From Chromatiaceae bacterium (GTDB lineage Bacteria > Pseudomonadota > Gammaproteobacteria > Chromatiales > Chromatiaceae), in the NCBI GenBank assembly GCA_013426805.1, contig JACDZG010000012.1:1-64000 (forward strand): a DNA stretch of 64,000 bases, given 5' to 3'. Shown in pieces: positions 1 to 64,000 of the stretch. How positions within the stretch are numbered: the first letter of the stretch is position 1; every line of letters begins with the position of its first letter. Made by a program: the position numbers and the translations under genes. Below the pieces are notes generated by a model. It was not told the DNA's origin and did no database searches. It was given only the letters and a program-made list of their open reading frames with translations.

Positions 1-48
1 TGATGTTGACTCATACCCTAATCCTAGGGGCTAAGTCCGACAGGCTGC

Positions 49-75
49 TAGGGGCGGGTTTAAAACCCGCCCCTA
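49..75. repeat. Dispersed palindrome (TAGGGGCGGG family)
   Basis: Near-perfect inverted repeat: TAGGGGCGGGTTT is followed by its complement AACCCGCCCCTA. The same element recurs at 26716 and 46842. It lies 47 bases beyond the stop of the solute-binding protein gene and could act as a terminator or mRNA-stabilising hairpin for it. Confidence 0.75.
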
Positions 76-122
76 CGTCCGGTAATCATGTCCGAAAGCT
101 ATATCAGGTGCGAAGGCTCTAC

Positions 123-1277
123 CTAACGGCTCTCGATCAGATGCTTGCGCAGCAGTTCCTTCTTGGTCTCTTCATAGGTCTGCTTGTCGATATAGTTGTT
201 CTTGTACAGCGCTTCCGCCTCTTTGAGCTTGCGCTTGAGTTCATCGCCCGCGGCCGGATCATTGGGCGGCACCGGGGCCGCCGCCGCCGATTTTTCCAAT
301 GACGGTATCCGCAGTGTCGCGCCGACGTTGAGAACATTGGCGTATTTCACCGTGTCCCGATTGGCGGCATAGATGATGGGCCAGCGTGTCGGGTCGTTGT
401 AGAGCGCCAGTGCGATTCGCGACAGGGTGTCCCCGGGTTTGACGACATAGGTGCTCAGCGTCTCTGTCTTGACCGGTTCGGGCTCCATGTTCGGATCGAA
501 CTTGGAGTATTTTCCGATGATTCGGGCCAGGGTGCCGTTGCCCTTGATCGTCGTCAGAAACTCATTGATGAAGCCGAGCAGGTCCGTGTCCGCCTTGTTG
601 ACCCCGATGCCATACTGATCGGCTGACAGGGTGCCATCCAAGACGAGCAGGCCGGGGTGCTGGGAGGCATAGTGGTCGAGAAACACCTTGTCGTTGATGA
701 GCGCATCCGTCTTGCCGCCGCTGAGCGCGGCATAGGTATCGGCGGTCGCGGTCACCAGGAAAAAATTGGCACCGGGCATCAGTTCGGTGATGAGCCGTTC
801 GCCCGTACTGCCGCGGGTGGCCGTGACCGTCTTCCCGGTGAGATCCTTATAACTCTTGATCCGATCCTGGTCCTTGGCACGGATCATGACCGCCAACCCG
901 GTCGTGAAATAGGGGTCTGAAAAGGCGATCACCTCCAGCCGTTCACGGGTAATGGAGAAGCTGGAGATCACCACATCCACTTGCTGCTTGAGCAACAACT
1001 CTTCGCGGGCTTTCGCGCCGGGGAGAATGGTCCACTGCGGTTTGACGCCGAGCGCATCGGCCAGTGCCCGCCCGAGATCCGGGTCGATGCCCACCAGTTC
1101 TCCGCGTTTGTCCCGGTATTGGATGGGCGGAATATCCTCCCGGATGCCGATTTTGATCACCCCGCTGCTCCTGATTTCAGCGAGACCGCGGGCCTCGGCG
1201 GGGCTCCACTGAAGCAGAACCGGTACCAGGCCGATGACAACGAGCAGCAATAGCCGGCAGTTCAGTGATTTCATCAT
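123..1277 (-). CDS. Periplasmic solute-binding protein (SBP family 3) with LysM and SHOCT-like C-terminus
   Basis: An exported protein of about 384 residues. A signal peptide (MMKSLNCRLLLLVVIGLVP...) is followed by a type 3 extracellular solute-binding domain of the amino-acid ABC-transporter kind, recognisable from IKIGIREDIPPIQYRDKRGE and GIDPDLGRALADALG. Next come a LysM module (YVVKPGDTLSRIALALYND) that should bind peptidoglycan and a charged tail (DELKRKLKEAEALYKNNYID) resembling a SHOCT motif. The ATG at 1277 is preferred because AGGTGGAG precedes it; a GTG three codons upstream is the alternative. It follows the FGE-like gene directly and is probably co-transcribed. No permease or ATPase gene is adjacent, so it may be a cell-wall-anchored sensor rather than a transporter component. 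Ligand unknown. Confidence 0.85.
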   Translation of the reverse strand: MMKSLNCRLLLLVVIGLVPVLLQWSPAEARGLAEIRSSGVIKIGIREDIPPIQYRDKRGELVGIDPDLGRALADALGVKPQWTILPGAKAREELLLKQQVDVVISSFSITRERLEVIAFSDPYFTTGLAVMIRAKDQDRIKSYKDLTGKTVTATRGSTGERLITELMPGANFFLVTATADTYAALSGGKTDALINDKVFLDHYASQHPGLLVLDGTLSADQYGIGVNKADTDLLGFINEFLTTIKGNGTLARIIGKYSKFDPNMEPEPVKTETLSTYVVKPGDTLSRIALALYNDPTRWPIIYAANRDTVKYANVLNVGATLRIPSLEKSAAAAPVPPNDPAAGDELKRKLKEAEALYKNNYIDKQTYEETKKELLRKHLIESR

Positions 1278-1286
1278 GTGCTCCAC

Positions 1287-2174
1287 CTAATTCACGACCG
1301 GATCGGCGTCACGGCAGGTCCGGAATCCGATATAGTGATGATAAGTCCCTTTGGTGCCGAGCCGATTCACCCGCTTCACATCGGCGAGCGGACGGCCTTC
1401 CCGATCCCAATACCAGTAGCCGCCCAGGAACGCGGCCTCATCGGTTCCCGAGTCCACCCATTCGCTGACATTGCCGACCATGTTGAGCAGACCGTGGCTA
1501 TTCTTGTCGCGGTCATCGGTGACGCTGCGGGGCTTGTCCATGGTGCTGCCGCCCAGCGCGGCCTTGGCGTGGTCGCTTAACTCATCACCCAGGGCGAAGA
1601 GCCATTCGCTTTCGCGGCACAACCGGTTGCCGTTTTTTTCGGCGAACCGACGGGCGTTCTCCCAGGTGATATCCACCACCGGCAGATCGTCGGTGAAGCC
1701 TTTGGGGGCTTGGTAACCAGGGAACGCGGTCCGATATTCTCCGACGCTCACTTCAGTCCGGTCGATCCAAAAATCGGCGAGCTTGACCATATTCGGATCA
1801 ACCGCCGCGGCAGGGGGACGCGGTGGCGCAACGGGTTCCGCTTGGGGGGGCACAGGGAGCACAGGTTCCTCACGAGGAGTCGGCGGTTGCGCCGGCATCG
1901 CGAGCGCCGGTTGTTCCGGTGCGGCCGCGGGGCTCAGGTAGCCCCAGAGGAATTTCATCGCCACCAGGGCGATGGCCACCAGCACGAGCAGGGCGATGAT
2001 ACCGCCGATCAGCTTGGAGCGGTCCTTGCCGGGTTGACTCACCATCAGGCCCCGGCCGCATTCCGTGCAGACCGGCGCGGCACCCGCGGGGATGCTGATG
2101 TCGACCCCGGTGTCGGCCAGGGTGCAATTTCCGAAGTTGGTGCATTTGCCGGTGCGGACGGTCTGTTCGGCCAT
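1287..2174 (-). CDS. Zinc-ribbon, single-TM protein with FGE/SUMF1-like domain
   Basis: A 295-residue protein in three parts. The N-terminus is Cys-rich (CTNFGNC...CTECGRG), probably a zinc ribbon. One membrane helix follows (GGIIALLVLVAIALVAMKF, about residues 57-76), then a Pro-rich linker. The C-terminal half is an FGE/SUMF1-type domain (FWIDRTEVSVGEYRTAF, LCRESEWLFALGD, LNMVGNVSEWVDSG, IGFRTCRD). The paired cysteines of true formylglycine-generating enzymes are absent, so a binding or sensory role is more likely than catalysis. A strong GGAGGTAACCC precedes the ATG. It abuts the solute-binding gene, giving a two-gene operon divergent from the tubulin-like gene. Partners are unknown. Confidence 0.8.
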   Translation of the reverse strand: MAEQTVRTGKCTNFGNCTLADTGVDISIPAGAAPVCTECGRGLMVSQPGKDRSKLIGGIIALLVLVAIALVAMKFLWGYLSPAAAPEQPALAMPAQPPTPREEPVLPVPPQAEPVAPPRPPAAAVDPNMVKLADFWIDRTEVSVGEYRTAFPGYQAPKGFTDDLPVVDITWENARRFAEKNGNRLCRESEWLFALGDELSDHAKAALGGSTMDKPRSVTDDRDKNSHGLLNMVGNVSEWVDSGTDEAAFLGGYWYWDREGRPLADVKRVNRLGTKGTYHHYIGFRTCRDADPVVN

Positions 2175-2415
2175 GGGTTACCTCCGAAAAATCAATGATC
2201 CCAACAGTCCGGTTCGGCCGTGACGGATACCGATGAACGCAGCGGACAGTCGAACTGCGGCTACACAACATGGTCAGTGATCATAGCGACGCCGGGAGCC
2301 TCGGGCAAGGACGCATGACGAATCACCGGCGCTTGGCCCATAATCGCGCAGCAGCCAGGCAGGTCCCGCGCGGACACTCTGCCACCTGTGCCCTGTTCAA
2401 CCCTGAGAATCGGCT

Positions 2416-5415
2416 ATGAAGAACCACCTGATCATCGGTCTGGGCGGCACCGGGGGCAAAATCCTCCGCGCCCTGCGCAAGAACGTCTTTCAGGAATACC
2501 GCGGCAGCGAGCCCGATCAGGTCAGGCTGCGCTATCTGTATGTCGATTCGAGCAAGGAGATGATGGCCATCGACGACGCCACCTGGCGTATTCTTGGGGA
2601 AAGCGTGCAACTGGCCACCCGCAGTCAGCTCCTGATCACCGGCGGGAACCTCAACCAGATTCTCGACAATCTCAGCGGTCACCCGAATATCCAGCCCTGG
2701 ATCGGCAGCCGTGACCAATGGAAAGACATTCTGAGCAGCATCGTCGGGGAGACCCTGGGCGGCCAGAAACGCCGGCTCGGGCGCTTTCTCTTCGCCTGCA
2801 AGGCGCGCCAGTTCAAGGATCAGCTCAAGCAACTCGCCGGCGAGCTCAGCACCGGCGCCGATGCCAGCGTGACCTTCCACGTCTGTTGTGGTCTGGCCGG
2901 TGGGACCGGCAGCGGCGCGGTGATCGATACGGTGGCGCAGATTCGCGCGCTTTATCGCGACCCGCGCATGTACCGCATCGTCATCTATGCCCTGTTGCCC
3001 GAGGAAATTCCGAATCCGAACTGGGATACCGGCAATTACCACGCCAACGGCTATGCCGCGCTGGTCGAATTGAACGCGCTGAGCGTCGGCGCCTATCAGC
3101 CCCACGATATCGCCGAGCGGGGTGAGCGGCTCGCCCTCAGCGATCCGTTCAACGGTTGTTATCTCTTCTCCAATCGTAACGAAAACGGTCTGCAGGTGGA
3201 TGTCGACAAGACGCTACCCGGCGTCGTCGCCGATTTCCTGTTCCAGAAGCTGGTCGCCGTACGCAATGCGGAGGCGATGAAGCTCCTGGAGAAGATGGAA
3301 AATGCCGAGAACGGCGACGGCACCGCGGAGACCCGTCCGGGCAGCACCGCCCCCTTGCGTTCAAAACGCTTTCTCACCTTTGGTATCAAGCGTCTGGCCG
3401 TCCCCGAGATGGAGATTCGGGAATATCTCACGTACCGCTTCGCCCGCCAGGCCGCCCTGCAACTGCGCTATAACAACTGGGACGATACCTTCGGTTTCCG
3501 GGATGAGCCGCGCAACCAGGATTTCGGCGAGTTCGTGCGCGACAGTCAGACACTGGAGCGCTGGTCGCTGACCGACGAGCACCTGACCCTGTCGCGCGGC
3601 ATTCTGTCCGAGGAGATCAACAACAAAAAATGGAAGCCCATCGTCAATGAATGGCTGGATGTGCTGCCGCAGCTCATGGGGTTGGTGCAGACTCAGGACG
3701 ACCAGGTCTGGATCAATGAGATCGATAAGCTCATGGCCCAGCGCTTCGCGGAGAGTTACCGTGGCCTCGGTGTGCGCAAGTTTTATGAAACCAAACTCCA
3801 GGCGCGCAAGGACCATGTCCGTGAATTGCGCCGCCGGGTCGAGGGCGAGCTGTTCGATGAGTGGAAGAACGGTGTCAAGTCCATGCAGGACATCACCCGC
3901 TGTCTGGCCGCCCTCATCGCCGCGCTGGAAGAGCGGCTGCTGGGCACGGACGACCGCATCACCCGCGCCAAGAACAACGCCGACAGCGCCGAACAGCGGG
4001 TGGCGGCCAATCGTGCCGACTACGCCGAGGTCGGTCTGGTCTCGCAACTGCTCGGCAAGCGCCGCAACCTGCTCGATCTCCAGGGCGAGGCACTGCGCGA
4101 ACTCTATACCGCCCGCACTCAGGCGGAAGCCTGGGCCTTCGCGAAACGGCTGTTCCAGGAGGCCGTCAACGAGTTCACTGCACTGGCGAGCGATGTCGCG
4201 GCCTGCACCCGACTGGTTGACGAATCCATCAAGGAGTTCAAAGAGCGCATCGACGCGCGCATCAACGATGGTGACACCCCGGATCTGCGCCAGTCACTGG
4301 TGCGCTTCTACAATGCGCAGAACGTCCGCGAGTTCGCGCGCGATCTGGAGAAAGACCGCGGCGAACAGACCCGGCAGTCGCAGGCGGTGCGTCTCGCCCT
4401 GATCGAACAGATTGCCGCCGATCCGTCATTCTCCGCTTTCCAGGCGCGGATCAGCCGCCAGCGCTTCTTCGACGTAATGGAACAGCGCTGTGCGCAAAGC
4501 TCACAGGCGGCGCACGACGCTCTGGTCGCGTCCAACCGTGACCGCCGGCCACTGCTCGGGGTCAACATCATCGGCCAATTGGAGCGGGAGTATTCGGGGC
4601 GCACCGATGAGCTCAAGAAATTCATCCACGATCTGGTCAACCAGGCGGGGAACTTCCTCGAGTTCGACTCCCAAGCGGTTGTCATGGGCGCGGCCAAGAC
4701 CAAGGTCTCGCAGTTCCTGGTCATACTCCCGGCGACCCCCGAGCTGGCCCAGTTCAGTGAAGACCTGGAAGCCCTGTTCCGCGATAACTTCCGCGGCGAC
4801 ATCCCGGTGGCTATCATCAAGAGCGAGACCAAGCCCAACGAGATCACCCTGCTTGGGCTGACCAACCTGTTCCCGCTCCGCCTTGCCAAGGCCACCCGCT
4901 TCCTGAAGGAGCAATACGAGCGCCGCCTTGCCCAAGTCGACAATCCGCAGCGGCTGAGGTTGGAGTTGCACGGCGAGGGTGACGGTACCCAGTGGCCCGA
5001 GATTGTCCTGGCCGATGAGCGCGCCCAACGCGACCAGGCCCTGCCGGCCCTGCTGCTGGCCAAGGCGCTGGGCCTCATCAGTACAGTCACCAGCCCGACC
5101 ACCGGCATCAACGAGCTTTACTTGATCGGTGAGGACGCCGACGGCCTGCCGGTGCGCACCCGCCTCGGCAAGGGACTGCCGGAGGTGTTCGAGAGCATCG
5201 ATCTCGCCGCCGCGCAACGGCTGGTCGATGCCACCCAGGCGCAGTTGGGGGGAGACGCCTTCCGGCACGTTGATCAGCGCGCCGCGCTCCAGGCGGCCGT
5301 GCGTGATGAGTTGAAGCAGATCCTCGCCGAGCGGCGCAACGACTTCGAAGACCCGGTCTATCGCCGCTTCGAGGCGGCGGCGCGCGGGGCGATTCAGATC
5401 CTCAAGGGTGGTTGA
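2416..5415 (+). CDS. Tubulin/FtsZ-superfamily GTPase (Tubulin_2-like), 999 aa
   Basis: The N-terminus HLIIGLGGTGGKILRAL is a Rossmann-type nucleotide-binding strand-loop. Around residues 157-167 the sequence CCGLAGGTGSGAVIDT contains the tubulin/FtsZ signature loop (canonical GGGTGSG, here AGGTGSG). The protein is far longer than FtsZ (about 380 aa). A long, charged, probably helical middle (roughly residues 420-680) and a mixed C-terminal domain follow. It matches the large bacterial tubulin-like families thought to act in membrane remodelling. GTP binding is inferred; polymerisation is not shown by the sequence. It is transcribed alone, divergent from the FGE/solute-binding pair. The start has only a weak GAGAAT-type ribosome site but agrees with the conserved first strand. 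Confidence 0.85.
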   Translation: MKNHLIIGLGGTGGKILRALRKNVFQEYRGSEPDQVRLRYLYVDSSKEMMAIDDATWRILGESVQLATRSQLLITGGNLNQILDNLSGHPNIQPWIGSRDQWKDILSSIVGETLGGQKRRLGRFLFACKARQFKDQLKQLAGELSTGADASVTFHVCCGLAGGTGSGAVIDTVAQIRALYRDPRMYRIVIYALLPEEIPNPNWDTGNYHANGYAALVELNALSVGAYQPHDIAERGERLALSDPFNGCYLFSNRNENGLQVDVDKTLPGVVADFLFQKLVAVRNAEAMKLLEKMENAENGDGTAETRPGSTAPLRSKRFLTFGIKRLAVPEMEIREYLTYRFARQAALQLRYNNWDDTFGFRDEPRNQDFGEFVRDSQTLERWSLTDEHLTLSRGILSEEINNKKWKPIVNEWLDVLPQLMGLVQTQDDQVWINEIDKLMAQRFAESYRGLGVRKFYETKLQARKDHVRELRRRVEGELFDEWKNGVKSMQDITRCLAALIAALEERLLGTDDRITRAKNNADSAEQRVAANRADYAEVGLVSQLLGKRRNLLDLQGEALRELYTARTQAEAWAFAKRLFQEAVNEFTALASDVAACTRLVDESIKEFKERIDARINDGDTPDLRQSLVRFYNAQNVREFARDLEKDRGEQTRQSQAVRLALIEQIAADPSFSAFQARISRQRFFDVMEQRCAQSSQAAHDALVASNRDRRPLLGVNIIGQLEREYSGRTDELKKFIHDLVNQAGNFLEFDSQAVVMGAAKTKVSQFLVILPATPELAQFSEDLEALFRDNFRGDIPVAIIKSETKPNEITLLGLTNLFPLRLAKATRFLKEQYERRLAQVDNPQRLRLELHGEGDGTQWPEIVLADERAQRDQALPALLLAKALGLISTVTSPTTGINELYLIGEDADGLPVRTRLGKGLPEVFESIDLAAAQRLVDATQAQLGGDAFRHVDQRAALQAAVRDELKQILAERRNDFEDPVYRRFEAAARGAIQILKGG

Positions 5416-5424
5416 AGCCGTGCC

Positions 5425-6671
5425 CTAAAAATCGGCCCGATAGCGCCAGCCTCGCGCCTCGGCCAAGCCGCGCAACTGCTTGGCCTTGCCCTCTACCTGC
5501 CGCTTCCGAAAGGCGGAAAAGTCGATGACCGCATGCTCGGGGAAGGGCGCGGGATTCGTATCTGCCCAATGTCCTCGGCGATCATGGCCCAAGCCCCGGG
5601 TTGCGCCAGGTCCAGTTCCTTCCAGTCGTCGACTTGGGTCTCGGTGTCAAGTGAATGCCACTCGCCGGCCCGGCGATCCAGGTCGATTTCCAGGCTAATC
5701 TCATGCGTGCCGAGCGACCATTCTGCTTGGACGCCTCCTTCGGCAGTGGGATAGAGATAGGGTGGCGGGAGCAGGTCCGGGTAGTGTGAGCCAAAGCACC
5801 GGGCGAGCCAATCCAAGCCCTGCGGGCTGGGGGCGAATCCGCGGCCGTCGAGCCAACCGTTTTTTAACCCACGCAGGTCGTCCAGCCTGGCCGCCACGTC
5901 GTTGGCGTCCAGGATGCCGATGTGCTCGACCTCGGCCAAGCCCTGAAGGCGTTCGTTGCGATTGAATCGGCCGATGCCCCGCACCTGTACCCGGGTGCCC
6001 TTCTGGAACCCATTGAACGCTTCCAAGACCGTCGGCAGGTGTTGCAGGGCCAGGGGTGAAGTGACCCGCGGGCCGTTGGTTACCTGAAGATCGAAGGTCA
6101 AGCGGTCTTGGTCGGCCTCCGGGATGGTACCGCGCAACGTGACCTCTTCGGTCAGTTCGCGCGTCTGGGATGAGGCGAGCAAGAGTTTGCGACGGCTGGA
6201 GCGGGTCAGGCGCGCCGGGCGAGTCGCATTCCGGGGATCGAAGATGATGGCCTCGCACTCGCGCAGACTGCGGCCGATGCGGTCGAAATAGCCGAGCAAA
6301 GACTCGGGAAGGTAGTCCGAGATACGGCCGTCGCGGTTCGCGGCATCGATGGCCCCAAGGATGTGCTCGCGGCCCTGCTCGAAATAGACTTGACTACCGG
6401 GAGGGAAAAACCCGTCTGATTGGGCAAATAAGTCGATCCGCGGGATAGCGCTGTTCGGCTCGACCGCCGTCAGCTTGAGTGCGATGCCGTCGGTGAAGCC
6501 ACGGGGAGTGCGCTTGCGGTCCTCGTGATCCTGGAGATATCGCCATTTGGCAACCTCAATGACCATTTCCTCCAGCACGGCCAGGTCCTTGAGCAATTCC
6601 AGCGGGATCGCATGTTCGTCGAAACGCTCACCCTCCATGCGGGGGCTCAAGAAAGGGATGCGATCGATCAT
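5425..6671 (-). CDS. Conserved protein of unknown function with a 3' frameshift
   Basis: I do not recognise the family. The central part is rich in predicted beta strands (VTLRGTIPEADQDRLTFDL). The C-terminal half carries a conserved-looking block (LKNGWLDGRGFAPSPQGLDW, then PPPYLYPTAEGGVQAEWS). The primary frame stops at 5493 after a low-quality tail. From about 5575 the neighbouring frame reads HWADTNPAPFPEHAVIDFSA and continues in plausible protein to a TAG at 5425. A one-base indel near 5560-5578 is therefore likely, either a real lesion or a sequence error. Start chosen at 6671 because GGAGGTAACCGC precedes it; an ATG eight codons upstream lacks such a site. It follows the AAA/TOPRIM pair by 52 bases and may belong to that operon. 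Confidence 0.6.
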
Positions 6672-6722
6672 GCGGTTACCTCCGATACTCCCCACCAGCG
6701 GTTGTCCAAGACAGGCGCGGCC

Positions 6723-7274
6723 TCATGGCATCCTCGCCCGATACTCGACGCAGGCGCGCTCAAGCGAAGGGGGCACGGGCTCGCGCAGCTTTCCGGCATC
6801 GCACATCGCTTTGAGCGTGTCGACCATGGGGCGACAATCGCGCTGCTTTTCAAACTTGGAATAGGTTTCCTGCTCGTCGACGGCATTACCCTTCAGGTAC
6901 TCCAGCCACGTCTCTATATTGCGTGCCGGAATAATGTGCAGTATGGCTTCGGTGGGTTTTCTCGCGGGCAAAGCCGCTGCTTCCAGCGCCTTTGAAAGCT
7001 GGACGTCACGGCGCCCGACGCCCTGCTTATCTTCATCGATTACCGCGATCAACGCCTTGGCAACATGCGGCGCGGATCGCAGCTTGCGCACTTCTTGGGC
7101 GTATTGCTCCCGGAACCACTGTTCGCCGCTACCGCGCCCGTCGCGGCCGTGGGGGTTCATGACCACGACGATCTGTCGGTTCTCCCAACCGTTCTGGATG
7201 AGGAAACGGCGCACAACGGTCGCGTGCTGGCGATCTTCACACAGAACAACGATTTGGACGCGGCGCCGACTCAT
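6723..7274 (-). CDS. TOPRIM-like partner of AAA ATPase (RloB/OLD-associated type)
   Basis: A protein of about 183 residues. It starts with a strand followed by an acidic residue (VQIVVLCEDRQHATVVRRFL) and has a second acidic motif (ALIAVIDEDKQG), the layout of a TOPRIM-type metal-binding fold. IIPARNIETWLEYL resembles the C-terminal motif of nuclease-like proteins paired with AAA ATPases. The ATG at 7274 overlaps the stop of the upstream ATPase gene (ATGA), so the two are translationally coupled. Family knowledge suggests a nuclease or effector controlled by the ATPase; activity is inferred. Alternative assignments are DUF4276-like or RloB-like, and I cannot separate these by eye. Confidence 0.65.
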   Translation of the reverse strand: MSRRRVQIVVLCEDRQHATVVRRFLIQNGWENRQIVVVMNPHGRDGRGSGEQWFREQYAQEVRKLRSAPHVAKALIAVIDEDKQGVGRRDVQLSKALEAAALPARKPTEAILHIIPARNIETWLEYLKGNAVDEQETYSKFEKQRDCRPMVDTLKAMCDAGKLREPVPPSLERACVEYRARMP

Positions 7275-8377
7275 TGCTCCCATCCCCGGGTGATGACTTC
7301 GGAGAGCTTCATCGTCTCGGGGATGCCGATATCGCGCAGCGGCCGAGTCTTGGTCACCCCGGTGACCTCGCGCTCCAAGAGGATGCCGCGGTCCCCGCCG
7401 AGATAGTCGATCAGCTCGGCGTGGTGAGAGACGATCACCACCTGCGGCAGCCCGTCGCCGATGGCATCCTCAGCGCAAAGGAGCCATGGCTGAATCTCCG
7501 CAGCCGCCAGGAAATTGTCAGGTTCGTCCAGGAAGAGAAGACGCCCGGACTTATCCAGGAAATGGAGCATACCGTAAAGGACCAGGAGTACGCGTTGGCC
7601 GTCGGATAGCTCGTCGAGCGCCAACTCGTATTCTTCCTTACCGGAGCCGAAAACCGCCACCAGTGTCCTGGCCTCAGACCCAACCTTCTCGAGCCTGAGC
7701 TTCTGGAAGCCTGGGATAGTCTTCTGGAGAATCGCCCGGTATTCAAAGCTGTCTCCGTGCTCCTGAAGCAGATGCCGGTACCAGGATGAAAAGTTCTCCC
7801 CATTGCGACTGAGGGCCTGGCTCTCTTGGGGGGTGTCGTTGACGAATGCGGCCGGGTTCAACCGGCAGACCTGGACCCTGCGCATGAGTTCAAGAAAAGC
7901 CGTCAGGCGCTGGTTATCGTGGCGCGGCGGCACGCGGGCAAGGGCAGATTCGCTCCACTCGGCCGCGAACTTGGGTCCCTCGCTGAGATTGTCGCGGTAC
8001 ATCTGTACGTCCCCGTTCTCGAACAGGAACAGAGGCCCATCCGGAACTGCGAGTCGCTCTTCGATGATCCGCGCCCAGCGTCCGCCCGATTCGTGCTGAA
8101 CCTTGAGGCGGTAGCGCATTTCCTCGCCGCCGACCTGGGTGTGTAACTCCACGATTTGGGTGTCGCGGTCGCTCCAGCGGGTGCGGCTGGCGTAGGGCAG
8201 AACGGATTTGTCGTTGACCTTGGCTTGCCCCGAAAGCAAGCGCTGCAGCCCATCGACCACATCGAGCACCGACGACTTGCCCGATCCGTTGAGGCCCGCT
8301 AACAGGTTGAAATTCTCAAGCTTCAGTTCGAAGTTCACCAGGCAACGGAAGTTGTCGACATAGATGCGCGTGATCAT
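7271..8377 (-). CDS. AAA15-type SMC/RecF-like ATPase of a two-gene defence-like cassette
   Basis: 368 residues with an ABC/SMC-like ATPase layout. A fold-initiating strand (ITRIYVDNFRCLVNFELKL) leads to Walker A (LAGLNGSGKSSVLDVV). The signature-like LDELSDGQRVLLVLYGML, Walker B (GRLLFLDEPDNFLAAAE) and a histidine switch (VVIVSHHAELIDYL) follow near the C-terminus. Such single-gene ATPases regulate TOPRIM or nuclease partners in OLD-, PARIS- and RloA/RloB-type systems. Its ATG overlaps the TGA of the hsdM remnant upstream and its own TGA overlaps the TOPRIM-like gene. The cassette therefore sits exactly where the rest of hsdM would be expected. Confidence 0.85.
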   Translation of the reverse strand: MITRIYVDNFRCLVNFELKLENFNLLAGLNGSGKSSVLDVVDGLQRLLSGQAKVNDKSVLPYASRTRWSDRDTQIVELHTQVGGEEMRYRLKVQHESGGRWARIIEERLAVPDGPLFLFENGDVQMYRDNLSEGPKFAAEWSESALARVPPRHDNQRLTAFLELMRRVQVCRLNPAAFVNDTPQESQALSRNGENFSSWYRHLLQEHGDSFEYRAILQKTIPGFQKLRLEKVGSEARTLVAVFGSGKEEYELALDELSDGQRVLLVLYGMLHFLDKSGRLLFLDEPDNFLAAAEIQPWLLCAEDAIGDGLPQVVIVSHHAELIDYLGGDRGILLEREVTGVTKTRPLRDIGIPETMKLSEVITRGWEQ

Positions 8378-8561
8378 GCGGTCACCTCCGATAATAGGGT
8401 CAGCACCGCCTTTTTGGTCGGGGCCAGGATCCAGTCGAAGCGGCGCAGGACCGTCAGCGGCAGGATGACCTTGCGGAACTCGTTGCGCTTATGGGGACCG
8501 CGCACAGGTTGCAGATGTCCCGGATGAAAGCGGCGAGTTGGGCGTTGGTCTCCGGGTTCAT
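8374..8561 (-). pseudogene. Frameshifted N-terminal remnant of hsdM (type I modification methylase)
   Basis: Starting at 8561 the frame reads MNPETNAQLAAFIRDICNL. After a one-base shift the neighbouring frame continues as RGPHKRNEFRKVILPLTVLR and RFDWILAPTKKAVLTLLSE. Together this is the characteristic N-terminus of HsdM-type methylases (EFRKVILPLTVLRR). The methylase domain is absent. The reading frame ends in a TGA that overlaps the ATG of the AAA ATPase. The piece is a relic only about 60 codons long. Confidence 0.75.
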
Positions 8562-8724
8562 ACGCGTCGGTTGGGTTCCGTTGTTCAGGCAGCGCGGCGC
8601 GCTGACTTCGGTGACCAGCCATGATACCCGACGTGGGCGGGCGGCTGGCCCTCAGGTTGGGACGCGCTGGGAATACGGCTGAAGCCTTAGGATCTCCGTG
8701 GGCCGGCGCCTTGGCTGGCCGGAA

Positions 8725-8751
8725 GGTGGACAAGGCTCGCGCTTGTCCACC
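8725..8751. repeat. REP-like hairpin (GGTGGACAAG family)
   Basis: Perfect 10-base stem GGTGGACAAG / CTTGTCCACC around a 7-base loop, 34 bases beyond the stop of the PAP2 gene. Only this one copy was seen in the window. It could serve as a transcription terminator or REP element. Confidence 0.7.
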
Positions 8752-8784
8752 CTGCAGCCGGCATGATTATCCAGGTTCTTCCGG

Positions 8785-9651
8785 TCAGCGGGTCAGCCGC
8801 GGCGCGGCCAACCCCCGCAGCAGAGGGCTGACCAGATAGCCCAGGACCCCATTCACCAGAGCCGCCCATCCCAGGGCCTGGAGCAGGGGCCGCGCCTCAA
8901 CATACTCGGCATCCCCGAGGATCAGTCCGACGGCGGCAAAGCCGCACAGGGTCACCAGGGCCAGATGCACCGCGCCATCGGTTACCAGCGCGGGCCACCG
9001 CGCCGCCAGGCGGGCGCCGATCCAGGCCGCGAGCGCGCCGCCCCAGAACCCGACGGCCACATCCACCGGCCAGTGGACACCGACCGCGACCCGACTCAGG
9101 CCGACCAGCATCGCCACCAGGATCAGCAGTACCCGCAGTTCGGACCAGCGGGCGTAGTAGACCAGGACCCCGAAAAAGACCGCCGCGGTCGTAGCGTGAC
9201 CGGACGGGAAACTCGCCCGCCGGAGCAGCGGGCCGATCAGGTTGAAGCTGTCCGGCGGCAGCACGGCCGGCGGGCGGGCCGCATCGAACAGCGGCTTGAG
9301 GCCCCGGCTGAAGGCCACGGCCACCAGCCCGGCCAGCACCAGGGCCCAGAACACCCGCGGATCACGCCGCGCCAAGAACAGACAGAGGACGAAGGGCACG
9401 CCCTCGCCGCCGATCGAGGTCAGCCACTGCCAGACCCAGTCCGGATAGGCGGCCCCGGCATCATTCAGTGCCGCGAAGCCCGCGTGATAGCCGCAGGCGA
9501 GCCATAGCGTCAGCCCGACCGCCAGGCTGGACCAGGCCCAGGTGGACAGCCACAGGGCTCCGCCCGGCGGGTCCAGGGGGGTGCGGGCGGCCCCGGCGGT
9601 GAGCGCCTGGTTCAGGTCGCGGCGCAGCCAGCCGACCAACCCCCTAACCAC
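8785..9651 (-). CDS. PAP2-family membrane phosphatase
   Basis: A polytopic membrane protein with the three PAP2 phosphatase motifs: K-x6-RP (GLKPLFDAARPPA), PSGH (ASFPSGHATTAAVFFG) and SR-x5-H (GLSRVAVGVHWPVDV). It should dephosphorylate lipid-linked phosphates such as phosphatidic acid or undecaprenyl pyrophosphate, with its active site at the periplasmic face. The open frame extends upstream into the glycosyltransferase gene, but that extension looks non-coding. The GTG at 9651, overlapping the upstream TAG, gives about 288 residues and fits translational coupling. It is the last gene of a GT2 / ArnT-like / PAP2 operon. It may recycle the polyprenyl carrier or modify lipid A phosphates (inference). 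Confidence 0.8.
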   Translation of the reverse strand: MVRGLVGWLRRDLNQALTAGAARTPLDPPGGALWLSTWAWSSLAVGLTLWLACGYHAGFAALNDAGAAYPDWVWQWLTSIGGEGVPFVLCLFLARRDPRVFWALVLAGLVAVAFSRGLKPLFDAARPPAVLPPDSFNLIGPLLRRASFPSGHATTAAVFFGVLVYYARWSELRVLLILVAMLVGLSRVAVGVHWPVDVAVGFWGGALAAWIGARLAARWPALVTDGAVHLALVTLCGFAAVGLILGDAEYVEARPLLQALGWAALVNGVLGYLVSPLLRGLAAPRLTR

Positions 9652-11284
9652 CGTCGCGCTCCCGCGGCTGCCAGTCGCCGGTCGGACGCAGCTGCTCACG
9701 CACCCACACCAGGGCCACGGGGCCCCGCCGATAGAGCAGATCGAGCCGCAAGTCCGGCAGTTCGCGGGCCAGTGCATCGAGCTTGTCGACGCGCAGGAAG
9801 GCCAGTTCTCCGGTGCGCGGGATACGGTTCGGGGTGATGGCCTCCCGGTAGACACTGAAACTCGGCATCGAGGTGCGAAACGCCACGGTGGGCAAATCCA
9901 GCCGCCGGGCAAGCTCCGCCGCCTCTTTGACCGGCGCCTGCAAGACCGCGAAGACCCGCGGCGCGAGCACCCCGAAGATCACCAGACCCTGAATCATACC
10001 GGCCAGCATCAGCCGCTGCCAGAGCGTCGGCCGGGACCACAGCAGCAGACCGATCAGGGCGGCGGCGCCGACCGCGACCCCGGCGACATAGGACCCATCC
10101 AGCAGCGCCAGGCCGTCGCTGATCATCGCCGCCTCATGGGCCTTGTGGTCATCGGAGGCGATGATCCCCAGGACCCAGGGCAGGGCGAGCAGCAAGGCGA
10201 AGAGCGCCAGCGGCGGCGTGAACGCGAGCCAACGGTTGGTCAGCAGGTCGCGATGACGTGCCATCAGGATGAACAGGGGCGTACAGCCATACAGCAGATA
10301 ATGCGGCAGTTGCGTCCCCGAAAACGAAAAAAAGCAGAAGACCACCGCGAACCAAATCCATAGAAAGCGCTCCAGCGGATCCGCCCAGGCGTCGCGCCAG
10401 GCGGTTCGCCAGGGCAGCAGCAGACGCAGGAACCAACCGGTAAAAGGCAGCAGGATCAGCGGCAGCATCACCAGGTAATAACCGAAAAAGCCGCTGTGAC
10501 CGTGGATGGTCGCGCCGAACCGATCGGCGTTGTGATGCAGAAAAAAGCTCTTGAAGAACCCGGCGCCGTCGTCCAGATAGATGGCCAGATACCAGGGACC
10601 GGCCGCCAGGAGAAACATCAGCCAACCGACCGGGGAGAGGACCGCCCGCCGCCAGTGCGACAAGGCGCCCGCCGACCAGAAAAACAGCAGGCTCACCAGC
10701 GCCGGAAAGAACACCGCAACCGGCCCCTTGGTCAGAAACCCAAGCCCCATCCACAGCCAGGCACGCACCACCGGACCGGATCGGCTGCCCGCCTCCGGTC
10801 GGCTGTAGAAGCGGTAGATCTCAAAGAAGGTCAGGGCGATGAACAGATTCAGCAGCGCGTCGGCCACCGCGGCCTTGGCCACCAGTGAGACCTGCAACGA
10901 CAGCGCGAGCGCCATGCCGGCGACCACGGCGGTCGGCGCATCCAAGCGCTCGCGCACGAACCGCCACAGCGCCCACACCCAGAGCGCGGCGGCCAGGGCC
11001 GAGGGCAGGCGCAGCGCGAACTCATTGAATCCGAGCACTTGGACGGAGGCGGCCTGGGCCCAATAGATCAGCACCGGTTTGTCGTAGCGTGGCTCACCGT
11101 CCTTGTGCGGCGTGATGTAATTGCCGCTTGCGATCATCTCGCGGGTCGCCTCGGTGAAGGCCCCCTCGTCCAGGTCGTAGAGGGGCAGGGCGCCGAGTTG
11201 CCAGAAGAAAGCGAAGCACACCACCGCCGCCAGGATCCAGGGCGAGGTGAAGTAGGCATCCAATCGGTCCGGGGTGAGTTTCAC
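9644..11284 (-). CDS. ArnT-like dolichyl-phosphate-mannose-type glycosyltransferase (GT39/GT83)
   Basis: About 546 residues, polytopic. After the first membrane helix comes the family's acidic loop (LPLYDLDEGAFTEATREMIA), followed by DGEPRYDKPVLIYWAQA, both typical of ArnT and related transferases. Many hydrophobic segments follow, with a soluble C-terminal end. Such enzymes transfer a sugar from a polyprenyl-phosphate donor to lipid A or another periplasmic acceptor. The GTG at 11284 overlaps the stop of the GT2 gene (GTGA). The longer open frame that starts at 11719 runs opposite to plausible protein and is discarded. The context (GT2 supplies polyprenyl-P-sugar, this enzyme uses it) supports a lipid or envelope glycosylation pathway; the actual sugar is unknown. 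Confidence 0.85.
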   Translation of the reverse strand: MKLTPDRLDAYFTSPWILAAVVCFAFFWQLGALPLYDLDEGAFTEATREMIASGNYITPHKDGEPRYDKPVLIYWAQAASVQVLGFNEFALRLPSALAAALWVWALWRFVRERLDAPTAVVAGMALALSLQVSLVAKAAVADALLNLFIALTFFEIYRFYSRPEAGSRSGPVVRAWLWMGLGFLTKGPVAVFFPALVSLLFFWSAGALSHWRRAVLSPVGWLMFLLAAGPWYLAIYLDDGAGFFKSFFLHHNADRFGATIHGHSGFFGYYLVMLPLILLPFTGWFLRLLLPWRTAWRDAWADPLERFLWIWFAVVFCFFSFSGTQLPHYLLYGCTPLFILMARHRDLLTNRWLAFTPPLALFALLLALPWVLGIIASDDHKAHEAAMISDGLALLDGSYVAGVAVGAAALIGLLLWSRPTLWQRLMLAGMIQGLVIFGVLAPRVFAVLQAPVKEAAELARRLDLPTVAFRTSMPSFSVYREAITPNRIPRTGELAFLRVDKLDALARELPDLRLDLLYRRGPVALVWVREQLRPTGDWQPRERDGG

Positions 11285-12297
11285 GACGGCGCCCTCCAGC
11301 CGGCGGCGGCCGGGTCGGTTTGGACGCGGATGCGATGGTGCGACAGCGCGCTGGACGCGTAGAAGGTCCGGGTCAGCAGTTCGGCAAGTACGCCGGTGGT
11401 CAGAAACTGAATCGAGGCGACCAGCAACAGGATGGACACCAGCAGCAGGGGCCGCTGGCCGATGTGTTGACCCAGACCGAACTTCACCACCAGCAGATAG
11501 GCCATCATGGTCCCGCCGACGGCGCCGAACAGGATGCCGATCGACCCGAAGAAGTGCCCCGGCCGGGCGCCGAAGCGCAGGAAGAAGAAGGCCGAAAGCA
11601 GATCGATCAGCACCCGGAACGTGCGCGAAATGCCGTATTTGGAGGCACCGAAGCGGCGCGCCTGATGGCTGACCGGCGTCTCGCCGATGCGCGTCGGGGC
11701 CGTCACCCCGGCCACCCATACCGGGATGAAGCGGTGCATCTCACCGAGCAGCGTGACCTCGCGGATCACCTCCGCCCGATAGACCTTGAGACTGCACCCA
11801 TAGTCGTGCAGGGCCACCCCGGTCACCCGTCCGATCAGCGCATTGGCGATGCGCGACGGGATCTTGCGCAGCAACAGATCATCCTGACGCCGCTGCCGCC
11901 AGCCCTGGAGCAGGTCCAGATCGCGGGCGAGCAGTTCATCGACCAGCCGCGGGATATCCGCCGGATCGTTCTGCAAATCCCCGTCCAGGGTCGCGATGAC
12001 CTCACCGCGGGCGGCATCGAACCCCGCCTGCATTGCCGCCGTCTGACCGAAATTGCGGCGCAGGCGGATCACCCGGACATGGCTGCCGTACGTCGCGGCC
12101 AGTTGCATCAGGCGCGTGCCGGTCCCGTCGCGGCTGCCGTCGTCCACGCAAATCAGCTCCCAAGCCCCGCCATAGTCCGCCAACCCCTGATGAACACGGA
12201 CCAACATCGGCTCCACGTTCTCCACCTCGTCATACATGGGGATCACGATCGACAGGGCCGGGCGGGCGGCCGGATCGCGGGGCGGGGCACTGGTCAT
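11281..12297 (-). CDS. GT2 polyprenyl-phosphate glycosyltransferase (ArnC/GtrB/DPM1-like)
   Basis: 338 residues. The N-terminal GT-A domain has the GT2 hallmarks LSIVIPMYDEVENVEPM, ICVDDGSRDGT and ATLDGDLQNDPADI, the last holding the metal-binding Asp pair. GCSLKVYR and the basic QARRFGASKYGISRTF motif are typical of the DPM1/GtrB/ArnC group. Two C-terminal hydrophobic segments (HFFGSIGILFGAVGGTMMAY and PLLLVSILLLVASIQFLTTG) anchor it in the membrane. It probably makes a polyprenyl-phosphate sugar donor for the ArnT-like enzyme encoded next. First gene of the three-gene operon; sugar specificity cannot be read from the sequence. Confidence 0.88.
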   Translation of the reverse strand: MTSAPPRDPAARPALSIVIPMYDEVENVEPMLVRVHQGLADYGGAWELICVDDGSRDGTGTRLMQLAATYGSHVRVIRLRRNFGQTAAMQAGFDAARGEVIATLDGDLQNDPADIPRLVDELLARDLDLLQGWRQRRQDDLLLRKIPSRIANALIGRVTGVALHDYGCSLKVYRAEVIREVTLLGEMHRFIPVWVAGVTAPTRIGETPVSHQARRFGASKYGISRTFRVLIDLLSAFFFLRFGARPGHFFGSIGILFGAVGGTMMAYLLVVKFGLGQHIGQRPLLLVSILLLVASIQFLTTGVLAELLTRTFYASSALSHHRIRVQTDPAAAGWRAPS

Positions 12298-12562
12298 AAA
12301 CGGCTGTCCGTACGGGGAGGGCGGTGCGGCTGAGAAACCTCGTTAGCTTAATGGGCGGCGGGAAAAGGTCAACCTGGTTGTCGATCCGTTGGAGCAGTAT
12401 GCTGGCACTGCCGTCGTGATCATCAAAGCTGAGCACCAGCAGCCAACGACGGCCTGATTGATGCCGCAATTGCCTTGACACCTAACGACATCGCCAACCG
12501 CGAAGCGGACGACGGCCTCGTCCGGGCGCATTTTCAGAACCTGATCCAGGGGATTTGCCGAC

Positions 12563-13045
12563 ATGAAGCAGAGCGTCTATCTTGAGACTTCCCTGATCAG
12601 CTATTTGGCCGCCCGCCCGAGTCGCGACCTGATCGTCGCCGGTCATCAGCAGATCAGCCACGAGTGGTGGGACCTACGGCAGGACTGGGATCTGTCCATC
12701 TCGGCGCTGGTCATCGCGGAGGCGCGATCCGGCGACGAGGAGGCTGCCGGACGCCGTTTGAATTTGTTGGAAGGACTGCCGATGCTGCATGTGAGCGACG
12801 ATGTCATCGACCTGGCCGAACGATTGGTCGCGGGTGCCGCCCTTCCCGAAAAGGCGAAGGAAGACGCCTTGCATATCGCGGTCGCCGCCGTACATGGAAT
12901 CGAGTATTTGCTCACGTGGAACTGTAAGCACATTGCGAACGCCGGCAAGCGTCCCCTGATTGAAGCGCTTTGCCGGGCGTCGGGATACCGGCCGCCGGTC
13001 ATTTGTACCCCTGAAGAACTACTGGGAGAGCGCGATGTGGACTGA
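12563..13045 (+). CDS. PIN-domain protein (VapC-like toxin)
   Basis: 160 residues with a PIN fold. The first acidic residues lie in VYLETSLISYLAARPSRD, with further conserved acidic positions in LVIAEARSGDEEAAGRR, KAKEDALHIAVAAVHGI and LLTWNCKHIANA. The last two blocks are strongly typical of PIN proteins that pair with small antitoxins. The protein would be a metal-dependent RNase toxin. The downstream 73-codon gene overlaps its 3' end. The ribosome site is weak. No convincing antitoxin is visible in the 265 bases upstream. Confidence 0.82.
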   Translation: MKQSVYLETSLISYLAARPSRDLIVAGHQQISHEWWDLRQDWDLSISALVIAEARSGDEEAAGRRLNLLEGLPMLHVSDDVIDLAERLVAGAALPEKAKEDALHIAVAAVHGIEYLLTWNCKHIANAGKRPLIEALCRASGYRPPVICTPEELLGERDVD

Positions 13046-13256
13046 CCCGATCGTCGACGAGTTACACCGATTCCGGGAGGCACACGCCGCCCGCTTCAAC
13101 AACGACCTGCGGGCCATTGCGGTCGAGTTGCGCAAGATCGAACAAGACTGGCCCGCACCAACGATCGACCCGCCGCCCAAACCGCCGGCAGGCCGTCCCA
13201 CGCCGCCGCCATCATTCAGGGCGATGGCAACCAGGGACGTGATTGGCGAAGCTTAG
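13035..13256 (+). CDS. Small acidic/basic partner of the PIN protein (putative antitoxin)
   Basis: 73 residues starting MWTDPIVDELHRFREAHAAR. The start codon lies inside the last codons of the PIN gene (11-base overlap), which argues for coupled translation. The N-terminal half (FNNDLRAIAVELRKIEQDW) is predicted helical and the remainder is Pro-rich. Similar short proteins beginning with a WTDPIV-like stretch commonly follow PIN genes in proteobacteria (recalled, not checked). No DNA-binding motif is evident. Confidence 0.65.
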   Translation: MWTDPIVDELHRFREAHAARFNNDLRAIAVELRKIEQDWPAPTIDPPPKPPAGRPTPPPSFRAMATRDVIGEA

Positions 13257-13283
13257 CCAAGCATTAACCCTTTGAGGGATCTC

Positions 13284-13340
13284 GTGCAAGTGGACCTATT
13301 GGAAGCCAAGAACCGCTTGTCCAGTCTGGTCGCCGCTTGA
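13284..13340 (+). pseudogene. Truncated Phd/YefM antitoxin remnant
   Basis: An 18-codon frame from GTG reads VQVDLLEAKNRLSSLVAA and stops. This is the conserved first segment of Phd/YefM antitoxins (typically MQVNLLEAKNRLSELI). The rest of the gene and any partner toxin are absent. The remaining bases to 13505 hold nothing recognisable. Confidence 0.5.
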
Positions 13341-13505
13341 AGCACATCTGGTCAAGCCTGGCTCCGGTGGCCCTCCCGAAGGTCCACCAACGCTGGGGCC
13401 ACGGGGGTGGAGCGGGGCGGGTTGCGCGCCTGTCGCCATTGCGTCGATGATACGCAGACGGACGCACCGCCACCTTTTTATCGATCAACCGCAGGACCTC
13501 ACACC

Positions 13506-13859
13506 ATGGGCGACCCCTCGACATTGGAACGGATCGACCTGGGCGACGGCCGTCAGGTCTGGGTGCAGAGCTCCGGGCTGCGCGTCGCCGGCAAGCAATT
13601 GGCCGGCGCCGATGACACCGACCGGGTGCAGCGCGCCCTGGCGATGATCCGCCCGGCCGCCGAGCAACTGTTCAAGTCGCTGGCGGACATCAACCGCCCC
13701 AAGACCATCGAGATGGAGTTCGGGGTCGGCTTCTCCGGGTCGGTCGGGGTCTTTCTCGCGTCGGCGGATACCGAGGCCAACTTCAAGATCAAGCTCACCT
13801 GGGAGAATCCGGCCCCGCTTCCGGCCGCGAGCGGTGTCGGCACCGAGCATCCCGGCTGA
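13506..13859 (+). CDS. Trypco1-like (CU044_2847 family) trypsin-co-occurring protein
   Basis: 117 residues. The C-terminal half TIEMEFGVGFSGSVGVFLAS plus the following EANFKIKLTWE matches the pattern of the CU044_2847/Trypco1 family, small proteins encoded beside trypsin-like proteases in bacterial conflict systems (family recalled from the Aravind group's work on NTP-dependent conflict systems). The open frame begins upstream, but the ATG at 13506 with GCAGGACC upstream starts the credible protein. The protease gene follows after 32 bases, so the pair probably forms one operon with the MoxR and vWA genes. It may be a substrate or adaptor of the protease (inference). Confidence 0.75.
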   Translation: MGDPSTLERIDLGDGRQVWVQSSGLRVAGKQLAGADDTDRVQRALAMIRPAAEQLFKSLADINRPKTIEMEFGVGFSGSVGVFLASADTEANFKIKLTWENPAPLPAASGVGTEHPG

Positions 13860-13891
13860 CGGCGGCCGGTCGGGCCGCGGGCCGATCCACT

Positions 13892-15166
13892 ATGCGCGGT
13901 CTGGCACGCCTGCTGCGAGACGATCACGCTTGCGGGGCCGGTTTCCTGATCGCACCGCGGCACCTCGCCACCTGCGCCCATGTGGTGAACCTCGCCCTGG
14001 GGCGAGACAAGCTCGCCGCGGAAAGTCCGCTGCCTGATCAGATCATTGTGCTCGCGTTCCCGGACGCGCTTCCCGACCCGTCCAGCCCGCACCCACACGA
14101 CCGGCGCCGCACCGGCACCGTCGTCTGCTGGCACCCGCCGACCCCGGAGGGTCAGCCGCCCGGACCCCATGACGACCTCGCCGTCCTGTTGCTCGATCAC
14201 CCCCTGGACCCCGCGGCCGTCCCGGCCTTGGCCCCGGCGGACGCGGCCCTCGCCGCCGGCCTCGGCGGCGACGCCTGGGGCTGCCCGCGCGGCACCCCCG
14301 ACGGGCGCTGGGCGCCGGCCGTCCTGTCCGGCAGCAGCGGCGCGCTGCGTCAGTTCAATCTTCTGGGCAGCGGCCCGGAGATCCAGCCGGGGTTCAGCGG
14401 CGGACCCTTCACCATCCTGCACCAGACGCAGATCGCCGGCATGGTGGTGCAGGTCGACGAAGCCGCCCGCGCGGGCTGGCTGCTGCCGCTCGCCGCGCTA
14501 CGCCAGGCCTGGGCGGCGCTGCGCGTGGTCGAGTTGGAGCTGCGGCTGCGCGACGGGCGCCTGCATGCCGGGTCCGCCGGCCCACTCGCCGGCACTCCGC
14601 TCGCGGACCTGGAGACCGCCGTGGCGCGCGGCGATCTCGCGGCCCTACGCCTGGCACTTTTCGGCACCGCCGACCCCGGGCAGCCGCTCGCCGACCTGGA
14701 CCCGGCGCGGCACCTGGACGCGCTTGACCTCGGCCCCCGCCGACTGCGGCTGCGCTGCCGGGACGATGCCGCCGCCCGGCTGCCCTGGCACGGCCTGCCG
14801 GGCGCGGACGGCCGGCGCCTGGGTGATCAGGGCTGGGTGATCGAAGTGGTCGGCCCGACCCCGCGTCCGGCCGCGGTGCGCAGCATCCACAACGCCCTGA
14901 TCCTGGCCCCGGCCGACGCCCGGCTGGCCCCGGAGGTCCGCCCCCATGTGGACCAGGTTCGCGCCGCCCTGGCCCCGCTGCTGCCGCACCCGCGCCTGAG
15001 CCGCGTTCCCTGGGCGGTGAACTGCCACGACCTTGACCGTTACCTCCAGGACGAACCCGACCTCATTTATGTCTATGCCCAGGTGGACCAGGCGGGCGGG
15101 TTGGCCCTGGGACGCGACGCCGACGCGCGTGAGTCGCTGGCACCGGCCGCGTCGGCACCAGCCTGA
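13892..15166 (+). CDS. Trypsin-like serine protease, N-terminal part of a probably frameshifted VMAP-like protein
   Basis: 424 residues in the primary frame. A trypsin-like domain occupies about residues 1-210 with a complete catalytic triad: His in LATCAHVVNLAL, Asp in PHDDLAVLLLD and Ser in IQPGFSGGPF. Downstream the chain continues through a conserved-looking region (LIYVYAQVDQAGGLALG) and then stops in a low-complexity tail (LAPAASAPA). The next frame is closed just before (TGA at 15130) but open afterwards and reads on smoothly, so a one-base shift between about 15133 and 15163 probably splits one gene of roughly 758 codons. With Trypco1 before it and MoxR and vWA genes after it, it fits the protease/effector component of a vWA-MoxR ternary conflict system. 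Confidence 0.8.
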   Translation: MRGLARLLRDDHACGAGFLIAPRHLATCAHVVNLALGRDKLAAESPLPDQIIVLAFPDALPDPSSPHPHDRRRTGTVVCWHPPTPEGQPPGPHDDLAVLLLDHPLDPAAVPALAPADAALAAGLGGDAWGCPRGTPDGRWAPAVLSGSSGALRQFNLLGSGPEIQPGFSGGPFTILHQTQIAGMVVQVDEAARAGWLLPLAALRQAWAALRVVELELRLRDGRLHAGSAGPLAGTPLADLETAVARGDLAALRLALFGTADPGQPLADLDPARHLDALDLGPRRLRLRCRDDAAARLPWHGLPGADGRRLGDQGWVIEVVGPTPRPAAVRSIHNALILAPADARLAPEVRPHVDQVRAALAPLLPHPRLSRVPWAVNCHDLDRYLQDEPDLIYVYAQVDQAGGLALGRDADARESLAPAASAPA

Positions 15167-16167
15167 AACGCGGCACCCTGGCCTGGCTCGCCGAGTTCGC
15201 CGCGGCGCCCGCGAGCGAGCCGGCCGCGGTCCTCAGCCGCCTGGGCGACTGCGGCACCTGCGCCCGGCTGGGCGGCGACGGGCTGGTCCTGACCCGCCCG
15301 GCGGACCCGGACGCCGTGCTCTACGCCTCCATTCGCGCCTCCCTGCTCCAACTGCTGCTGGGCCGCACGACCGAGAAGGATCTGCTCGCCGGGCGCATCA
15401 CCGCCCCCCGCGGCGGCTCGCTTCTGCTGTACTTTGTCTGCGGCGATGCCCAGGCCCGGGTCCATGACTTCCCCGAGCAGGGCCGCTGGCACCTGGAGGC
15501 GCTCGACCATCCCCCGCGCGTCCGCCCCAAGCCCATCCCCGCCCTGCTGCGCCCGGAGCAGACCAGCGCGGACTTGCAGCAGCAGCTGTACGAAGACCTG
15601 CAGCTCAACCCCGACACCGACACCACGGAAGAAGCCCTGCACCGCCTCACCCGGCCGCTGCCGGGTGAGAATGTGCTGCTGTCGCTGGCCTGGCTGCTTG
15701 AGCCGGCGCCCGGCTGCACCCCGGATCAGCTCCAGGGCTGGCTGCTGCACTGGCGGCAGGCCGTGCTCCAGGTGTTCGAGGCGCGCGAGATTCCCGCCGG
15801 CTGCCGCGTCCTGGCCGGCTGCTGCCTGCAATGGGACGACGGCCGGCCGGAGTGGCCCGGCAGTGCCGCGACCGCGATCCAGAGGGACGCCGTCGCCGTT
15901 CTCGGCCGCGACAATCCGCCCCATTGCGACTGGATACGCTTCGAGCAGCCGCTCGACCGGCTGCGTCAGGACGAGCTCGACGACTTCTTCCGCAACGAGC
16001 AGGGCCGGCTCGCCGCCGCCGTCGTCGGGCTGGAGCGCCGCGCCCTGGTGGACTGGGTCTGGGCGGAGACCGCCGGCCGCTTCGAGCCCACCGTCAAGAC
16101 CATCTACCGCGCCTGCAAGACCGGCTTCCACGCCCTGCGCAATGGAGACCCGCCATGCCAGCCATGA
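15133..16167 (+). CDS. C-terminal part of the trypsin/VMAP-like protein (other frame)
   Basis: Coding character in this frame begins directly after a TGA at 15130: VAGTGRVGTSLKRGTLAWLA and VLSRLGDCGTCARLGG. A GTG at 15316 could start a 283-residue protein (ASIRASLLQLLLGRTTEKDL), but it lacks a ribosome site and would discard the good protein upstream. A fusion with the trypsin-like gene through a frameshift is the better reading. The segment from about 15650 (LLSLAWLLEPAPG, WLLHWRQAVLQVFEAR, CCLQWDDGRPEWPG) suits a VMAP-type C-terminal domain by context, though I cannot confirm that by alignment. The stop overlaps the MoxR ATG (ATGA). Confidence 0.55.
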   Translation, partial: VAGTGRVGTSLKRGTLAWLAEFAAAPASEPAAVLSRLGDCGTCARLGGDGLVLTRPADPDAVLYASIRASLLQLLLGRTTEKDLLAGRITAPRGGSLLLYFVCGDAQARVHDFPEQGRWHLEALDHPPRVRPKPIPALLRPEQTSADLQQQLYEDLQLNPDTDTTEEALHRLTRPLPGENVLLSLAWLLEPAPGCTPDQLQGWLLHWRQAVLQVFEAREIPAGCRVLAGCCLQWDDGRPEWPGSAATAIQRDAVAVLGRDNPPHCDWIRFEQPLDRLRQDELDDFFRNEQGRLAAAVVGLERRALVDWVWAETAGRFEPTVKTIYRACKTGFHALRNGDPPCQP

Positions 16168-17126
16168 GTGACCCGCTCGCCTTCGTCCGCTACCACGAGT
16201 CGCCGCTCGACTGGGCGCAGCACGAGCCCGACGCGGCCCGCGCCGCCCTGTCCGCGACGCTCGACCTGGCCGCCCAGCGCGGTCTAGAGGCCGGTGCCCG
16301 CCGCTTTCAGCCGCCCCGGCCGCTGGTCGCCGCCATCAACGCCGCGCTCGCCTCGCGCTCGCCGCTGCTGCTCACCGGCGACCCCGGCACCGGCAAGACC
16401 GAGACGGCTTACTACCTGGCGCAGTATTTCGGGCTGCCTTCGCCCTACCACTTCCAGGTCCGCTCCGACAGCAGCGCTCGCGATCTGCGTTACGACTTCG
16501 ACGCCGTGGCCTATCTGCAGGACGCCTACGCCAAGACCATCGTGACTCCCGCCGACGGCAGCGACCCGCGCGCCCAGCCGCGCTATCTCAAACCGGGGAA
16601 ACTCTGGCGCGCCTACGACGAGCCCGGCGAATGCGTGCTGTTGATCGACGAGATCGACAAGGCCCCGCGCGACTTCCCCAACGACCTGCTGCAGGAACTC
16701 AGCGAGCAGTGTTTCGACCACCCCTTCGCCGCCGCGCCGGTCCGCAACCAGGGCCCGCCGCCCATCCTGATCATCACCAGCAACGGCGAGCGCAGCCTGC
16801 CGGACCCCTTCCTGCGCCGCTGTGTGCTGTGCCATATCGAACTCACCGACGACCTGCTGCTGCGCATCCTCGACGCCTGGGACAGTGCCTTCGCGCCCCG
16901 CCTGCCGGCCGGCGTGCGCGCCGCCGCCCTGCCGCGCTTCACCGAGGTGCGCCGCCTGCTGCGTGAGCGCGGCCGTCCGCCGGGCGCCGCTGAACTCCTG
17001 GTCTGGTTCAACGTGCTGGCCGTCCTGCAGGTGCCGGCCGCGACGCTGGCCGCCGCCCCCCTGGCCGAGCTGCCGGGCATCCACTGCCTGATCAAGCTGC
17101 CGGAAGACTATCCGCTGCTCGGCTGA
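16164..17126 (+). CDS. MoxR-family AAA+ ATPase
   Basis: 320 residues. Walker A is PLLLTGDPGTGKTETAYYLA, Walker B is CVLLIDEIDKAPRDFPNDLL, and a sensor-like segment reads ILIITSNGERSLPDPFLRRC. The EIDKA and SNGER pattern is typical of MoxR ATPases, which act as chaperones with vWA-domain proteins. The ATG at 16164 overlaps the upstream stop by four bases and is chosen over an ATG three codons earlier. The vWA/FGE gene follows after 13 bases. In the ternary conflict-system model, it remodels or activates the effector complex when infection is sensed (family knowledge plus inference). Confidence 0.88.
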   Translation: MSDPLAFVRYHESPLDWAQHEPDAARAALSATLDLAAQRGLEAGARRFQPPRPLVAAINAALASRSPLLLTGDPGTGKTETAYYLAQYFGLPSPYHFQVRSDSSARDLRYDFDAVAYLQDAYAKTIVTPADGSDPRAQPRYLKPGKLWRAYDEPGECVLLIDEIDKAPRDFPNDLLQELSEQCFDHPFAAAPVRNQGPPPILIITSNGERSLPDPFLRRCVLCHIELTDDLLLRILDAWDSAFAPRLPAGVRAAALPRFTEVRRLLRERGRPPGAAELLVWFNVLAVLQVPAATLAAAPLAELPGIHCLIKLPEDYPLLG

Positions 17127-17139
17127 ACCGCCCGCCGCG

Positions 17140-20100
17140 ATGCCCGACACCGCTTACAGCATGGCCGACCCGCGCCTGGCCGCCCTGCTGCTGGGGCTGC
17201 CCCGGCTGGGCGTCCCGGTGCTGCCGGCGGACTATGACCGCTGCGCCCTGGTGCTGCCGCCCGGCCGCGGTCTGGACGCCGCGGTCTTTGCCGACACCCT
17301 GACTGCACTGCTCGCGAAGGACGCGGACCAGCGCCGGATCCTGCGCCGGGAGCTGCAGGGGCTCTTCCCGCCGGAACCGCTGGACCCCGCGCCGGGCGAG
17401 CCCCAGGGTCCGACCGCCCCGTCGCCGGTCCACCCGACCCCGGACCCGGCACCCGTGCCCGGGTCGGGCGCGACACCGCCGACCGTCGGGTTGCTGATCG
17501 GCCGGCCCGAACACCCCCGCCCGCGCGCGCTGGCCCCGGCGCTGCTGGCCCTGATGGTGCTGCTCGTCATGCCTGGTGATGTCGGGCAGCGGCCGGCGCC
17601 ACCGCCGCCGCCCGAACAGCCACCCATCATCGACCCACCGCCACCGGCCGCGGGCGCGCTGCCCGAACACCCCATTCACAGCTTCAACACCTGGGTGCCG
17701 ATCCTCACGGCCACCCCGCTGTCGCCGCCCCGCCCCTGGTCCGCGCTCCTGCTCGCCCTCGCCGCCGCCCTGGGCGGCGGCTGGTTGTGGCGGCGCGCCC
17801 GGCAACTGCGCGACCCACCGGCCGCACCCGAACGCTACCGCTACCGGCCGGACGGCCCAAAGGTGCTGACCTGGTCCGCCGCCGACCGCGGCCTGCCGGA
17901 CCTGCGCCGTCTGCTCGGGCGCGGCCAGCGCCGCGAGCTCATCTGGGGGGTGCGTCACTACCTCGCCGCGCACCCGAGTCCGCAGCTCGATGCCGGTGCC
18001 ACCGTGACCGCCAGCGCCCGTGCCGGGCGGCCCGCGATCCGCTTCGAGCCGCTGCGGCGCCTGCGCGAGGTCTGGCTGTGGCGCGACACCGCGCTCGCCG
18101 GCCCGGAGCCCGCCGCCCTGATCCAGACGCTCGACCACGACCTGGTGCGGGCCGGGCTGCGGGTGCGTCACGGCGCCTTCAGCGCGGTGCCGGACCCGCT
18201 GTGGCTCGACCGGCGGCCGGCCCGCCCGCTGCGCGCCAACCCCCTGGACCTGGGCAGCGACGCCCACTCGGCCCTGGTGGTCGTGCTTACCGACGGCCGC
18301 GGCCTGGCCGCCGCCCTGCGCGGCGGCGGCGCCCCCGCCGCCCGGGTCCACCGGGTGTTGCGCGAACTGGCCGCCTGGCCGCGCTGCGTCCTGGTGGACT
18401 GCGCCGACGATACCCTGGACCTGCCTGCCCTGGCCACGCGCTACCGGCTCGCCTGCCTGCCGCCCGGCCGGCTCCCCGCCTGGCTGGCCGAGCGGCCGGA
18501 CACCGGCCGCGCGCCGCCGCACCGACCCGCCGTACCCGGTGCGGATTTGCGGTTCTGGGCCGCCTGCTGCGCCCTGCCCGCGCTGCCGGTCACCGCCGCC
18601 CAGGCGCGCGCACTGCATGACCTGCTCGGGCTGCCGCCGGCCTGGCGGCTGCCCGACCCCGGCAGCGGACGCGGCTGGGACGGCAGCGACGGACCACGCC
18701 TGTCCGCGGCCGAGCGCCGCGGCCTGCTGTGCGAACTGGCTGATCAAGTGCGGGCCGACCGCGGCCGGGCCCCGACCGGCGCGCGCCGCCGCCTCGAGCG
18801 GGTGCTGGACTTCTGGCAGCGGCACTGCGACGATCTGGCCGCCGCGGCGGACCACTTGCTGCCCGTTATTGGCGCCGGCGAGCCCCGCCCCTGGAGCGAC
18901 GGCCCGGCGGCGCACCGGCTCGGCAGCGAGCGCCGCCTGCTCGATCTCTGGCGCGACCCCGGCGACCGCGACGCCCATCACCAGCCGGTCCTCGCCCTGG
19001 CCGTCGCCGATCTGCACGACCGCTGGCGCTTCTATGAGCAACAGGGTCTGACCAAGGCGCGCGACGCCCTATGCGAGCGGCTGGCCGAACTCTCCGCGGC
19101 CGACCTGGGCGAGCCCGCCGACGACCGTATCCACCTGCCCTGGACCACCGTTGCGCTGCGCGAGCGGCGCGGCGAGCCCCGCGGCACGGCACTCAGTCGG
19201 TTGTACCTGATGGGTTTTGCCGGTGCCAAGCGCGCCCCCGGCCGGCGCCCGCGGCTCGGGTTCGAGGTCCGGCTCGCCCTCGGCCTGCTGGCCGGGGCCG
19301 CGCTCTGGGCCGGCGTGCGCATCCTCATCCCGGCCCATCCCACACTGGCGCCCATGGCCGAGCCGCTGGCCGACCGGCTGGATGCCGCGGCCCGCACCGC
19401 CTTCCGCGCCCAGACCCTGGTCACGCAAGACGGCGGCCAGGTGCACGCCGCCTCGCGCAAAATCGCCGCCGCCGCCGCGCCGCTACGCCCCGGCGAGCGG
19501 CTCACCCTCCACTGGTGCTGGAGCGGTGCGGCACCGGCCGCCGCCGCGCCCGACCCCTGCGCCCGCCTGTGGGCCGCGACCGCCGACCCGCGCCGACTCA
19601 ACCTCGCCCCCGCCGGCCCGCCGGACGCTCCGAACCGCACCATGCTGCTGCACGCCGGCACCCTGGCCGAGCCGATCCGCGCCTGTGCGCCCGACTGGCC
19701 CGACCTGGTGGTGGCGGTGATCGCCGCCGACCCCTGGCAGTATCCCGCGGCGGACAACAGCGCCGCCCGCCAACTCGCCATCCAACTCCTGGACAGCGGC
19801 GCCGCCGACCTCGCCGTCATCGGCCCGGACTGGGCCGCCGCGGCGCGCACCCTGGCCGCGCGCTGGTCGTTCGTCGCCGACAGCCAGTGGCTCTACTTCA
19901 CCCCGCTCTCGGCCGGCACCGCGCCGTCGCAGGACCCGCCGCCCTTGGGTGCGCACCGCGCCCTGATCCACGCGAACTATGCCGGCCTGGCCGACCACCT
20001 GCGGACGCGCGTGCAGGGCCTGCTCGACCCCGCGGAGCGGCCGGACCCCGCGGTCGCCAACATCCGTGTGCTGGCCGGCACCCCGCGCCTGTGGGGTGGC

Positions 20101-21042
20101 CCCGAACGGGAGACTATCCGCCTCGCCGACGGCACCGCGATGGACTTTCTGACCCTCTGTCCCGGCACCTTCACCATGGGCGCGGACGGGCTGGTCGAGC
20201 GCCGACTGCCGACCCTGGTTGCCGCCGCCCTCGGCGTTGATGCGGCCACCCTGACCCCGACGACACGGGTCGCTATCGGCACCCTGGGGGAAGAGCAGAA
20301 CACCCGGCTGCGGCAGACCCTGGAGCAGGGACTGGGTGTGACGCTTGACGACGCCGACTGGCAGGCGGTCGGCGACCTGCAAGCGGCCGGTGCGGCCTTC
20401 AAGAAAGCGATCGAGTGGCCTGACGAAGGCCCGGCCCATCCGGTACTGCTCAACGCCTTTGTGCTCGCCCGCACCGAGACCACCGCGGCCCAGCACGCCG
20501 CCCTGACGGCGACCGCCGCCCCCACGGCGGACCGCGCCAGGCTGCCGGCCGCCATCGACGACTGGGACACCGCGGTCCGCACCTGCCAAGGACTCCCCGG
20601 CAGCGACCTGCCCAGCGAGGCGCAATGGGAATACGCGGCCCGCGCCGGCAGTCGCACCGCCTGGTCCTGGGGCGACGAGGCCGCCGCCGCGGGCGACTAC
20701 GCCTGGTTCAGCAGTAACAGCGAATCCCAGGCGCACCCGGTGGACAGCAGGCGGCCGAATCCGCTCGGCTTTGCCGATCTGCACGGCAACCTGTGGGAGT
20801 GGACGCGTGACTGCTGGAGTGACTCGGCCTACCAGGAGCGTGCCGGCCAACCGCGCGCCGACCCCTTGGAGGACAGCGAGGAGTGCCGTCTGCGGGTGGC
20901 CCGCGGCGGCTCCTTCCTCTACGAGCCCTGGTTTCTGCGCTCGGCGTACCGGCCCTGGCGCGCGCCCTCGGTCCGGCGCGGGAACTTCGGGTTTCGTTGC
21001 GTGCGTTCGCCCCCGCGCAGCCTTGAATCCTTGTCCCCTTGA
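17140..21042 (+). CDS. Large membrane protein with vWA-like region and C-terminal FGE-like domain
   Basis: 1300 residues. The N-terminal helical domain (about 1-80, RLAALLLGLPRLGVPVLPAD) resembles the start of vWA partners of MoxR ATPases. Pro-rich linkers flank two membrane segments near residues 130-148 and 195-215. Residues 235-460 look like a degenerate vWA fold: LREVWLWRDTALAG stands where the metal site would be, followed by ALVVVLTDGRGLAAAL. A third membrane helix lies near 706-730. The C-terminal 300 residues form an FGE/SUMF1-type domain (FTLCPGTFTMG-like start, LPSEAQWEYAARAGSRTAWS, DLHGNLWEWTRDCW, ARGGSFLYEPWFLRSAYRP, GFRCV). The catalytic cysteines of true FGEs are missing. ATG 17161 is an alternative start. 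Extreme GC matches the preceding three genes. Confidence 0.75.
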   Translation: MPDTAYSMADPRLAALLLGLPRLGVPVLPADYDRCALVLPPGRGLDAAVFADTLTALLAKDADQRRILRRELQGLFPPEPLDPAPGEPQGPTAPSPVHPTPDPAPVPGSGATPPTVGLLIGRPEHPRPRALAPALLALMVLLVMPGDVGQRPAPPPPPEQPPIIDPPPPAAGALPEHPIHSFNTWVPILTATPLSPPRPWSALLLALAAALGGGWLWRRARQLRDPPAAPERYRYRPDGPKVLTWSAADRGLPDLRRLLGRGQRRELIWGVRHYLAAHPSPQLDAGATVTASARAGRPAIRFEPLRRLREVWLWRDTALAGPEPAALIQTLDHDLVRAGLRVRHGAFSAVPDPLWLDRRPARPLRANPLDLGSDAHSALVVVLTDGRGLAAALRGGGAPAARVHRVLRELAAWPRCVLVDCADDTLDLPALATRYRLACLPPGRLPAWLAERPDTGRAPPHRPAVPGADLRFWAACCALPALPVTAAQARALHDLLGLPPAWRLPDPGSGRGWDGSDGPRLSAAERRGLLCELADQVRADRGRAPTGARRRLERVLDFWQRHCDDLAAAADHLLPVIGAGEPRPWSDGPAAHRLGSERRLLDLWRDPGDRDAHHQPVLALAVADLHDRWRFYEQQGLTKARDALCERLAELSAADLGEPADDRIHLPWTTVALRERRGEPRGTALSRLYLMGFAGAKRAPGRRPRLGFEVRLALGLLAGAALWAGVRILIPAHPTLAPMAEPLADRLDAAARTAFRAQTLVTQDGGQVHAASRKIAAAAAPLRPGERLTLHWCWSGAAPAAAAPDPCARLWAATADPRRLNLAPAGPPDAPNRTMLLHAGTLAEPIRACAPDWPDLVVAVIAADPWQYPAADNSAARQLAIQLLDSGAADLAVIGPDWAAAARTLAARWSFVADSQWLYFTPLSAGTAPSQDPPPLGAHRALIHANYAGLADHLRTRVQGLLDPAERPDPAVANIRVLAGTPRLWGGPERETIRLADGTAMDFLTLCPGTFTMGADGLVERRLPTLVAAALGVDAATLTPTTRVAIGTLGEEQNTRLRQTLEQGLGVTLDDADWQAVGDLQAAGAAFKKAIEWPDEGPAHPVLLNAFVLARTETTAAQHAALTATAAPTADRARLPAAIDDWDTAVRTCQGLPGSDLPSEAQWEYAARAGSRTAWSWGDEAAAAGDYAWFSSNSESQAHPVDSRRPNPLGFADLHGNLWEWTRDCWSDSAYQERAGQPRADPLEDSEECRLRVARGGSFLYEPWFLRSAYRPWRAPSVRRGNFGFRCVRSPPRSLESLSP

Positions 21043-21074
21043 TTTCTTGTTGTTGCTCAATAGCTTGTTGGCTA

Positions 21075-21105
21075 CGTAGGATGCGGTGAGGAACGAACCG
21101 CATCC
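21075..21105. repeat. REP palindrome (RAYT-associated family)
   Basis: GTAGGATGCGGTGAGGAACG followed by AACCGCATCCC forms a stem of ATGCGGT with ACCGCAT. It lies between the vWA/FGE gene and the RAYT gene. A second half-element (CGAACCGCATCCCC) sits near 21124. The same palindrome recurs through the 278-bp array and at 24948. Confidence 0.85.
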
Positions 21106-21214
21106 CCTCCGTACGATATAAATCGAACCGCATCCCCCCCGTCCGCTGGAAAACGCACCCCATCATCCCCATCCGCGTTCAATAGGACGCATCCCGCCCA
21201 CCCCAAGCCCATCA

Positions 21215-21742
21215 ATGACCGACTACCGACGGCTCTACACCCCCGGCGCCACCTGGTTCTTCACCGTGAACCTGGAGGAACGCCACGGGAACCGCCTGTT
21301 GGTCGATCACATCGATCAGTTGCGCCAAGTGATGCGCGAGGTCAAGACCCGCCACCCCTTCGATATCGAAGCTATGGTGGTCTTGCCCGAGCACCTGCAC
21401 TGCCTCTGGACCCTGCCCGCCGGTGATGCGGATTACAAAACCCGATGGGCCTTGATCAAGGCCGGTTTCTCACGCCGCATCCCCGCGGGCGAACAACGCT
21501 CGGCGAGCCGCATCAAGCGCGGCGAGCGCGGTCTCTGGCAACGCCGCTATTGGGAGCATCTGATTCGTGATGACCGGGATTTCGAGCAGCACCTCGCCTA
21601 CATTCATTGGAACCCGGTGAAGCATGGCTGGGTCACGCGCGTCATCGACTGGCCCTATTCAAGCTTCCATCGCTATCTGCGCCGCGGGCTCTATCCCGCC
21701 GATTGGGCCTCGGTTGACGACGATCTGCTCGCCGGCGAGTAG
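21215..21742 (+). CDS. REP-associated tyrosine transposase (RAYT, TnpA_REP)
   Basis: 175 residues, a single-strand-specific Y1 transposase of the IS200/IS605-related RAYT group. The start MTDYRRLYTPGATWFFTVNL, the HUH motif in VVLPEHLHCLWTLP and the tyrosine-containing AYIHWNPVKHGWV are all typical. RYWEHLIRDDRDFEQHLAY is a further family block. RAYTs bind and mobilise REP palindromes; this gene is flanked on both sides by matching REPs, the expected arrangement. Its stop codon TAG is the first part of the downstream REP. It appears intact and may be a domesticated single-copy gene. Confidence 0.93.
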   Translation: MTDYRRLYTPGATWFFTVNLEERHGNRLLVDHIDQLRQVMREVKTRHPFDIEAMVVLPEHLHCLWTLPAGDADYKTRWALIKAGFSRRIPAGEQRSASRIKRGERGLWQRRYWEHLIRDDRDFEQHLAYIHWNPVKHGWVTRVIDWPYSSFHRYLRRGLYPADWASVDDDLLAGE

Positions 21743-22551
21743 GATGCGGTGAGGCACGAACCGCATCATCCCCGTCATCCCCGTCATCCCCCACCCAATC
21801 GCCCCAGACACCATCCCGACCACCACCCGACAATGACCGAGGCGCGACGGTGCGATAGCCGAGGCGCCGGCGGCGGTGTTACTTCGAAACCGCGAAGTGC
21901 CGCGGCAATCGCCTTTGGATTCATCTGATCGATTCGGTGCGGCTCGGGGTGCGTATGGGTTTCAGATGCGGTTCGTTCCTCACCGCATCCTACGGTATGT
22001 CCGGGTGGTAGAGCACGTAGGATGCGGTGAGGCACGAACCGCATCATCCCCGTCATCCCCGTCATCCCCCACCCAATCGCCCCAGACACCATCCCGACCA
22101 CCACCCGACAATGACCGAGGCGCGACGGTGCGATAGCCGAGGCGCCGGCGGCGGTGTTACTTCGAAACCGCGAAGTGCCGCGGCAATCGCCTTTGGATTC
22201 ATCTGATCGATTCGGTGCGGCTCGGGGTGCGTATGGGTTTCAGATGCGGTTCGTTCCTCACCGCATCCTACGGTATGTCCGGGTGGTAGAGCACGTAGGA
22301 TGCGGTGAGGCACGAACCGCATCATCCCCGTCATCCCCGTCATCCCCCACCCAATCGCCCCAGACACCATCCCGACCACCACCCGACAATGACCGAGGCG
22401 CGACGGTGCGATAGCCGAGGCGCCGGCGGCGGTGTTACTTCGAAACCGCGAAGTGCCGCGGCAATCGCCTTTGGATTCATCTGATCGATTCGGTGCGGCT
22501 CGGGGTGCGTATGGGTTTCAGATGCGGTTCGTTCCTCACCGCATCCTACGG
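21739..22551. repeat. Tandem array of a 278-bp unit carrying REP pairs (about 2.9 copies)
   Basis: Units start at 21739, 22017 and 22295; spacing is 278 bases each time, and the copies look identical by eye. Each unit opens with GTAGGATGCGGTGAGGCACG and ends with the inverted REP GATGCGGTTCGTTCCTCACC, so each carries a REP pair about 195 bases apart. The third copy breaks off after CCTACGG at 22551. Short open frames inside the unit repeat with it and have no family resemblance. No gene is supported here. Confidence 0.95.
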
Positions 22552-23855
22552 GGCGAACGCACGCAACGAAACCCGAGGTACACGGTTCGTGAAGTGGGCG
22601 CGCGCCAATCCCGGCTCGCCGAGCGCAGATACCTGCGCGCGAAGTAGAAGGAGCCGCCGCGGACCGCCCGCAGACGGCCCTCCTCCGGTCCCCGCGGGTC
22701 ATCCGTCGCGGCAGCGTCGTAGCTGTCGGCATACCAGTCCCAGCACCATTCCCGGCAGTTGCCGGCCAGGTCGTGCAGACCAAAGGGGTTGGCGGTCTTC
22801 TCGCCGACTGGGTGCAGTCGGCCGCCCGCGTTGCGGCTGTACCAGGCATGCGCATCGGCACCGGATTCGTTGTCGCCCCAGAACCAGCGGGTCGTGGTGC
22901 CGCCGCGACAGGCGTATTCCCACTCGGCCTCGGTGGGCAGGCGATAGCCGTCAGCCTGCCAATCACAGATCCAGGTGTCACCGGCGACCCGGTAACAGGG
23001 CGAGCGGCCGGAACGGATCGACAGGGCGTTGCAGAAAGCGACGGCCGCGAACCAGTCGGTTCCGGTGGCCGGCAGAGTCTCGTCGCCCGCGCTCCAAGTG
23101 TCCGGCACCGGACGCCGCCAGGGTTCGGCGGCCTCGGCCATGACCTGACGCCAGAGCCCGCGGGTGACCGGGGTGCGGGCAATGGCAAACGGACTGATGC
23201 GGACCAGCCGCGGCGGCTGTTCATCGGCATAGGCAGTGGAGTCGAGACGCGGGTCCGAACCCATCCGGAAGGTCCCGCCCGGCAGGGTCACCAGCGTAAT
23301 GAAAGGGTCCGGATCGGACGGTAGCGGCGCAGCGGCGGCGGATTGATCCGCGTCCGGCGGCTCGGTCATCGCGGGCAGCGGCGGCAACAGCGGCAGCGTG
23401 ATCGTGCGCCGCACCGGCAGCCCGTCGGCGACGAGCCGCGGCCGGGCGGCCAGCCCGAGCGCCAGGAGCATGAGCCCCGCGGTCAGCACCAGGGTTGCGC
23501 CGGTCCCGAGCGCCAGTGCGCCCCAGGCCAAAGCCAGCCCGAGCAAGGCGCCCGACCCGTAGCCGAACCAGTCGGGCGACGCATCCAGGCGCTGGGCCAG
23601 GGCCTGGAGCGCGGTCGCGCGCGGCGAGCGCAACAGCCGATCGACGCGGGCGGTGAAGGTGGTAAGCATGGCTGACCCGACAGCGACAGCGGATTGGGTC
23701 GGTAGGATGCGCTGGGCTGGGCGGCGCAGCAAGCCCTCATCGGGTGCGGTGGGTTTGGGTTTATACGGTCTTGACCGGGGCGGCGGTTCGATGCGGGTCG
23801 TGCGTGACACTGGTCGCGAAATCCTAGGGGCGCGTTGGGGTTCGCTCTCGCTCAC
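22536..23855 (-). CDS. Membrane-anchored FGE/SUMF1-like domain protein
   Basis: Up to 439 residues. A cytoplasmic N-terminal region is followed by two hydrophobic segments (SGALLGLALAWGALALGTGA and ATLVLTAGLMLLALGLA). A full FGE-like domain then reads LVTLPGGTFRMGSDPRLDST, RLPTEAEWEYACRGGTTTRW, GLHDLAGNCREWCWDWYADS, LRAVRGGSFYFARRYLRSAS and LGFRCVRSP. The RGGS block lacks the paired Cys of catalytic FGEs. ATG 23669 (MLTTFTARVDRLL) is an alternative start, just before the membrane segments. The last residues (RRMR) and the TGA stop are encoded by a REP element. Function unknown; it may belong with the FGE-bearing conflict operon on the opposite strand. Confidence 0.75.
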   Translation of the reverse strand: MSESEPQRAPRISRPVSRTTRIEPPPRSRPYKPKPTAPDEGLLRRPAQRILPTQSAVAVGSAMLTTFTARVDRLLRSPRATALQALAQRLDASPDWFGYGSGALLGLALAWGALALGTGATLVLTAGLMLLALGLAARPRLVADGLPVRRTITLPLLPPLPAMTEPPDADQSAAAAPLPSDPDPFITLVTLPGGTFRMGSDPRLDSTAYADEQPPRLVRISPFAIARTPVTRGLWRQVMAEAAEPWRRPVPDTWSAGDETLPATGTDWFAAVAFCNALSIRSGRSPCYRVAGDTWICDWQADGYRLPTEAEWEYACRGGTTTRWFWGDNESGADAHAWYSRNAGGRLHPVGEKTANPFGLHDLAGNCREWCWDWYADSYDAAATDDPRGPEEGRLRAVRGGSFYFARRYLRSASRDWRAPTSRTVYLGFRCVRSPRRMR

Positions 23856-23861
23856 CCCAAC
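23834..23861. repeat. REP-like palindrome (GTTGGGGT family)
   Basis: GTTGGGGT ... ACCCCAAC stem around TCGCTCTCGCTC, followed by CTACGG. It is a REP-type hairpin distinct in sequence from the RAYT-associated repeats and overlaps the N-terminal codons of the long form of the FGE-like gene. That favours the internal start of that gene. Confidence 0.7.
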
Positions 23862-23996
23862 CTACGGAACCGATCGGCACGTTCGTCGTGGCGTGTGCAT
23901 CGCCTGACCTTCACCGGCGACGCCCGTCGGCGCCGATTCCGCCCGATTCGTGCTAGGCTTGGTCCCTGCGATTCCAAGACCGGATGCCTGCCGCCC

Positions 23997-24941
23997 ATGT
24001 CTTCCAGCGCTGCCACCCAACTCGTACCCGCACCGCAGGTCCCGAGCCCGCCGCCCCGGCGCCTGCCCGCGGCGGGCTCCGCGGACGGTCTCCTGGTCTC
24101 GGAAGCGGTCTACTGGACTGCGTATTATCTGGAGTCGGACCACCATTACGAGTGGAACAACGGCCGCCTGGAGGAGAAACCGGTGTCCGATTACGAGACC
24201 TTTCTGGTCTATGCCTGGTTCAGCGAACTGGTGCGGCACTTCCTGCGCACCCACCCCTGTGCGCAGATGGTCGGCCTGGAGATGGGTTTCCGGCTGCCGT
24301 TGCCGAGCGGCACCGTCATCCGCAAGCCCGATTTCGGCGTGGTCCGCAACGACAATCCCCAGCCGCTGTTGCCCCTGGACTGCTCCTACCACGGGGTTTT
24401 CGACCTCTGTATCGAGGCCCTGTCCGACCAGGAGCGCAGCGGCATCGTGCGCGACACCGTGACCAAGAAGGCCGAATACGCCGCCGGGGGTGTGCCCGAG
24501 TATTACATCCTGCATCAGAACCCCGCTTACCAGGCGTTCTACACCCGCACCCCGACCGGGTTCTATACGCCCATCGCACCGCAGGCCGGGGTGATCTGTT
24601 CGCGGGTGCTGCCGGGGCTGCAATTCCGCCCGACCGACCTGGCGCGCCGACCGGAGCTGGAGGCGCTGCGTGACGATCCGGTCTATGCCGGCTTTGTCCT
24701 CCCCGGCTGGCGCGCGGATCGGGAGCGGGCCGACGCCGAGGCGCAGGCCAAACGCGAGGCCGTGGACCGCGCCAACGCCGAGGCGCGGCGGGCCGATGCC
24801 GAGGCCCAGGCGAAACGGGAGGCCGAGGACCGGGCCGACGCCGAGGCGCGGCGGGCCGATGCCGAGGCCCAGGAACGGCAACGCCTGGAGCACGACCTTA
24901 GGGTACTGCGGGCACGTCTCGCGCAGGGTCGAATGCAGTGA
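23997..24941 (+). CDS. Uma2-family (DUF820) PD-(D/E)XK nuclease-like protein with alanine-rich helical tail
   Basis: About 314 residues from ATG 23997 (MSSSAATQLVPAPQVPSPPP). The core matches Uma2/DUF820: HHYEWNNGRLEEKPVSDYE, then KPDFGVV for the active-site Asp, and FDLCIEALSDQERSGIVRDT with a following KKAEYAAGGVPEYYIL. The last 75 residues are imperfect repeats of RADAEAQAKREAEDRADAEA type, predicted to form a long charged helix. The family is often present in many copies in bacteria; cellular role unknown, nuclease activity inferred from fold. Convergent with the LpxH-like gene, sharing a REP between their ends. Confidence 0.85.
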   Translation: MSSSAATQLVPAPQVPSPPPRRLPAAGSADGLLVSEAVYWTAYYLESDHHYEWNNGRLEEKPVSDYETFLVYAWFSELVRHFLRTHPCAQMVGLEMGFRLPLPSGTVIRKPDFGVVRNDNPQPLLPLDCSYHGVFDLCIEALSDQERSGIVRDTVTKKAEYAAGGVPEYYILHQNPAYQAFYTRTPTGFYTPIAPQAGVICSRVLPGLQFRPTDLARRPELEALRDDPVYAGFVLPGWRADRERADAEAQAKREAVDRANAEARRADAEAQAKREAEDRADAEARRADAEAQERQRLEHDLRVLRARLAQGRMQ

Positions 24942-24947
24942 GGGGTT

Positions 24948-24977
24948 GATGCGGTTCGTGCCTCACCGCATCCTACG
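24948..24977. repeat. REP palindrome between convergent genes
   Basis: GATGCGGTTCGTGCCTCACC followed by GCATCCTACG, the same element as around the RAYT gene. It lies between the Uma2 stop and the LpxH-like gene, whose TAG stop is inside the element. It could act as a bidirectional terminator. Confidence 0.88.
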
Positions 24978-25761
24978 CGGCCCGCGCCAGCGCGGGGACC
25001 AGGTCGGCGATGGTCTCGGGCAGGGCATCGGTCCAGCGCAGCAGTTCCAGCCGGCCGTCGTGGTGTTCCACCAGGGCGGTACAGCTTTCCACCCAGTCGC
25101 CGCAGTTGCAGTAGCGCACCCCGCCCAGTTCGCGCACCTCGGCATGGTGGATGTGACCGCAGATCATGCCGTCCACCCCGCGGCGGCGCGCCTCCTGGGC
25201 CACCGCCTGCTCGTAGTCGCCGATATAGCTCACGGCATTCTTGACCTTGTGCTTGAGATAGCCGGCCAGCGACCAGTAGCGCAGCCCGAAATGGCGCCGC
25301 ACCCGACTCACCAGCCCGTTCAGGGCCAGCAGGTTGTCGTAGGCGCGCGCGCCCAGCCGGGCCAGCCAGGGGCCGGCCTGCACCACGGTGTCGAAACGGT
25401 CGCCGTGCAGCACCAGAAAGCGCTGGCCGTCCGCTGTTTCATGGATCACCTCGTCGCGGACCGCGACATTGCCGAAATCCACCCCCAGATGGGTGCGCAG
25501 CAGTTCGTCGTGGTTGCCGGGACAGTAGATGACCTGGGTGCCGTTGCGCGCCTTCTCCAGCACCTCGCGCACCACCGCGTTATGTGCCTCGGGCCAGTAG
25601 ACTGAACTCTGCATCGCCCACAGATCGACGATATCCCCCACCAGATAGAGGTGCTTACACTGGGTGGACTGCAGAAAGTCCAGCAGATAGCCGGCCTGGC
25701 AGCCGCGAAAGCCCAGGTGCACATCGGAGATGAAGATGCTGCGATACTTCAGGGGCTGCAT
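24973..25761 (-). CDS. UDP-2,3-diacylglucosamine diphosphatase-like metallophosphoesterase
   Basis: About 262 residues from ATG 25761; ATGs at 25779 and 25806 would lengthen it. The calcineurin-type metal ligands are all visible: SIFISDVHLGFRGCQAG, LYLVGDIVDLWAM, IYCPGNHDELLR, FLVLHGDRFD and MICGHIHHAEVR. The set is that of the LpxH-like group (COG2908), which cleaves UDP-2,3-diacylglucosamine in lipid A synthesis; close relatives may have other substrates, so the exact reaction is inferred. GAGGTC lies six bases upstream of the chosen start. Divergent from the YbfF-like hydrolase. Confidence 0.82.
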   Translation of the reverse strand: MQPLKYRSIFISDVHLGFRGCQAGYLLDFLQSTQCKHLYLVGDIVDLWAMQSSVYWPEAHNAVVREVLEKARNGTQVIYCPGNHDELLRTHLGVDFGNVAVRDEVIHETADGQRFLVLHGDRFDTVVQAGPWLARLGARAYDNLLALNGLVSRVRRHFGLRYWSLAGYLKHKVKNAVSYIGDYEQAVAQEARRRGVDGMICGHIHHAEVRELGGVRYCNCGDWVESCTALVEHHDGRLELLRWTDALPETIADLVPALARAA

Positions 25762-25914
25762 ACGCTTGACCTCAGACATCCTGCTCATTCCGTTTGTTTG
25801 TTTCATTTGCTCCCTATGCTCCCCAATCTTCGTTGCAGGAAGATGGAGAACCGGTGAAGGTATCGTGAAGAATGTTGTTTTTATTCAGCTTGATGACAGC
25901 GCGGTGACGCCTTT

Positions 25915-26718
25915 ATGGCAGCGCTGATACTGCATCATCGACACTACGGCGAGCGGGCCGCGCCGGCGCTGCCCGTGCTGCTTTGTCATGGCCTCTTCGG
26001 TTCCGCGGCCAACTGGCACGGCATCGCCCAACGCCTGGCGGGTGAACGCCTGGTGCTGGTGCCGGATTTGCGTAATCACGGTGCATCCCCCTGGGACCCG
26101 CGCATGGATTACCCGGCCATGGCCCTGGACCTGGCCGCGCTGCTCGATCGGCTGGAGATTGCGCGGGCGCATCTGGTCGGGCACAGCATGGGGGGCAAAG
26201 CCGCCATGTGGCTCGCCCTGTCGGTGCCGGAGCGGGTGGGTTCACTGGTGGTGGCCGACATTGCGCCGGTGACCTATCCGAGCCGCCACGGCGCCCTGGT
26301 GAGCGCACTGGCGGCCCTGCCGCTGGGGGAGATCGCGCACCGGCGCGACGCCGATGCCCGTCTGGCGGAAACCATTCACTCCGCCGCGGTGCGCGGCTAC
26401 CTGCTGCAGAATCTGGTCCATGATCGCGCCCATAAAGATGGCGCGGGTGGCTGGCGCTGGCGTATCAATCTGGATGCGCTGGCCCGTTCACTCGATCAAC
26501 TGCTGAGCTTTCCGGCCGCCGAGGGCCACGGGTTTCCCGGCCCCGCGCTTTTCGTCTACGGCAGCCGCTCGGACTATGTGACCAAATACGGGTTGCCGCG
26601 CATCCGCGCACTCTTTCCGCTGGCGCGCCTGCGCACCATCGCCAACGCCGGGCATTGGGTCTATGCCGACCAGCCGGACGCTTTTGTCGCCGCGGTGACG
26701 GGGTTTCTCAAGGTGTAG
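25915..26718 (+). CDS. Alpha/beta hydrolase, YbfF-like esterase
   Basis: 267 residues. The oxyanion-hole motif LLCHGLFGSAANWHGIAQRL, the DLRNHGASPWDP block and the nucleophile elbow LVGHSMGGKAAMWLAL are typical of YbfF-type esterases. The catalytic His is in ANAGHWVYADQP and an acidic member sits in VYGSRSDYV. Probable intracellular acyl esterase; the natural substrate is unknown. GGTGA lies eight bases upstream of the ATG. The stop codon TAG forms the first bases of a palindromic repeat. Confidence 0.88.
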   Translation: MAALILHHRHYGERAAPALPVLLCHGLFGSAANWHGIAQRLAGERLVLVPDLRNHGASPWDPRMDYPAMALDLAALLDRLEIARAHLVGHSMGGKAAMWLALSVPERVGSLVVADIAPVTYPSRHGALVSALAALPLGEIAHRRDADARLAETIHSAAVRGYLLQNLVHDRAHKDGAGGWRWRINLDALARSLDQLLSFPAAEGHGFPGPALFVYGSRSDYVTKYGLPRIRALFPLARLRTIANAGHWVYADQPDAFVAAVTGFLKV

Positions 26719-26742
26719 GGGCGGGTTTAAACCCGTCCCCCA
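26716..26742. repeat. Dispersed palindrome (TAGGGGCGGG family)
   Basis: TAGGGGCGGGTTTAAACCCG plus TCCCCCA, a slightly imperfect copy of the elements at 49 and 46842. Its first three bases are the stop codon of the YbfF-like gene. A likely terminator or REP hairpin between convergent genes. Confidence 0.75.
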
Positions 26743-26773
26743 CGTCCAGTTACCCCGTTCGACGGCTCTCGCA

Positions 26774-29032
26774 TCAACCCCCCAGCCGCTCACGATGCTG
26801 CAAATCCAGCGTCCGCTGGCGCACCCGCCGCTCGTAGCTCGCCTGGTTCTTGGTGCAGACCAGGGTGTAGGGGCGGCCGCGCTTGTCGGTGGTCAGGTCG
26901 AGATCGGCGTTGGCGCGCTGGATCTTGTCGGCGACATGGCCCCGGTCGGTCTCGGCCGCCTTGAACAGCCAGACCTGCTCGGTCGGGGCGGCGAGGAAGC
27001 GGCTCAAACCCTGGCAATGCTTGCAGGAACAAGGGATTGCGGCGTCCCGCGTCCAGTCCGGCGGCGGCGCGAGCGGCAGCGCGATGCGCGCGTCCAGGTG
27101 CGCGAGCACGGCCCGGCGCAGCGTCTGCACCGCCGCGGGCTCCGGGTCGGTCCCGCCATCCTTGAGCAGCAGCGCGGTCGGGAGCAGGAGCCCGTCCAGG
27201 TGGTAGACCGCCGGCAACGACAGGAAGCGCATCACCGCCTGCTCGGCAATGGCGGCATCGATGCGCAGGAAGGCGGTGACGGCGTCGGCGACCTGGGCCG
27301 CGGTCAGGGGTTCCGGATGTTCCCAATTGGGCAGCGGCACAATTGCCTGGCCGTCCGGGAGCCCGTCGAGCAGGGCGCGCGCCGCGGCCTGCAGGGCGGT
27401 GAGGCGGGCCGCGTCGTCGGTCTGGGTGCAGCGCAACAGCAGCGCGGCACAGGCGCCGGGCAGTCGGCCGACATTGGCGGTGATGACGGCGCGCAGCAAT
27501 TCCGTCGCCCGCTGCGTCGGCAGGTGCCCGAGCACCAGGGCCAGGGCGGTATTGTCCGCGGCCCCATAGGCGCCGTCAGCGCTTTGCCGGGCGATGAAGT
27601 CGGCACAGCCATCGAGGTCATCCAGACGCAGTTGAATCGCGAACAGGTCGCGCATCCGGCCGTCGTTACTCGCCTGACGGCGGGTCCAGAGGTCCGTCGG
27701 CCAACCGGTGCGAATCGCCGCGGCCAGGCTCCGCGCCTCGTGCCATAACGGGTCCCCGGACTTGGCCCCGGCCGCCTCCCAGCGGTGCACCAGGGCGAGC
27801 AGCGCGGGGATGCTGACGCCGAGTCCGCCCGCGGCGAGCGTCGCGGCCCGGCGGGTGCGCGGCCAGAGGATCAGCGCGGCCCGCTGATAGGTCCGTTCGA
27901 AGGAGGCGCCGGCGTTGCCGGTGGCCTCGGAGAATTCGGGCTCGGTCTCATCCAGATCGGCCAAGGCGTCGGCGGGTGACAGCTCGTCCGCGCTGAACGG
28001 GAGCGGGTCCATCGTCGGGCGGCTGTCGTCAGGCAGACACCAGTCATGGATTTCCCAGTCGGTCTCGGTCACTTCACCGACCTCGAGATCCGGGCTGTCC
28101 CAACGTCCGCCGCCGGTGTACTCGGCCCAGCCGCTCTCGGTGACGGTGAGCAGCGCCAGATGCAGGTCGCAACCGGCCGTGTCGGCCGCGGGGATCAGGC
28201 ATTGCGCGATGGCCGCGTCCTTGCCCTTGAGGGCGGCGAAGGCGATCTCCGCCTGCGTGTAGGCATGTTCCAGCGGATAGACGAGCTTGGCCGGGGTCTC
28301 GTCGGGCGCCGCCGTCGAGGTATTCCAGCCACCGAGCAGTTGCACGAGCCGCTGCTGCTCGGTGCCGTAATCCGGTGCCTGCGGCAAGGGTCCGGGGCCG
28401 ACGCGCACCAGGTTGTAGATCAGCGCCAGCCGATAGCCGGAGGCGATCGGCAGGACCTCGTGCAGACAGTCGGCATAGAAGGCGGCGAAGGCCGCCTCGG
28501 AGGGTTCGTCACGATGCAGGTCGACCCGCACCTCCTGGCCGCGATGGCGAATGATCAGTTCGCCGCCGCTGTAATCGCAGGGCAGCACGACGACCAGTGT
28601 GGCGAACATGCCGGGCGCCTTCTCGGTGTCGCGGTGGGGGACGAAGAAGCTGCCGGTGTCGTAGATCAGGAGTTTGTAGAGTTGCGCCTCGATGGCGCCG
28701 GCGACCGCCAGCCCGCGGCGGACCCGCTCCACCACCGCGGCCAAATCCGCCGACCAGCGCTGACCGGTGAGGGCGACCCGCGCGCCGTCCACCTGCCAGG
28801 TGCGGCGCACGGCCGTGTCGACCAGGGTCTCGGGCCCGCGCCCGTAGGGCGCCTGCTCGGCCACCCGCAGTAAGGCCTCGGCCTGCACCGGCAGCAGCGG
28901 CAGTGCGATTGAGCCGACCCCTGTCACCACCAGGCGCGGCGGGTGGATGTCGAATGAGCCGGCGACATGGAAACCGCCGGGGCGTTGGACCGCGGCGAGG
29001 ATGTCGGCAAAGGACTGGGCGAGATCGGGCAT
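26774..29032 (-). CDS. Large 2OG-Fe(II) oxygenase (prolyl-4-hydroxylase-like)
   Basis: 752 residues. The N-terminal third holds a double-stranded beta-helix oxygenase: the iron ligands H-x-D in SFFVPHRDTEKAPGMFATLV, then YSGGELIIRHRGQE, and the distal His/Arg region in FYADCLHEVLPIASGYRLAL. This arrangement is prolyl-4-hydroxylase-like. The remaining 500 residues are helical, Ala-rich and of unknown fold, with a late Cys/His cluster (IPCSCKHCQGLSRFL) that could bind a metal. Substrate unknown; protein hydroxylation is a guess from the family. It stands alone on the minus strand. Confidence 0.82.
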   Translation of the reverse strand: MPDLAQSFADILAAVQRPGGFHVAGSFDIHPPRLVVTGVGSIALPLLPVQAEALLRVAEQAPYGRGPETLVDTAVRRTWQVDGARVALTGQRWSADLAAVVERVRRGLAVAGAIEAQLYKLLIYDTGSFFVPHRDTEKAPGMFATLVVVLPCDYSGGELIIRHRGQEVRVDLHRDEPSEAAFAAFYADCLHEVLPIASGYRLALIYNLVRVGPGPLPQAPDYGTEQQRLVQLLGGWNTSTAAPDETPAKLVYPLEHAYTQAEIAFAALKGKDAAIAQCLIPAADTAGCDLHLALLTVTESGWAEYTGGGRWDSPDLEVGEVTETDWEIHDWCLPDDSRPTMDPLPFSADELSPADALADLDETEPEFSEATGNAGASFERTYQRAALILWPRTRRAATLAAGGLGVSIPALLALVHRWEAAGAKSGDPLWHEARSLAAAIRTGWPTDLWTRRQASNDGRMRDLFAIQLRLDDLDGCADFIARQSADGAYGAADNTALALVLGHLPTQRATELLRAVITANVGRLPGACAALLLRCTQTDDAARLTALQAAARALLDGLPDGQAIVPLPNWEHPEPLTAAQVADAVTAFLRIDAAIAEQAVMRFLSLPAVYHLDGLLLPTALLLKDGGTDPEPAAVQTLRRAVLAHLDARIALPLAPPPDWTRDAAIPCSCKHCQGLSRFLAAPTEQVWLFKAAETDRGHVADKIQRANADLDLTTDKRGRPYTLVCTKNQASYERRVRQRTLDLQHRERLGG

Positions 29033-29171
29033 GGGTGCTGGTCCTGGTGCGAGGTCAGCGTCGGGGGTGATCGGCGCATTATCTCACCTCGGCAGCGGCT
29101 CGGCAGGATAACGACAGGGTTTATCCTGTGCATGGAAGGGGGAATCGACCACCTCGAGACAGGAAGTCCTC

Positions 29172-29265
29172 GTGGGAGCGGCCTCCGGCCGCGATGCGGC
29201 GCCGGGGTGACTGCCGACGCCACGGCAACGCGTACGGCTCAGTCGCGGCCAGCGGCCGCTCCCAC
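29172..29265. repeat. Pair of inverted REP-like elements (GTGGGAGCGGCC family)
   Basis: GTGGGAGCGGCCTCCGGCCG followed by CGA at 29172-29194 is matched by TCGCGGCCAGCGGCCGCTCC followed by CAC at 29243-29265. Each is itself a short palindrome and the two are in inverted orientation, a BIME-like pair. They lie in the 280-base gap between the unknown gene and the oxygenase gene. Confidence 0.75.
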
Positions 29266-29312
29266 CGGTTCGCTACGCGACCTTTACGACAAATCATTGA
29301 AATAATTCGCGA

Positions 29313-30350
29313 TTAGATCGCCCGCTGCAAGGCCCGTTCGGCGTTCGCCACCAGGTCGGTCGGCGGCAGCAGTTCACTGCTCGGGAAACGGATGAGTTCG
29401 AGGGTAATGCGGCGCTGCCCGTCGATCAGGATTTCGTTGAAGGTCACGTCATCGGCGGACTTACGCAGGTTCTTGGACACCTTGGTGTTCATCCGATCCA
29501 GGGTCATACCGACGCGTTCGAAGCGCAGGTACCCGTGCGGCTCACGCACGATGTTGGCGACCAGGGCGAGTTGCTCGCCGAGCGTGCCGGCCAGGGCGCG
29601 CAGCCGCCCGAGTTCGGCCTCCACACTTTGGAGTCGACGCGCATCGGCCGGGTCATGGGGGCTGCGGATGATGCCCGCGCTCAGGCCCGCGGCGCCCCGC
29701 CCGGCCCGACCGGGGACCGGCGACCGACCCAGGCAGAGTTGCCGGTACTGGCGCTCCAATTGCTCGCGGCGCGCGCGCATGGCATCCAGGTGCGTCTTGG
29801 CGACCTCGATCAGATAATCGAAGGCGCGCGCCTGGACTTGCAGCAGGGTTTCGGCCTCGGACGTGGCCGGAAAGGCGACCCGATGATTATGGAAATTGAC
29901 CATGGTCTGAGGAACGTCGCGCAGTACCCGTCCGCCGTCCAGGGCCATGCCGAAGACCCGCTTTTCGGTGCGTTCCACGCGCAGCGCGGCGAACAGCTCC
30001 GGCGGGGTGGTGCTCCTGTTTTCCTTTAGATAACCGCGGACCTCGGGACTGGAAGACAGGACTTCCAACAGGTGATTGGGCCCGACGAACATGGCACGCA
30101 GTCGCGGATCGGCCGAGAAGCGGCGCCGATCGAAGGTGATGGCCGGCGGAAAAATGTCCGCGTTCGCGGCGATATACTCGAGCGCGCTTTCCACCGGCCG
30201 CGCCAGGATGCGTTGGTAGTGGGGAACCGCGCGCAGCCGCGGGTCCGTGCCGTCGATCACGCGATCCACCGCCGTGCTGATGGTGGCGGATCCGACCGCC
30301 CCGATCTGCCGCGACGGCGGCGCGAAGAGTGAATGCAGAAAATGCAACAC
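29313..30350 (-). CDS. Conserved hypothetical protein, family not recognised
   Basis: About 345 residues from a GTG at 30350 preceded by GAGGA; the longer frame to 30440 has a poor N-terminus. The sequence contains FAPPSRQIGAVGSATISTAV, a central block VLRDVPQTMVNFHNHRVAFP, and a helical stretch (EVAKTHLDAMRARREQLERQ) that may form a coiled coil. The C-terminal strand-rich part reads VTFNEILIDGQRRITLELIR. No signal peptide or membrane segment is evident. I do not recognise a catalytic motif and infer no function. Downstream of the acylase gene by 360 bases on the same strand. Confidence 0.65.
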   Translation of the reverse strand: MLHFLHSLFAPPSRQIGAVGSATISTAVDRVIDGTDPRLRAVPHYQRILARPVESALEYIAANADIFPPAITFDRRRFSADPRLRAMFVGPNHLLEVLSSSPEVRGYLKENRSTTPPELFAALRVERTEKRVFGMALDGGRVLRDVPQTMVNFHNHRVAFPATSEAETLLQVQARAFDYLIEVAKTHLDAMRARREQLERQYRQLCLGRSPVPGRAGRGAAGLSAGIIRSPHDPADARRLQSVEAELGRLRALAGTLGEQLALVANIVREPHGYLRFERVGMTLDRMNTKVSKNLRKSADDVTFNEILIDGQRRITLELIRFPSSELLPPTDLVANAERALQRAI

Positions 30351-30709
30351 GCTCGAGTCCTCTGGTAGTGTCTTCAGTCGTTGTTCTTGATCAGCAGGGC
30401 CTTGGGCGGCCCGCGGGGACGGGAACAGTAGGAAGCACAATCGGTCATCGCGAATGAATCAGGGGTCTCAGGCCAGTGCGCCGGGCCGCGCACGCGCTGG
30501 AAGAACCCTCCCCCAGCGTGGCTTTTAACAGATGGGGCCGCACCGATCAAGTCGGGACATCCGAATCTGCGGTGAGCGGACGGGTTCGGCGCGCTTGAGA
30601 CTGCTGCTTTGGGAGCAGTTGTGCGGCGCCGCGGGGTCGTTACGCGGGCCGTTCATGTAGCGACCAAGGACGCGCTGTGACTGCTGACCACGGACCGCTC
30701 AACCGGGCA
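30351..30709. other. 359-base stretch without a recognisable gene
   Basis: Lies between two minus-strand genes. I see no coding frame with family resemblance, no clear hairpin-plus-T terminator and no RNA gene. It probably holds the upstream region of the 29313-30350 gene. Confidence 0.5.
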
Positions 30710-33169
30710 TCACGGCAGCGGCCGCAAGACCAGCAACCCCTGGGTGCCCTCGGCCGTGGGGCCGTGCCAGGGCCAGGCGTGGGAGCCGCCGTGCAGCCAG
30801 TCGTCAAGCTGATCGGTGCGATAGCGCGACAACCGATGACCGGACTGGCCAAGCGGCAGGGTCCCGCGGGTCTGCGACCAGTTGCGCGGCACCTGGACCA
30901 CGCGCATGGACGGTGCGATCAGGACCTGACGCGGATCGGCAGGTGCGCTTTGCATCAGGTCCAATGTATCGGCCGCGCCGCCGACGCCGATGGGTCCGAC
31001 ATCGAACAGTTGACCGAGCAGCGGCTGCGCGTGGAAGGCATGGGGCAGGGTCAGGGTCCGTAGCCGGTCGAGGCGCTGGTCACGCGTCCTGGGCAGGGCT
31101 GCCGCCAGCTCGGCCGCGGCCAGTCGCAGGGCGCGCGCCCAAATCTGAGCCGGTGTCTCGGTTTCCGGCGTGGTCACGTCGTCCCAGAAGCTGGACTTAC
31201 CGGTATTCAGGGTTTCCTGTAATGCGTTATAGCTCGGATTCGCCAGCGACATCAGGACGGCGAGATCCGCTTCGCCCAACTCGTCGCCATAGAGTGCCCG
31301 CCAGAGCGCCGGTTCCAGCAGGGCATAGAAGGCCGCGGCGCGGCTCGCCCCATCCATGACGCCGTCCCAGCCGAGCAGGTCGCGCTCCGCGATCACCCAG
31401 GCCTCGGGGTCCGCGGCACGCAGCGCGGATTCATCGCGCCGCAGGGCCTGCTGGGTCAACAGGGCCTGGCGACTCAGGCGATCGGTCTGGATGGCGGCCA
31501 TCGCCGCGGGGGTCAAGGGGCCGGATTCGTCGAGGCGCCGCGTGATGCGCTGAGCCCGGTAGGGCGCCATCCACGAATGACTGACATTGACCGGGTGGTC
31601 GACCGGAATCGTGCGGTTATTGGCCGTGACCAGCGCGGCCCCGGCCGGAGCGGTCTGCCCTGGGTTGCGCCAGGGCGCCACGGTGCCGTCCCATCCATAA
31701 TCCGCGATCCAGCCGGGGGCCGGGAAGAGCCCGGAGCCTTTGCGGCGTTGCGGCAGCAGTCCGGTCACCTGCCAGGCGATGTCCCCATCGCGGTGGGCGA
31801 GCATCAGATTCTGCGCGACCGCATAGAAGCCCAGGGCGGCGCGGCGGGCCTCGGCCAGGGTGCGCGCCCGGTTCAAACCGACGAGCGCGGCGAAGCTGCG
31901 ATCCGGCGGGTCGGTGACCTGACTCAGCGCGATCAGATAGGGGCCGGCGACGGACGGCTGCAATGGGCTCCGTGCCCCGTCCGCGGCGTCCGGGACAGGC
32001 GCGAGCAAGTCGTTCAGGATGACCCCATGACGGGTGCTGCGCACCACCAGGTCTACCGGCGGCGCATCCTTGACCGCGATCCGTTGTATCCGGGTGGTAA
32101 TGGCCTCGGGCGCACGCCCGGCCCGTTCCACTTGCGTGCCGTCCGCGGTGGGCCGTTCGAGGAACAGGTCCTGGGTGTCGGCGATGGCGCTGGTGAGTCC
32201 CCAGGCCAGGTCGGCGTTGTGGCCGATCAACACCAACGGCACCCCGGGCAGCGCCAGACCGGCGACATGCAGATCGGGGCCATACAGTTCCAGTTCGTAC
32301 CAGGTCCCGGGCACCGACGGGGGCAGGTGAGGGTCGTTGGCAAGCAGGGCCGCGCCATCGGCGGTGCGCGGTCCGGTGACCACCCAGGCGTTGCTGGCCG
32401 CGCTGGCGGTCGGCAGGCCGAAACGCGCCGGCCGGTCCAGGAGGCCGGTCAGCGCGGTCGCCGTCGCGGCGGCACGGCTCAGGTCGCCGGGCCGCTCCAG
32501 CAGTTCAGGCGGTACCGGCGGGGCGGGCACGCCTTCATCGGTGGGGAAGAGTTCGCGCGCGCGGGCCGCTCCGAGACCTGCCGCCATTCGCAGAAAAGTC
32601 AGTTCCTCCTTGAGGTTGAACGATTGAGTCCAGGCCATGTAGGCGCCGACCAGCAGACTGTCCTCCGGCCGCCAGGGGGCCGGTTCAAAGCCGGTGATCA
32701 GATATTCGACCGGCAGCCGCTCCAGCGCCTGGGCACGGTAGGCGTTGACCCCGGCCGCATAGGCCGCGAGCATGGCGCGCTCGGGCGCATCCAATTCGGC
32801 ATAGGCACGGCGGGCGGCGGCATTGAGACCCAAGGTGCGGAAGAGCCGATCCGCGTCCAGTGCTCCGGACCCGAAGACCTCCGCCAGGCGCCCGTCGGCG
32901 AGTCGGCGCATCAGATCCATCTGCCACATCCGCTCACCGGCCACCACGAACCCCTGGCCGAACAGCAGGTCGGGCAGCGCATCCGCCTGGATGGTCGGCA
33001 CCGCATGCGGTCCCCAGCGCACGCGCACCGGCGCGGTCAGGCCGACGACCCTGACCTCACCGGCATAGGCCGGCTCCGCGCGTTTGGTGATCCACAGGAG
33101 GAACCCGGCGACACCCAGGCCCAGGGTCAGCAGGATCGCCAGGAGGACGGTCAGAATACGGCGGAGCAT
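30710..33169 (-). CDS. Penicillin acylase-family (Ntn hydrolase) amidase
   Basis: About 819 residues. A membrane or signal segment (RILTVLLAILLTLGLGVAGF) leads to VRVRWGPHAVPTIQADALPD and FGQGFVVAGERMWQMDLMRR, classic alpha-chain motifs. The autocatalytic cleavage site and nucleophile Ser lie in TASAASNAWVVTGPRTADG, followed by LLANDPHLPPSVPGTWYELE and LVLIGHNADLAWGLTSAIAD. The precursor should be exported and processed to two chains. The family includes penicillin G acylases and acyl-homoserine-lactone acylases; the substrate cannot be told from the sequence. Start chosen at ATG 33169, before the hydrophobic segment; the frame extends upstream in poor sequence. Confidence 0.9.
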   Translation of the reverse strand: MLRRILTVLLAILLTLGLGVAGFLLWITKRAEPAYAGEVRVVGLTAPVRVRWGPHAVPTIQADALPDLLFGQGFVVAGERMWQMDLMRRLADGRLAEVFGSGALDADRLFRTLGLNAAARRAYAELDAPERAMLAAYAAGVNAYRAQALERLPVEYLITGFEPAPWRPEDSLLVGAYMAWTQSFNLKEELTFLRMAAGLGAARARELFPTDEGVPAPPVPPELLERPGDLSRAAATATALTGLLDRPARFGLPTASAASNAWVVTGPRTADGAALLANDPHLPPSVPGTWYELELYGPDLHVAGLALPGVPLVLIGHNADLAWGLTSAIADTQDLFLERPTADGTQVERAGRAPEAITTRIQRIAVKDAPPVDLVVRSTRHGVILNDLLAPVPDAADGARSPLQPSVAGPYLIALSQVTDPPDRSFAALVGLNRARTLAEARRAALGFYAVAQNLMLAHRDGDIAWQVTGLLPQRRKGSGLFPAPGWIADYGWDGTVAPWRNPGQTAPAGAALVTANNRTIPVDHPVNVSHSWMAPYRAQRITRRLDESGPLTPAAMAAIQTDRLSRQALLTQQALRRDESALRAADPEAWVIAERDLLGWDGVMDGASRAAAFYALLEPALWRALYGDELGEADLAVLMSLANPSYNALQETLNTGKSSFWDDVTTPETETPAQIWARALRLAAAELAAALPRTRDQRLDRLRTLTLPHAFHAQPLLGQLFDVGPIGVGGAADTLDLMQSAPADPRQVLIAPSMRVVQVPRNWSQTRGTLPLGQSGHRLSRYRTDQLDDWLHGGSHAWPWHGPTAEGTQGLLVLRPLP

Positions 33170-33401
33170 GCGAGCACTCCATAGACTGTTCAGGGAAGGG
33201 CAGGGAAACACGCACGGGCGCACTTGTCCAGTCCGACGACCCTGGAGGCCGTCGCGGTCGCCGACCGCCCGCCGTGACAGGGTCAATCACCGGACGGGTG
33301 GACGGTTGATTCTCCGCCCGCCAGACCGACCTTACCGGCTATGCGTGGGATCGTCCGCGCGGATCATCGTATCCAACCATGTCCAGCACGAGGTGACCCT
33401 G

Positions 33402-33500
33402 ATGATCAAACCGGGCTTTACACAACTGAAATGGGCACTGTCGGCGCTCTCCGCCACGGCGGCGACCCTGTTCGTCCTGACGTTGGAAGGACACCGCTGA
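33402..33500 (+). CDS. Small predicted membrane protein, 32 aa
   Basis: MIKPGFTQLKWALSALSATA followed by ATLFVLTLEGHR. A GAGGTG lies six bases before the ATG, and one hydrophobic helix spans most of the chain. It precedes the DCC-family gene by 76 bases on the same strand. The family is not recognised. A good ribosome site and membrane-helix pattern support it, but such a short frame could be chance. Confidence 0.45.
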   Translation: MIKPGFTQLKWALSALSATAATLFVLTLEGHR

Positions 33501-33576
33501 CCGTTACCCGCCCCACGGGCCGGGGTGGTCCGACCGCCCCGGCGTCGTCGACACCCGCTGTCCACCGAGAGTACCG

Positions 33577-33960
33577 ATGCCGCAAACTGAACTGAGACCC
33601 GTCGTCTTCTACGACGGCGGTTGCCCCCTGTGCCGCCGCGAGATCGCTCATTACCAAGGGCTGGATCGCGCCGGCGCCGTCGACTGGGTCGATCTGCTGA
33701 CAGCTCCCGAGCGGCTGCGACAGGCCGGTATCAGCACCACCGAGGCCATGGCCCGGCTGCATGTGATCGATACCAATGGGGCTCCGGTGACCGGCGTCCA
33801 AGGATTCGTCACCCTGTGGCGCCGTCTGCCGTATTACCGGCACCTGGCCCGCTTGGTCACCGGTCTGCGGCTGGTCGGCCCGCTCGACTGGGCGTATCGC
33901 CGGTTCGCCGCCCGGCGCTTCAAGCACCGTTGCGCCGACGGCTTCTGCGCGAACGGTTAA
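33577..33960 (+). CDS. DCC-family (DUF393) thiol-disulfide oxidoreductase-like protein
   Basis: 127 residues. The defining motif VVFYDGGCPLCRREIAHYQG (DGxCPLC with a CxxC pair) opens the chain, followed by VDLLTAPERLRQAGIS and the conserved VTGVQGFVTLWRRLPYYRHL. The RFAARRF region and two C-terminal cysteines complete the family pattern. The fold is thioredoxin-like and redox activity is inferred. Upstream of sthA by about 80 bases and probably transcribed with it. Confidence 0.88.
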   Translation: MPQTELRPVVFYDGGCPLCRREIAHYQGLDRAGAVDWVDLLTAPERLRQAGISTTEAMARLHVIDTNGAPVTGVQGFVTLWRRLPYYRHLARLVTGLRLVGPLDWAYRRFAARRFKHRCADGFCANG

Positions 33961-34042
33961 ACTAGCGCTCTGACACCATTTCGCTGATCGCACCCCGCCC
34001 GCCGGCCAGGTGCCAGCCGTACCGAGCCGGAGCAGCCCCGCC

Positions 34043-35440
34043 ATGACCACCCGCGCATTCGATGTCATCGTGATCGGCACCGGCCCGGCCGGCGAAGGCG
34101 CCGCCATGAAACTCGCCAAGGCCGGCCGCCATGTGGCCATCGTGGAAGCGCACAACGCCGTCGGCGGCGGCTGTACCCATTGGGGCACCATCCCCAGCAA
34201 GGCGCTGCGCCACTCCATCCAGATGCTGGCGGACTACCGGCGCAATCCAATCTTCCAGCACACCCGCGACCAGATCCAGGTGGACTTTCCCGACCTGCTG
34301 CGCGCGGCCGACGGGGTCATCAACGACCAGGTGCGCACCCGTTACCGCTTTTACCAGCGCAACCGGGTGGAGGTCATCTTCGGCCACGCCCGCTTCCGCA
34401 GCCCGGAATGCATCGAGGTCCAACGCCCCGGCGGCGCCGCCCAGGAATTGACCGCCAAGTATTTCGTGATTGCCACCGGCTCCCGTCCCTATCATCCGCC
34501 GGACGTGGACTTCAGCCACCCGCGGGTGCTCGACAGCGACAGTGTGCTGGCCCTGGCCCACACACCGCGCTCGATGACGATCTATGGGGCTGGGGTCATC
34601 GGCTGCGAGTATGCGTCGATTCTGAGCAACCTGGATGTGAAGGTGAACCTGGTCAACACCCGCGACCGGCTGCTGTCGTTTCTGGATGACGAGATCACGG
34701 ATGCGCTGTCCTATCACTTGCGTCAGGGCGGTGTCGTCATCCGCAACGACGAGACCTATGACCGGGTCGAGGCGCAGGACGATGGGGTCGTCTTGACCTG
34801 CAAGTCCGGCAAGAAATTCAAGAGCGACTGTCTGCTCTGGGCCAACGGCCGCACCGGCAATACCCATGACCTGGGTCTGGAAGCCATCGGCCTGACGCCC
34901 AATCGGCGCGGTCAGCTCGATCTCAACCGCAGCTACCAGACCGCCCTGCCGCACATCTACGGGGTCGGCGACGTGGCCGGCTCGCCGGCGCTGGCCAGCG
35001 CCAGCTATGATCAGGGGCGTTTCGTCGGGGCCCACATCGCCGACGGCGAATGCGACTGGTCGCTGATCGAAGAATTTCCCACCGGCATCTACACCGTGCC
35101 CGAGATCTCGTCGATCGGCCGCACCGAGCGCGAACTGACCGCCAGTCAAGTTCCCTACGAGGTCGCCCAGGCCGACTTCAAGTCCATCGCCCGCGCCCAG
35201 ATCACCGGCCACACCGTGGGCATGCTCAAGCTCCTGTTTCACCGTGAGACCCTGGAAATCCTGGGCATTCACTGCTTCGGCGAACAAGCCGCGGAGATCA
35301 TCCACATCGGCCAGGCGATCATGTCCCAACCGGGCGCCGCCAACAGCATCCGCTATTTCACCGAGACCACCTTCAACTATCCCACCATGGCGGAGGCCTA
35401 CCGCGTGGCGGCATTGAACGGGTTGAATCGGTTGTTTTGA
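34043..35440 (+). CDS. sthA: Soluble pyridine nucleotide transhydrogenase
   Basis: 465 residues of the flavoprotein disulfide-reductase superfamily. The FAD-binding motif [20 protein letters not shown], the NAD(P) Rossmann motif [20 protein letters not shown] and the FAD motif [18 protein letters not shown] are present. The redox-active disulfide is reduced to a single Cys ([20 protein letters not shown]), which is the SthA hallmark and separates it from lipoamide or mercuric reductases. It interconverts NADPH and NADH in the cytoplasm. The ATG at 34043, with GGAG upstream, gives the usual length; the longer frame from 34010 adds an unlikely extension. Confidence 0.93.
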
Positions 35441-35491
35441 TAGCGGCTGTCAGCCTTTCACTGCCGTTTGCAAGATGAACGCCAAGGGTTC

Positions 35492-36370
35492 CTATGCGGA
35501 GATCTTGAACTCCTCAATGTGCCCACGTATCTCCGTCGGCACGGCGTTATTTTCGCGCATCCGACGCGCAAGTTCTGCGCGCTTTTCATCGAACCGGATG
35601 CCGGTGCGATGGCTCACGTATTTGAGAGCGGCCTTGCCGTCCAACATGCGCACGAGGCGCTCCCAACGATTCAGCGCGGGAGCCGCAGGCGCATCAAATC
35701 GATCAATGCTTTGACGGTGCTCCACGAGAGCGGCCGCAGCATTGGTAGCCCCTTGCTTCAACAGAAACTGCTGTAATTCATCTGTGAGGGCGGCGCCATG
35801 CCGCATTGGGTTACACCCGAATCCGACCGCCGGTGAGGGCACATTGGCTGCAATAGCCGTGACGGTTGCGGCGGACCTGTCTTTTAGCTCGTCGGCGCAG
35901 TTCAGGCAGAACGCCGTCGTCGAGACCGCCGTATGCGTCGAAGTCATCCTTGCGTCGTTGGCCACCGTAGCCATGGCGTCCGGGTCCAGCAGGTAGTTCT
36001 CAAGCTCCCAACGCAGCAGGACACGAATGTGCTCTCCGTAGGGCCGCTCAGAGAGAAATTCCGGATCCCGATCCTGCCACCACAGAGGCCAATTGTGATC
36101 GTTCAGCAGCACGTCTCGGTCCACGAGGCCGAATGCGCTAATCCCGTTGGCTCTCGCCTGAGCAACAAGATCAATGACGGCCTTACAGCCACCACCGCCG
36201 GATTCCTGTTCGCAGGTATCGGCGGGCTGGAAAAAGACCTCTTGGCCTTCATCGAAAAACCAACGCTTGGCGACGATCTGGAAGTCCTCCTCAGACTCCA
36301 GAAAGACCACCGCCCCGCCACGCTGCTTGAGGACCAACTGATCCGACTGCTTCATCTTGAATCCGCTCAT
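35492..36370 (-). CDS. DUF4435/TOPRIM-like protein (AriB-like), last gene of the dnd operon
   Basis: 292 residues. The N-terminal strand with acidic residues (GAVVFLESEEDFQIVAKRWF), the second acidic motif (ISAFGLVDRDVLLNDHNWPL) and HIRVLLRWELENYLLDPDAM reproduce the DUF4435/TOPRIM layout found in AriB of the PARIS system and related ATPase partners. LRWELENYLLDP is the most characteristic stretch. A nuclease effector role is inferred from family. It follows the AAA ATPase gene by 16 bases and is the distal gene of a five-gene operon starting with dndC. The initiator could also be the Met five codons later. Confidence 0.75.
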   Translation of the reverse strand: MSGFKMKQSDQLVLKQRGGAVVFLESEEDFQIVAKRWFFDEGQEVFFQPADTCEQESGGGGCKAVIDLVAQARANGISAFGLVDRDVLLNDHNWPLWWQDRDPEFLSERPYGEHIRVLLRWELENYLLDPDAMATVANDARMTSTHTAVSTTAFCLNCADELKDRSAATVTAIAANVPSPAVGFGCNPMRHGAALTDELQQFLLKQGATNAAAALVEHRQSIDRFDAPAAPALNRWERLVRMLDGKAALKYVSHRTGIRFDEKRAELARRMRENNAVPTEIRGHIEEFKISA

Positions 36371-36386
36371 GGCCCCGCCTTGCCTG

Positions 36387-37532
36387 CTAGCGCAGGTTTT
36401 CCTCGATTATCCAGCCGCCCTTTATCAAGCCTTCCTCGCGGATATCCATGGGGAAAGCCTCAAGAATTTCGACCGAGTGTGTTGCCGCGATGACCGTGGT
36501 GCCCGGCTGTTGACGCACCTGTGTCTTCATTAAATTGAGCGCCTTGTGTTGCCAGCGGACATGGAGGTGCACATCAAGCTCGTCTACCAGGATCCAGGTG
36601 TTGCGGGTACCGTGGGCACCGATGCGCAAGAAAAGTTGCACCAGGTTCTTCTCCCCGCTGGAGAGTCGGTCCAAACGATGGGTTTGCCCCCCGCTATGCA
36701 CAACGGCCTCAGGCGGAACACGGCGAATTTCCGGTGCCAGGAATTTGTCTGGGGACCTCCCAAACACCGTGCTATTCACCGTTTTGACTGCATCCTCGAA
36801 ACTGCCGTTGCTCAGCCAGGCTAGCCAGACAAGCAGATTATCCAGTGAATCGGTCCAGTGGGTACCGTGGGAGTCGAATTCCTGTACAGAGCGGTAACCC
36901 CAATGATCCGGCTGGATGACCGGCCGCTCTTCAAACCCAAGAACTGGCGGGATGTCGCGATAAGCAGGAAAGAACAGTGCCGTGGGGAAACTTAGCGTCG
37001 AGTTGGCGAAACTCTCCGGTGCCAGGCGGCTGGAGTTGATCAGCGTATGGCGCAGGTCTTGAACGAGATCGTCATGACGGTCAATCTCCACTAATCGCCC
37101 GCGCACTCGCTGCCTGAATCCGGTTCGATGCCATTGCTCCGCCCCATATCGCTGAAGCTCCGAGTCGTCCCAAACCTTGAGAAACGTCTCCTCGCCGATT
37201 GCCCCAGCCAATAGTGACAGAACGATGCGACGGTCGGCCCCCTGCCAATAGACGCGGGTCAACACATCAAGTTGTACTCTACCCCAACCCGCATCCAGTT
37301 CCTCCTGACCGAAGCGGCTGGGTTCAGCCTCGCCGAGTTGCCGCATCAGTAAGGCCATGCAATCGAGCACCGTGGTCTTACCGCGCCCATTCTCCGACAT
37401 CAATAGGAAGATATTGCAGGGGCGGTCCTGCTCGTCGGTGAAGTCGATCTCGTAGGGCGTGCCCTGAAAGGGTCCGACGCGATCCAGAGTCAACCAGAGT
37501 GGTTGGAACTCATAGACGGTCATGTCGCTCAT
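36387..37532 (-). CDS. AAA ATPase (AriA/OLD-like) coupled to the dnd operon
   Basis: About 381 residues with ABC/SMC-like architecture. N-terminal strand LWLTLDRVGPFQGTPYEIDF is followed by Walker A IFLLMSENGRGKTTVLDCMA. Near the C-terminus come the signature RLSSGEKNLVQLFLRIG, Walker B NTWILVDELDVHLHVRWQHK and switch His TVIAATHSVEILEAFP. These are the features of AAA15-type ATPases in PARIS and OLD-like systems. The ATG at 37532 overlaps the upstream TGA (ATGA), which fixes the start and indicates translational coupling to the DndE-FtsK gene. It probably senses or regulates and controls the DUF4435-like partner. Confidence 0.85.
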   Translation of the reverse strand: MSDMTVYEFQPLWLTLDRVGPFQGTPYEIDFTDEQDRPCNIFLLMSENGRGKTTVLDCMALLMRQLGEAEPSRFGQEELDAGWGRVQLDVLTRVYWQGADRRIVLSLLAGAIGEETFLKVWDDSELQRYGAEQWHRTGFRQRVRGRLVEIDRHDDLVQDLRHTLINSSRLAPESFANSTLSFPTALFFPAYRDIPPVLGFEERPVIQPDHWGYRSVQEFDSHGTHWTDSLDNLLVWLAWLSNGSFEDAVKTVNSTVFGRSPDKFLAPEIRRVPPEAVVHSGGQTHRLDRLSSGEKNLVQLFLRIGAHGTRNTWILVDELDVHLHVRWQHKALNLMKTQVRQQPGTTVIAATHSVEILEAFPMDIREEGLIKGGWIIEENLR

Positions 37533-39058
37533 TGGGTTCTCCCGCGGACGCTTTGCAGACAAAGGCGGATGTCGTCGCTGCCAACCCTGACCCCATGGGC
37601 GCGACGGGCGGCGGTACCTGCCTGAGGCCGCAGCAACATGTCGCCGGCACCGAGTAATTTCTCGGCCCCGGTTTCGTCGAGGATAATCTTTGACTCGGCG
37701 GCGGTGCGGACGGAAAGCGCGATTCGCCCCGGCACGTTACTGCGCAATAAACCGCTGAAGGTCTCGGCATCCGGGCGCTGGGTGGCGAGCACCAGATGAA
37801 TGCCGGCGGCGCGCGCCTTCTGGGTCAAACGTATTAGGGGCGACTCGACCTCGCGGGACTGGAACAGCAGGTCCGCCATTTCTTCGACCACCACGACCAC
37901 ATAGGGCAGATCGATTCGACCCTGTTCGCGACCCTCGGCCAGGTTCGCGACTCCCTGCTGCCGTAATAAGACGGTGCGACGCTCCATCTCCGCGACCAAC
38001 GCGTCCAGCGCCTCCAGGATATCGCCGATGTCTTCCAGCGGCGCTCCTCCCATCAAGTGCGGGAAGCCCGCGTAATGGGCAAGTTCGACCCGCTTCGGGT
38101 CGATCAGGGTGAGATGAAGGTCCTGAGGCCCAAGCCGCCAGAGGAGGGACAGGAGCAGGGCATGGAGGCAGACACTCTTGCCGCTGCCGGTCGTTCCGCC
38201 CACCAAAAGGTGCGGTGCAGCGGCCAAGTCGAAGTGCACCGGCTCCCCCAGCACGTCCACCCCGGGCCAGACCGTGAGGAGCGGCACATCCGTCGCCTGG
38301 GTCGCCCAGTCCCGGAGCCGGGTGCCGGGCACCGTATGCCAGGTGTCGCGCGGACGGGGCACGTCCAGGGCCAGTACCCGCGCCTCCCGGTCGCCTTCTT
38401 CGTCTTCTTGCAGAAGGATGCCCTGACGAGTGGACAGGCCCAAGTGCAATCCGAGCTTGTCCAGACCCCGCTTGACCCGGTCATAGTGATTGACGTCGTC
38501 AAGATAGACCCGGTAGCGGCTGATACGCGGGCCGTCTTCGACGCCGCGGATCTGGGCCGAGACGCCGATCTCACGAAGCCCGGCGAGGATCTCCTGCCCC
38601 AGGTCGATGTGTGCCGGACGCGGTGTCGCGCCGACAAACAACTCGTGGTAGAGGAAACCGTGAAAATCGTGACTTGGGCGCCAAGTGGTGCGGATCTCCT
38701 GAAGGCCGCGGCGGACGTGGCGTTGCAGGTAACGACGATAACGCCGCTCCGACTCATCCCCCTGGAACATATCCTCGCCATGGTAGACGCTTAGCAGCGC
38801 GCGCATCGCCAAATCATAGTCTTGACGACCCTCCTCGTCCGCCGGAAGCCCCGCCCCCGTGATCCGGGCCAGAGCGTACTCGCTGCCGCCTAGACCGCTC
38901 CCGTCCAAATCCTCTGTGGGTGGGGTGGGGATTTGCAGCGACCGTGCCAGGGCAATGCGCAGGACGCGCAGCTTTGGGGCGCGAGGCGTGCCAAGTCCGT
39001 GAACGAGGACATCCTCAATGGTCTGCTCGTCGCGGATATCGGTGTATAGATCGGCCAT
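37529..39058 (-). CDS. DndE-like domain fused to FtsK-type DNA translocase
   Basis: 509 residues. Residues about 15-130 read like DndE: KLRVLRIALARSLQIPTP, GSEYALARITGAGLP, then a tyrosine-rich helix region ending LQRHVRRGLQEIRTTW. Residues 150-270 form an FtsK beta-like domain (EDGPRISRYRVYLDDVNHYD, LGEPVHFDLAAAPH). The motor follows: Walker A LLVGGTTGSGKSVCLHALLL (287-295), LTLIDPKRVELAHYAGFPHL, Walker B VVVVVEEMADLLFQ with Glu for the usual Asp, and ARAAGIHLVLATQRPDAETF. The C-terminal KOPS-binding winged helix is absent, as are membrane helices. It starts 3 bases after the dndD stop. DndE binds nicked DNA; fusion to a pump suggests PT modification or inspection coupled to translocation (inference). 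Confidence 0.78.
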   Translation of the reverse strand: MADLYTDIRDEQTIEDVLVHGLGTPRAPKLRVLRIALARSLQIPTPPTEDLDGSGLGGSEYALARITGAGLPADEEGRQDYDLAMRALLSVYHGEDMFQGDESERRYRRYLQRHVRRGLQEIRTTWRPSHDFHGFLYHELFVGATPRPAHIDLGQEILAGLREIGVSAQIRGVEDGPRISRYRVYLDDVNHYDRVKRGLDKLGLHLGLSTRQGILLQEDEEGDREARVLALDVPRPRDTWHTVPGTRLRDWATQATDVPLLTVWPGVDVLGEPVHFDLAAAPHLLVGGTTGSGKSVCLHALLLSLLWRLGPQDLHLTLIDPKRVELAHYAGFPHLMGGAPLEDIGDILEALDALVAEMERRTVLLRQQGVANLAEGREQGRIDLPYVVVVVEEMADLLFQSREVESPLIRLTQKARAAGIHLVLATQRPDAETFSGLLRSNVPGRIALSVRTAAESKIILDETGAEKLLGAGDMLLRPQAGTAARRAHGVRVGSDDIRLCLQSVRGRTQ

Positions 39059-39061
39059 CGG

Positions 39062-41107
39062 TCAGACCCCCTGGATCAGGTCGGCCACTGTCACCGGCTC
39101 GGGAACCGTGTGCTCGCCGTCGGGATTGGTCAGGCGGTAGGCACGGTAGACATGCCCGGCAATCAGTTGGAGTTTGCGCGCATCGAGTTCCGCGTCTGTG
39201 GGCAAGACGATGACCTGGGTCGCGGCATTGGGGTAGTAGTAGCGCAACATAGCCTCTTGGTGGGCCAAGTCGATGCGGGCCAGCGGAGTGTCGACCACCA
39301 ATGGCACCTGCTTCCCAGAGACCTCGCTTAGCGCCCACAGAAGGGCAGTTGCCATAAGCTGCTTCATGCCCGCAGAAAGGTTCCCCATGCCGATGGGCTG
39401 CGATTCCCGGTCCAGGTATCGCAATCCGAAATCGTCGTCCACCTCCACTCGCTCGATCAGCGGGTGTGAGGTCATTAGAACTCGAAAGTGGCGATTAATT
39501 GCCGCCTCCAACTCTTCCCGTTGGGCTCGTTTGCGTGCACTCTTGAGTTCAGCAAAGAGGCTTCCAAGACGGCGGGCAGTGGCGATCTTGTCTTCGGTAA
39601 CTCGATTCTTACCAATCTTTGTTTTGGTCTGCTCCGCTTTGCTACGGACCTCGGAAAGCCTGCGTTGCAGGCTGGCGGACTCCGTTTCGATGTCCACGTG
39701 CCGCTTCTTCTTGGTGTCCAGGCCACGCTCCAGTTCGTCGCGTTCCGCCACATAGCGGTCATAGCGCGCCCGCTCCTCTTCAGAGAGCGCACCCACGTTC
39801 AGCAGATCAGCCTCTAATTGGTGCAACTCGCCGGTGAACCCTTGAACGCGGCGCAGTTCCTCAGCCCGGGCCGAGCGCAGTGCCTCGGCTTGGGCGTAGG
39901 GGGCGAGTTGGTCCCGCGACGCCGAGGCCGCTTGCGGGTCTGGGGCGAACGAGGGATCCATGGTGTCGCTGGCCGCTTCCGCCTCTCGCTCCAGGAGACG
40001 CACCAATTTGTACCTATAGTAGGCGCGCTGACCGTCGCGGATGTCAGGGTCGGGGAACTCCGGCAGATCGAACAGATGTCCTGGCAAGACTTCCAGAAGG
40101 GACTCTAAGACCCGGCTCCGGGAATTGGCGTCGCTGCCAAGTACCCGGTCCAGTCTTTCCAGTGCCCGCCTGATCAGGGACGGATTAACTAGGAGTGCGA
40201 TGTCCCGCGGGATCTGGGCCGAGATCCGGTCCAGCGCCTCGGCTCGCTGCGCCTGGATCCGTTCTCGTGTTTCTTTGAGCTGCGCTTCGTCGTGGCGATG
40301 CACGAAGCTACTCAGTCCTTCGATACGGCGGCGGATGCGGCGTAGCGCGTCCGTGTCGTTTTCGATCTCCTCTTTCAGGTTGGCCCGCTTCCCGTCCAAG
40401 GCCGCGAGTTCAGCCCCGATCCCGCGAGCTTCCCCCTCAAGACGCTCTAGGTCAGCTCGGGCCTGTGGGTCCAGATCATTATGTTGCCAGCGGCCGATTG
40501 CTTTGTTCAGGGCGTCCCGTAGTGCCTCAATGGCGCCGATCCCAAGGAGGCGTTCCATCTGGCGTTGTTGCGCATCTCGGTTGGCCTCCGCTAACTCCTC
40601 GATTTGTTCGCCATCAAACAGGAAAAAATACAGATAGTCCCTAGGCAGGCGGCGGTCGAGAAACTCTTGAGCCTCATCGTCTGCGAAAGTCTCGGTAGCG
40701 GTCGTGACGGTTAAGGATTCGTCGCCGTCCCAGGCCCCGTTCTCGATGCGCCAGGTCCGTTCCGCGGTAACCTGGCCACTGTCCTCACTCCAGGTCAGTC
40801 GAACTGCGCAGCGGGTTTGACCCTCTCTACGCGCCCGTCGGTTCATGATCCCCCACCAATCGTTACCGGCACCCACCACGTACTGGTTGGGCGAAGGTAT
40901 ACGCGAGCGCTGAACCGCGCGCCGCAACGGCTCGTAATTAACACCGGTGAAGAGGAGCTTGAGTCCGTTGAGCAGGCTGGTCTTGCCGAAGCCGTTGCGA
41001 CCCATGATCAGGCAGACATTGCGCCCGGGCTCGGGAGTGCCCAAGTCGATCTGCTGCCCCCCGTAGTAGGAGAACAAGTTGGTGAGTCGAATGCTCTCAA
41101 AAATCAT
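39062..41107 (-). CDS. dndD: DNA sulfur modification ATPase DndD
   Basis: 681 residues, an SMC/Rad50-like ATPase. The N-terminus FESIRLTNLFSYYGGQQIDL is followed by Walker A NVCLIMGRNGFGKTSLLNGL, a DndD-typical LFTGVNYEPLRRAV, and YLYFFLFDGEQIEELAEANR. The middle is a long coiled coil (residues about 200-560). The C-terminus has LSAGMKQLMATALLWALSEV and LVVDTPLARIDLAHQEAML. DndD supplies ATPase activity during phosphorothioate insertion. The ATG overlaps the dndC stop (ATGA), so the two are coupled. No CxxC zinc hook is seen in the coiled coil. Confidence 0.92.
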   Translation of the reverse strand: MIFESIRLTNLFSYYGGQQIDLGTPEPGRNVCLIMGRNGFGKTSLLNGLKLLFTGVNYEPLRRAVQRSRIPSPNQYVVGAGNDWWGIMNRRARREGQTRCAVRLTWSEDSGQVTAERTWRIENGAWDGDESLTVTTATETFADDEAQEFLDRRLPRDYLYFFLFDGEQIEELAEANRDAQQRQMERLLGIGAIEALRDALNKAIGRWQHNDLDPQARADLERLEGEARGIGAELAALDGKRANLKEEIENDTDALRRIRRRIEGLSSFVHRHDEAQLKETRERIQAQRAEALDRISAQIPRDIALLVNPSLIRRALERLDRVLGSDANSRSRVLESLLEVLPGHLFDLPEFPDPDIRDGQRAYYRYKLVRLLEREAEAASDTMDPSFAPDPQAASASRDQLAPYAQAEALRSARAEELRRVQGFTGELHQLEADLLNVGALSEEERARYDRYVAERDELERGLDTKKKRHVDIETESASLQRRLSEVRSKAEQTKTKIGKNRVTEDKIATARRLGSLFAELKSARKRAQREELEAAINRHFRVLMTSHPLIERVEVDDDFGLRYLDRESQPIGMGNLSAGMKQLMATALLWALSEVSGKQVPLVVDTPLARIDLAHQEAMLRYYYPNAATQVIVLPTDAELDARKLQLIAGHVYRAYRLTNPDGEHTVPEPVTVADLIQGV

Positions 41108-42474
41108 GGAGCTGGCTCGGTCCTGTCGGCCTGTCGGACGGCGTTCTCGACGACCTTGATCACGTCGTCCAGAAGCTGCTGACGACTACTCGGGCTGTCG
41201 AGCGATGCATATCGGTCAGTGACTAGGCTATAAAGGTCCGTGGCCCAGATGTTCTGGACCTCGAACCTGGGGGCTAGGTCCTCGATGAGTGCGAGATCCC
41301 TGGATAGGTCTTCTGACGTGAGGGTCAAGGTTCCAACCTCCCTTCCGTAGTCTCTGGCAATGGCTAATGCGCTGTTAGTGACATCGAACTTCTCGGCCCA
41401 CTGCTGCTGAATGTAAGCAATCTCGGCATCTTCGATCAACCGGCGACCTACGGTCTTCTCCAGTTCCAGAAGCCGGCGCAGGATCAGTTTGCAGGTCTCC
41501 GAGCTGAAGGGTCCGGGTCCGATGGACTCGTTGCGGCGGATGCCGTCACGCTTGCTGGTGTCTTCACGTATCTCTTTGAGCCAGTTGCGGAATTCATTTA
41601 ATGGTTGCATCCAGGCCGCACCCGAGTCGATGAACCCGCGCATGGATTTGTCCTCCTTGACCACGGTACAGGTCCAGCAGCCGAAACGGCTTCCCCCGCA
41701 TGATGGCGTGTTCAGGTCAAAGACTACCGGGCACTCGCCGCCGCTCGCCTGCCGGTAGAGGTCGAGCATGAAGTCGTGAGTACCGCCCCAGGGCGGCGGG
41801 TTACGAGTAAAGAGATATTCCCAAACCTGATCCGTCGACCAGTCCGCGATCGGTGTCATCACCAGGGCGTCAGGGATTTCGCCATGGGGATTCAGGCCGC
41901 GACTGTTGGTGGCGCGACCCTCCATCCGCTGCGCGCGGCTGGCGCTCTCGTCCAGACGGGTGCCCAAGAGCAGGACGACTCCGCCGTGCGCGCGCACGAT
42001 GCCGTCAATCACGGCCCGTGAGGGCTTGATCTTCATCTTGGTCGTGCACCAGCGGAACCAACGGGTCGGTGACGGATACCCCTTGCCGATCAGGTTCCCC
42101 CAGAAGCTCTGCTCAGGGGTCGGCTGAACCCGGTGCACGTAGACCGGCAGTCCGTTGGCACGGGCATGGCTGGCGACCCGCGACAGGCGGTCCGCCAGAT
42201 ACTCCTCAACGTTCGGTGCCTCAACGCGCGTGTCGGAGGCGACTATGAAGATCGGTTTTTTTGCGCTTGACCCGAGTTCGAGGATCAGGTCGTAGACCAA
42301 CTGCAGGACCAGCGTCGAGTCCTTGCCGCCGGAATACGCAACCACCCAGGCGCGCTGATCGGCGAAGTAGTGCCTGCGCAGGGAGTCGCGGGTTTCCTCG
42401 ACGTGTTCGTCGACCGGAACCGGAACCGACTCTGGGTTGGTTAGAGATTGCATCGATATCTGTGCGGGCGTCAT
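41104..42474 (-). CDS. dndC: DNA sulfurtransferase DndC (PAPS-reductase-like)
   Basis: 456 residues. The PP-loop AWVVAYSGGKDSTLVLQLVY (around residues 48-54) activates substrate with ATP. FRWCTTKMKIKPSRAVIDG and the Cys-rich cluster PSCGGSRFGCWTCTVVKEDK bind the iron-sulfur cluster known from DndC. GTRLDESASRAQRM is another family block. It is the first gene of the operon dndC-dndD-dndE::ftsK-AAA-DUF4435. No dndB repressor gene lies upstream and no dndA cysteine desulfurase is in the window, so a housekeeping desulfurase may supply sulfur. No clear promoter was recognised in the GC-rich stretch just upstream. Confidence 0.93.
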   Translation of the reverse strand: MTPAQISMQSLTNPESVPVPVDEHVEETRDSLRRHYFADQRAWVVAYSGGKDSTLVLQLVYDLILELGSSAKKPIFIVASDTRVEAPNVEEYLADRLSRVASHARANGLPVYVHRVQPTPEQSFWGNLIGKGYPSPTRWFRWCTTKMKIKPSRAVIDGIVRAHGGVVLLLGTRLDESASRAQRMEGRATNSRGLNPHGEIPDALVMTPIADWSTDQVWEYLFTRNPPPWGGTHDFMLDLYRQASGGECPVVFDLNTPSCGGSRFGCWTCTVVKEDKSMRGFIDSGAAWMQPLNEFRNWLKEIREDTSKRDGIRRNESIGPGPFSSETCKLILRRLLELEKTVGRRLIEDAEIAYIQQQWAEKFDVTNSALAIARDYGREVGTLTLTSEDLSRDLALIEDLAPRFEVQNIWATDLYSLVTDRYASLDSPSSRQQLLDDVIKVVENAVRQADRTEPAP

Positions 42475-42623
42475 GAGTTTCGCGTGATTCTACTCGGGAA
42501 CTTGGCGAGCAGGACGAAGTTCGCAGGCTGTGGCGGGGGATTCCGGATCGGTGGAGGGTCGGCAGCCAAGGGCAACTGAACGCGCGGGTCGGGGTTCTTG
42601 AGCGGTCGAACGGAATTTATCTA

Positions 42624-42651
42624 TTGCTAATTTAGTAAGTTCTTATATACT
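42624..42651 (+). promoter_or_regulatory. Sigma-70-type promoter for the exported 98-aa protein
   Basis: TTGCTA (42624) and TATACT (42646) are separated by 16 bases in a markedly AT-rich patch (42611-42660) within GC-rich surroundings. The start codon at 42712 is 61 bases beyond the -10 hexamer. Confidence 0.55.
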
Positions 42652-42711
42652 GAATACTCACCTGGGACGGTTGGGCCTGAGCGGTCGCCGTGGGCCGTCG
42701 ACGATGAGGCA

Positions 42712-43008
42712 ATGATGTTCAAGCCCGCACTGGCGGTTATGGTCGGCTTGGTCTGCGCGGCGGCGGCTGCCGCGGAGTTGAGCGTGATCGGGTCGGCTGG
42801 AAACGGCGGGGATGAGGCCGCGCCCGCGGTTTCGGGCAGCACCGACGTCGGTCCGGCAGCCGCGACCGATCGTCGGCAGTTTGCCCAGATCCCCGCCAGC
42901 AATGACGCTTATGGCTGGCGCTACCCATACGCCTTTCCGACTCAGGCGCCGGTGATGGCAGGTCAGGCCGTCACTCCACCCGCGGCAATCGTCCGCGGTC
43001 GGCGGTGA
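42712..43008 (+). CDS. Exported small protein of unknown function
   Basis: 98 residues. A signal peptide (MMFKPALAVMVGLVCAAAAA, probable cleavage near AAA-EL) is followed by a Gly/Ala/Pro-rich mature part with DAYGWRYPYAFPTQAPVMAG near the C-terminus. A tight AT-rich promoter lies upstream. It precedes the larger repeat-rich exported protein by 96 bases and may share its transcription. The family is not recognised; low complexity makes an envelope or periplasmic structural role possible but unproven. Confidence 0.6.
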   Translation: MMFKPALAVMVGLVCAAAAAAELSVIGSAGNGGDEAAPAVSGSTDVGPAAATDRRQFAQIPASNDAYGWRYPYAFPTQAPVMAGQAVTPPAAIVRGRR

Positions 43009-43104
43009 AGCGCGATCGGGCCCTCTGCCCGGGGTACGGGTTATGTTGAGCGCCTGAAAATTCTTAACCCTTGTTATCCTTAGCTCGAGTAAGGTACTTC
43101 AAAA

Positions 43105-43917
43105 ATGAATAAGATAGTTCAAGCGGCCTCCGTCATTGCCCTCGCCGTTGCGGCCTCCTCGGCCGGCGCTTGGTATGGCGCCCCCAATCAGGCCGGGTGC
43201 ATGACCGATCAGCAGCGGGTGTTTGAGCAGCAACAGCAAGCCTTCGTCGAGCAGCGCCAGGCCATGGCGGCCCAACGTGCCAAGGCCGCGGAGCAGGCCA
43301 TGGCGACGCGGCGCCAGTTCGCCGAGCAGCAGGCGGCCCGCTTCAAGGATGCACCGCAGCCGGCACCGGCCATGGACCCCCGGTTTGGCAACATCGCCGC
43401 GCCGGCGTGGGGCGGCCCCGCGTTCCCGGCCAGGCCGGAGCCGCGCCGCTTCGAACGCCCGGTCATGCCTGAATTCGCGATGCCCGAGATGCCGCGCGCC
43501 CCGGACTTCAAGGCTCCCGAGTTCCCGGCCATGCCCGAGATGCCCGCCTTCGAAGCCCCGGCCATGCCTGAATTTGCGATGCCCGAGATGCCGGATCGGC
43601 GCGGCCCGGACTTCAAGGTTCCCGAGTTCCCGGCCATGCCCGAAATGCCCGCCTTCGAACGCCCCGCCATGCCCGCGTTCGTCGGCAACCGCGGCCCGGC
43701 ACAGGATGCCCAGCGCGCTCAGGCCCGCCAGGAAATGGCGGCGCGCCGCCATGCGATGAAGGAACAGAGTGAGCGTCGCCGCGCGGCGCATGGCTTTGGC
43801 CCGCGCGCGGGCGGCCCCGGCGTCGGCATGGGCTGCGCCCCGGCCGCCGCGCCCCAGGCCGCCGCGCCGGTCGCGGCGAATGCGACTACGGTCGCCGCTG
43901 TCCCGACCAACCAGTAA
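43105..43917 (+). CDS. Exported Met/Pro/Glu-rich repeat protein
   Basis: 270 residues. Signal peptide MNKIVQAASVIALAVAASSA with mature start AWYGAPNQAGCMTDQQ. A Gln-rich helical part (residues about 35-80) is followed by two copies of a roughly 38-residue unit, each containing MPEFAMPEMP and PEFPAMPEMPAFE, then a basic helix and an Ala-rich tail. The WYGAP start vaguely recalls sulfur globule proteins of purple sulfur bacteria, but the repeat is unlike the Gly/Tyr-rich Sgp family, so this is only a comparison. A strong rho-independent terminator follows at 43952. Function unknown. Confidence 0.65.
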   Translation: MNKIVQAASVIALAVAASSAGAWYGAPNQAGCMTDQQRVFEQQQQAFVEQRQAMAAQRAKAAEQAMATRRQFAEQQAARFKDAPQPAPAMDPRFGNIAAPAWGGPAFPARPEPRRFERPVMPEFAMPEMPRAPDFKAPEFPAMPEMPAFEAPAMPEFAMPEMPDRRGPDFKVPEFPAMPEMPAFERPAMPAFVGNRGPAQDAQRAQARQEMAARRHAMKEQSERRRAAHGFGPRAGGPGVGMGCAPAAAPQAAAPVAANATTVAAVPTNQ

Positions 43918-43951
43918 GGCCCCATCACGGTGGCATCCGCCGCCGCTGATT

Positions 43952-43988
43952 AAGGCCCCGCCGCTGCCGCGTCGGGGCCTTATTTTTT
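43952..43988 (+). terminator. Rho-independent terminator
   Basis: Nine-base stem AAGGCCCCG / CGGGGCCTT around a 12-base loop, followed by ATTTTTT. It ends the exported-protein unit, 35 bases after the stop of the repeat protein and 18 bases before the Bcr/CflA start. Confidence 0.9.
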
Positions 43989-44005
43989 GCCCGCTTGAGG
44001 CTTCC

Positions 44006-45202
44006 ATGCAGGTTCGTCCATCGCTGTTCCTGACGCTGGGGTTACTCTCCGGGTTGACTCCCTTTGCGATCGATATGTATCTGCCGAGCCTGCCGGCCAT
44101 CGCGCGCGATCTGGGCTCGACCATGGAATTGGCGCAACTGAGCGTGACCGTTTATCTGGGGGTCTTCGCCCTGTCGCAGTTGTTCTTGGGGCCGCTGTCC
44201 GATGTGCTCGGCCGGCGGGCGACCATCGGCGGCGGGCTGGTGCTGTTCTGCGTCGGGGCGTTGGGCTGCGCGCTGGCCGATGCGATGGCGCTCTTGCTGG
44301 CGGCGCGTGCGCTCCAGGCGCTGGGCGGAGCGGCGATCGCGGTGACCGTGCCGGCGCTGGTGCGCGATCTGTTCGAGCGCGACCAGTATGCGCGTGTGAT
44401 GAGCCTGGTGATGTTGGTCACGGCGCTGGCGCCGCTCTTGGCGCCGACGATCGGCGGAGTCATCGTGGGCTACGCGAGTTGGCACTGGGTTTTCGCCGTG
44501 CTGCTTGCTATCGCGTTGGCGGCGAGCGCGCTCTTTTTCCGGCTGATTCCCGAGACCCTGCCCAGGGCACGCCGCCACCCGCCCGAGCTGCAACGCGTCC
44601 TGCGCAACTATCTGTTGCTCGCGCGCCATCGGGTAGGGATGGGCTACCTGCTCACCGGCGCCTGCTCATTCGGCGGGATGATGACGTACATCGTCGGTTC
44701 CCCGTTCGTCTATATTGAACTGCACGGGGTGCCGACCGCCTGGTTCGGGGTCTATTTCGGCGCGAATGTTGGCCTGGCCATCCTGGTGACCAGTGTCAAC
44801 GCCCGGCTGGTCACGCGTCTGGGGGCGCAGCGCCTGCTGCGCTGGGGGCTGGGAGTGCAAGTCGGCGCCGCGTCGCTGCTGTGCGCACTGGCGCTCTGGG
44901 GAACGCCGCCGCTGTGGGCGATCGTGCTCGCGACCTTGGCCTATCTGGGTATGGCGGGGGTGGTGCTCGGCAACTCCATGGCCGGATTCATGGCGCACTT
45001 CCCGCGGATGGCCGGCACCGCATCGGCCTTCTCGGGGGCGGCACGCTTCGGTCTGGGCGCGGCGGTCGGGTCACTGGTCAGCCTGGCCCATAACGGCACC
45101 GCGGTGCCCATGCTGCTCGGTATGGCGCTTTGCGGGCTGGCCGCGGGCGCGAGCTATCGACTGTGGTGCTGCGCCGGGTCGGCGGCCGCCGACTCGGCTT
45201 GA
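44006..45202 (+). CDS. Bcr/CflA-family MFS drug-resistance transporter
   Basis: 398 residues, about 12 membrane helices. The N-terminus LSGLTPFAIDMYLPSLPAIA and the loop LGPLSDVLGRRATIGGGLVL are diagnostic for the Bcr/CflA subfamily of proton-driven multidrug exporters. WHWVFAVLLAIALAASALFF and the RLIPETLP loop follow the family pattern. The start at ATG 44006 directly precedes the first helix; the longer frame from 43769 runs through another gene and the terminator and is rejected. The 3' end overlaps the convergent gshA by 49 bases. Confidence 0.88.
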   Translation: MQVRPSLFLTLGLLSGLTPFAIDMYLPSLPAIARDLGSTMELAQLSVTVYLGVFALSQLFLGPLSDVLGRRATIGGGLVLFCVGALGCALADAMALLLAARALQALGGAAIAVTVPALVRDLFERDQYARVMSLVMLVTALAPLLAPTIGGVIVGYASWHWVFAVLLAIALAASALFFRLIPETLPRARRHPPELQRVLRNYLLLARHRVGMGYLLTGACSFGGMMTYIVGSPFVYIELHGVPTAWFGVYFGANVGLAILVTSVNARLVTRLGAQRLLRWGLGVQVGAASLLCALALWGTPPLWAIVLATLAYLGMAGVVLGNSMAGFMAHFPRMAGTASAFSGAARFGLGAAVGSLVSLAHNGTAVPMLLGMALCGLAAGASYRLWCCAGSAAADSA

Positions 45203-46788
45203 ATTGCCCGCCCCTGATCGAAATAGCGTTGCAGGAAGGTGTCGAAGTTCAGGTCGTCGGCCGCTTCGATTTCGCTCCGGCGGCAGACGGACTCCGCGGC
45301 CAGATCCCGGAACAGGGCCTCCCGCTCCGGGCTCAGGGTGCGCCCCTCGAGGGCGGCCCGATGGGCGGCGGAGACCCGCCGGGCGAAGGCGAAGAAGCCT
45401 TCGCCGTTCGCCCGCATTTCGGCCAACATGCGTGCCGAGGGGGTCGCATCGGGGTCACGCACTTTCTCGCGCTGAGCCAGCAGACTCGCGCCGCGCGGAC
45501 CCTCGGCCGCGCCGTCGAGCAGCGCGGCGACCGGGCCCATGGCGTCCAGAATCTCGCCCGCCCACTGCCGCAGTGTCACCGCCTGACCGTCCCGGTTCAG
45601 CGTGAGCCCGGGTTGACGCCCGCGATGGGCGGTGACGACCTGATTATCATCGATCGCCAGCCGCTCGGTGGCGCCAATGCGCGGACTGTCCGCCAGCAGG
45701 CAATAGAGCAGCAGGGTCTCCAGGACCAGCAGCTGCTCGGCGCCCACCCCAACGGGCTCATAGGCGTTCACGTCCAGTGAGCGCAACTCGACATAGCGGA
45801 CACCGCGTCGCCGCAGGGCCAGGGTCGGTTTTTCCAGCCAGTCGATGATCTGCTTGGGCCTGACGGTGCTGTAGTACTCGTTCTCGATCTGCAGGACCGC
45901 GGCGCTGAGTTGCTCGTAGCGCCCGCCGACCTTGACCCCGATCTGTTCGTACTGCGGGCAGGGTGTCTCGATCGCCCAGGTGAGGCTGCGAATGTAGGCA
46001 TCCAGGCTGTCATAGCTGGCCTTCATGCCGGTGCCTTGCTCCTTCTGGTTTTGGTATCCGATGTCTCCCATGCGTAACGAGGTCGCATAGGGGTCGTAGA
46101 AGGTCTGGGCATCGAACGGGATCAGGTTGGTCTCCCGACCCTGGAGAAAGCTGCCGCACACGGCCGGCGAGGCACCGAACAGATAGGGAACCAGCCAGCC
46201 GATGCGCTGGAGGTTGCGGATCATGGCGATATAGGATTCGGAGCGGAATGACCCCAGCGGACCGGTATCGCCTTCCTGATCCTGATAGAGATGCCAGAAG
46301 TCGTCGCCGAAGGAGAAGTTGAAATGGACTCCGGCGATCACCTGCATGGTGCGTCCGTAGCGGTTACCCAGGCCGCGGCGATAGACCGTCTTCATGGTCG
46401 CGGCATTGGATGATCCGTAGCGGGCCAAGGGAATCTGACTCGTCCCCGCGATCACGCACGGCATACTCGTGCCCCACAGGAGTTCATCACCCAGGTGGCG
46501 GTAGACCAGCGTATGGATATCCGCCAGGAAGTCCAGTACGGCCTGCTGGTCACCCAGGGCCGGGGTGACCAACTCGATCAGTGCCTCGGAGAAATCGGTG
46601 GTGATGTGCGGATGCGTCAGGGGCGACCCCAGCGCGCCCGGGTGCGGGGTCGGCGCGAGCTGTCCCGCGGGCGAGACCCGCAGGGACTCCTTTTCCAGCC
46701 CGATCCGATTACCGGCAAAGCAATCGAGCGGGCGGGCGTGCTCCAGCGCCCGCAGGCGCCGGCCGAAGGTTACTGATTGCGAATCCAT
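45154..46788 (-). CDS. gshA: Glutamate-cysteine ligase (class I, GshA)
   Basis: 544 residues, close to the usual 520. Family blocks include NRIGLEKESLRVSPAGQLAP, PHITTDFSEALIELVTPAL, YGSSNAATMKTVYRRGLGNR, VIAGVHFNFSFGDDFWHLY and VRYVELRSLDVNAYEPVGVG. It makes gamma-glutamylcysteine, the first step of glutathione synthesis, in the cytoplasm. It is convergent with the bcr-like gene, overlapping it by 49 bases. The N-terminal ATG gives a complete first motif. A TAGGGG-type palindrome lies upstream, in the 160-base gap to the prc stop. Confidence 0.95.
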   Translation of the reverse strand: MDSQSVTFGRRLRALEHARPLDCFAGNRIGLEKESLRVSPAGQLAPTPHPGALGSPLTHPHITTDFSEALIELVTPALGDQQAVLDFLADIHTLVYRHLGDELLWGTSMPCVIAGTSQIPLARYGSSNAATMKTVYRRGLGNRYGRTMQVIAGVHFNFSFGDDFWHLYQDQEGDTGPLGSFRSESYIAMIRNLQRIGWLVPYLFGASPAVCGSFLQGRETNLIPFDAQTFYDPYATSLRMGDIGYQNQKEQGTGMKASYDSLDAYIRSLTWAIETPCPQYEQIGVKVGGRYEQLSAAVLQIENEYYSTVRPKQIIDWLEKPTLALRRRGVRYVELRSLDVNAYEPVGVGAEQLLVLETLLLYCLLADSPRIGATERLAIDDNQVVTAHRGRQPGLTLNRDGQAVTLRQWAGEILDAMGPVAALLDGAAEGPRGASLLAQREKVRDPDATPSARMLAEMRANGEGFFAFARRVSAAHRAALEGRTLSPEREALFRDLAAESVCRRSEIEAADDLNFDTFLQRYFDQGRAIQAESAAADPAQHHSR

Positions 46789-46841
46789 GAGTTCAATCCC
46801 GGTCGGTCTTCATTACAGGCGTCCAAAGCGATAACCGGATG

Positions 46842-46868
46842 TAGGGGTGGGTTTCAAACCCGCCCCTA
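46842..46868. repeat. Dispersed palindrome (TAGGGGCGGG family)
   Basis: TAGGGGTGGGTTTCAAACCC followed by GCCCCTA. Third copy of the element at 49 and 26716. Beyond it the motif ATATCAGGTGCGA recurs, also seen after the copy at 49, so the repeat unit is longer than the palindrome. Located between the prc stop and the gshA start. Confidence 0.75.
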
Positions 46869-46947
46869 CGCCAAGGCGATGTCGGGATATCAGGTGCGAG
46901 CGATCGCGTTCCTTGACCGGGACACGATGATCCGGGTCGGCGGCGGC

Positions 46948-49047
46948 TCAGTGGCTCATGGCCGCCCGCGGCCGGTTGGCACTTTCCAGCAGAATCCCGT
47001 CGGCCAGGATGCGTGCCGCTTCTTCCGCCTGAATGCGGCCGATGGCATCGCGTTGCGCGTCAAGCGCATCCTCATCAATTTGGTCTGCATCCTCATCCAC
47101 CGGCTTGATCCCGCGGGCGCGCAGGAAGCGATCCTGTTCATCCTTGAACGTCGCTTGCCGCGCCTTGTCCGCGGCGCGCCGTTCGGATTCACGCAGCGAC
47201 AACTGGGTCTCTTCCTTGACCTCACGCACCACCTGGCTGCGCCGCTCCAGCATCTTGAACCCCGGGTCCTGGCTGATCCGCTGCACCGACTGGCGGGTCA
47301 AGGCGGTGGCATTGGTGGTACCGACCGGGCGATAGTCGGCCGCGTCGATGCGTGCCCAGGGCAGCGGGTTGTCGAGTGCCCGCTCGCCGTGATCGGTGGC
47401 GTCGTCCTTGGATGGGAAATGCACATCCGGCTCGACGCCCTTCAATTGCGTGCTGCCCCCGCTCACCCGGAAGAACTCGGCCATTGTCAGCCGCAGCCGA
47501 CCCAGGTCGGCCTGATCGCCGGGCACGTAGCGGTTGAGATCCACCAGTGTCTGCACCGTTCCTTTACCAAAGGTCGGCTCGCCGATGACCAGACCGCGGC
47601 CATAGTCCTGGATGGCGCCGGCGAAGATCTCGGAGGCCGAGGCGCTGTCCCGGTCCACCAACACGGCCAGAGGTCCGGAATAGGCCACGCCAGGGTCGGG
47701 ATCGCGTTCGATCTCGACCTTGCCGAACGCGTCTTTGACCTGCACTACCGGGCCGGTGTCGATGAAGAGTCCGGTCAGTGACGTCGCCTCCGCCAGTGAG
47801 CCGCCGCCGTTGCCGCGCAGGTCGATCACGATCCCATCTACGTTCTGTGCCGTCAATTTCTTGAGCAGTTCGCGCACATCGCGGGTCGTGCTGCGGAAAT
47901 CGCGCTTACCCTCGCTCTCGGCCTCGAAGTCACGATAGAACGCCGGCAGTTCGATCACCCCGATCTTGAGCCCGGGGGCGTTGGGTAATTGCTCAATGAC
48001 ATAGTCCTTGGCGGCCTGATCTTCAAGCTTGATCTCGTTACGGACCAGTGGCACCTCGCGGGTTTTGCCGTCGCTGGCACCCGATTCGGGCAGCAGTTGC
48101 AGCCGCACGACGGAGCCCTTGGGACCGCGGATCTTGTCGACCACGTCTTGCAGCCGCCAGCCGACCACGTCCTCGATTTTTCCATCCAGCCCCTGACCGA
48201 CTCCCAGGATGCGGTCTCCGGACGACACCTGACCGGAATCGCGCGCGGGGCCGCCGGGAATGGTGCGCTGAATGACCGTGAACTCGTTATCCGAACGCAA
48301 GACCGCGCCGATGCCCTCCAGCGACAGTTTCATGCTGATGTCGAAATTCTCCGAGGTGGCCGGCGACATATAGCTGGTGTGCGGTTCCAAGGCCTCGGTG
48401 TAGGCGTTCATGAAGGCCTGGAACACGTCGTCACCGGTGAACTGCTGCACCCGCCGGGCCAGGCCGTCGTAGCGCTGCCGCAGCCGCTCGCGAATATCCG
48501 CATCGTTCTTGCCGGCGATGCGCAGGCTCAGGAAGTCGTTCTTGACCCGCAGCCGCCAGATTTCGTCCAGTTCCTTGTCGGTCTTGGCCCAGGGCGCCTT
48601 TTCACGGTCGAACGCATAGGATTCGGCGACGTTGAAATCGAAATCACTGCTCAACAAGGTCAGGGCGTAGGCCACCCGCTCATCCACCCGCATGCGGTAG
48701 ACCCGAAAAATGTCGAAGGCGTTATCCAGTTCACCGCGGCGCAGGTTGTCATCGAGCCGCCGGGCGCCGGTGCCGAAACGCTCGACGTCGCGCGCGAGGA
48801 AGAACGAGCGACTCGGGTCGAGGGCGGCCAGGTAATTGTCCAGGATCGTCCGGGCAAAGGCGTCGTCGAACGCGACCTTGCGATAGTGATACCGTTCCAG
48901 GACCTTGTTGATGACGATCGCCGTCTTGGCCTGGGTCTGGGTCGGAAAGAGTTCGGACAGCGGCACCTGACGCGGTGACGCAACCGCCACCCAGGCGCCG
49001 AAGGTGAGTAACGCGGCGGTCGCGACGAGGGTTAAGCGGAGTCTCAT
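46948..49047 (-). CDS. prc: Carboxy-terminal (tail-specific) processing protease
   Basis: About 699 residues, matching Prc/Tsp. Signal peptide RLRLTLVATAALLTFGAWV, N-terminal helical domain with LAALDPSRSFFLARDVERFG, a PDZ segment (GIGAVLRSDNEFTVIQRTIP), and the S41 catalytic domain: VDGIVIDLRGNGGGSLAEAT, the nucleophile Ser region LAVLVDRDSASASEIFAGAI and the general-base Lys in IGEPTFGKGTVQTLV. It acts in the periplasm on proteins with hydrophobic C-termini and on lipoproteins such as those of peptidoglycan turnover. The ATG at 49047 immediately precedes the signal peptide. Confidence 0.94.
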   Translation of the reverse strand: MRLRLTLVATAALLTFGAWVAVASPRQVPLSELFPTQTQAKTAIVINKVLERYHYRKVAFDDAFARTILDNYLAALDPSRSFFLARDVERFGTGARRLDDNLRRGELDNAFDIFRVYRMRVDERVAYALTLLSSDFDFNVAESYAFDREKAPWAKTDKELDEIWRLRVKNDFLSLRIAGKNDADIRERLRQRYDGLARRVQQFTGDDVFQAFMNAYTEALEPHTSYMSPATSENFDISMKLSLEGIGAVLRSDNEFTVIQRTIPGGPARDSGQVSSGDRILGVGQGLDGKIEDVVGWRLQDVVDKIRGPKGSVVRLQLLPESGASDGKTREVPLVRNEIKLEDQAAKDYVIEQLPNAPGLKIGVIELPAFYRDFEAESEGKRDFRSTTRDVRELLKKLTAQNVDGIVIDLRGNGGGSLAEATSLTGLFIDTGPVVQVKDAFGKVEIERDPDPGVAYSGPLAVLVDRDSASASEIFAGAIQDYGRGLVIGEPTFGKGTVQTLVDLNRYVPGDQADLGRLRLTMAEFFRVSGGSTQLKGVEPDVHFPSKDDATDHGERALDNPLPWARIDAADYRPVGTTNATALTRQSVQRISQDPGFKMLERRSQVVREVKEETQLSLRESERRAADKARQATFKDEQDRFLRARGIKPVDEDADQIDEDALDAQRDAIGRIQAEEAARILADGILLESANRPRAAMSH

Positions 49048-49585
49048 GACGATACTCGGTACCAATGATTGGGGTGATATCAACTGGGACATCAACTGGA
49101 TGGAATCGATCAAGCCTGCCTCTGGCCCCGGGGTGTCCGGCGCACCCAGGAACCACGGCAAGCGACCGGCGACGGTTCGCGGCGATCACCGGCCCGCTGA
49201 TGCGCTGGTGACCGCTGGTCAGCGAACCGGCGCCCGAATGTCAGCTTAGAGGCTGAGCATCTTTGTTTCAACGACTTAGATAGAAGATTGCGGGAAATTA
49301 ACGGGTCTGGCCGCGCGCGGGGCCCAGCGCCGGGAGCGGCGCACTCGGAACGGGCCGGAATCAAGGCGATTGCTGTCAAACGCCAAAGGTGGCGACCACG
49401 GGTCCTCCTGTAGCTGACACTACTACGTGACCGTTTTTGTCGTCAATTGGCGGCCCCGCCTTTTTGGCAGAAGGGTCACGATGTTCCAATCGGTCATGCA
49501 GGCACCTCGCCGTGCGGTTAGGAACCGTTCACTAAAAAGCGAAACAAGTCCGTTAAGGAACGCCTGTTGGCGTCTTGGTCGTTGT
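49048..49585. other. 538-base stretch without a recognisable gene
   Basis: Lies upstream of prc and downstream of pgeF, both on the minus strand. The middle (49240-49300) and the part near 49430-49560 are AT-richer. A minus-strand TTGAAA with TAAGCT 17 bases on (near 49260) could be a weak promoter for prc. I see no protein family, tRNA or clear terminator. A small RNA cannot be excluded. Confidence 0.45.
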
Positions 49586-50341
49586 TTAACCGATATCCGA
49601 CTCGTTACTTCGTCCAGAAATCCAGATCAGGCTCGCCATCCTTCCGGTGACTCCATCGCGACGGTAGGAGAAGAAACGCGCCGCGTCGGAATAGGTGCAA
49701 TCGGTGCCGCCGTGGACCTGGGTCACCCCGGCCCCTGCGAGCCGGTGGCGCGCCAGGGCAAAGAGGTCTGCGAACCATGTGCCGCCCGGTCCGGCTTGGA
49801 AAGCGGACGCGATCTCCGGATCGGCCGCGAGAAATGCGGCACGCACCTCGGGTCCCACCTCGAAAGCTGCAGGGCCGATTGCCGGGCCGAGCCATACCAG
49901 AAGGTCCCCGCGCGGCGCACCCAGCGCACGCAGCGTCGCCTCAATGACGCCCGCGGCCAAGCCCCGCCAGCCCGCGTGGACCGCCGCGACGCGCCGGCCC
50001 TGCCGATCACAGATCAGCAGCGGCAGACAGTCGGCGGTCAGTACCGCGCACACCGATCCGGGTCGGCACGCGATCACCGCATCCGCATCGGGCCGGGCGA
50101 CGCGCCCGCCGGTCCGTACCACCGTGCACCCATGCACCTGATTGAGCCACAGGGGTTCCGCCGGGAGGGCGAGGGCGGTACGCAGCAGCGCGCGGTTACG
50201 CGCGACCCGCCCCGGCGCATCCCCGACGTGATCCCCCAGATTCAGACTGCGGTAGACCCCGGCGCTGACCCCGCCGCCGCGCGTCGTACAACAGGCATGA
50301 ACCCAGGGCGGAGCCGGCCACTCAGGTCGAATCAGGTCCAA
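49586..50341 (-). CDS. pgeF: PgeF-like peptidoglycan editing factor (YfiH, multicopper-oxidase fold)
   Basis: 251 residues. RPEWPAPPWVHACCTTRGGG and SLNLGDHVGDAPGRVARNRA open the chain; the zinc/copper-site motifs EPLWLNQVHGCTVV, VLTADCLPLLICD, VAAVHAGWRGLAAGVIEATL and LGPAIGPAAFEVG follow. TQVHGGTDCTYSDAARFFSY and RRDGVTGRMASLIW end it. The family removes mis-incorporated L-serine from peptidoglycan precursors; older names call it a polyphenol oxidase. It overlaps rluD by 20 bases, the conserved rluD-pgeF order of gammaproteobacteria. Confidence 0.93.
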   Translation of the reverse strand: MDLIRPEWPAPPWVHACCTTRGGGVSAGVYRSLNLGDHVGDAPGRVARNRALLRTALALPAEPLWLNQVHGCTVVRTGGRVARPDADAVIACRPGSVCAVLTADCLPLLICDRQGRRVAAVHAGWRGLAAGVIEATLRALGAPRGDLLVWLGPAIGPAAFEVGPEVRAAFLAADPEIASAFQAGPGGTWFADLFALARHRLAGAGVTQVHGGTDCTYSDAARFFSYRRDGVTGRMASLIWISGRSNESDIG

Positions 50342-51308
50342 GCCCCGCCTCCCGTCGAAACAGTGCGAGCAGCGCCGCGAGGTCGGCGGCCATCGGCACC
50401 TCCCAGACCATCGCCTGCCCCGTGCGCGGATGGGTCAGCCCTAACCGGGTGGCATGCAGGGCCTGGCGCGGGAACCCCTGAATCGCCGCGGTCAAGGCCG
50501 GGGCGCAGCCCTTGGGCGGACGTGGACGGGTCCCGTACACCGGGTCCCCGACCAAGGGGTGATGAATATGCGTCAGATGGACCCGAATTTGATGGGTACG
50601 ACCGGTATCCAATTCCACCCCCAGCAGGCAATGACCGGGGAAACGCTCGAGTACCCGATAACGGGTGAGCGCGGTCCGTCCACCGGCGACCACGGCCATG
50701 CGCGTGCGTTGCGTCGGATGTCTCCCGATCCGGGCGTCGACCACACCGCCGGCGACCAGGTCCCCGACCACCAGTGCCCGATATTCCCGATGGACACTGC
50801 GCTGCTTGAGTTGATCCACCAGACAGTGATGCGCCTCCAGCGTTTTGGCAACGACCAGCAGCCCGCTGGTATCCTTGTCGAGCCGATGGACGATCCCGGC
50901 CCGCGGCAGCGTGGCGAGCATGGGGGCATGGTGCAGCAGGGCGTTGAGTAGGGTGCCGTCCGGATTGCCGGCCGCCGGGTGGACCACCAGCCCCGCCGGT
51001 TTGTCGATCACCAGGAGTTGATCGTCCTCATACACCAGCGCCAGCGGGATTGCCTGGGGCGCGTCGCGGTCGCTGACCGCGAGGACCGCGTCCAACTCCA
51101 CCGCCTCGCCGCCCCAGACCCGGTCGCGGCAGCGGCGCGGCAGGCCGTCCACCCGCACCTGTCCGCCCGTGATCCACTGCTGCACCCGGCCGCGGGAGAA
51201 CTCCGGCCAGGACGCGGCCAAGGCCTGGTCCAGCCGCAGACCGGCGGATTGCGCATCCACCCGCAGCGAACGATACACCCGCGACGTGTCGCCCGCGATC
51301 AGCGACAT
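50322..51308 (-). CDS. rluD: 23S rRNA pseudouridine synthase RluD
   Basis: 328 residues. An N-terminal S4 RNA-binding domain (LRLDQALAASWPEFSRGRVQ) precedes the catalytic domain, in which AGIVHRLDKDTSGLLVVAKT carries the active Asp. LLVIDKPAGLVVHPAAGNPD, LLGVELDTGRTHQIRVHLTH and HHPLVGDPVYG are further family blocks. It modifies uridines in helix 69 of 23S rRNA. Divergent from bamD (93-base gap) and overlapping pgeF, the conserved gammaproteobacterial arrangement. Confidence 0.94.
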   Translation of the reverse strand: MSLIAGDTSRVYRSLRVDAQSAGLRLDQALAASWPEFSRGRVQQWITGGQVRVDGLPRRCRDRVWGGEAVELDAVLAVSDRDAPQAIPLALVYEDDQLLVIDKPAGLVVHPAAGNPDGTLLNALLHHAPMLATLPRAGIVHRLDKDTSGLLVVAKTLEAHHCLVDQLKQRSVHREYRALVVGDLVAGGVVDARIGRHPTQRTRMAVVAGGRTALTRYRVLERFPGHCLLGVELDTGRTHQIRVHLTHIHHPLVGDPVYGTRPRPPKGCAPALTAAIQGFPRQALHATRLGLTHPRTGQAMVWEVPMAADLAALLALFRREAGLGPDST

Positions 51309-51401
51309 TCCGCTCTCCGCCGCGGGCTCGCGGCACCGCTGCTACTAACCTGGAGACCTTCGGGTATACTCACACGGTTTTGAGCTTGGTTAATCCCCGA
51401 C

Positions 51402-52241
51402 ATGCCATCCACCTTAACACGACTGGCCACCTTGTTGACTGTGTTCCTGATCGGGATCGCCCTGACCGGCTGCTCGATGTTCGGGAAGGAGGCCGACGAG
51501 ACTGAAGGGTGGAACGCCTCCAAGATCTACGCGGAGGCCGCCTCCGAGATGGATTCCGGCAACTACAAACGCGCCATCGAGCTCTACGAAAAACTCGAGG
51601 CCCGCTACCCCTTCGGCCGCTATGCTATGCAGGCGCAACTCGATGTTGCCTACGCCAATTACCGGGCCGAGGAACCGGAAGCGGCGCTCGCCGCGGCCGA
51701 CCGCTTCATCAAGCTGTACCCCCAAAATCCGTACGTGGACTACGCTTACTATCTCAAGGGAATCGTCAACTATAACCGCAGCGTCGGTTTTCTTGACAAG
51801 TACGTGCCGATGGACGTCTCCCAGCGCGACCCCGGTGCCGCCCTGGACGCATTTAGCGATTTCTCCGAGTTGGTCAAGCGCTTCCCCGACAGCAAATACT
51901 CCGCCGATGCCCGCCAGCGGATGGTCTATCTGCGCAACAATCTGGCCAAGAACGAGGTCAACGTGGCGCGCTACTACATGAAGCGCGGCGCCTATGTCGC
52001 GGCGGCCAATCGCGCCAACTATGTGATCGAACGTTTCCAGCGTACCAGCGCGGTCGAGGATGCGCTGGAGACGCTGGTCGCGGCCTATGAAGCCTTGGGT
52101 GAGAAGCAGCTCGCGGCCGACGCGCAACGGGTTTTGGACGTCAATCGCAAGGCTGGACGTTTCGTCTCCGACGAGCCGGCACCCGGCGAGGTGAGCCTCA
52201 GCCGGAAATTCTGGGACTACCTACAGCTCGATCAAAACTAG
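51402..52241 (+). CDS. bamD: Outer membrane assembly lipoprotein BamD
   Basis: 279 residues. Signal peptide with lipobox VFLIGIALTGCSMFGKEADE (LTGC), so it is lipidated and sits on the inner face of the outer membrane. TPR-like repeats follow: IYAEAASEMDSGNYKRAIEL, YPFGRYAMQAQLDVAYANYR, NPYVDYAYYLKGIVNYN and FPDSKYSADARQRMVYL. With BamA it is the essential core of the outer-membrane protein assembly machine. TATACT at 51365 may be its -10 box. The 3' end converges on the P-II gene. Confidence 0.95.
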   Translation: MPSTLTRLATLLTVFLIGIALTGCSMFGKEADETEGWNASKIYAEAASEMDSGNYKRAIELYEKLEARYPFGRYAMQAQLDVAYANYRAEEPEAALAAADRFIKLYPQNPYVDYAYYLKGIVNYNRSVGFLDKYVPMDVSQRDPGAALDAFSDFSELVKRFPDSKYSADARQRMVYLRNNLAKNEVNVARYYMKRGAYVAAANRANYVIERFQRTSAVEDALETLVAAYEALGEKQLAADAQRVLDVNRKAGRFVSDEPAPGEVSLSRKFWDYLQLDQN

Positions 52242-52256
52242 CGAGGCGCCGCAGGG

Positions 52257-52631
<375 letters not shown>

Positions 52632-52819
52632 TCAGTATATGTTCGCGCCGCGGAGAAGAACAGTCGGCGCCTGAGGATATATCGAGCCCAGCCCCCCGAA
52701 AAATAAATTGGCACTACATTACAAGTTCGGTGTATCGTGTACTTATCAATCATTGTCTTAGGGTCGAGTTGGGCGGCGAAACCAATGGGACCATGCTAAA
52801 AATAGGCTAGCCTGACCCC

Positions 52820-53095
52820 GTGTTGTCCGGGGAGGTGGAGTGCGACGCGGTCTACGTCATCGCAGATCACAAAGGGACTCCGGGCGCGGTGAAAAAAGAC
52901 GCCGGGGTCGGCGGCGACGCCTTAGGGGGCACTATCGCGAAGGACAAACCGCCGATTTTCGGAACGATTCAGCGTGGTGGAGCAGTAGTCATCCGCCTGG
53001 TGGAGAATGTCCAGCAGAAAACGATCCGGCCCCTGATCGAGACCTTTATCGCCCCTGGAACCCGTGTGCGTAAAGATAGTGAGCCGTACTCTTGA
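52820..53095 (+). pseudogene. IS1595-family (ISXO2-like) transposase fragment
   Basis: About 90 codons reading LSGEVECDAVYVIADHKGTP, KDKPPIFGTIQRGGAVVIRL, VENVQQKTIRPLIETFIAPG. This is the middle of an ISXO2-like transposase, in which GEVEVDE begins the DDE domain. Here GEVECDA replaces the second acidic residue of the motif. The N-terminal zinc-binding part and the C-terminal third are missing, and no terminal inverted repeats were recognised. A dead remnant at the edge of the biosynthetic cluster. Confidence 0.85.
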
Positions 53096-53930
53096 CTTTA
53101 GCATGGGTTCATATGCGATAATCCAATGAGTCGTGAAGAGACACGTAAACCATCTGGGGGATTGGATGGTGCTGGGTTACGTCAAGACTAAACAGCGGGC
53201 GCTTGCGAGTTCCAACACATCGCGACGGCCTATGTATTTTGAGTTTTCGGGTTCCGATGGGTGCCTGGTGGGTCGGCGCGGACGCCGCGAAAACTCCGCC
53301 CGTCCAGTCTGCCGCCCTCCCGCAATAGTCGATAGATTCACCGTCAAAGGCCACTGCCATGGCCTGCTAGTCGAGGCCGAGCGCTGTGTCGTGCGCGCGC
53401 AGCTCGACTCGGCAACGGTAAGTGTCAAAACCGAGCGCCCGGTACCCGATGTCCGCCGGGATGGAGGCTGCAACCGATCTAGACGCTCTATCGCTTGGGG
53501 TATTTGCTACGCCACTTGGTCGAGTGGATCGGCATGCTCCCGATGCAAGCGGCCGGGCTCCGATGCCTTAGCGGCTCTTTCGACACGGCCACATCCCCGG
53601 AACCGCTGTGGTTGCTTTATCTACAATCCAGTCTCGCGCGGGTAGGGTTCCCACGGTATCTGAATCCCTTTCCATCGCAAGGTCAGCATATCCGCTTCCG
53701 GCGGCCCCGTGTGATCGCCCATGCCCGCCCGAAGCCGCCCTATCCGTACATTCCCCGCGCATCGGTGCCGATCTGCCGATCTGCCGATCTGCCTGGCCGC
53801 GTAGCGTCAGACATGTATCCGTAATCTCGGTAATAGGCATAGCCGAACTTGGGCACTGGTGGTCGATCAGTCATTACCATCATTATCGGGTCAATGACAC
53901 AAACGCGGCTTTTGCCAAAGGATATTTGTA
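53096..53930. other. 835-base stretch without recognisable genes upstream of the PKS
   Basis: Several open frames exist on both strands but none shows a family motif or a good ribosome site. GCCGATCT is repeated three times in a row near 53766-53792. The last 100 bases are AT-richer and probably carry the PKS promoter. The stretch looks like decayed DNA between the IS remnant and the cluster. Confidence 0.5.
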
Positions 53931-56900
53931 ATGAGTGACATCTTCTTACTTAGTCATCGCATTGCCAAATGGGCGGCGGCCAAGGGACAAACGCCGGCGC
54001 TCATCTTTCTGGATAACGGCGAACAGCCAACAGCGACCGTTACTTATGATGCGCTGCACCAACAGGCGCAACAAATCGCTGCCCAGCTTCTACGCCGGGG
54101 ACTCACGGGCGAACGGATATTATTGCTTTTCCCTTCGGGCATTGACTATGTCTTAAGCTTCGTGGCCTGCTTGTATGCCGGTGCCATCGCCGTTCCGTCT
54201 TATCCCCCGCGGAATAACTGGCATGTACATCGCACGCTTGCGATTGCGAGCAATGCCGGCGCCAAATGCATCCTCACGTCCGCAAAATTACTTGCCGGTA
54301 TATCTTTGCGGCTGGCAGAGGCCAGCATCACGCCCCCAGACATCATTGCGATAGACGCGCTCGATGATAGCTGCGGAACATTTACCAACGTTAACGTCCG
54401 GTCGCAGGACCCAGCCTACCTACAGTATACCTCCGGCTCTACTGGTGATCCCAAAGGCGTAATCGTTCGCCACGCTGATCTGGCGACCAACTGCTCGATG
54501 TACAACGCCTTGGTCGGGCTGCACCAAGGCGAGACGTTCGTGTCGTGGTTACCGATTTTTCACGACATGGGCCTCGTGCAGGGTATTGTAATGCCCCTCG
54601 TCCTCGGGGGCGCTGCCGTTTTCATGCCGCCGGCGGCGTTCATTCAAACGCCAGGACGTTGGTTACGGGCGATTGACCGCTACCGTGCGGTCTTCAGCGG
54701 TGCACCCAATTTTGCTTATGACCTGTGCGTGCGGAAGGTCAGCGACAATGACGCGGCCGCCCTTGACCTTTCCGCATGGCGCATCGCCATCAACGGTGCC
54801 GAACCCCTTTCCTACAACACCTTTCGTACATTTTGCAACAAATTTCGCGTCAGCGGCTTTCGCGAAGAAGCGCTGTTCGGCGCCTACGGCTTGGCGGAGG
54901 CGACGCTAATTGTTTCCACCACCAAGCCGGGCGAGCGCGCCCCCGTGCTCTACGTCGATAAGCCCGCATTGCAACAAGATCGCATTGAACTCCGGCAGCC
55001 CGACGATGCGCAGGCGGTGCCGATTGTCTCGTGCGGCGTCCCGACCACTGGTTTCGATACCCGTATCGTCGATCCTCAGACCGGCCGGGAATGCCACCCG
55101 GGGGCCGTAGGCGAAATCTGGCTCAGTGGCGGAAGTCTCGGCGCGGGTTATTGGGGCCGGCCCCAGGAAACCGAGGAAACCTTCGGTGCGACATTAGATA
55201 CGGTCCCTGGCGCCCGGTTTCTGCACACGGGCGATTTGGGCTTTGTCTCGGATAACCATTTATACCTAACCGGACGCCTGAAAGATCTCATCATCATCCG
55301 TGGCGCCAATCACTACCCCCAAGACATCGAAAAGGTTGCCGAAAGCGTTGACCCGGCTTTGCGAATCGGCGGTTGGGGAGCCGCGTTTACCGTTGAGCGG
55401 GATGGGGTATCGTCCCTGGTCATGGTACAGGAAGTAGAACGGTCAGCCAGACACCATATCGACGCGCAGGACGTTGGTCACCGCATTGCCCGCACCATCA
55501 GTGAGTCCGACGGCATTGAGGTCGATATCGTTGTCCTGGTTGACCCGGGAAGCGTGCCGAAGACCTCAAGTGGGAAGATTCAGCGACAGGCGTGTCGACA
55601 ACTGTTCCTCGCCGATGAACTGCGCGAAATCGGGCGCTGGCAACGTCCTGCTATCGCCTCGCAACACAACCCCCTGGAACGACCGCGGAACGAACGGGAT
55701 CTCACGGAGTGGCTGTGCGCCGTGATTGCCGGCATGAGTGGTGTTTCCGTGGCGCAGGTATCCCCGGACGAACCGTTTTCCGTATACGGCCTCGATTCCG
55801 CACGGATGGTTGAACTCGTTGGCGAAGTGGGCTCGGCGCTGGAGCGCCCGTTGCCCGCAACCCTCGCGTTCGAGTATCCGACAATCGCCCTGCTTGCCAC
55901 CTACCTCGTGTCCGGTTCCACGGTCTCTGCCGTCAGTGAATCGAGTGCATACGCACCGATCGCCGTTATCGGTCTGAACTGTCGCTTCCCGGGTGCAGAC
56001 GGGCCTGATGCTTTCTGGCAACTGCTGGAGTCTGGTGCTGTTGCCATTAGCGAGATCACTGCCGCACGACGCGACTTGACCGGTTATCAAGTCGGTGCGG
56101 ACGATCCTTTTCAATGGGCCGGTTTTCTCTCCGACATCGAATACTTCGATGCGGCCCTCTTCGGTATCTCGCCACGCGAAGCGGAGGGCATCGACCCGCA
56201 ACAGCGATTCCTACTCGAGACCACTTGGTCCGCGTTGGAGTCTGCCAACATCGCGCCCGACTCGTTGGTTGGATCGCTGACCGGCGTGTTTATCGGCATC
56301 AGCACCAGTGACTATTTTCGTTTACGCGCGAAAACCACACGTACCTGGGATGCTTACGCCGGTACCGGCGGTGCCATGAGTGTCGCCGCCAACCGCATAT
56401 CCTATTGCCTCGGCCTACAAGGTCCGAGCATGTCTATTGACACAGCCTGTTCATCATCGCTGGTAGCCCTGCATCAAGCCTGTCGTAGCCTTGGCAATGG
56501 GGAAACACACCTCGCCATTGCCGGCGGCGTCAATCTTATTCTCTCCGAGGATTACGGCGCGATATTTACGCAAGCACAGATGTTGTCGCCAGTGGGACGC
56601 TGTCGGACCTTTGACGACGCCGCCGATGGCTACGTTCGTGGCGAAGGCTGTGGCGTGGTCGTGCTTAAGCGTTTGGCTGATGCCCGCCGTGATGGTGATC
56701 GCGTGCTCGCCGTCATTTGCGGCTCCGCCGTCAATCAGGACGGATTCAGCAGCGGCCTTACTGTACCGAATGGCCGGGCGCAAGAACGCGTTATTCGCAC
56801 TGCCTTACGATGTGCCGACTTCGAGAGCAGCACGATCGGCTATGTGGAAACACATGGAACGGGCACGCCGCTGGGTGACCCGATCGAAGTACGTTCGTTG

Positions 56901-59900
56901 CGAGCCGTGTTTGATGGCGACGCGGGCGCCGGGTCGCCGTGTTGGCTCGGTGCAGTAAAGCCCAACATCGGGCACCTCGAATCCGCTGCGGGTATTGCTG
57001 GACTTATCAAAGCGATCCTGGTTTTGGAACATGGCGTCATCCCTGCCATTTCGTTGTTGCAGAACGTCAATCGCAATATCGATCTCAGCAATAGCCGACT
57101 TCAGTTACCGACAACAAATACACCGTGGCCGGCGCCAGCCGGTTATCCACGTCGGGCCGGCGTCAGTTCTTTCGGTTTTGGCGGCACCAACGCCCATGTC
57201 GTGCTTGAGGCGTTTCCGCAGGAAACCCCGGTGCTACCGCCCCCACCGAACCCAGCGACCGTATCGCCAAGTGCTTGCGTTACTGAGCTGCTCGCCATCA
57301 CGGCCAACAGCGCGGCCAGTCTCGCGGCGCTCGCCCGGGCCTATGCCGAACGCTTGGAACGGATACGCGAACCAGGCGAACTGGCCTCGCTCTGCCGCAC
57401 AGCGAATACCGCGCGTGCCATGTTACCGGAGCGCTTAACCGTTCTTGGGACCGACCCCTCCGCAATTGCGACGGCCCTGCACGACGACGCGCGCACCAGG
57501 CAGATCGCGGTACAGACCGGCGTGATTCATGGCCGTGCAGTGCCGCGGCCGAAGATCGCCTTTTTATTTACGGGACAAGGCTCGCAATACGCCGGCATGG
57601 GCGCCGAGCTTGATCGTGACGAGCCGGTCTTTCGCGATTGCTTATCGCAGTACGAGGAAATTCTGCGCGGACCGCTTGGCGTCTCATTGCGCGCCGTGCT
57701 GTACGGAGAACACATCGCATTGTTGGACGACACCCGTTATGCCCAACCGGTGCTCGTTGCCTTGCAGCTCGCGCTTGTCGCATTATGGGAACATTGGGGG
57801 ATCACGGCGACCTATGTTGCCGGCCATAGCGTTGGTGAGTACTCGGCAGCCTGCGTCGCGGGGATTCTCGATGTCGAAACCACGCTGGGGATCGTTGTCG
57901 AGCGTGGTCGCCTCATGGCCTCTGCACCTGGCCAGGGTGCAATGGCATCGGTCCGTGCGCCTGCAGAAGCGGTCCGCCGAAGCTTGGCGCAACTGCCGGA
58001 TGTCGAAGTCGCCGCCATCAACGCGCCTGATCAAGTGGTGATCTCGGGTACTGTGGCTGCTGTGGACGCGGCGCTCGCCGTATTCCAACATCAACAGATC
58101 GATGCGACCCGGCTACGAGTCAGCCACGCATTTCACTCGAAGTTGATGGAGCCGTTGCTGCCGGAGTTCCGCCGCCACTTGGATGATGTTGCATTTGGAA
58201 TACCGCAGCTGCCAATGATAAAGGCCGCAGCGGATTCGCCAAGCGAACCAACCTCATCGCACTATTGGATCGATCAATTGCGCGGGCCAGTTCATTTTGC
58301 CACTGTCTTGACGACTCTGCAAGCCCGCGAGGTGGATGCCTTTGTCGAGATCGGACCCTCGCCGGTATTGATTGGTTTAGGCCGGAGGTCTAACGTCACA
58401 GGCACCTGTGTCAGCAGTCTGCAGCCCGGTCAGGACGGTCGTACGACCATGCGCACAGCACTCGGGACGCTGTTCACCATTGGTGCTTCGGCGAACTTAA
58501 ATCGGTTGGGGGAGGGCAACTCGGGGGCGTTTGTGGACGCACCCTGCTATCCATTTGATCGCGCCCGGTATTGGTTCCCTCATGAGGTATTGCCCGCAAA
58601 CGCGTTGGCCGGTCTTCCCTATGTCGGGCGACCGCTCAACCTCGCGTCCACCGATGTCGTCGCTTTTGAAGCGATACTGCCGCAAGCTGGTGAGGATTTC
58701 TTGCGCGATCATCGGGTGTGCGGTCGCAGCATTCTGCCTGCCGCCGGCTATGTCAGCATGATGCTCTCCGCCGCACGCTATAAGGGCATCGGTGCGGAGA
58801 CCGGGGTCCTGCTTCGGGGCTTACAATTGCTTCGCCGGTTGGATCTCGACGAACAAGGCGTTCGTGTACAAACGGTCATGCGCCGAATCGATGGTACCGC
58901 GACCTGGAACGTGGAGATCGCGGTCGGTAAAAATTCCGACCAGCCGTGGGAGACATGCGCTACCGCGACCCTGGAACCGGCGACCGCGACATCGATTGCA
59001 GCGACGCCGACCCCGTTCCAAGAGACCGCCCAAACATTCGCGGCCCAGCAATTGTACGAGCAATTTCGGACCTGGGGACTCGAGTACGGTCCAGCCTTCC
59101 GCGGATGCGGAAAAGTGACATTTGACGGCAAGCGCGCGCAGGCAGTTGTCACTCCACGACACAGCGGCACGTTGACGATACCATCCGTTCTCGATCCCGC
59201 ACTATTGGATGCGGCGTTTCAAGCGCTGGCCCCGCTACTTGCCAGGTCGGCAATTGGCGACAGTCAGGTTCCCATGCCGTTTGCTATTCAGGAACTGACG
59301 GTGTATGGCTCGGGCCTTGCAAGTGCGGACGTCGAGTGCACCTTGGGTGCCGATAATCCCGGTGCTGCGGCGACGGGCGATTTCGTTTTGCGCAGTCCGC
59401 AAGGTCAGATCGTCGCGTCGGTGCATGGACTTCAGATTGCCTGGGTCGACGCCGGTCTGCTGGATGCCAAAGGTCCGGAACCGGCCCATATCTTGCGCAC
59501 GGTTTGGCAGGCATACCCACTGCCGCGGCCATCTGCGGACCTCGGGCATTGGCTGCTCTGGACCGAATCTGGACCGCGTGATCAGTTGGTGGTCGATGCG
59601 CTGATTCAGCAAGCGATCATGCTCAGCCCCGTCGCGAGGATCGACGATCTGATTGGTAACGTTGGTGCGTCTATCGCCGAGGGGCATCCGCACCTGCCCA
59701 GAGGCGTATTGTTGATTCTCGCCCCCGAGCAAACAGGGATCGATCCTCTCGTTCGCTGCCGAAGGCTCTGCGAGCAAATGCAGCAACTGCTCTTGGCGTT
59801 GAGCCAGCAAGGGTTGCAGCCGGCAGACATGCCCGTGTGGCTCATTACGCGCACTGCCGTGGCACGACATCCAAACGAACCTATTGCTATCGCACAGGCC

Positions 59901-61286
59901 GGACTCATAGGGATGTGGCGTTCGGCAGCCCTGGAAATGCCTGGACTGCATCTGCGGCATGCCGATCTTGCGCTGGCGCCAACGCCGGATGACGTCGCAA
60001 CGCTTGTCCTGGTGCTGGCCGGCGGCGGCGAATTCTCGGTCATGGTGCGCGACGGGTATATCTATCGACCCCGCCTGCACCAGATGGAGGATCTGGATAA
60101 CCGCGGTCAGTCCCCAATCGTTCTCAACGCGAATGCTTCCTACCTGATCACCGGCGGCACCGGTGGCATCGGACCATTCGTCGCGGAATGGTTGGTGGGA
60201 TTGGGTGCGCGGCATATTGTGTTGGCGAGCCGGCAATCACAGTTGACGACCTTTGCCCGCGCCCGGATCGCTGCACTCGGTGGTGCCGGTGTCGAGGTCG
60301 TGGTGTACCACGCAGACCTGAGTCAACGCCCCGCCGTGGAGAAGTTGGTGCAGGACTTGTCGGGCGGCTTATACCCACTACGCGGGATTATCCATGCGGC
60401 AGGGATCGTGGATGATCACGCGCTGGCCGCTATTACGGATGAGAGTTGGGAGCGGGTAATGGCGGCGAAAGCCCAATCCGCGTATTGGCTGCTGGAAGCC
60501 ACGCGCGGGCGGTCGCTGGATTTCTTCATCGGTTTCTCTTCCATCGCGGCGACGCTCGGGTCTCCGGGCCAATGCAACTATGCGACCGCCAACGCGCTGC
60601 TCGATGCAGTGGCGGCCGCCTATCGCGCCGACGGGCGTACCGTGATGACGGTCAACTGGGGACCATGGGGAGAAGCCGGAATGGCCAGCGATCCGACGCT
60701 GGTGGTACATTTACGACGCCAAGGCTTATATCCCCTGCCGCCCGCGGCGGCGCTTGCCGCAATGACCCGGGTGCTCGTATCGGGGGCGGACCAGACATTG
60801 ATCGCGGCAGCCGATTGGAAGCGGTACCAGGACAGTCTTCCCGCGGCGGAATTCGCGGCGCTGTTGCAGAACGTCGTTGCCGCAACCTTGGCCCCAGCGG
60901 TCGCCCCAGCCGTGGACCTGATGTCCGCCCAGGAGTTATTGGCGCTGACCCCGGCGGCAGCGGAGGACGCGATTCTGCTGGGTCTCGGGCAATTATTGCG
61001 AGGGGTACTGCGAGTTGATCCATCTGCGCAGTTTCCAGATCAGAAACGCCTCGCCGGCATGACTTTGTTATCTCTGGGTGTAGATTCGCTGATGGCCGCC
61101 GAACTGCGTAATCGCGTGCACGCTTGGTTGGGCGTGGATGTTCCGGCGCATGTCCTCATCAGCAATGACTGTATTGCCCAAGTCGCGGAATTGATTCATG
61201 GAAAAGTGCTGCTGCTATCCCTCAGTAGTGGCGCTAACGATCACTTGACAACGGCATCGGAAGACACGGAGGTGTTCGTACTGTGA
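53931..61286 (+). CDS. Type I polyketide synthase, FAAL-ACP-KS-AT-DH-KR-ACP
   Basis: 2451 residues. A fatty acyl-AMP ligase occupies about 1-590 (YLQYTSGSTGDPKGVIVRHA; LFGAYGLAEATLIVSTT; TGRLKDLIIIRGANHYPQDI). ACP1 carries Ser623 in VYGLDSARMVEL. The KS spans about 675-1110 with Cys ~839 (SIDTACSSSLVAL) and both His motifs (VETHGTGTPLGDPIE, KPNIGHLESAAG). The AT (about 1205-1500) has GHSVGEYSAACVAG and HAFHSK, favouring malonyl-CoA. The DH has DHRVCGRSILP and DPALLDAAFQAL. The KR starts at YLITGGTGGIGPFVAEWLV and has Tyr ~2217. ACP2 carries Ser2386 (LGVDSLMAAELRNRVH). No ER or thioesterase. It would load a fatty acid, add one malonyl unit, and reduce and dehydrate it to an enoyl chain. AAGGA lies nine bases before the ATG; its stop overlaps the NRPS start. 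Confidence 0.93.
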   Translation: MSDIFLLSHRIAKWAAAKGQTPALIFLDNGEQPTATVTYDALHQQAQQIAAQLLRRGLTGERILLLFPSGIDYVLSFVACLYAGAIAVPSYPPRNNWHVHRTLAIASNAGAKCILTSAKLLAGISLRLAEASITPPDIIAIDALDDSCGTFTNVNVRSQDPAYLQYTSGSTGDPKGVIVRHADLATNCSMYNALVGLHQGETFVSWLPIFHDMGLVQGIVMPLVLGGAAVFMPPAAFIQTPGRWLRAIDRYRAVFSGAPNFAYDLCVRKVSDNDAAALDLSAWRIAINGAEPLSYNTFRTFCNKFRVSGFREEALFGAYGLAEATLIVSTTKPGERAPVLYVDKPALQQDRIELRQPDDAQAVPIVSCGVPTTGFDTRIVDPQTGRECHPGAVGEIWLSGGSLGAGYWGRPQETEETFGATLDTVPGARFLHTGDLGFVSDNHLYLTGRLKDLIIIRGANHYPQDIEKVAESVDPALRIGGWGAAFTVERDGVSSLVMVQEVERSARHHIDAQDVGHRIARTISESDGIEVDIVVLVDPGSVPKTSSGKIQRQACRQLFLADELREIGRWQRPAIASQHNPLERPRNERDLTEWLCAVIAGMSGVSVAQVSPDEPFSVYGLDSARMVELVGEVGSALERPLPATLAFEYPTIALLATYLVSGSTVSAVSESSAYAPIAVIGLNCRFPGADGPDAFWQLLESGAVAISEITAARRDLTGYQVGADDPFQWAGFLSDIEYFDAALFGISPREAEGIDPQQRFLLETTWSALESANIAPDSLVGSLTGVFIGISTSDYFRLRAKTTRTWDAYAGTGGAMSVAANRISYCLGLQGPSMSIDTACSSSLVALHQACRSLGNGETHLAIAGGVNLILSEDYGAIFTQAQMLSPVGRCRTFDDAADGYVRGEGCGVVVLKRLADARRDGDRVLAVICGSAVNQDGFSSGLTVPNGRAQERVIRTALRCADFESSTIGYVETHGTGTPLGDPIEVRSLRAVFDGDAGAGSPCWLGAVKPNIGHLESAAGIAGLIKAILVLEHGVIPAISLLQNVNRNIDLSNSRLQLPTTNTPWPAPAGYPRRAGVSSFGFGGTNAHVVLEAFPQETPVLPPPPNPATVSPSACVTELLAITANSAASLAALARAYAERLERIREPGELASLCRTANTARAMLPERLTVLGTDPSAIATALHDDARTRQIAVQTGVIHGRAVPRPKIAFLFTGQGSQYAGMGAELDRDEPVFRDCLSQYEEILRGPLGVSLRAVLYGEHIALLDDTRYAQPVLVALQLALVALWEHWGITATYVAGHSVGEYSAACVAGILDVETTLGIVVERGRLMASAPGQGAMASVRAPAEAVRRSLAQLPDVEVAAINAPDQVVISGTVAAVDAALAVFQHQQIDATRLRVSHAFHSKLMEPLLPEFRRHLDDVAFGIPQLPMIKAAADSPSEPTSSHYWIDQLRGPVHFATVLTTLQAREVDAFVEIGPSPVLIGLGRRSNVTGTCVSSLQPGQDGRTTMRTALGTLFTIGASANLNRLGEGNSGAFVDAPCYPFDRARYWFPHEVLPANALAGLPYVGRPLNLASTDVVAFEAILPQAGEDFLRDHRVCGRSILPAAGYVSMMLSAARYKGIGAETGVLLRGLQLLRRLDLDEQGVRVQTVMRRIDGTATWNVEIAVGKNSDQPWETCATATLEPATATSIAATPTPFQETAQTFAAQQLYEQFRTWGLEYGPAFRGCGKVTFDGKRAQAVVTPRHSGTLTIPSVLDPALLDAAFQALAPLLARSAIGDSQVPMPFAIQELTVYGSGLASADVECTLGADNPGAAATGDFVLRSPQGQIVASVHGLQIAWVDAGLLDAKGPEPAHILRTVWQAYPLPRPSADLGHWLLWTESGPRDQLVVDALIQQAIMLSPVARIDDLIGNVGASIAEGHPHLPRGVLLILAPEQTGIDPLVRCRRLCEQMQQLLLALSQQGLQPADMPVWLITRTAVARHPNEPIAIAQAGLIGMWRSAALEMPGLHLRHADLALAPTPDDVATLVLVLAGGGEFSVMVRDGYIYRPRLHQMEDLDNRGQSPIVLNANASYLITGGTGGIGPFVAEWLVGLGARHIVLASRQSQLTTFARARIAALGGAGVEVVVYHADLSQRPAVEKLVQDLSGGLYPLRGIIHAAGIVDDHALAAITDESWERVMAAKAQSAYWLLEATRGRSLDFFIGFSSIAATLGSPGQCNYATANALLDAVAAAYRADGRTVMTVNWGPWGEAGMASDPTLVVHLRRQGLYPLPPAAALAAMTRVLVSGADQTLIAAADWKRYQDSLPAAEFAALLQNVVAATLAPAVAPAVDLMSAQELLALTPAAAEDAILLGLGQLLRGVLRVDPSAQFPDQKRLAGMTLLSLGVDSLMAAELRNRVHAWLGVDVPAHVLISNDCIAQVAELIHGKVLLLSLSSGANDHLTTASEDTEVFVL

Positions 61287-64000
61287 TCGTTTTTCTGCAA
61301 GAACTTCGGCGCCGCGGGATTACGCTGTCCGCCACCGACGGCGTGCTTAACGTACAGGCCCCAAAGGGGACTATGACCTCGGAGCTGCAGCAGTCGCTGC
61401 GCGCGCACAAAGAGGACATTCTCGAATGGCTGCGCGGGTCGATGGTGGAGACCAGTATCCCGGTGACCCGCTGCGCGCCCGACCCTGGTGCCCGCTATGA
61501 ACCGTTTCCGCTTTCCGATATGCAGTTAGGCTTCTATATGGCAGATGATCCTTACATGGAGTTTCATGTGAGGCCGCATTACTACGTCGAGAAGAATGTC
61601 GAGGCGCTCGCGGTAGAGCGCTATGATGCCGCGTGGCAGCGGGCGCTCGCCCGACATCGCGGCGAGATCGTGGTGGTGCGCTCCGATGGCCGGCTCGAAA
61701 CGGTGCGCGAACCGGCACCATTGCCCTGCCGCTGCTATGACCTGCGCGAGCAATCTGCGACCGCCGTAGACGCGTCGCTGGCACAGGTGCGCCGCGAGAT
61801 GATGCGCAGCGAACTACCGCTGCACTCTTGGCCTTGGCTTGATCTGCGGATCACTCTTTGGCGTGATGAGCGGGGAGTGGAGCAGGGACGGATTCATTAT
61901 AATCACAACAACTTTTTCTCCGATGGATACGGCACCACGCGTTTGTTGCAGGAGATTGATCGCTATTATCAGGACCCCAATCTGGTGCTGCCGCCCTTGG
62001 CGCTCGGTTTCCGCGATGCGGCAGTGGCCCTGGAGCAACTGGCACAATCACTGGCCGGAGAGAAGGCGCGACGTTATTGGGAAGAGCGTCTCCCACACCT
62101 TCCTGAACCGCCCGATCTGCCATTGCGGGCGGGATTGGACCGGCGGATGCGATCACGCATGCAGCGGCGCGAGCATTTCATTAAGGCGGCAGTGTGGGGT
62201 CCCCTCAAGACACGTGCACGTGACTTTGGCTTGACGCCGTCGAGTGCGCTTTTCACCGCCTATGCCGAAGTGCTGTCCGCCTGGAGCAACAGCCGTCATT
62301 TCGTCGTGGCTAATATGATGACACGGCGTCTGGATATACATCCGGAGATCCGTGAGATCATCGGTAGTTTCGCGTCTCTCTATCCCCTTGAGATCGACTT
62401 TCGGAGTGACGAGAGCTTCGCGTGGCGCGCCCGTCATTTGCAGGAACAGGTCAGTCTCGATGCCCGGCATCTGCAATGGGGCGGCATGGAGGTAATGCGG
62501 GCACTGAACCGCCGCACGGGCGACCTCGGCCGGGCGCCGATTCCGTTCGTCATCGGCAGCGGCTTATTCATGGAGCGATTTGAACGCTCGGACTTCAGTT
62601 GCTTGGAGACCTCTCAGGTGATGCTTGATCACCAATTCTGGGAGCTGGCCGACGGGAGTTTGTATTATGTATGGGATCTGATCGAAGAATGCTTTCCCAT
62701 CGGGATGATCGATGCCATGTGGACGGCGTATGCCGGACTCATTGAGCGGCTCGCGCGCGAACCGGCACTGTGGGACGCGAAGACCTTAGACGTGATTCCG
62801 GCCACACAGCTTGCCGAGCGGACCGGGATGGCACCACCCATGACGCCACTCAGCCAACAGTGTCTGCATGAGTTCCTGAGTGCTGCTGCAGCAGCCCATC
62901 CGACCCAGCCGGCCCTGCTGCAGGCGGGTAGTTGTCTGACCTACGCAGAACTTGCCGCCCAGAGCACCGCCCTGGCCGGTCGACTTTGCCGTCTGGGATT
63001 GCGGCGCGGTGAGACCGTAGCGGTGGTGACCGACCGCGGATCCGCTTGGCTGCTGGCTGTGTATGGAATTTTGCAGGCCGGGGCGACGTACGTCCCGATT
63101 GACCCGACGCTCCCGATCTCGCGTCAGGATTACTTGCTTAGCGACAGCGGTGCTCGGTGGGTCCTGGCGTCGCCGGTATTTGCCGCGGCGCGCGCATGGC
63201 CGGAGGTAGTGCAGGTCATGGCAGTGGAAGCCTCCCGGCAGGATGCTGGCGCCATCGGCCGGGAGGGTCTGCCCGCGACCACGCCAACCGATCTCGCTTA
63301 CTTGATCTACACCTCCGGGTCCACCGGACAGCCGAAAGGCGTGATGATTGAACATGGGAGTGTCGTCAATACCGTGAACGCGGTAAATCGCCGTTTCGGG
63401 GTGCGTCAGGAAGATCGACTTTTCGGTGTGTCGTCAATTGGCTTCGATCTCTCTGTCTATGACATCTTCGGTGCGGCGGCGGCCGGTGCTACACTGGTTT
63501 ATCCCAATCTTGACGAATCGTTGAACCCGGCTCACTGGCTCGATCTGCTGCTGACGCATGCCGTAACGGTCTGGAACTCGGCGCCGCCGCTGGCCACACT
63601 GCTGGCCGAGGCCGCGGAATACCGCGGTGTGTGTTTACCGGCACTGCGCCTGGTATTGTTGAGTGGCGACTGGATCCCCGTCGATCTGCCCGCGCGCCTA
63701 CGCCGCCTTGCGCCGCAGGCACAGATTGTGAGCTTGGGCGGCGCCACCGAGGCGTCGATCTGGTCGATCTGGTATCCGTTCGACACCGTTGACCCAAGTT
63801 GGGTCAGCATTCCCTATGGCTACCCGATGCCGAATCAGAGTTGGTGCATCCTGGATGCTTGGGGCCGGGCGGCCCCTATCTGGACCCGCGGCGAACTTTA
63901 CATCGGTGGCGTTGGTCTCGCGCGCGGCTACTGGCGCGATCCCGCCAAGACCCAAGCCAGCTTTGGGTGCCACGACGAGACCGGGGAACGGCTCTACCGC
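61283..64000 (+). CDS. NRPS, TubC docking - Cy-like condensation - cysteine adenylation (3' end outside window)
   Basis: The GTG at 61283 overlaps the PKS stop (GTGA); the frame stays open to the window end. Residues 1-52 form a TubC-type docking domain (IVFLQELRRRGITLSATDGV). A cyclisation-type condensation domain follows, with YEPFPLSDMQLGFYMADDP, but its DxxxxD motif is replaced (HYNHNNFFSDGYGTTRLLQE). Adenylation from about residue 525: LLAVYGILQAGATYVPID, LIYTSGSTGQPKGVMIEH. The binding-pocket positions read by eye from FDLSVYDIFG, VWNSAPP, LVLLSGDW and SLGGATEASIWSIW are D-L-Y-N-L-S-L-I-W, the cysteine code. It should accept the chain from the PKS and join or cyclise it with cysteine. 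Confidence 0.9.
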   Translation, partial: MIVFLQELRRRGITLSATDGVLNVQAPKGTMTSELQQSLRAHKEDILEWLRGSMVETSIPVTRCAPDPGARYEPFPLSDMQLGFYMADDPYMEFHVRPHYYVEKNVEALAVERYDAAWQRALARHRGEIVVVRSDGRLETVREPAPLPCRCYDLREQSATAVDASLAQVRREMMRSELPLHSWPWLDLRITLWRDERGVEQGRIHYNHNNFFSDGYGTTRLLQEIDRYYQDPNLVLPPLALGFRDAAVALEQLAQSLAGEKARRYWEERLPHLPEPPDLPLRAGLDRRMRSRMQRREHFIKAAVWGPLKTRARDFGLTPSSALFTAYAEVLSAWSNSRHFVVANMMTRRLDIHPEIREIIGSFASLYPLEIDFRSDESFAWRARHLQEQVSLDARHLQWGGMEVMRALNRRTGDLGRAPIPFVIGSGLFMERFERSDFSCLETSQVMLDHQFWELADGSLYYVWDLIEECFPIGMIDAMWTAYAGLIERLAREPALWDAKTLDVIPATQLAERTGMAPPMTPLSQQCLHEFLSAAAAAHPTQPALLQAGSCLTYAELAAQSTALAGRLCRLGLRRGETVAVVTDRGSAWLLAVYGILQAGATYVPIDPTLPISRQDYLLSDSGARWVLASPVFAAARAWPEVVQVMAVEASRQDAGAIGREGLPATTPTDLAYLIYTSGSTGQPKGVMIEHGSVVNTVNAVNRRFGVRQEDRLFGVSSIGFDLSVYDIFGAAAAGATLVYPNLDESLNPAHWLDLLLTHAVTVWNSAPPLATLLAEAAEYRGVCLPALRLVLLSGDWIPVDLPARLRRLAPQAQIVSLGGATEASIWSIWYPFDTVDPSWVSIPYGYPMPNQSWCILDAWGRAAPIWTRGELYIGGVGLARGYWRDPAKTQASFGCHDETGERLYR

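What the first reader, a model, noticed from the sequence alone, without database searches (positions are those of the whole stretch)
37529..39058. DndE-like domain fused to an FtsK-type DNA translocase
In known phosphorothioation operons DndE is a small stand-alone protein after DndD. Here the gene in that position starts with a DndE-like segment (about residues 15-130) and continues with an FtsK beta domain and motor with Walker A GGTTGSGKS. The motor has no membrane helices and no gamma domain. A moving modification or inspection complex would be a mechanism different from static DndE. I do not know how far this fusion has been described.
Basis: partly seen in the sequence, partly recalled or inferred. 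Interest (0 to 1): 0.82.

Follow-up and report, generated by a model that had tools for sequence, protein, structure and literature searches.

The report
DNA-sulfur operon with motor and suicide pair
The gene is a real fusion of a DNA-sulfur-modification protein (DndE) to a DNA-pumping motor, a fusion already in the literature, but here it sits in a fixed five-gene cassette that ends in a pair resembling the PARIS suicide-defence proteins, a combination I found described nowhere in the papers I could search.

Summary
The gene at 37529-39058 lies on the minus strand. Residues 1-125 are a DndE domain (all 21 close homologues match PF08870) and residues 139-509 are a complete soluble FtsK alpha-beta motor. 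[quoted passage not shown] The less expected part is what follows. The gene is the third of a tight five-gene operon, DndC-DndD-DndE:FtsK-AriA-AriB, whose last two genes encode an OLD-type ABC ATPase and a DUF4435/Toprim protein with the fold of the PARIS tRNA nuclease AriB (Z 16.3 over 257 residues). The order recurs in 26 of 29 loci of this fusion lineage, from Acidobacteriota, Thermodesulfobacteriota and several proteobacterial groups. A second, diverged copy lies in the same genome. A near relative has the empty site. Three loci also carry a complete stand-alone DndC-DndD-DndE upstream, which suggests that DndD2-DndE:FtsK-AriA-AriB is an effector arm and the window a compact version. Best reading: a phosphorothioation system with a motorised DndE, guarded by a PARIS-like abortive pair. 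I classify it as a new variant of known kinds. The function is inferred, not shown.

The parts
41104..42474 (-). DndC, phosphorothioation sulfurtransferase (456 aa), first gene
   Evidence: TIGR03183 356 bits, cut-off 290.4; Cys 248, 259, 266, 269 invariant in 16 of 16 loci
39062..41107 (-). DndD, ABC ATPase with coiled coil (681 aa); start overlaps the dndC stop (ATGA)
   Evidence: TIGR03185 250.2 bits, cut-off 245.85; no CxC/CxxC hook, only two Cys
37529..39058 (-). DndE:FtsK fusion (509 aa), the gene of the finding; 3-nt gap after dndD
38684..39058 (-). DndE domain, residues 1-125 (tandem ribbon-helix-helix layout in the model)
   Evidence: PF08870 in 21 of 21 homologues; secondary structure strand 4-5, H8-21, H30-41, strand 60-61, H63-67/H82-93, long H101-125
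38369..38644 (-). FtsK alpha domain, residues 139-230 (approximate)
   Evidence: PF17854 28.9 bits over cut-off 22.9 in homologue L011, 14.5 bits in the window; fold alignment from residue 139
37532..38341 (-). FtsK beta (RecA-like) motor, residues 240-509, ending without a gamma domain
   Evidence: FtsK structures Z 41-43
38174..38200 (-). Walker A GGTTGSGKS, residues 287-295
   Evidence: G288, G291, G293, K294 invariant in 33 of 33
36387..37532 (-). AriA-like OLD-type ABC ATPase (381 aa); its ATG overlaps the fusion's TGA stop
   Evidence: AAA_21 3.5e-11; AriA and PtuA PADLOC profiles; Walker A, LSSGE, Walker B, His switch conserved
35492..36370 (-). AriB-like DUF4435/Toprim protein (292 aa), last gene
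   Evidence: DUF4435 0.0014; AriB 8e-6; E25, D29, D84-R-D86 invariant in 20 of 20; fold = PARIS AriB
35441..42610 (.). extent of the insert: absent from a near relative (94% identical flanks), where the flanks are 239 bp apart

Best explanation
This is one self-contained, horizontally spreading defence operon. DndC, DndD and the DndE part of the fusion form a phosphorothioate (PT) modification/inspection complex. The fused FtsK motor is expected to assemble as a hexamer on double-stranded DNA and move that complex, or pull DNA through it, in place of static binding by DndE. There is no DndFGH or SspE-type restriction gene in the operon; its effector is the AriA/AriB-like pair. By analogy with PARIS, AriA holds AriB inactive and releases it when the complex is blocked by a phage anti-restriction protein or engages DNA that lacks the mark; AriB then cuts RNA, probably tRNA, and stops growth. 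In loci with a second complete DndC-DndD-DndE, the DndD2-DndE:FtsK-AriA-AriB set would be the sensing and effector arm. Shown here: gene identities, domain boundaries, folds, motif conservation, operon structure, co-inheritance, mobility. Inferred: motor movement, PT chemistry in this host, the trigger, the AriB substrate.
For: Five genes are packed with ATGA overlaps or gaps of 3-16 nt. The order recurs in 26 of 29 loci of this fusion lineage, across three phyla. Protein distances correlate across all five genes, Mantel r 0.78-0.91, 0 of 2000 permutations. In 398 genomes of the phylum, 11 carry the fusion and 11 carry this AriA lineage, 10 shared against 0.3 expected, P 5e-18. In 72,556 plasmids this AriA lineage is found in only two records, both beside the fusion. 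The AriB model (pLDDT 92) matches PARIS AriB at Z 16.3 over 257 residues, next best OLD Toprim Z 8.6, with an invariant Glu and DxD. Motor and DndC Fe-S motifs are intact. The whole unit is absent from the orthologous site of a near relative. A PARIS-like pair inside another modification-based defence (BREX) is known (PMC12839542, PMC9009780).
Against: No experiment, no methylome or PT map, no phage test. AriA by sequence is as close to PtuA/retron ATPases as to AriA. No AriA structure was predicted. Three loci of the same lineage lack AriAB (L016, L019, L096), two other fusion lineages lack it wholly, and one genome has this AriAB pair without dnd within about 9 kb (L110), so the pair is not obligatory. 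Co-inheritance along an operon does not prove physical interaction; shared ancestry alone raises the Mantel values.
Confidence: 0.55

Rival explanations
1. The DndD-DndE:FtsK pair is a pure reader/restriction arm, comparable to the PbeC-PbeD pair, that scans DNA with its motor and reports to AriAB; PT marking is done mostly by other enzymes, and the DndC of the compact operon is what remains of a separate modification module.
For: In L075, L078 and L022 a complete DndC-DndD1-DndE(-small protein) precedes DndD2-DndE:FtsK-AriA-AriB. Window DndD groups with DndD2, not DndD1 (783 against 227 bits in L022). DndC is decayed or missing in L008 and L015 while the other four genes are intact.
Against: Most compact loci, the window included, hold an intact DndC with all Fe-S cysteines, and the window genome has no stand-alone DndE.
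Confidence: 0.25
2. Two independent defences travel together: a Dnd system that merely marks DNA, and an unrelated PARIS-like pair that guards any anti-restriction event, with no functional link.
For: PARIS exists on its own elsewhere; L110 holds this AriAB lineage without dnd; L016, L019, L096 hold the fusion without AriAB.
Against: Fixed order with ATGA coupling to the fusion gene, 10 of 12 genomes share both, near exclusivity of this AriA lineage to the fusion in plasmids and genomes.
Confidence: 0.15
3. The motor serves delivery or segregation of the element's own DNA (a transfer protein captured by chance next to dnd genes).
For: The motor is of FtsK/TcpA type.
Against: No relaxase, integrase or transfer gene was seen among the genes flanking the cassette, the fusion follows DndD wherever that side is held, and it lacks the gamma domain and membrane part of FtsK.
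Confidence: 0.03

Closest known systems
DndE-HerA/FtsK fusions in Dnd modification systems (Rakesh et al. 2024, PMC10853773, clade-3; citing Krishnan et al. 2020, not held)
   Same: DndE fused to a HerA/FtsK domain in one polypeptide, next to a DndD-related ABC ATPase
   Different: The main text gives no gene order beyond this and does not mention PARIS, AriA or DUF4435; figures and supplements could not be read, so a drawing of the neighbourhood may exist there.
Canonical DndBCDE/DndFGH phosphorothioation defence
   Same: DndC and DndD pass the family cut-offs; DndE domain present; operon order C-D-E
   Different: DndE is fused to a motor; no DndB, DndF, DndG or DndH in the operon; ends in AriA/AriB-like genes
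PARIS (AriA/AriB)
   Same: Two adjacent genes, OLD-type ABC ATPase plus DUF4435/Toprim protein; AriB fold matches over nearly its full length
   Different: AriA is 381 aa against 464 in the solved structures, similar only in the ATPase core by sequence; embedded in a Dnd operon; trigger unknown
PARIS-like pairs in BREX loci (StySA; PMC12839542)
   Same: The same kind of pair placed inside a DNA-modification defence operon
   Different: Methylation-based BREX rather than phosphorothioation; no DndE:FtsK
PbeABCD / CxC-ABC systems
   Same: A second ABC ATPase-DndE pair beside DndCDE, as in L022 and L075
   Different: Pbe uses an HKD nuclease-helicase and CxC-type ATPase; here no CxC motif, a motor on DndE, and AriAB

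Membership tests
DndE (PF08870) | profile match above the curated cut-off | tested here: met
   Window 21-24 bits, just under 25; homologues 28.4-35.4 bits; 21 of 21 match at E<=0.01
DndE (PF08870) | two tandem ribbon-helix-helix units with a long second H2 | tested here: inconclusive
   Secondary-structure order in the model fits; the fold lists were filled by FtsK chains, so no direct match of this part to a DndE structure
FtsK/SpoIIIE DNA translocase | alpha-beta motor with Walker A, Walker B and conserved arginines | tested here: met
FtsK/SpoIIIE DNA translocase | N-terminal membrane helices and C-terminal gamma (KOPS-reading) domain of cellular FtsK | tested here: not met
   No hydrophobic stretch, no gamma match at E<=1: a translocase motor, not cellular FtsK
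Dnd phosphorothioation system | DndC and DndD above cut-off, Fe-S cysteines intact | tested here: met
Dnd phosphorothioation system | cysteine desulfurase (DndA or IscS) available | tested here: met
   No dedicated DndA above cut-off; four IscS-like desulfurases at E<1e-90 in the genome; a desulfurase heads the L075 operon
Dnd phosphorothioation system | sulfur actually present in the DNA backbone | not testable with these tools
   needs mass spectrometry or PT sequencing
PARIS | AriB-type DUF4435/Toprim effector | tested here: met
   Foldseek rank 1 and 2 are PARIS AriB, prob 1.00 and 0.99; Z 16.3; invariant E25 and D84-x-D86
PARIS | AriA-type ABC ATPase | tested here: inconclusive
   ABC motifs conserved; AriA structures 43.6 bits, PtuA/retron ATPases up to 51 bits; best PADLOC profile PtuA for the window, AriA for L010
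PARIS | triggered by an anti-restriction protein, cleaves tRNA | not testable with these tools
   experiment needed
PbeC (CxC-clade ABC ATPase) | CxC zinc-hook motif in the coiled coil | tested here: not met
   only Cys 32 and 100, no CxC/CxxC, although PADLOC PbeC profiles score highest

The most novel reading that the evidence does not exclude
A modification-guarded suicide system: a motor-driven DndC-DndD-DndE:FtsK complex patrols DNA for the phosphorothioate mark and reports its own obstruction, or unmarked DNA, directly to an AriA/AriB-type pair, so that marking, inspection and abortive RNA cleavage are one physical machine.
Probability: 0.35. Interest if true: 0.78.

Novelty: new variant of a known kind. 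Interest (0 to 1): 0.55.

Why it matters
Dnd systems without DndFGH have no clear effector, and whether phosphorothioation can be tied to abortive infection is open. A conserved operon that joins PT enzymes, a DNA motor and a PARIS-like pair gives a small, clonable test of that link, and a second case after BREX of such a pair built into a modification defence. The loci with two DndD-DndE pairs let the marking and sensing roles be separated genetically.

Tried and rejected
Chance or annotation artefact: rejected; the ORF is conserved full length in 33 proteins. Stand-alone dndE elsewhere in the genome: none. N-terminal profile against PDB sequences: no match even at E 10, so the DndE call rests on Pfam and secondary structure. 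AriB profile against PDB sequences: only chance matches; the fold search settled it. The fold search of the whole fusion is filled by motors, so a DndE structure match could not be seen. Phages: only FtsK-motor matches, none covering 80% of the protein; no AriA relative in viral contigs. Krishnan 2020 is not held. Promoter and terminator scans were at chance level. Paper searches for Dnd together with PARIS, AriA/AriB or DUF4435 gave no paper describing the combination. That is absence from one open library, not proof of novelty.

Full report
What is there. The ORF at 37529-39058 is on the minus strand and encodes 509 aa. It is the third gene of a five-gene operon read leftwards: DndC (42474-41104), DndD (41107-39062), the fusion (39058-37529), an ABC ATPase (37532-36387) and a DUF4435/Toprim protein (36370-35492). 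DndC and DndD pass the NCBIfam cut-offs. DndC keeps four cysteines that are invariant in all 16 homologues compared, and DndD has no CxC hook, so it is not of the Pbe type. The junctions are ATGA overlaps (dndC/dndD and fusion/ATPase) or gaps of 3 and 16 nt.

The fusion. The DndE match in the window alone is weak (21 bits). It becomes firm with relatives: all 21 N-terminal segments match PF08870, several above the curated cut-off, and the model shows strand-helix-helix twice, with a long last helix, as described for DndE in PMC10853773. The rest is a full FtsK alpha-beta motor: 3e-91 to solved FtsK motors by profile, Z 42.7 over 360 residues by structure, with the Walker motifs and arginines R416 and R445 invariant in 33 sequences. 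There is no membrane segment and no gamma domain.

Already known. Rakesh et al. 2024 state that clade-3 HerA/FtsK domains occur in a subset of Dnd modification systems, adjacent to a DndD-related ATPase and fused to DndE. The fusion itself is therefore not a discovery.

What may be new. The two genes after the fusion are a PARIS-like pair. The last protein was modelled at pLDDT 92; its two best PDB matches are AriB of PARIS, far above OLD Toprim domains (Z 16.3 and 15.9 against 8.6), and its Toprim Glu and DxD are invariant in 20 sequences. The ATPase has intact ABC motifs but by sequence cannot be told apart from PtuA-type ATPases, so 'AriA-like' rests on its partner. Of 29 loci of this fusion lineage, 26 carry the ATPase directly after the fusion; L016, L019 and L096 do not. 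Hosts include Acidobacteriota, Thermodesulfobacteriota and several groups of Pseudomonadota (Accumulibacter, Chromatiaceae, Magnetococcales, Mariprofundaceae). Two other lineages of DndE:FtsK fusion (Helicobacter; Burkholderiales/Thiobacillus/Neisseria/Rhizobium) lack the pair. In a sample of 398 genomes of the phylum the fusion and this ATPase lineage coincide in 10 of 12 genomes that have either. The exceptions are G253 (fusion only) and G127 (pair only, L110).

Two-pair loci. In Mesorhizobium plasmid pM0123d (L075), Rhizobium sp. RCAM05350 (L078; the frames there are broken) and a Holophagae genome (L022) a complete DndC-DndD-DndE set is followed by a second DndD, the fusion, AriA and AriB. 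The stand-alone DndE of L022 scores 132 bits. The window's DndD belongs with the second DndD. This suggests that the fused pair arose, or at least can serve, as a sensing/effector arm, and that the window holds a compact form in which one DndD and one DndE serve all roles. The direction of that evolution is not settled: the tree does not resolve L022 and L075 well (long branches).

Mobility. In a near relative (flanks about 94% identical) sthA and the next gene are 239 bp apart, where the window holds 7.17 kb; another relative has an unrelated 2.3-kb insert at the same place. Only 2 of 8 genomes of the genus have the fusion, and the nearest copy (95% protein identity) is in another genus (G030). 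The own genome has a second operon, 47% identical at the fusion, on contig C221.

How it most likely works. From established knowledge of the families, DndC supplies sulfur transfer, DndD-DndE clamps DNA, FtsK motors form hexamers that move double-stranded DNA, and PARIS AriA holds AriB until a phage anti-restriction protein binds (PMC12409363). I infer that the motor moves the modification/inspection complex and that AriA guards it. The guard idea is borrowed from PARIS and from PARIS-like pairs in BREX. No step of the mechanism was shown here.

Limits. The literature search covers one open library; Krishnan 2020 and all figures and supplements were out of reach. No structure of AriA was predicted, and the DndE part was not folded on its own.

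Noticed in passing
L046:7238-14346 (own genome, contig C221): A second, diverged DndC-DndD-DndE:FtsK-AriA-AriB operon in the same genome (fusion 47% identical); the assembly has about 4% estimated contamination.
   Followed up: partly
L051 (own genome, contig C255): A third DndC with a DndB (PF14072) and an HNH_2 nuclease, no DndD or DndE seen on the 9.3-kb contig.
   Followed up: partly
L047:16-4455 (own genome, contig C312): A 1479-aa protein with a DndH-type HerA/FtsK C-terminus and SspH-like middle, followed by a weak SspB match: a separate PT-related restriction piece.
   Followed up: partly
L068:6758-9092: At the same site downstream of sthA, genome G006 carries a different 2.3-kb insert with a 515-aa repeat-rich protein, so the site looks like an insertion hotspot.
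   Followed up: partly
L003:7068-9674, L007:3942-6548, L019:11258-13816: An ~860-aa protein lies beside three of the operons; it looks to me like the PT-associated putative methyltransferase (TIGR04096), a family that the window genome has on contig C348 and L078 has annotated beside its operon. The three proteins themselves were not scanned against that model.
   Followed up: partly
L044:7222-12231: AriA and AriB are intact while DndD and the fusion are mostly deleted (100 and 82 aa left).
   Followed up: no
L110:9103-11262: The same AriA/AriB lineage without any dnd gene nearby, downstream of an ORF that looks like an FHA-domain protein (recognised by eye, not scanned).
   Followed up: partly
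L096:5315-5563 and L076:8500-8703: A TusA-like sulfur carrier directly follows the fusion in two loci that lack AriAB (annotated in L076, recognised by eye in L096).
   Followed up: no
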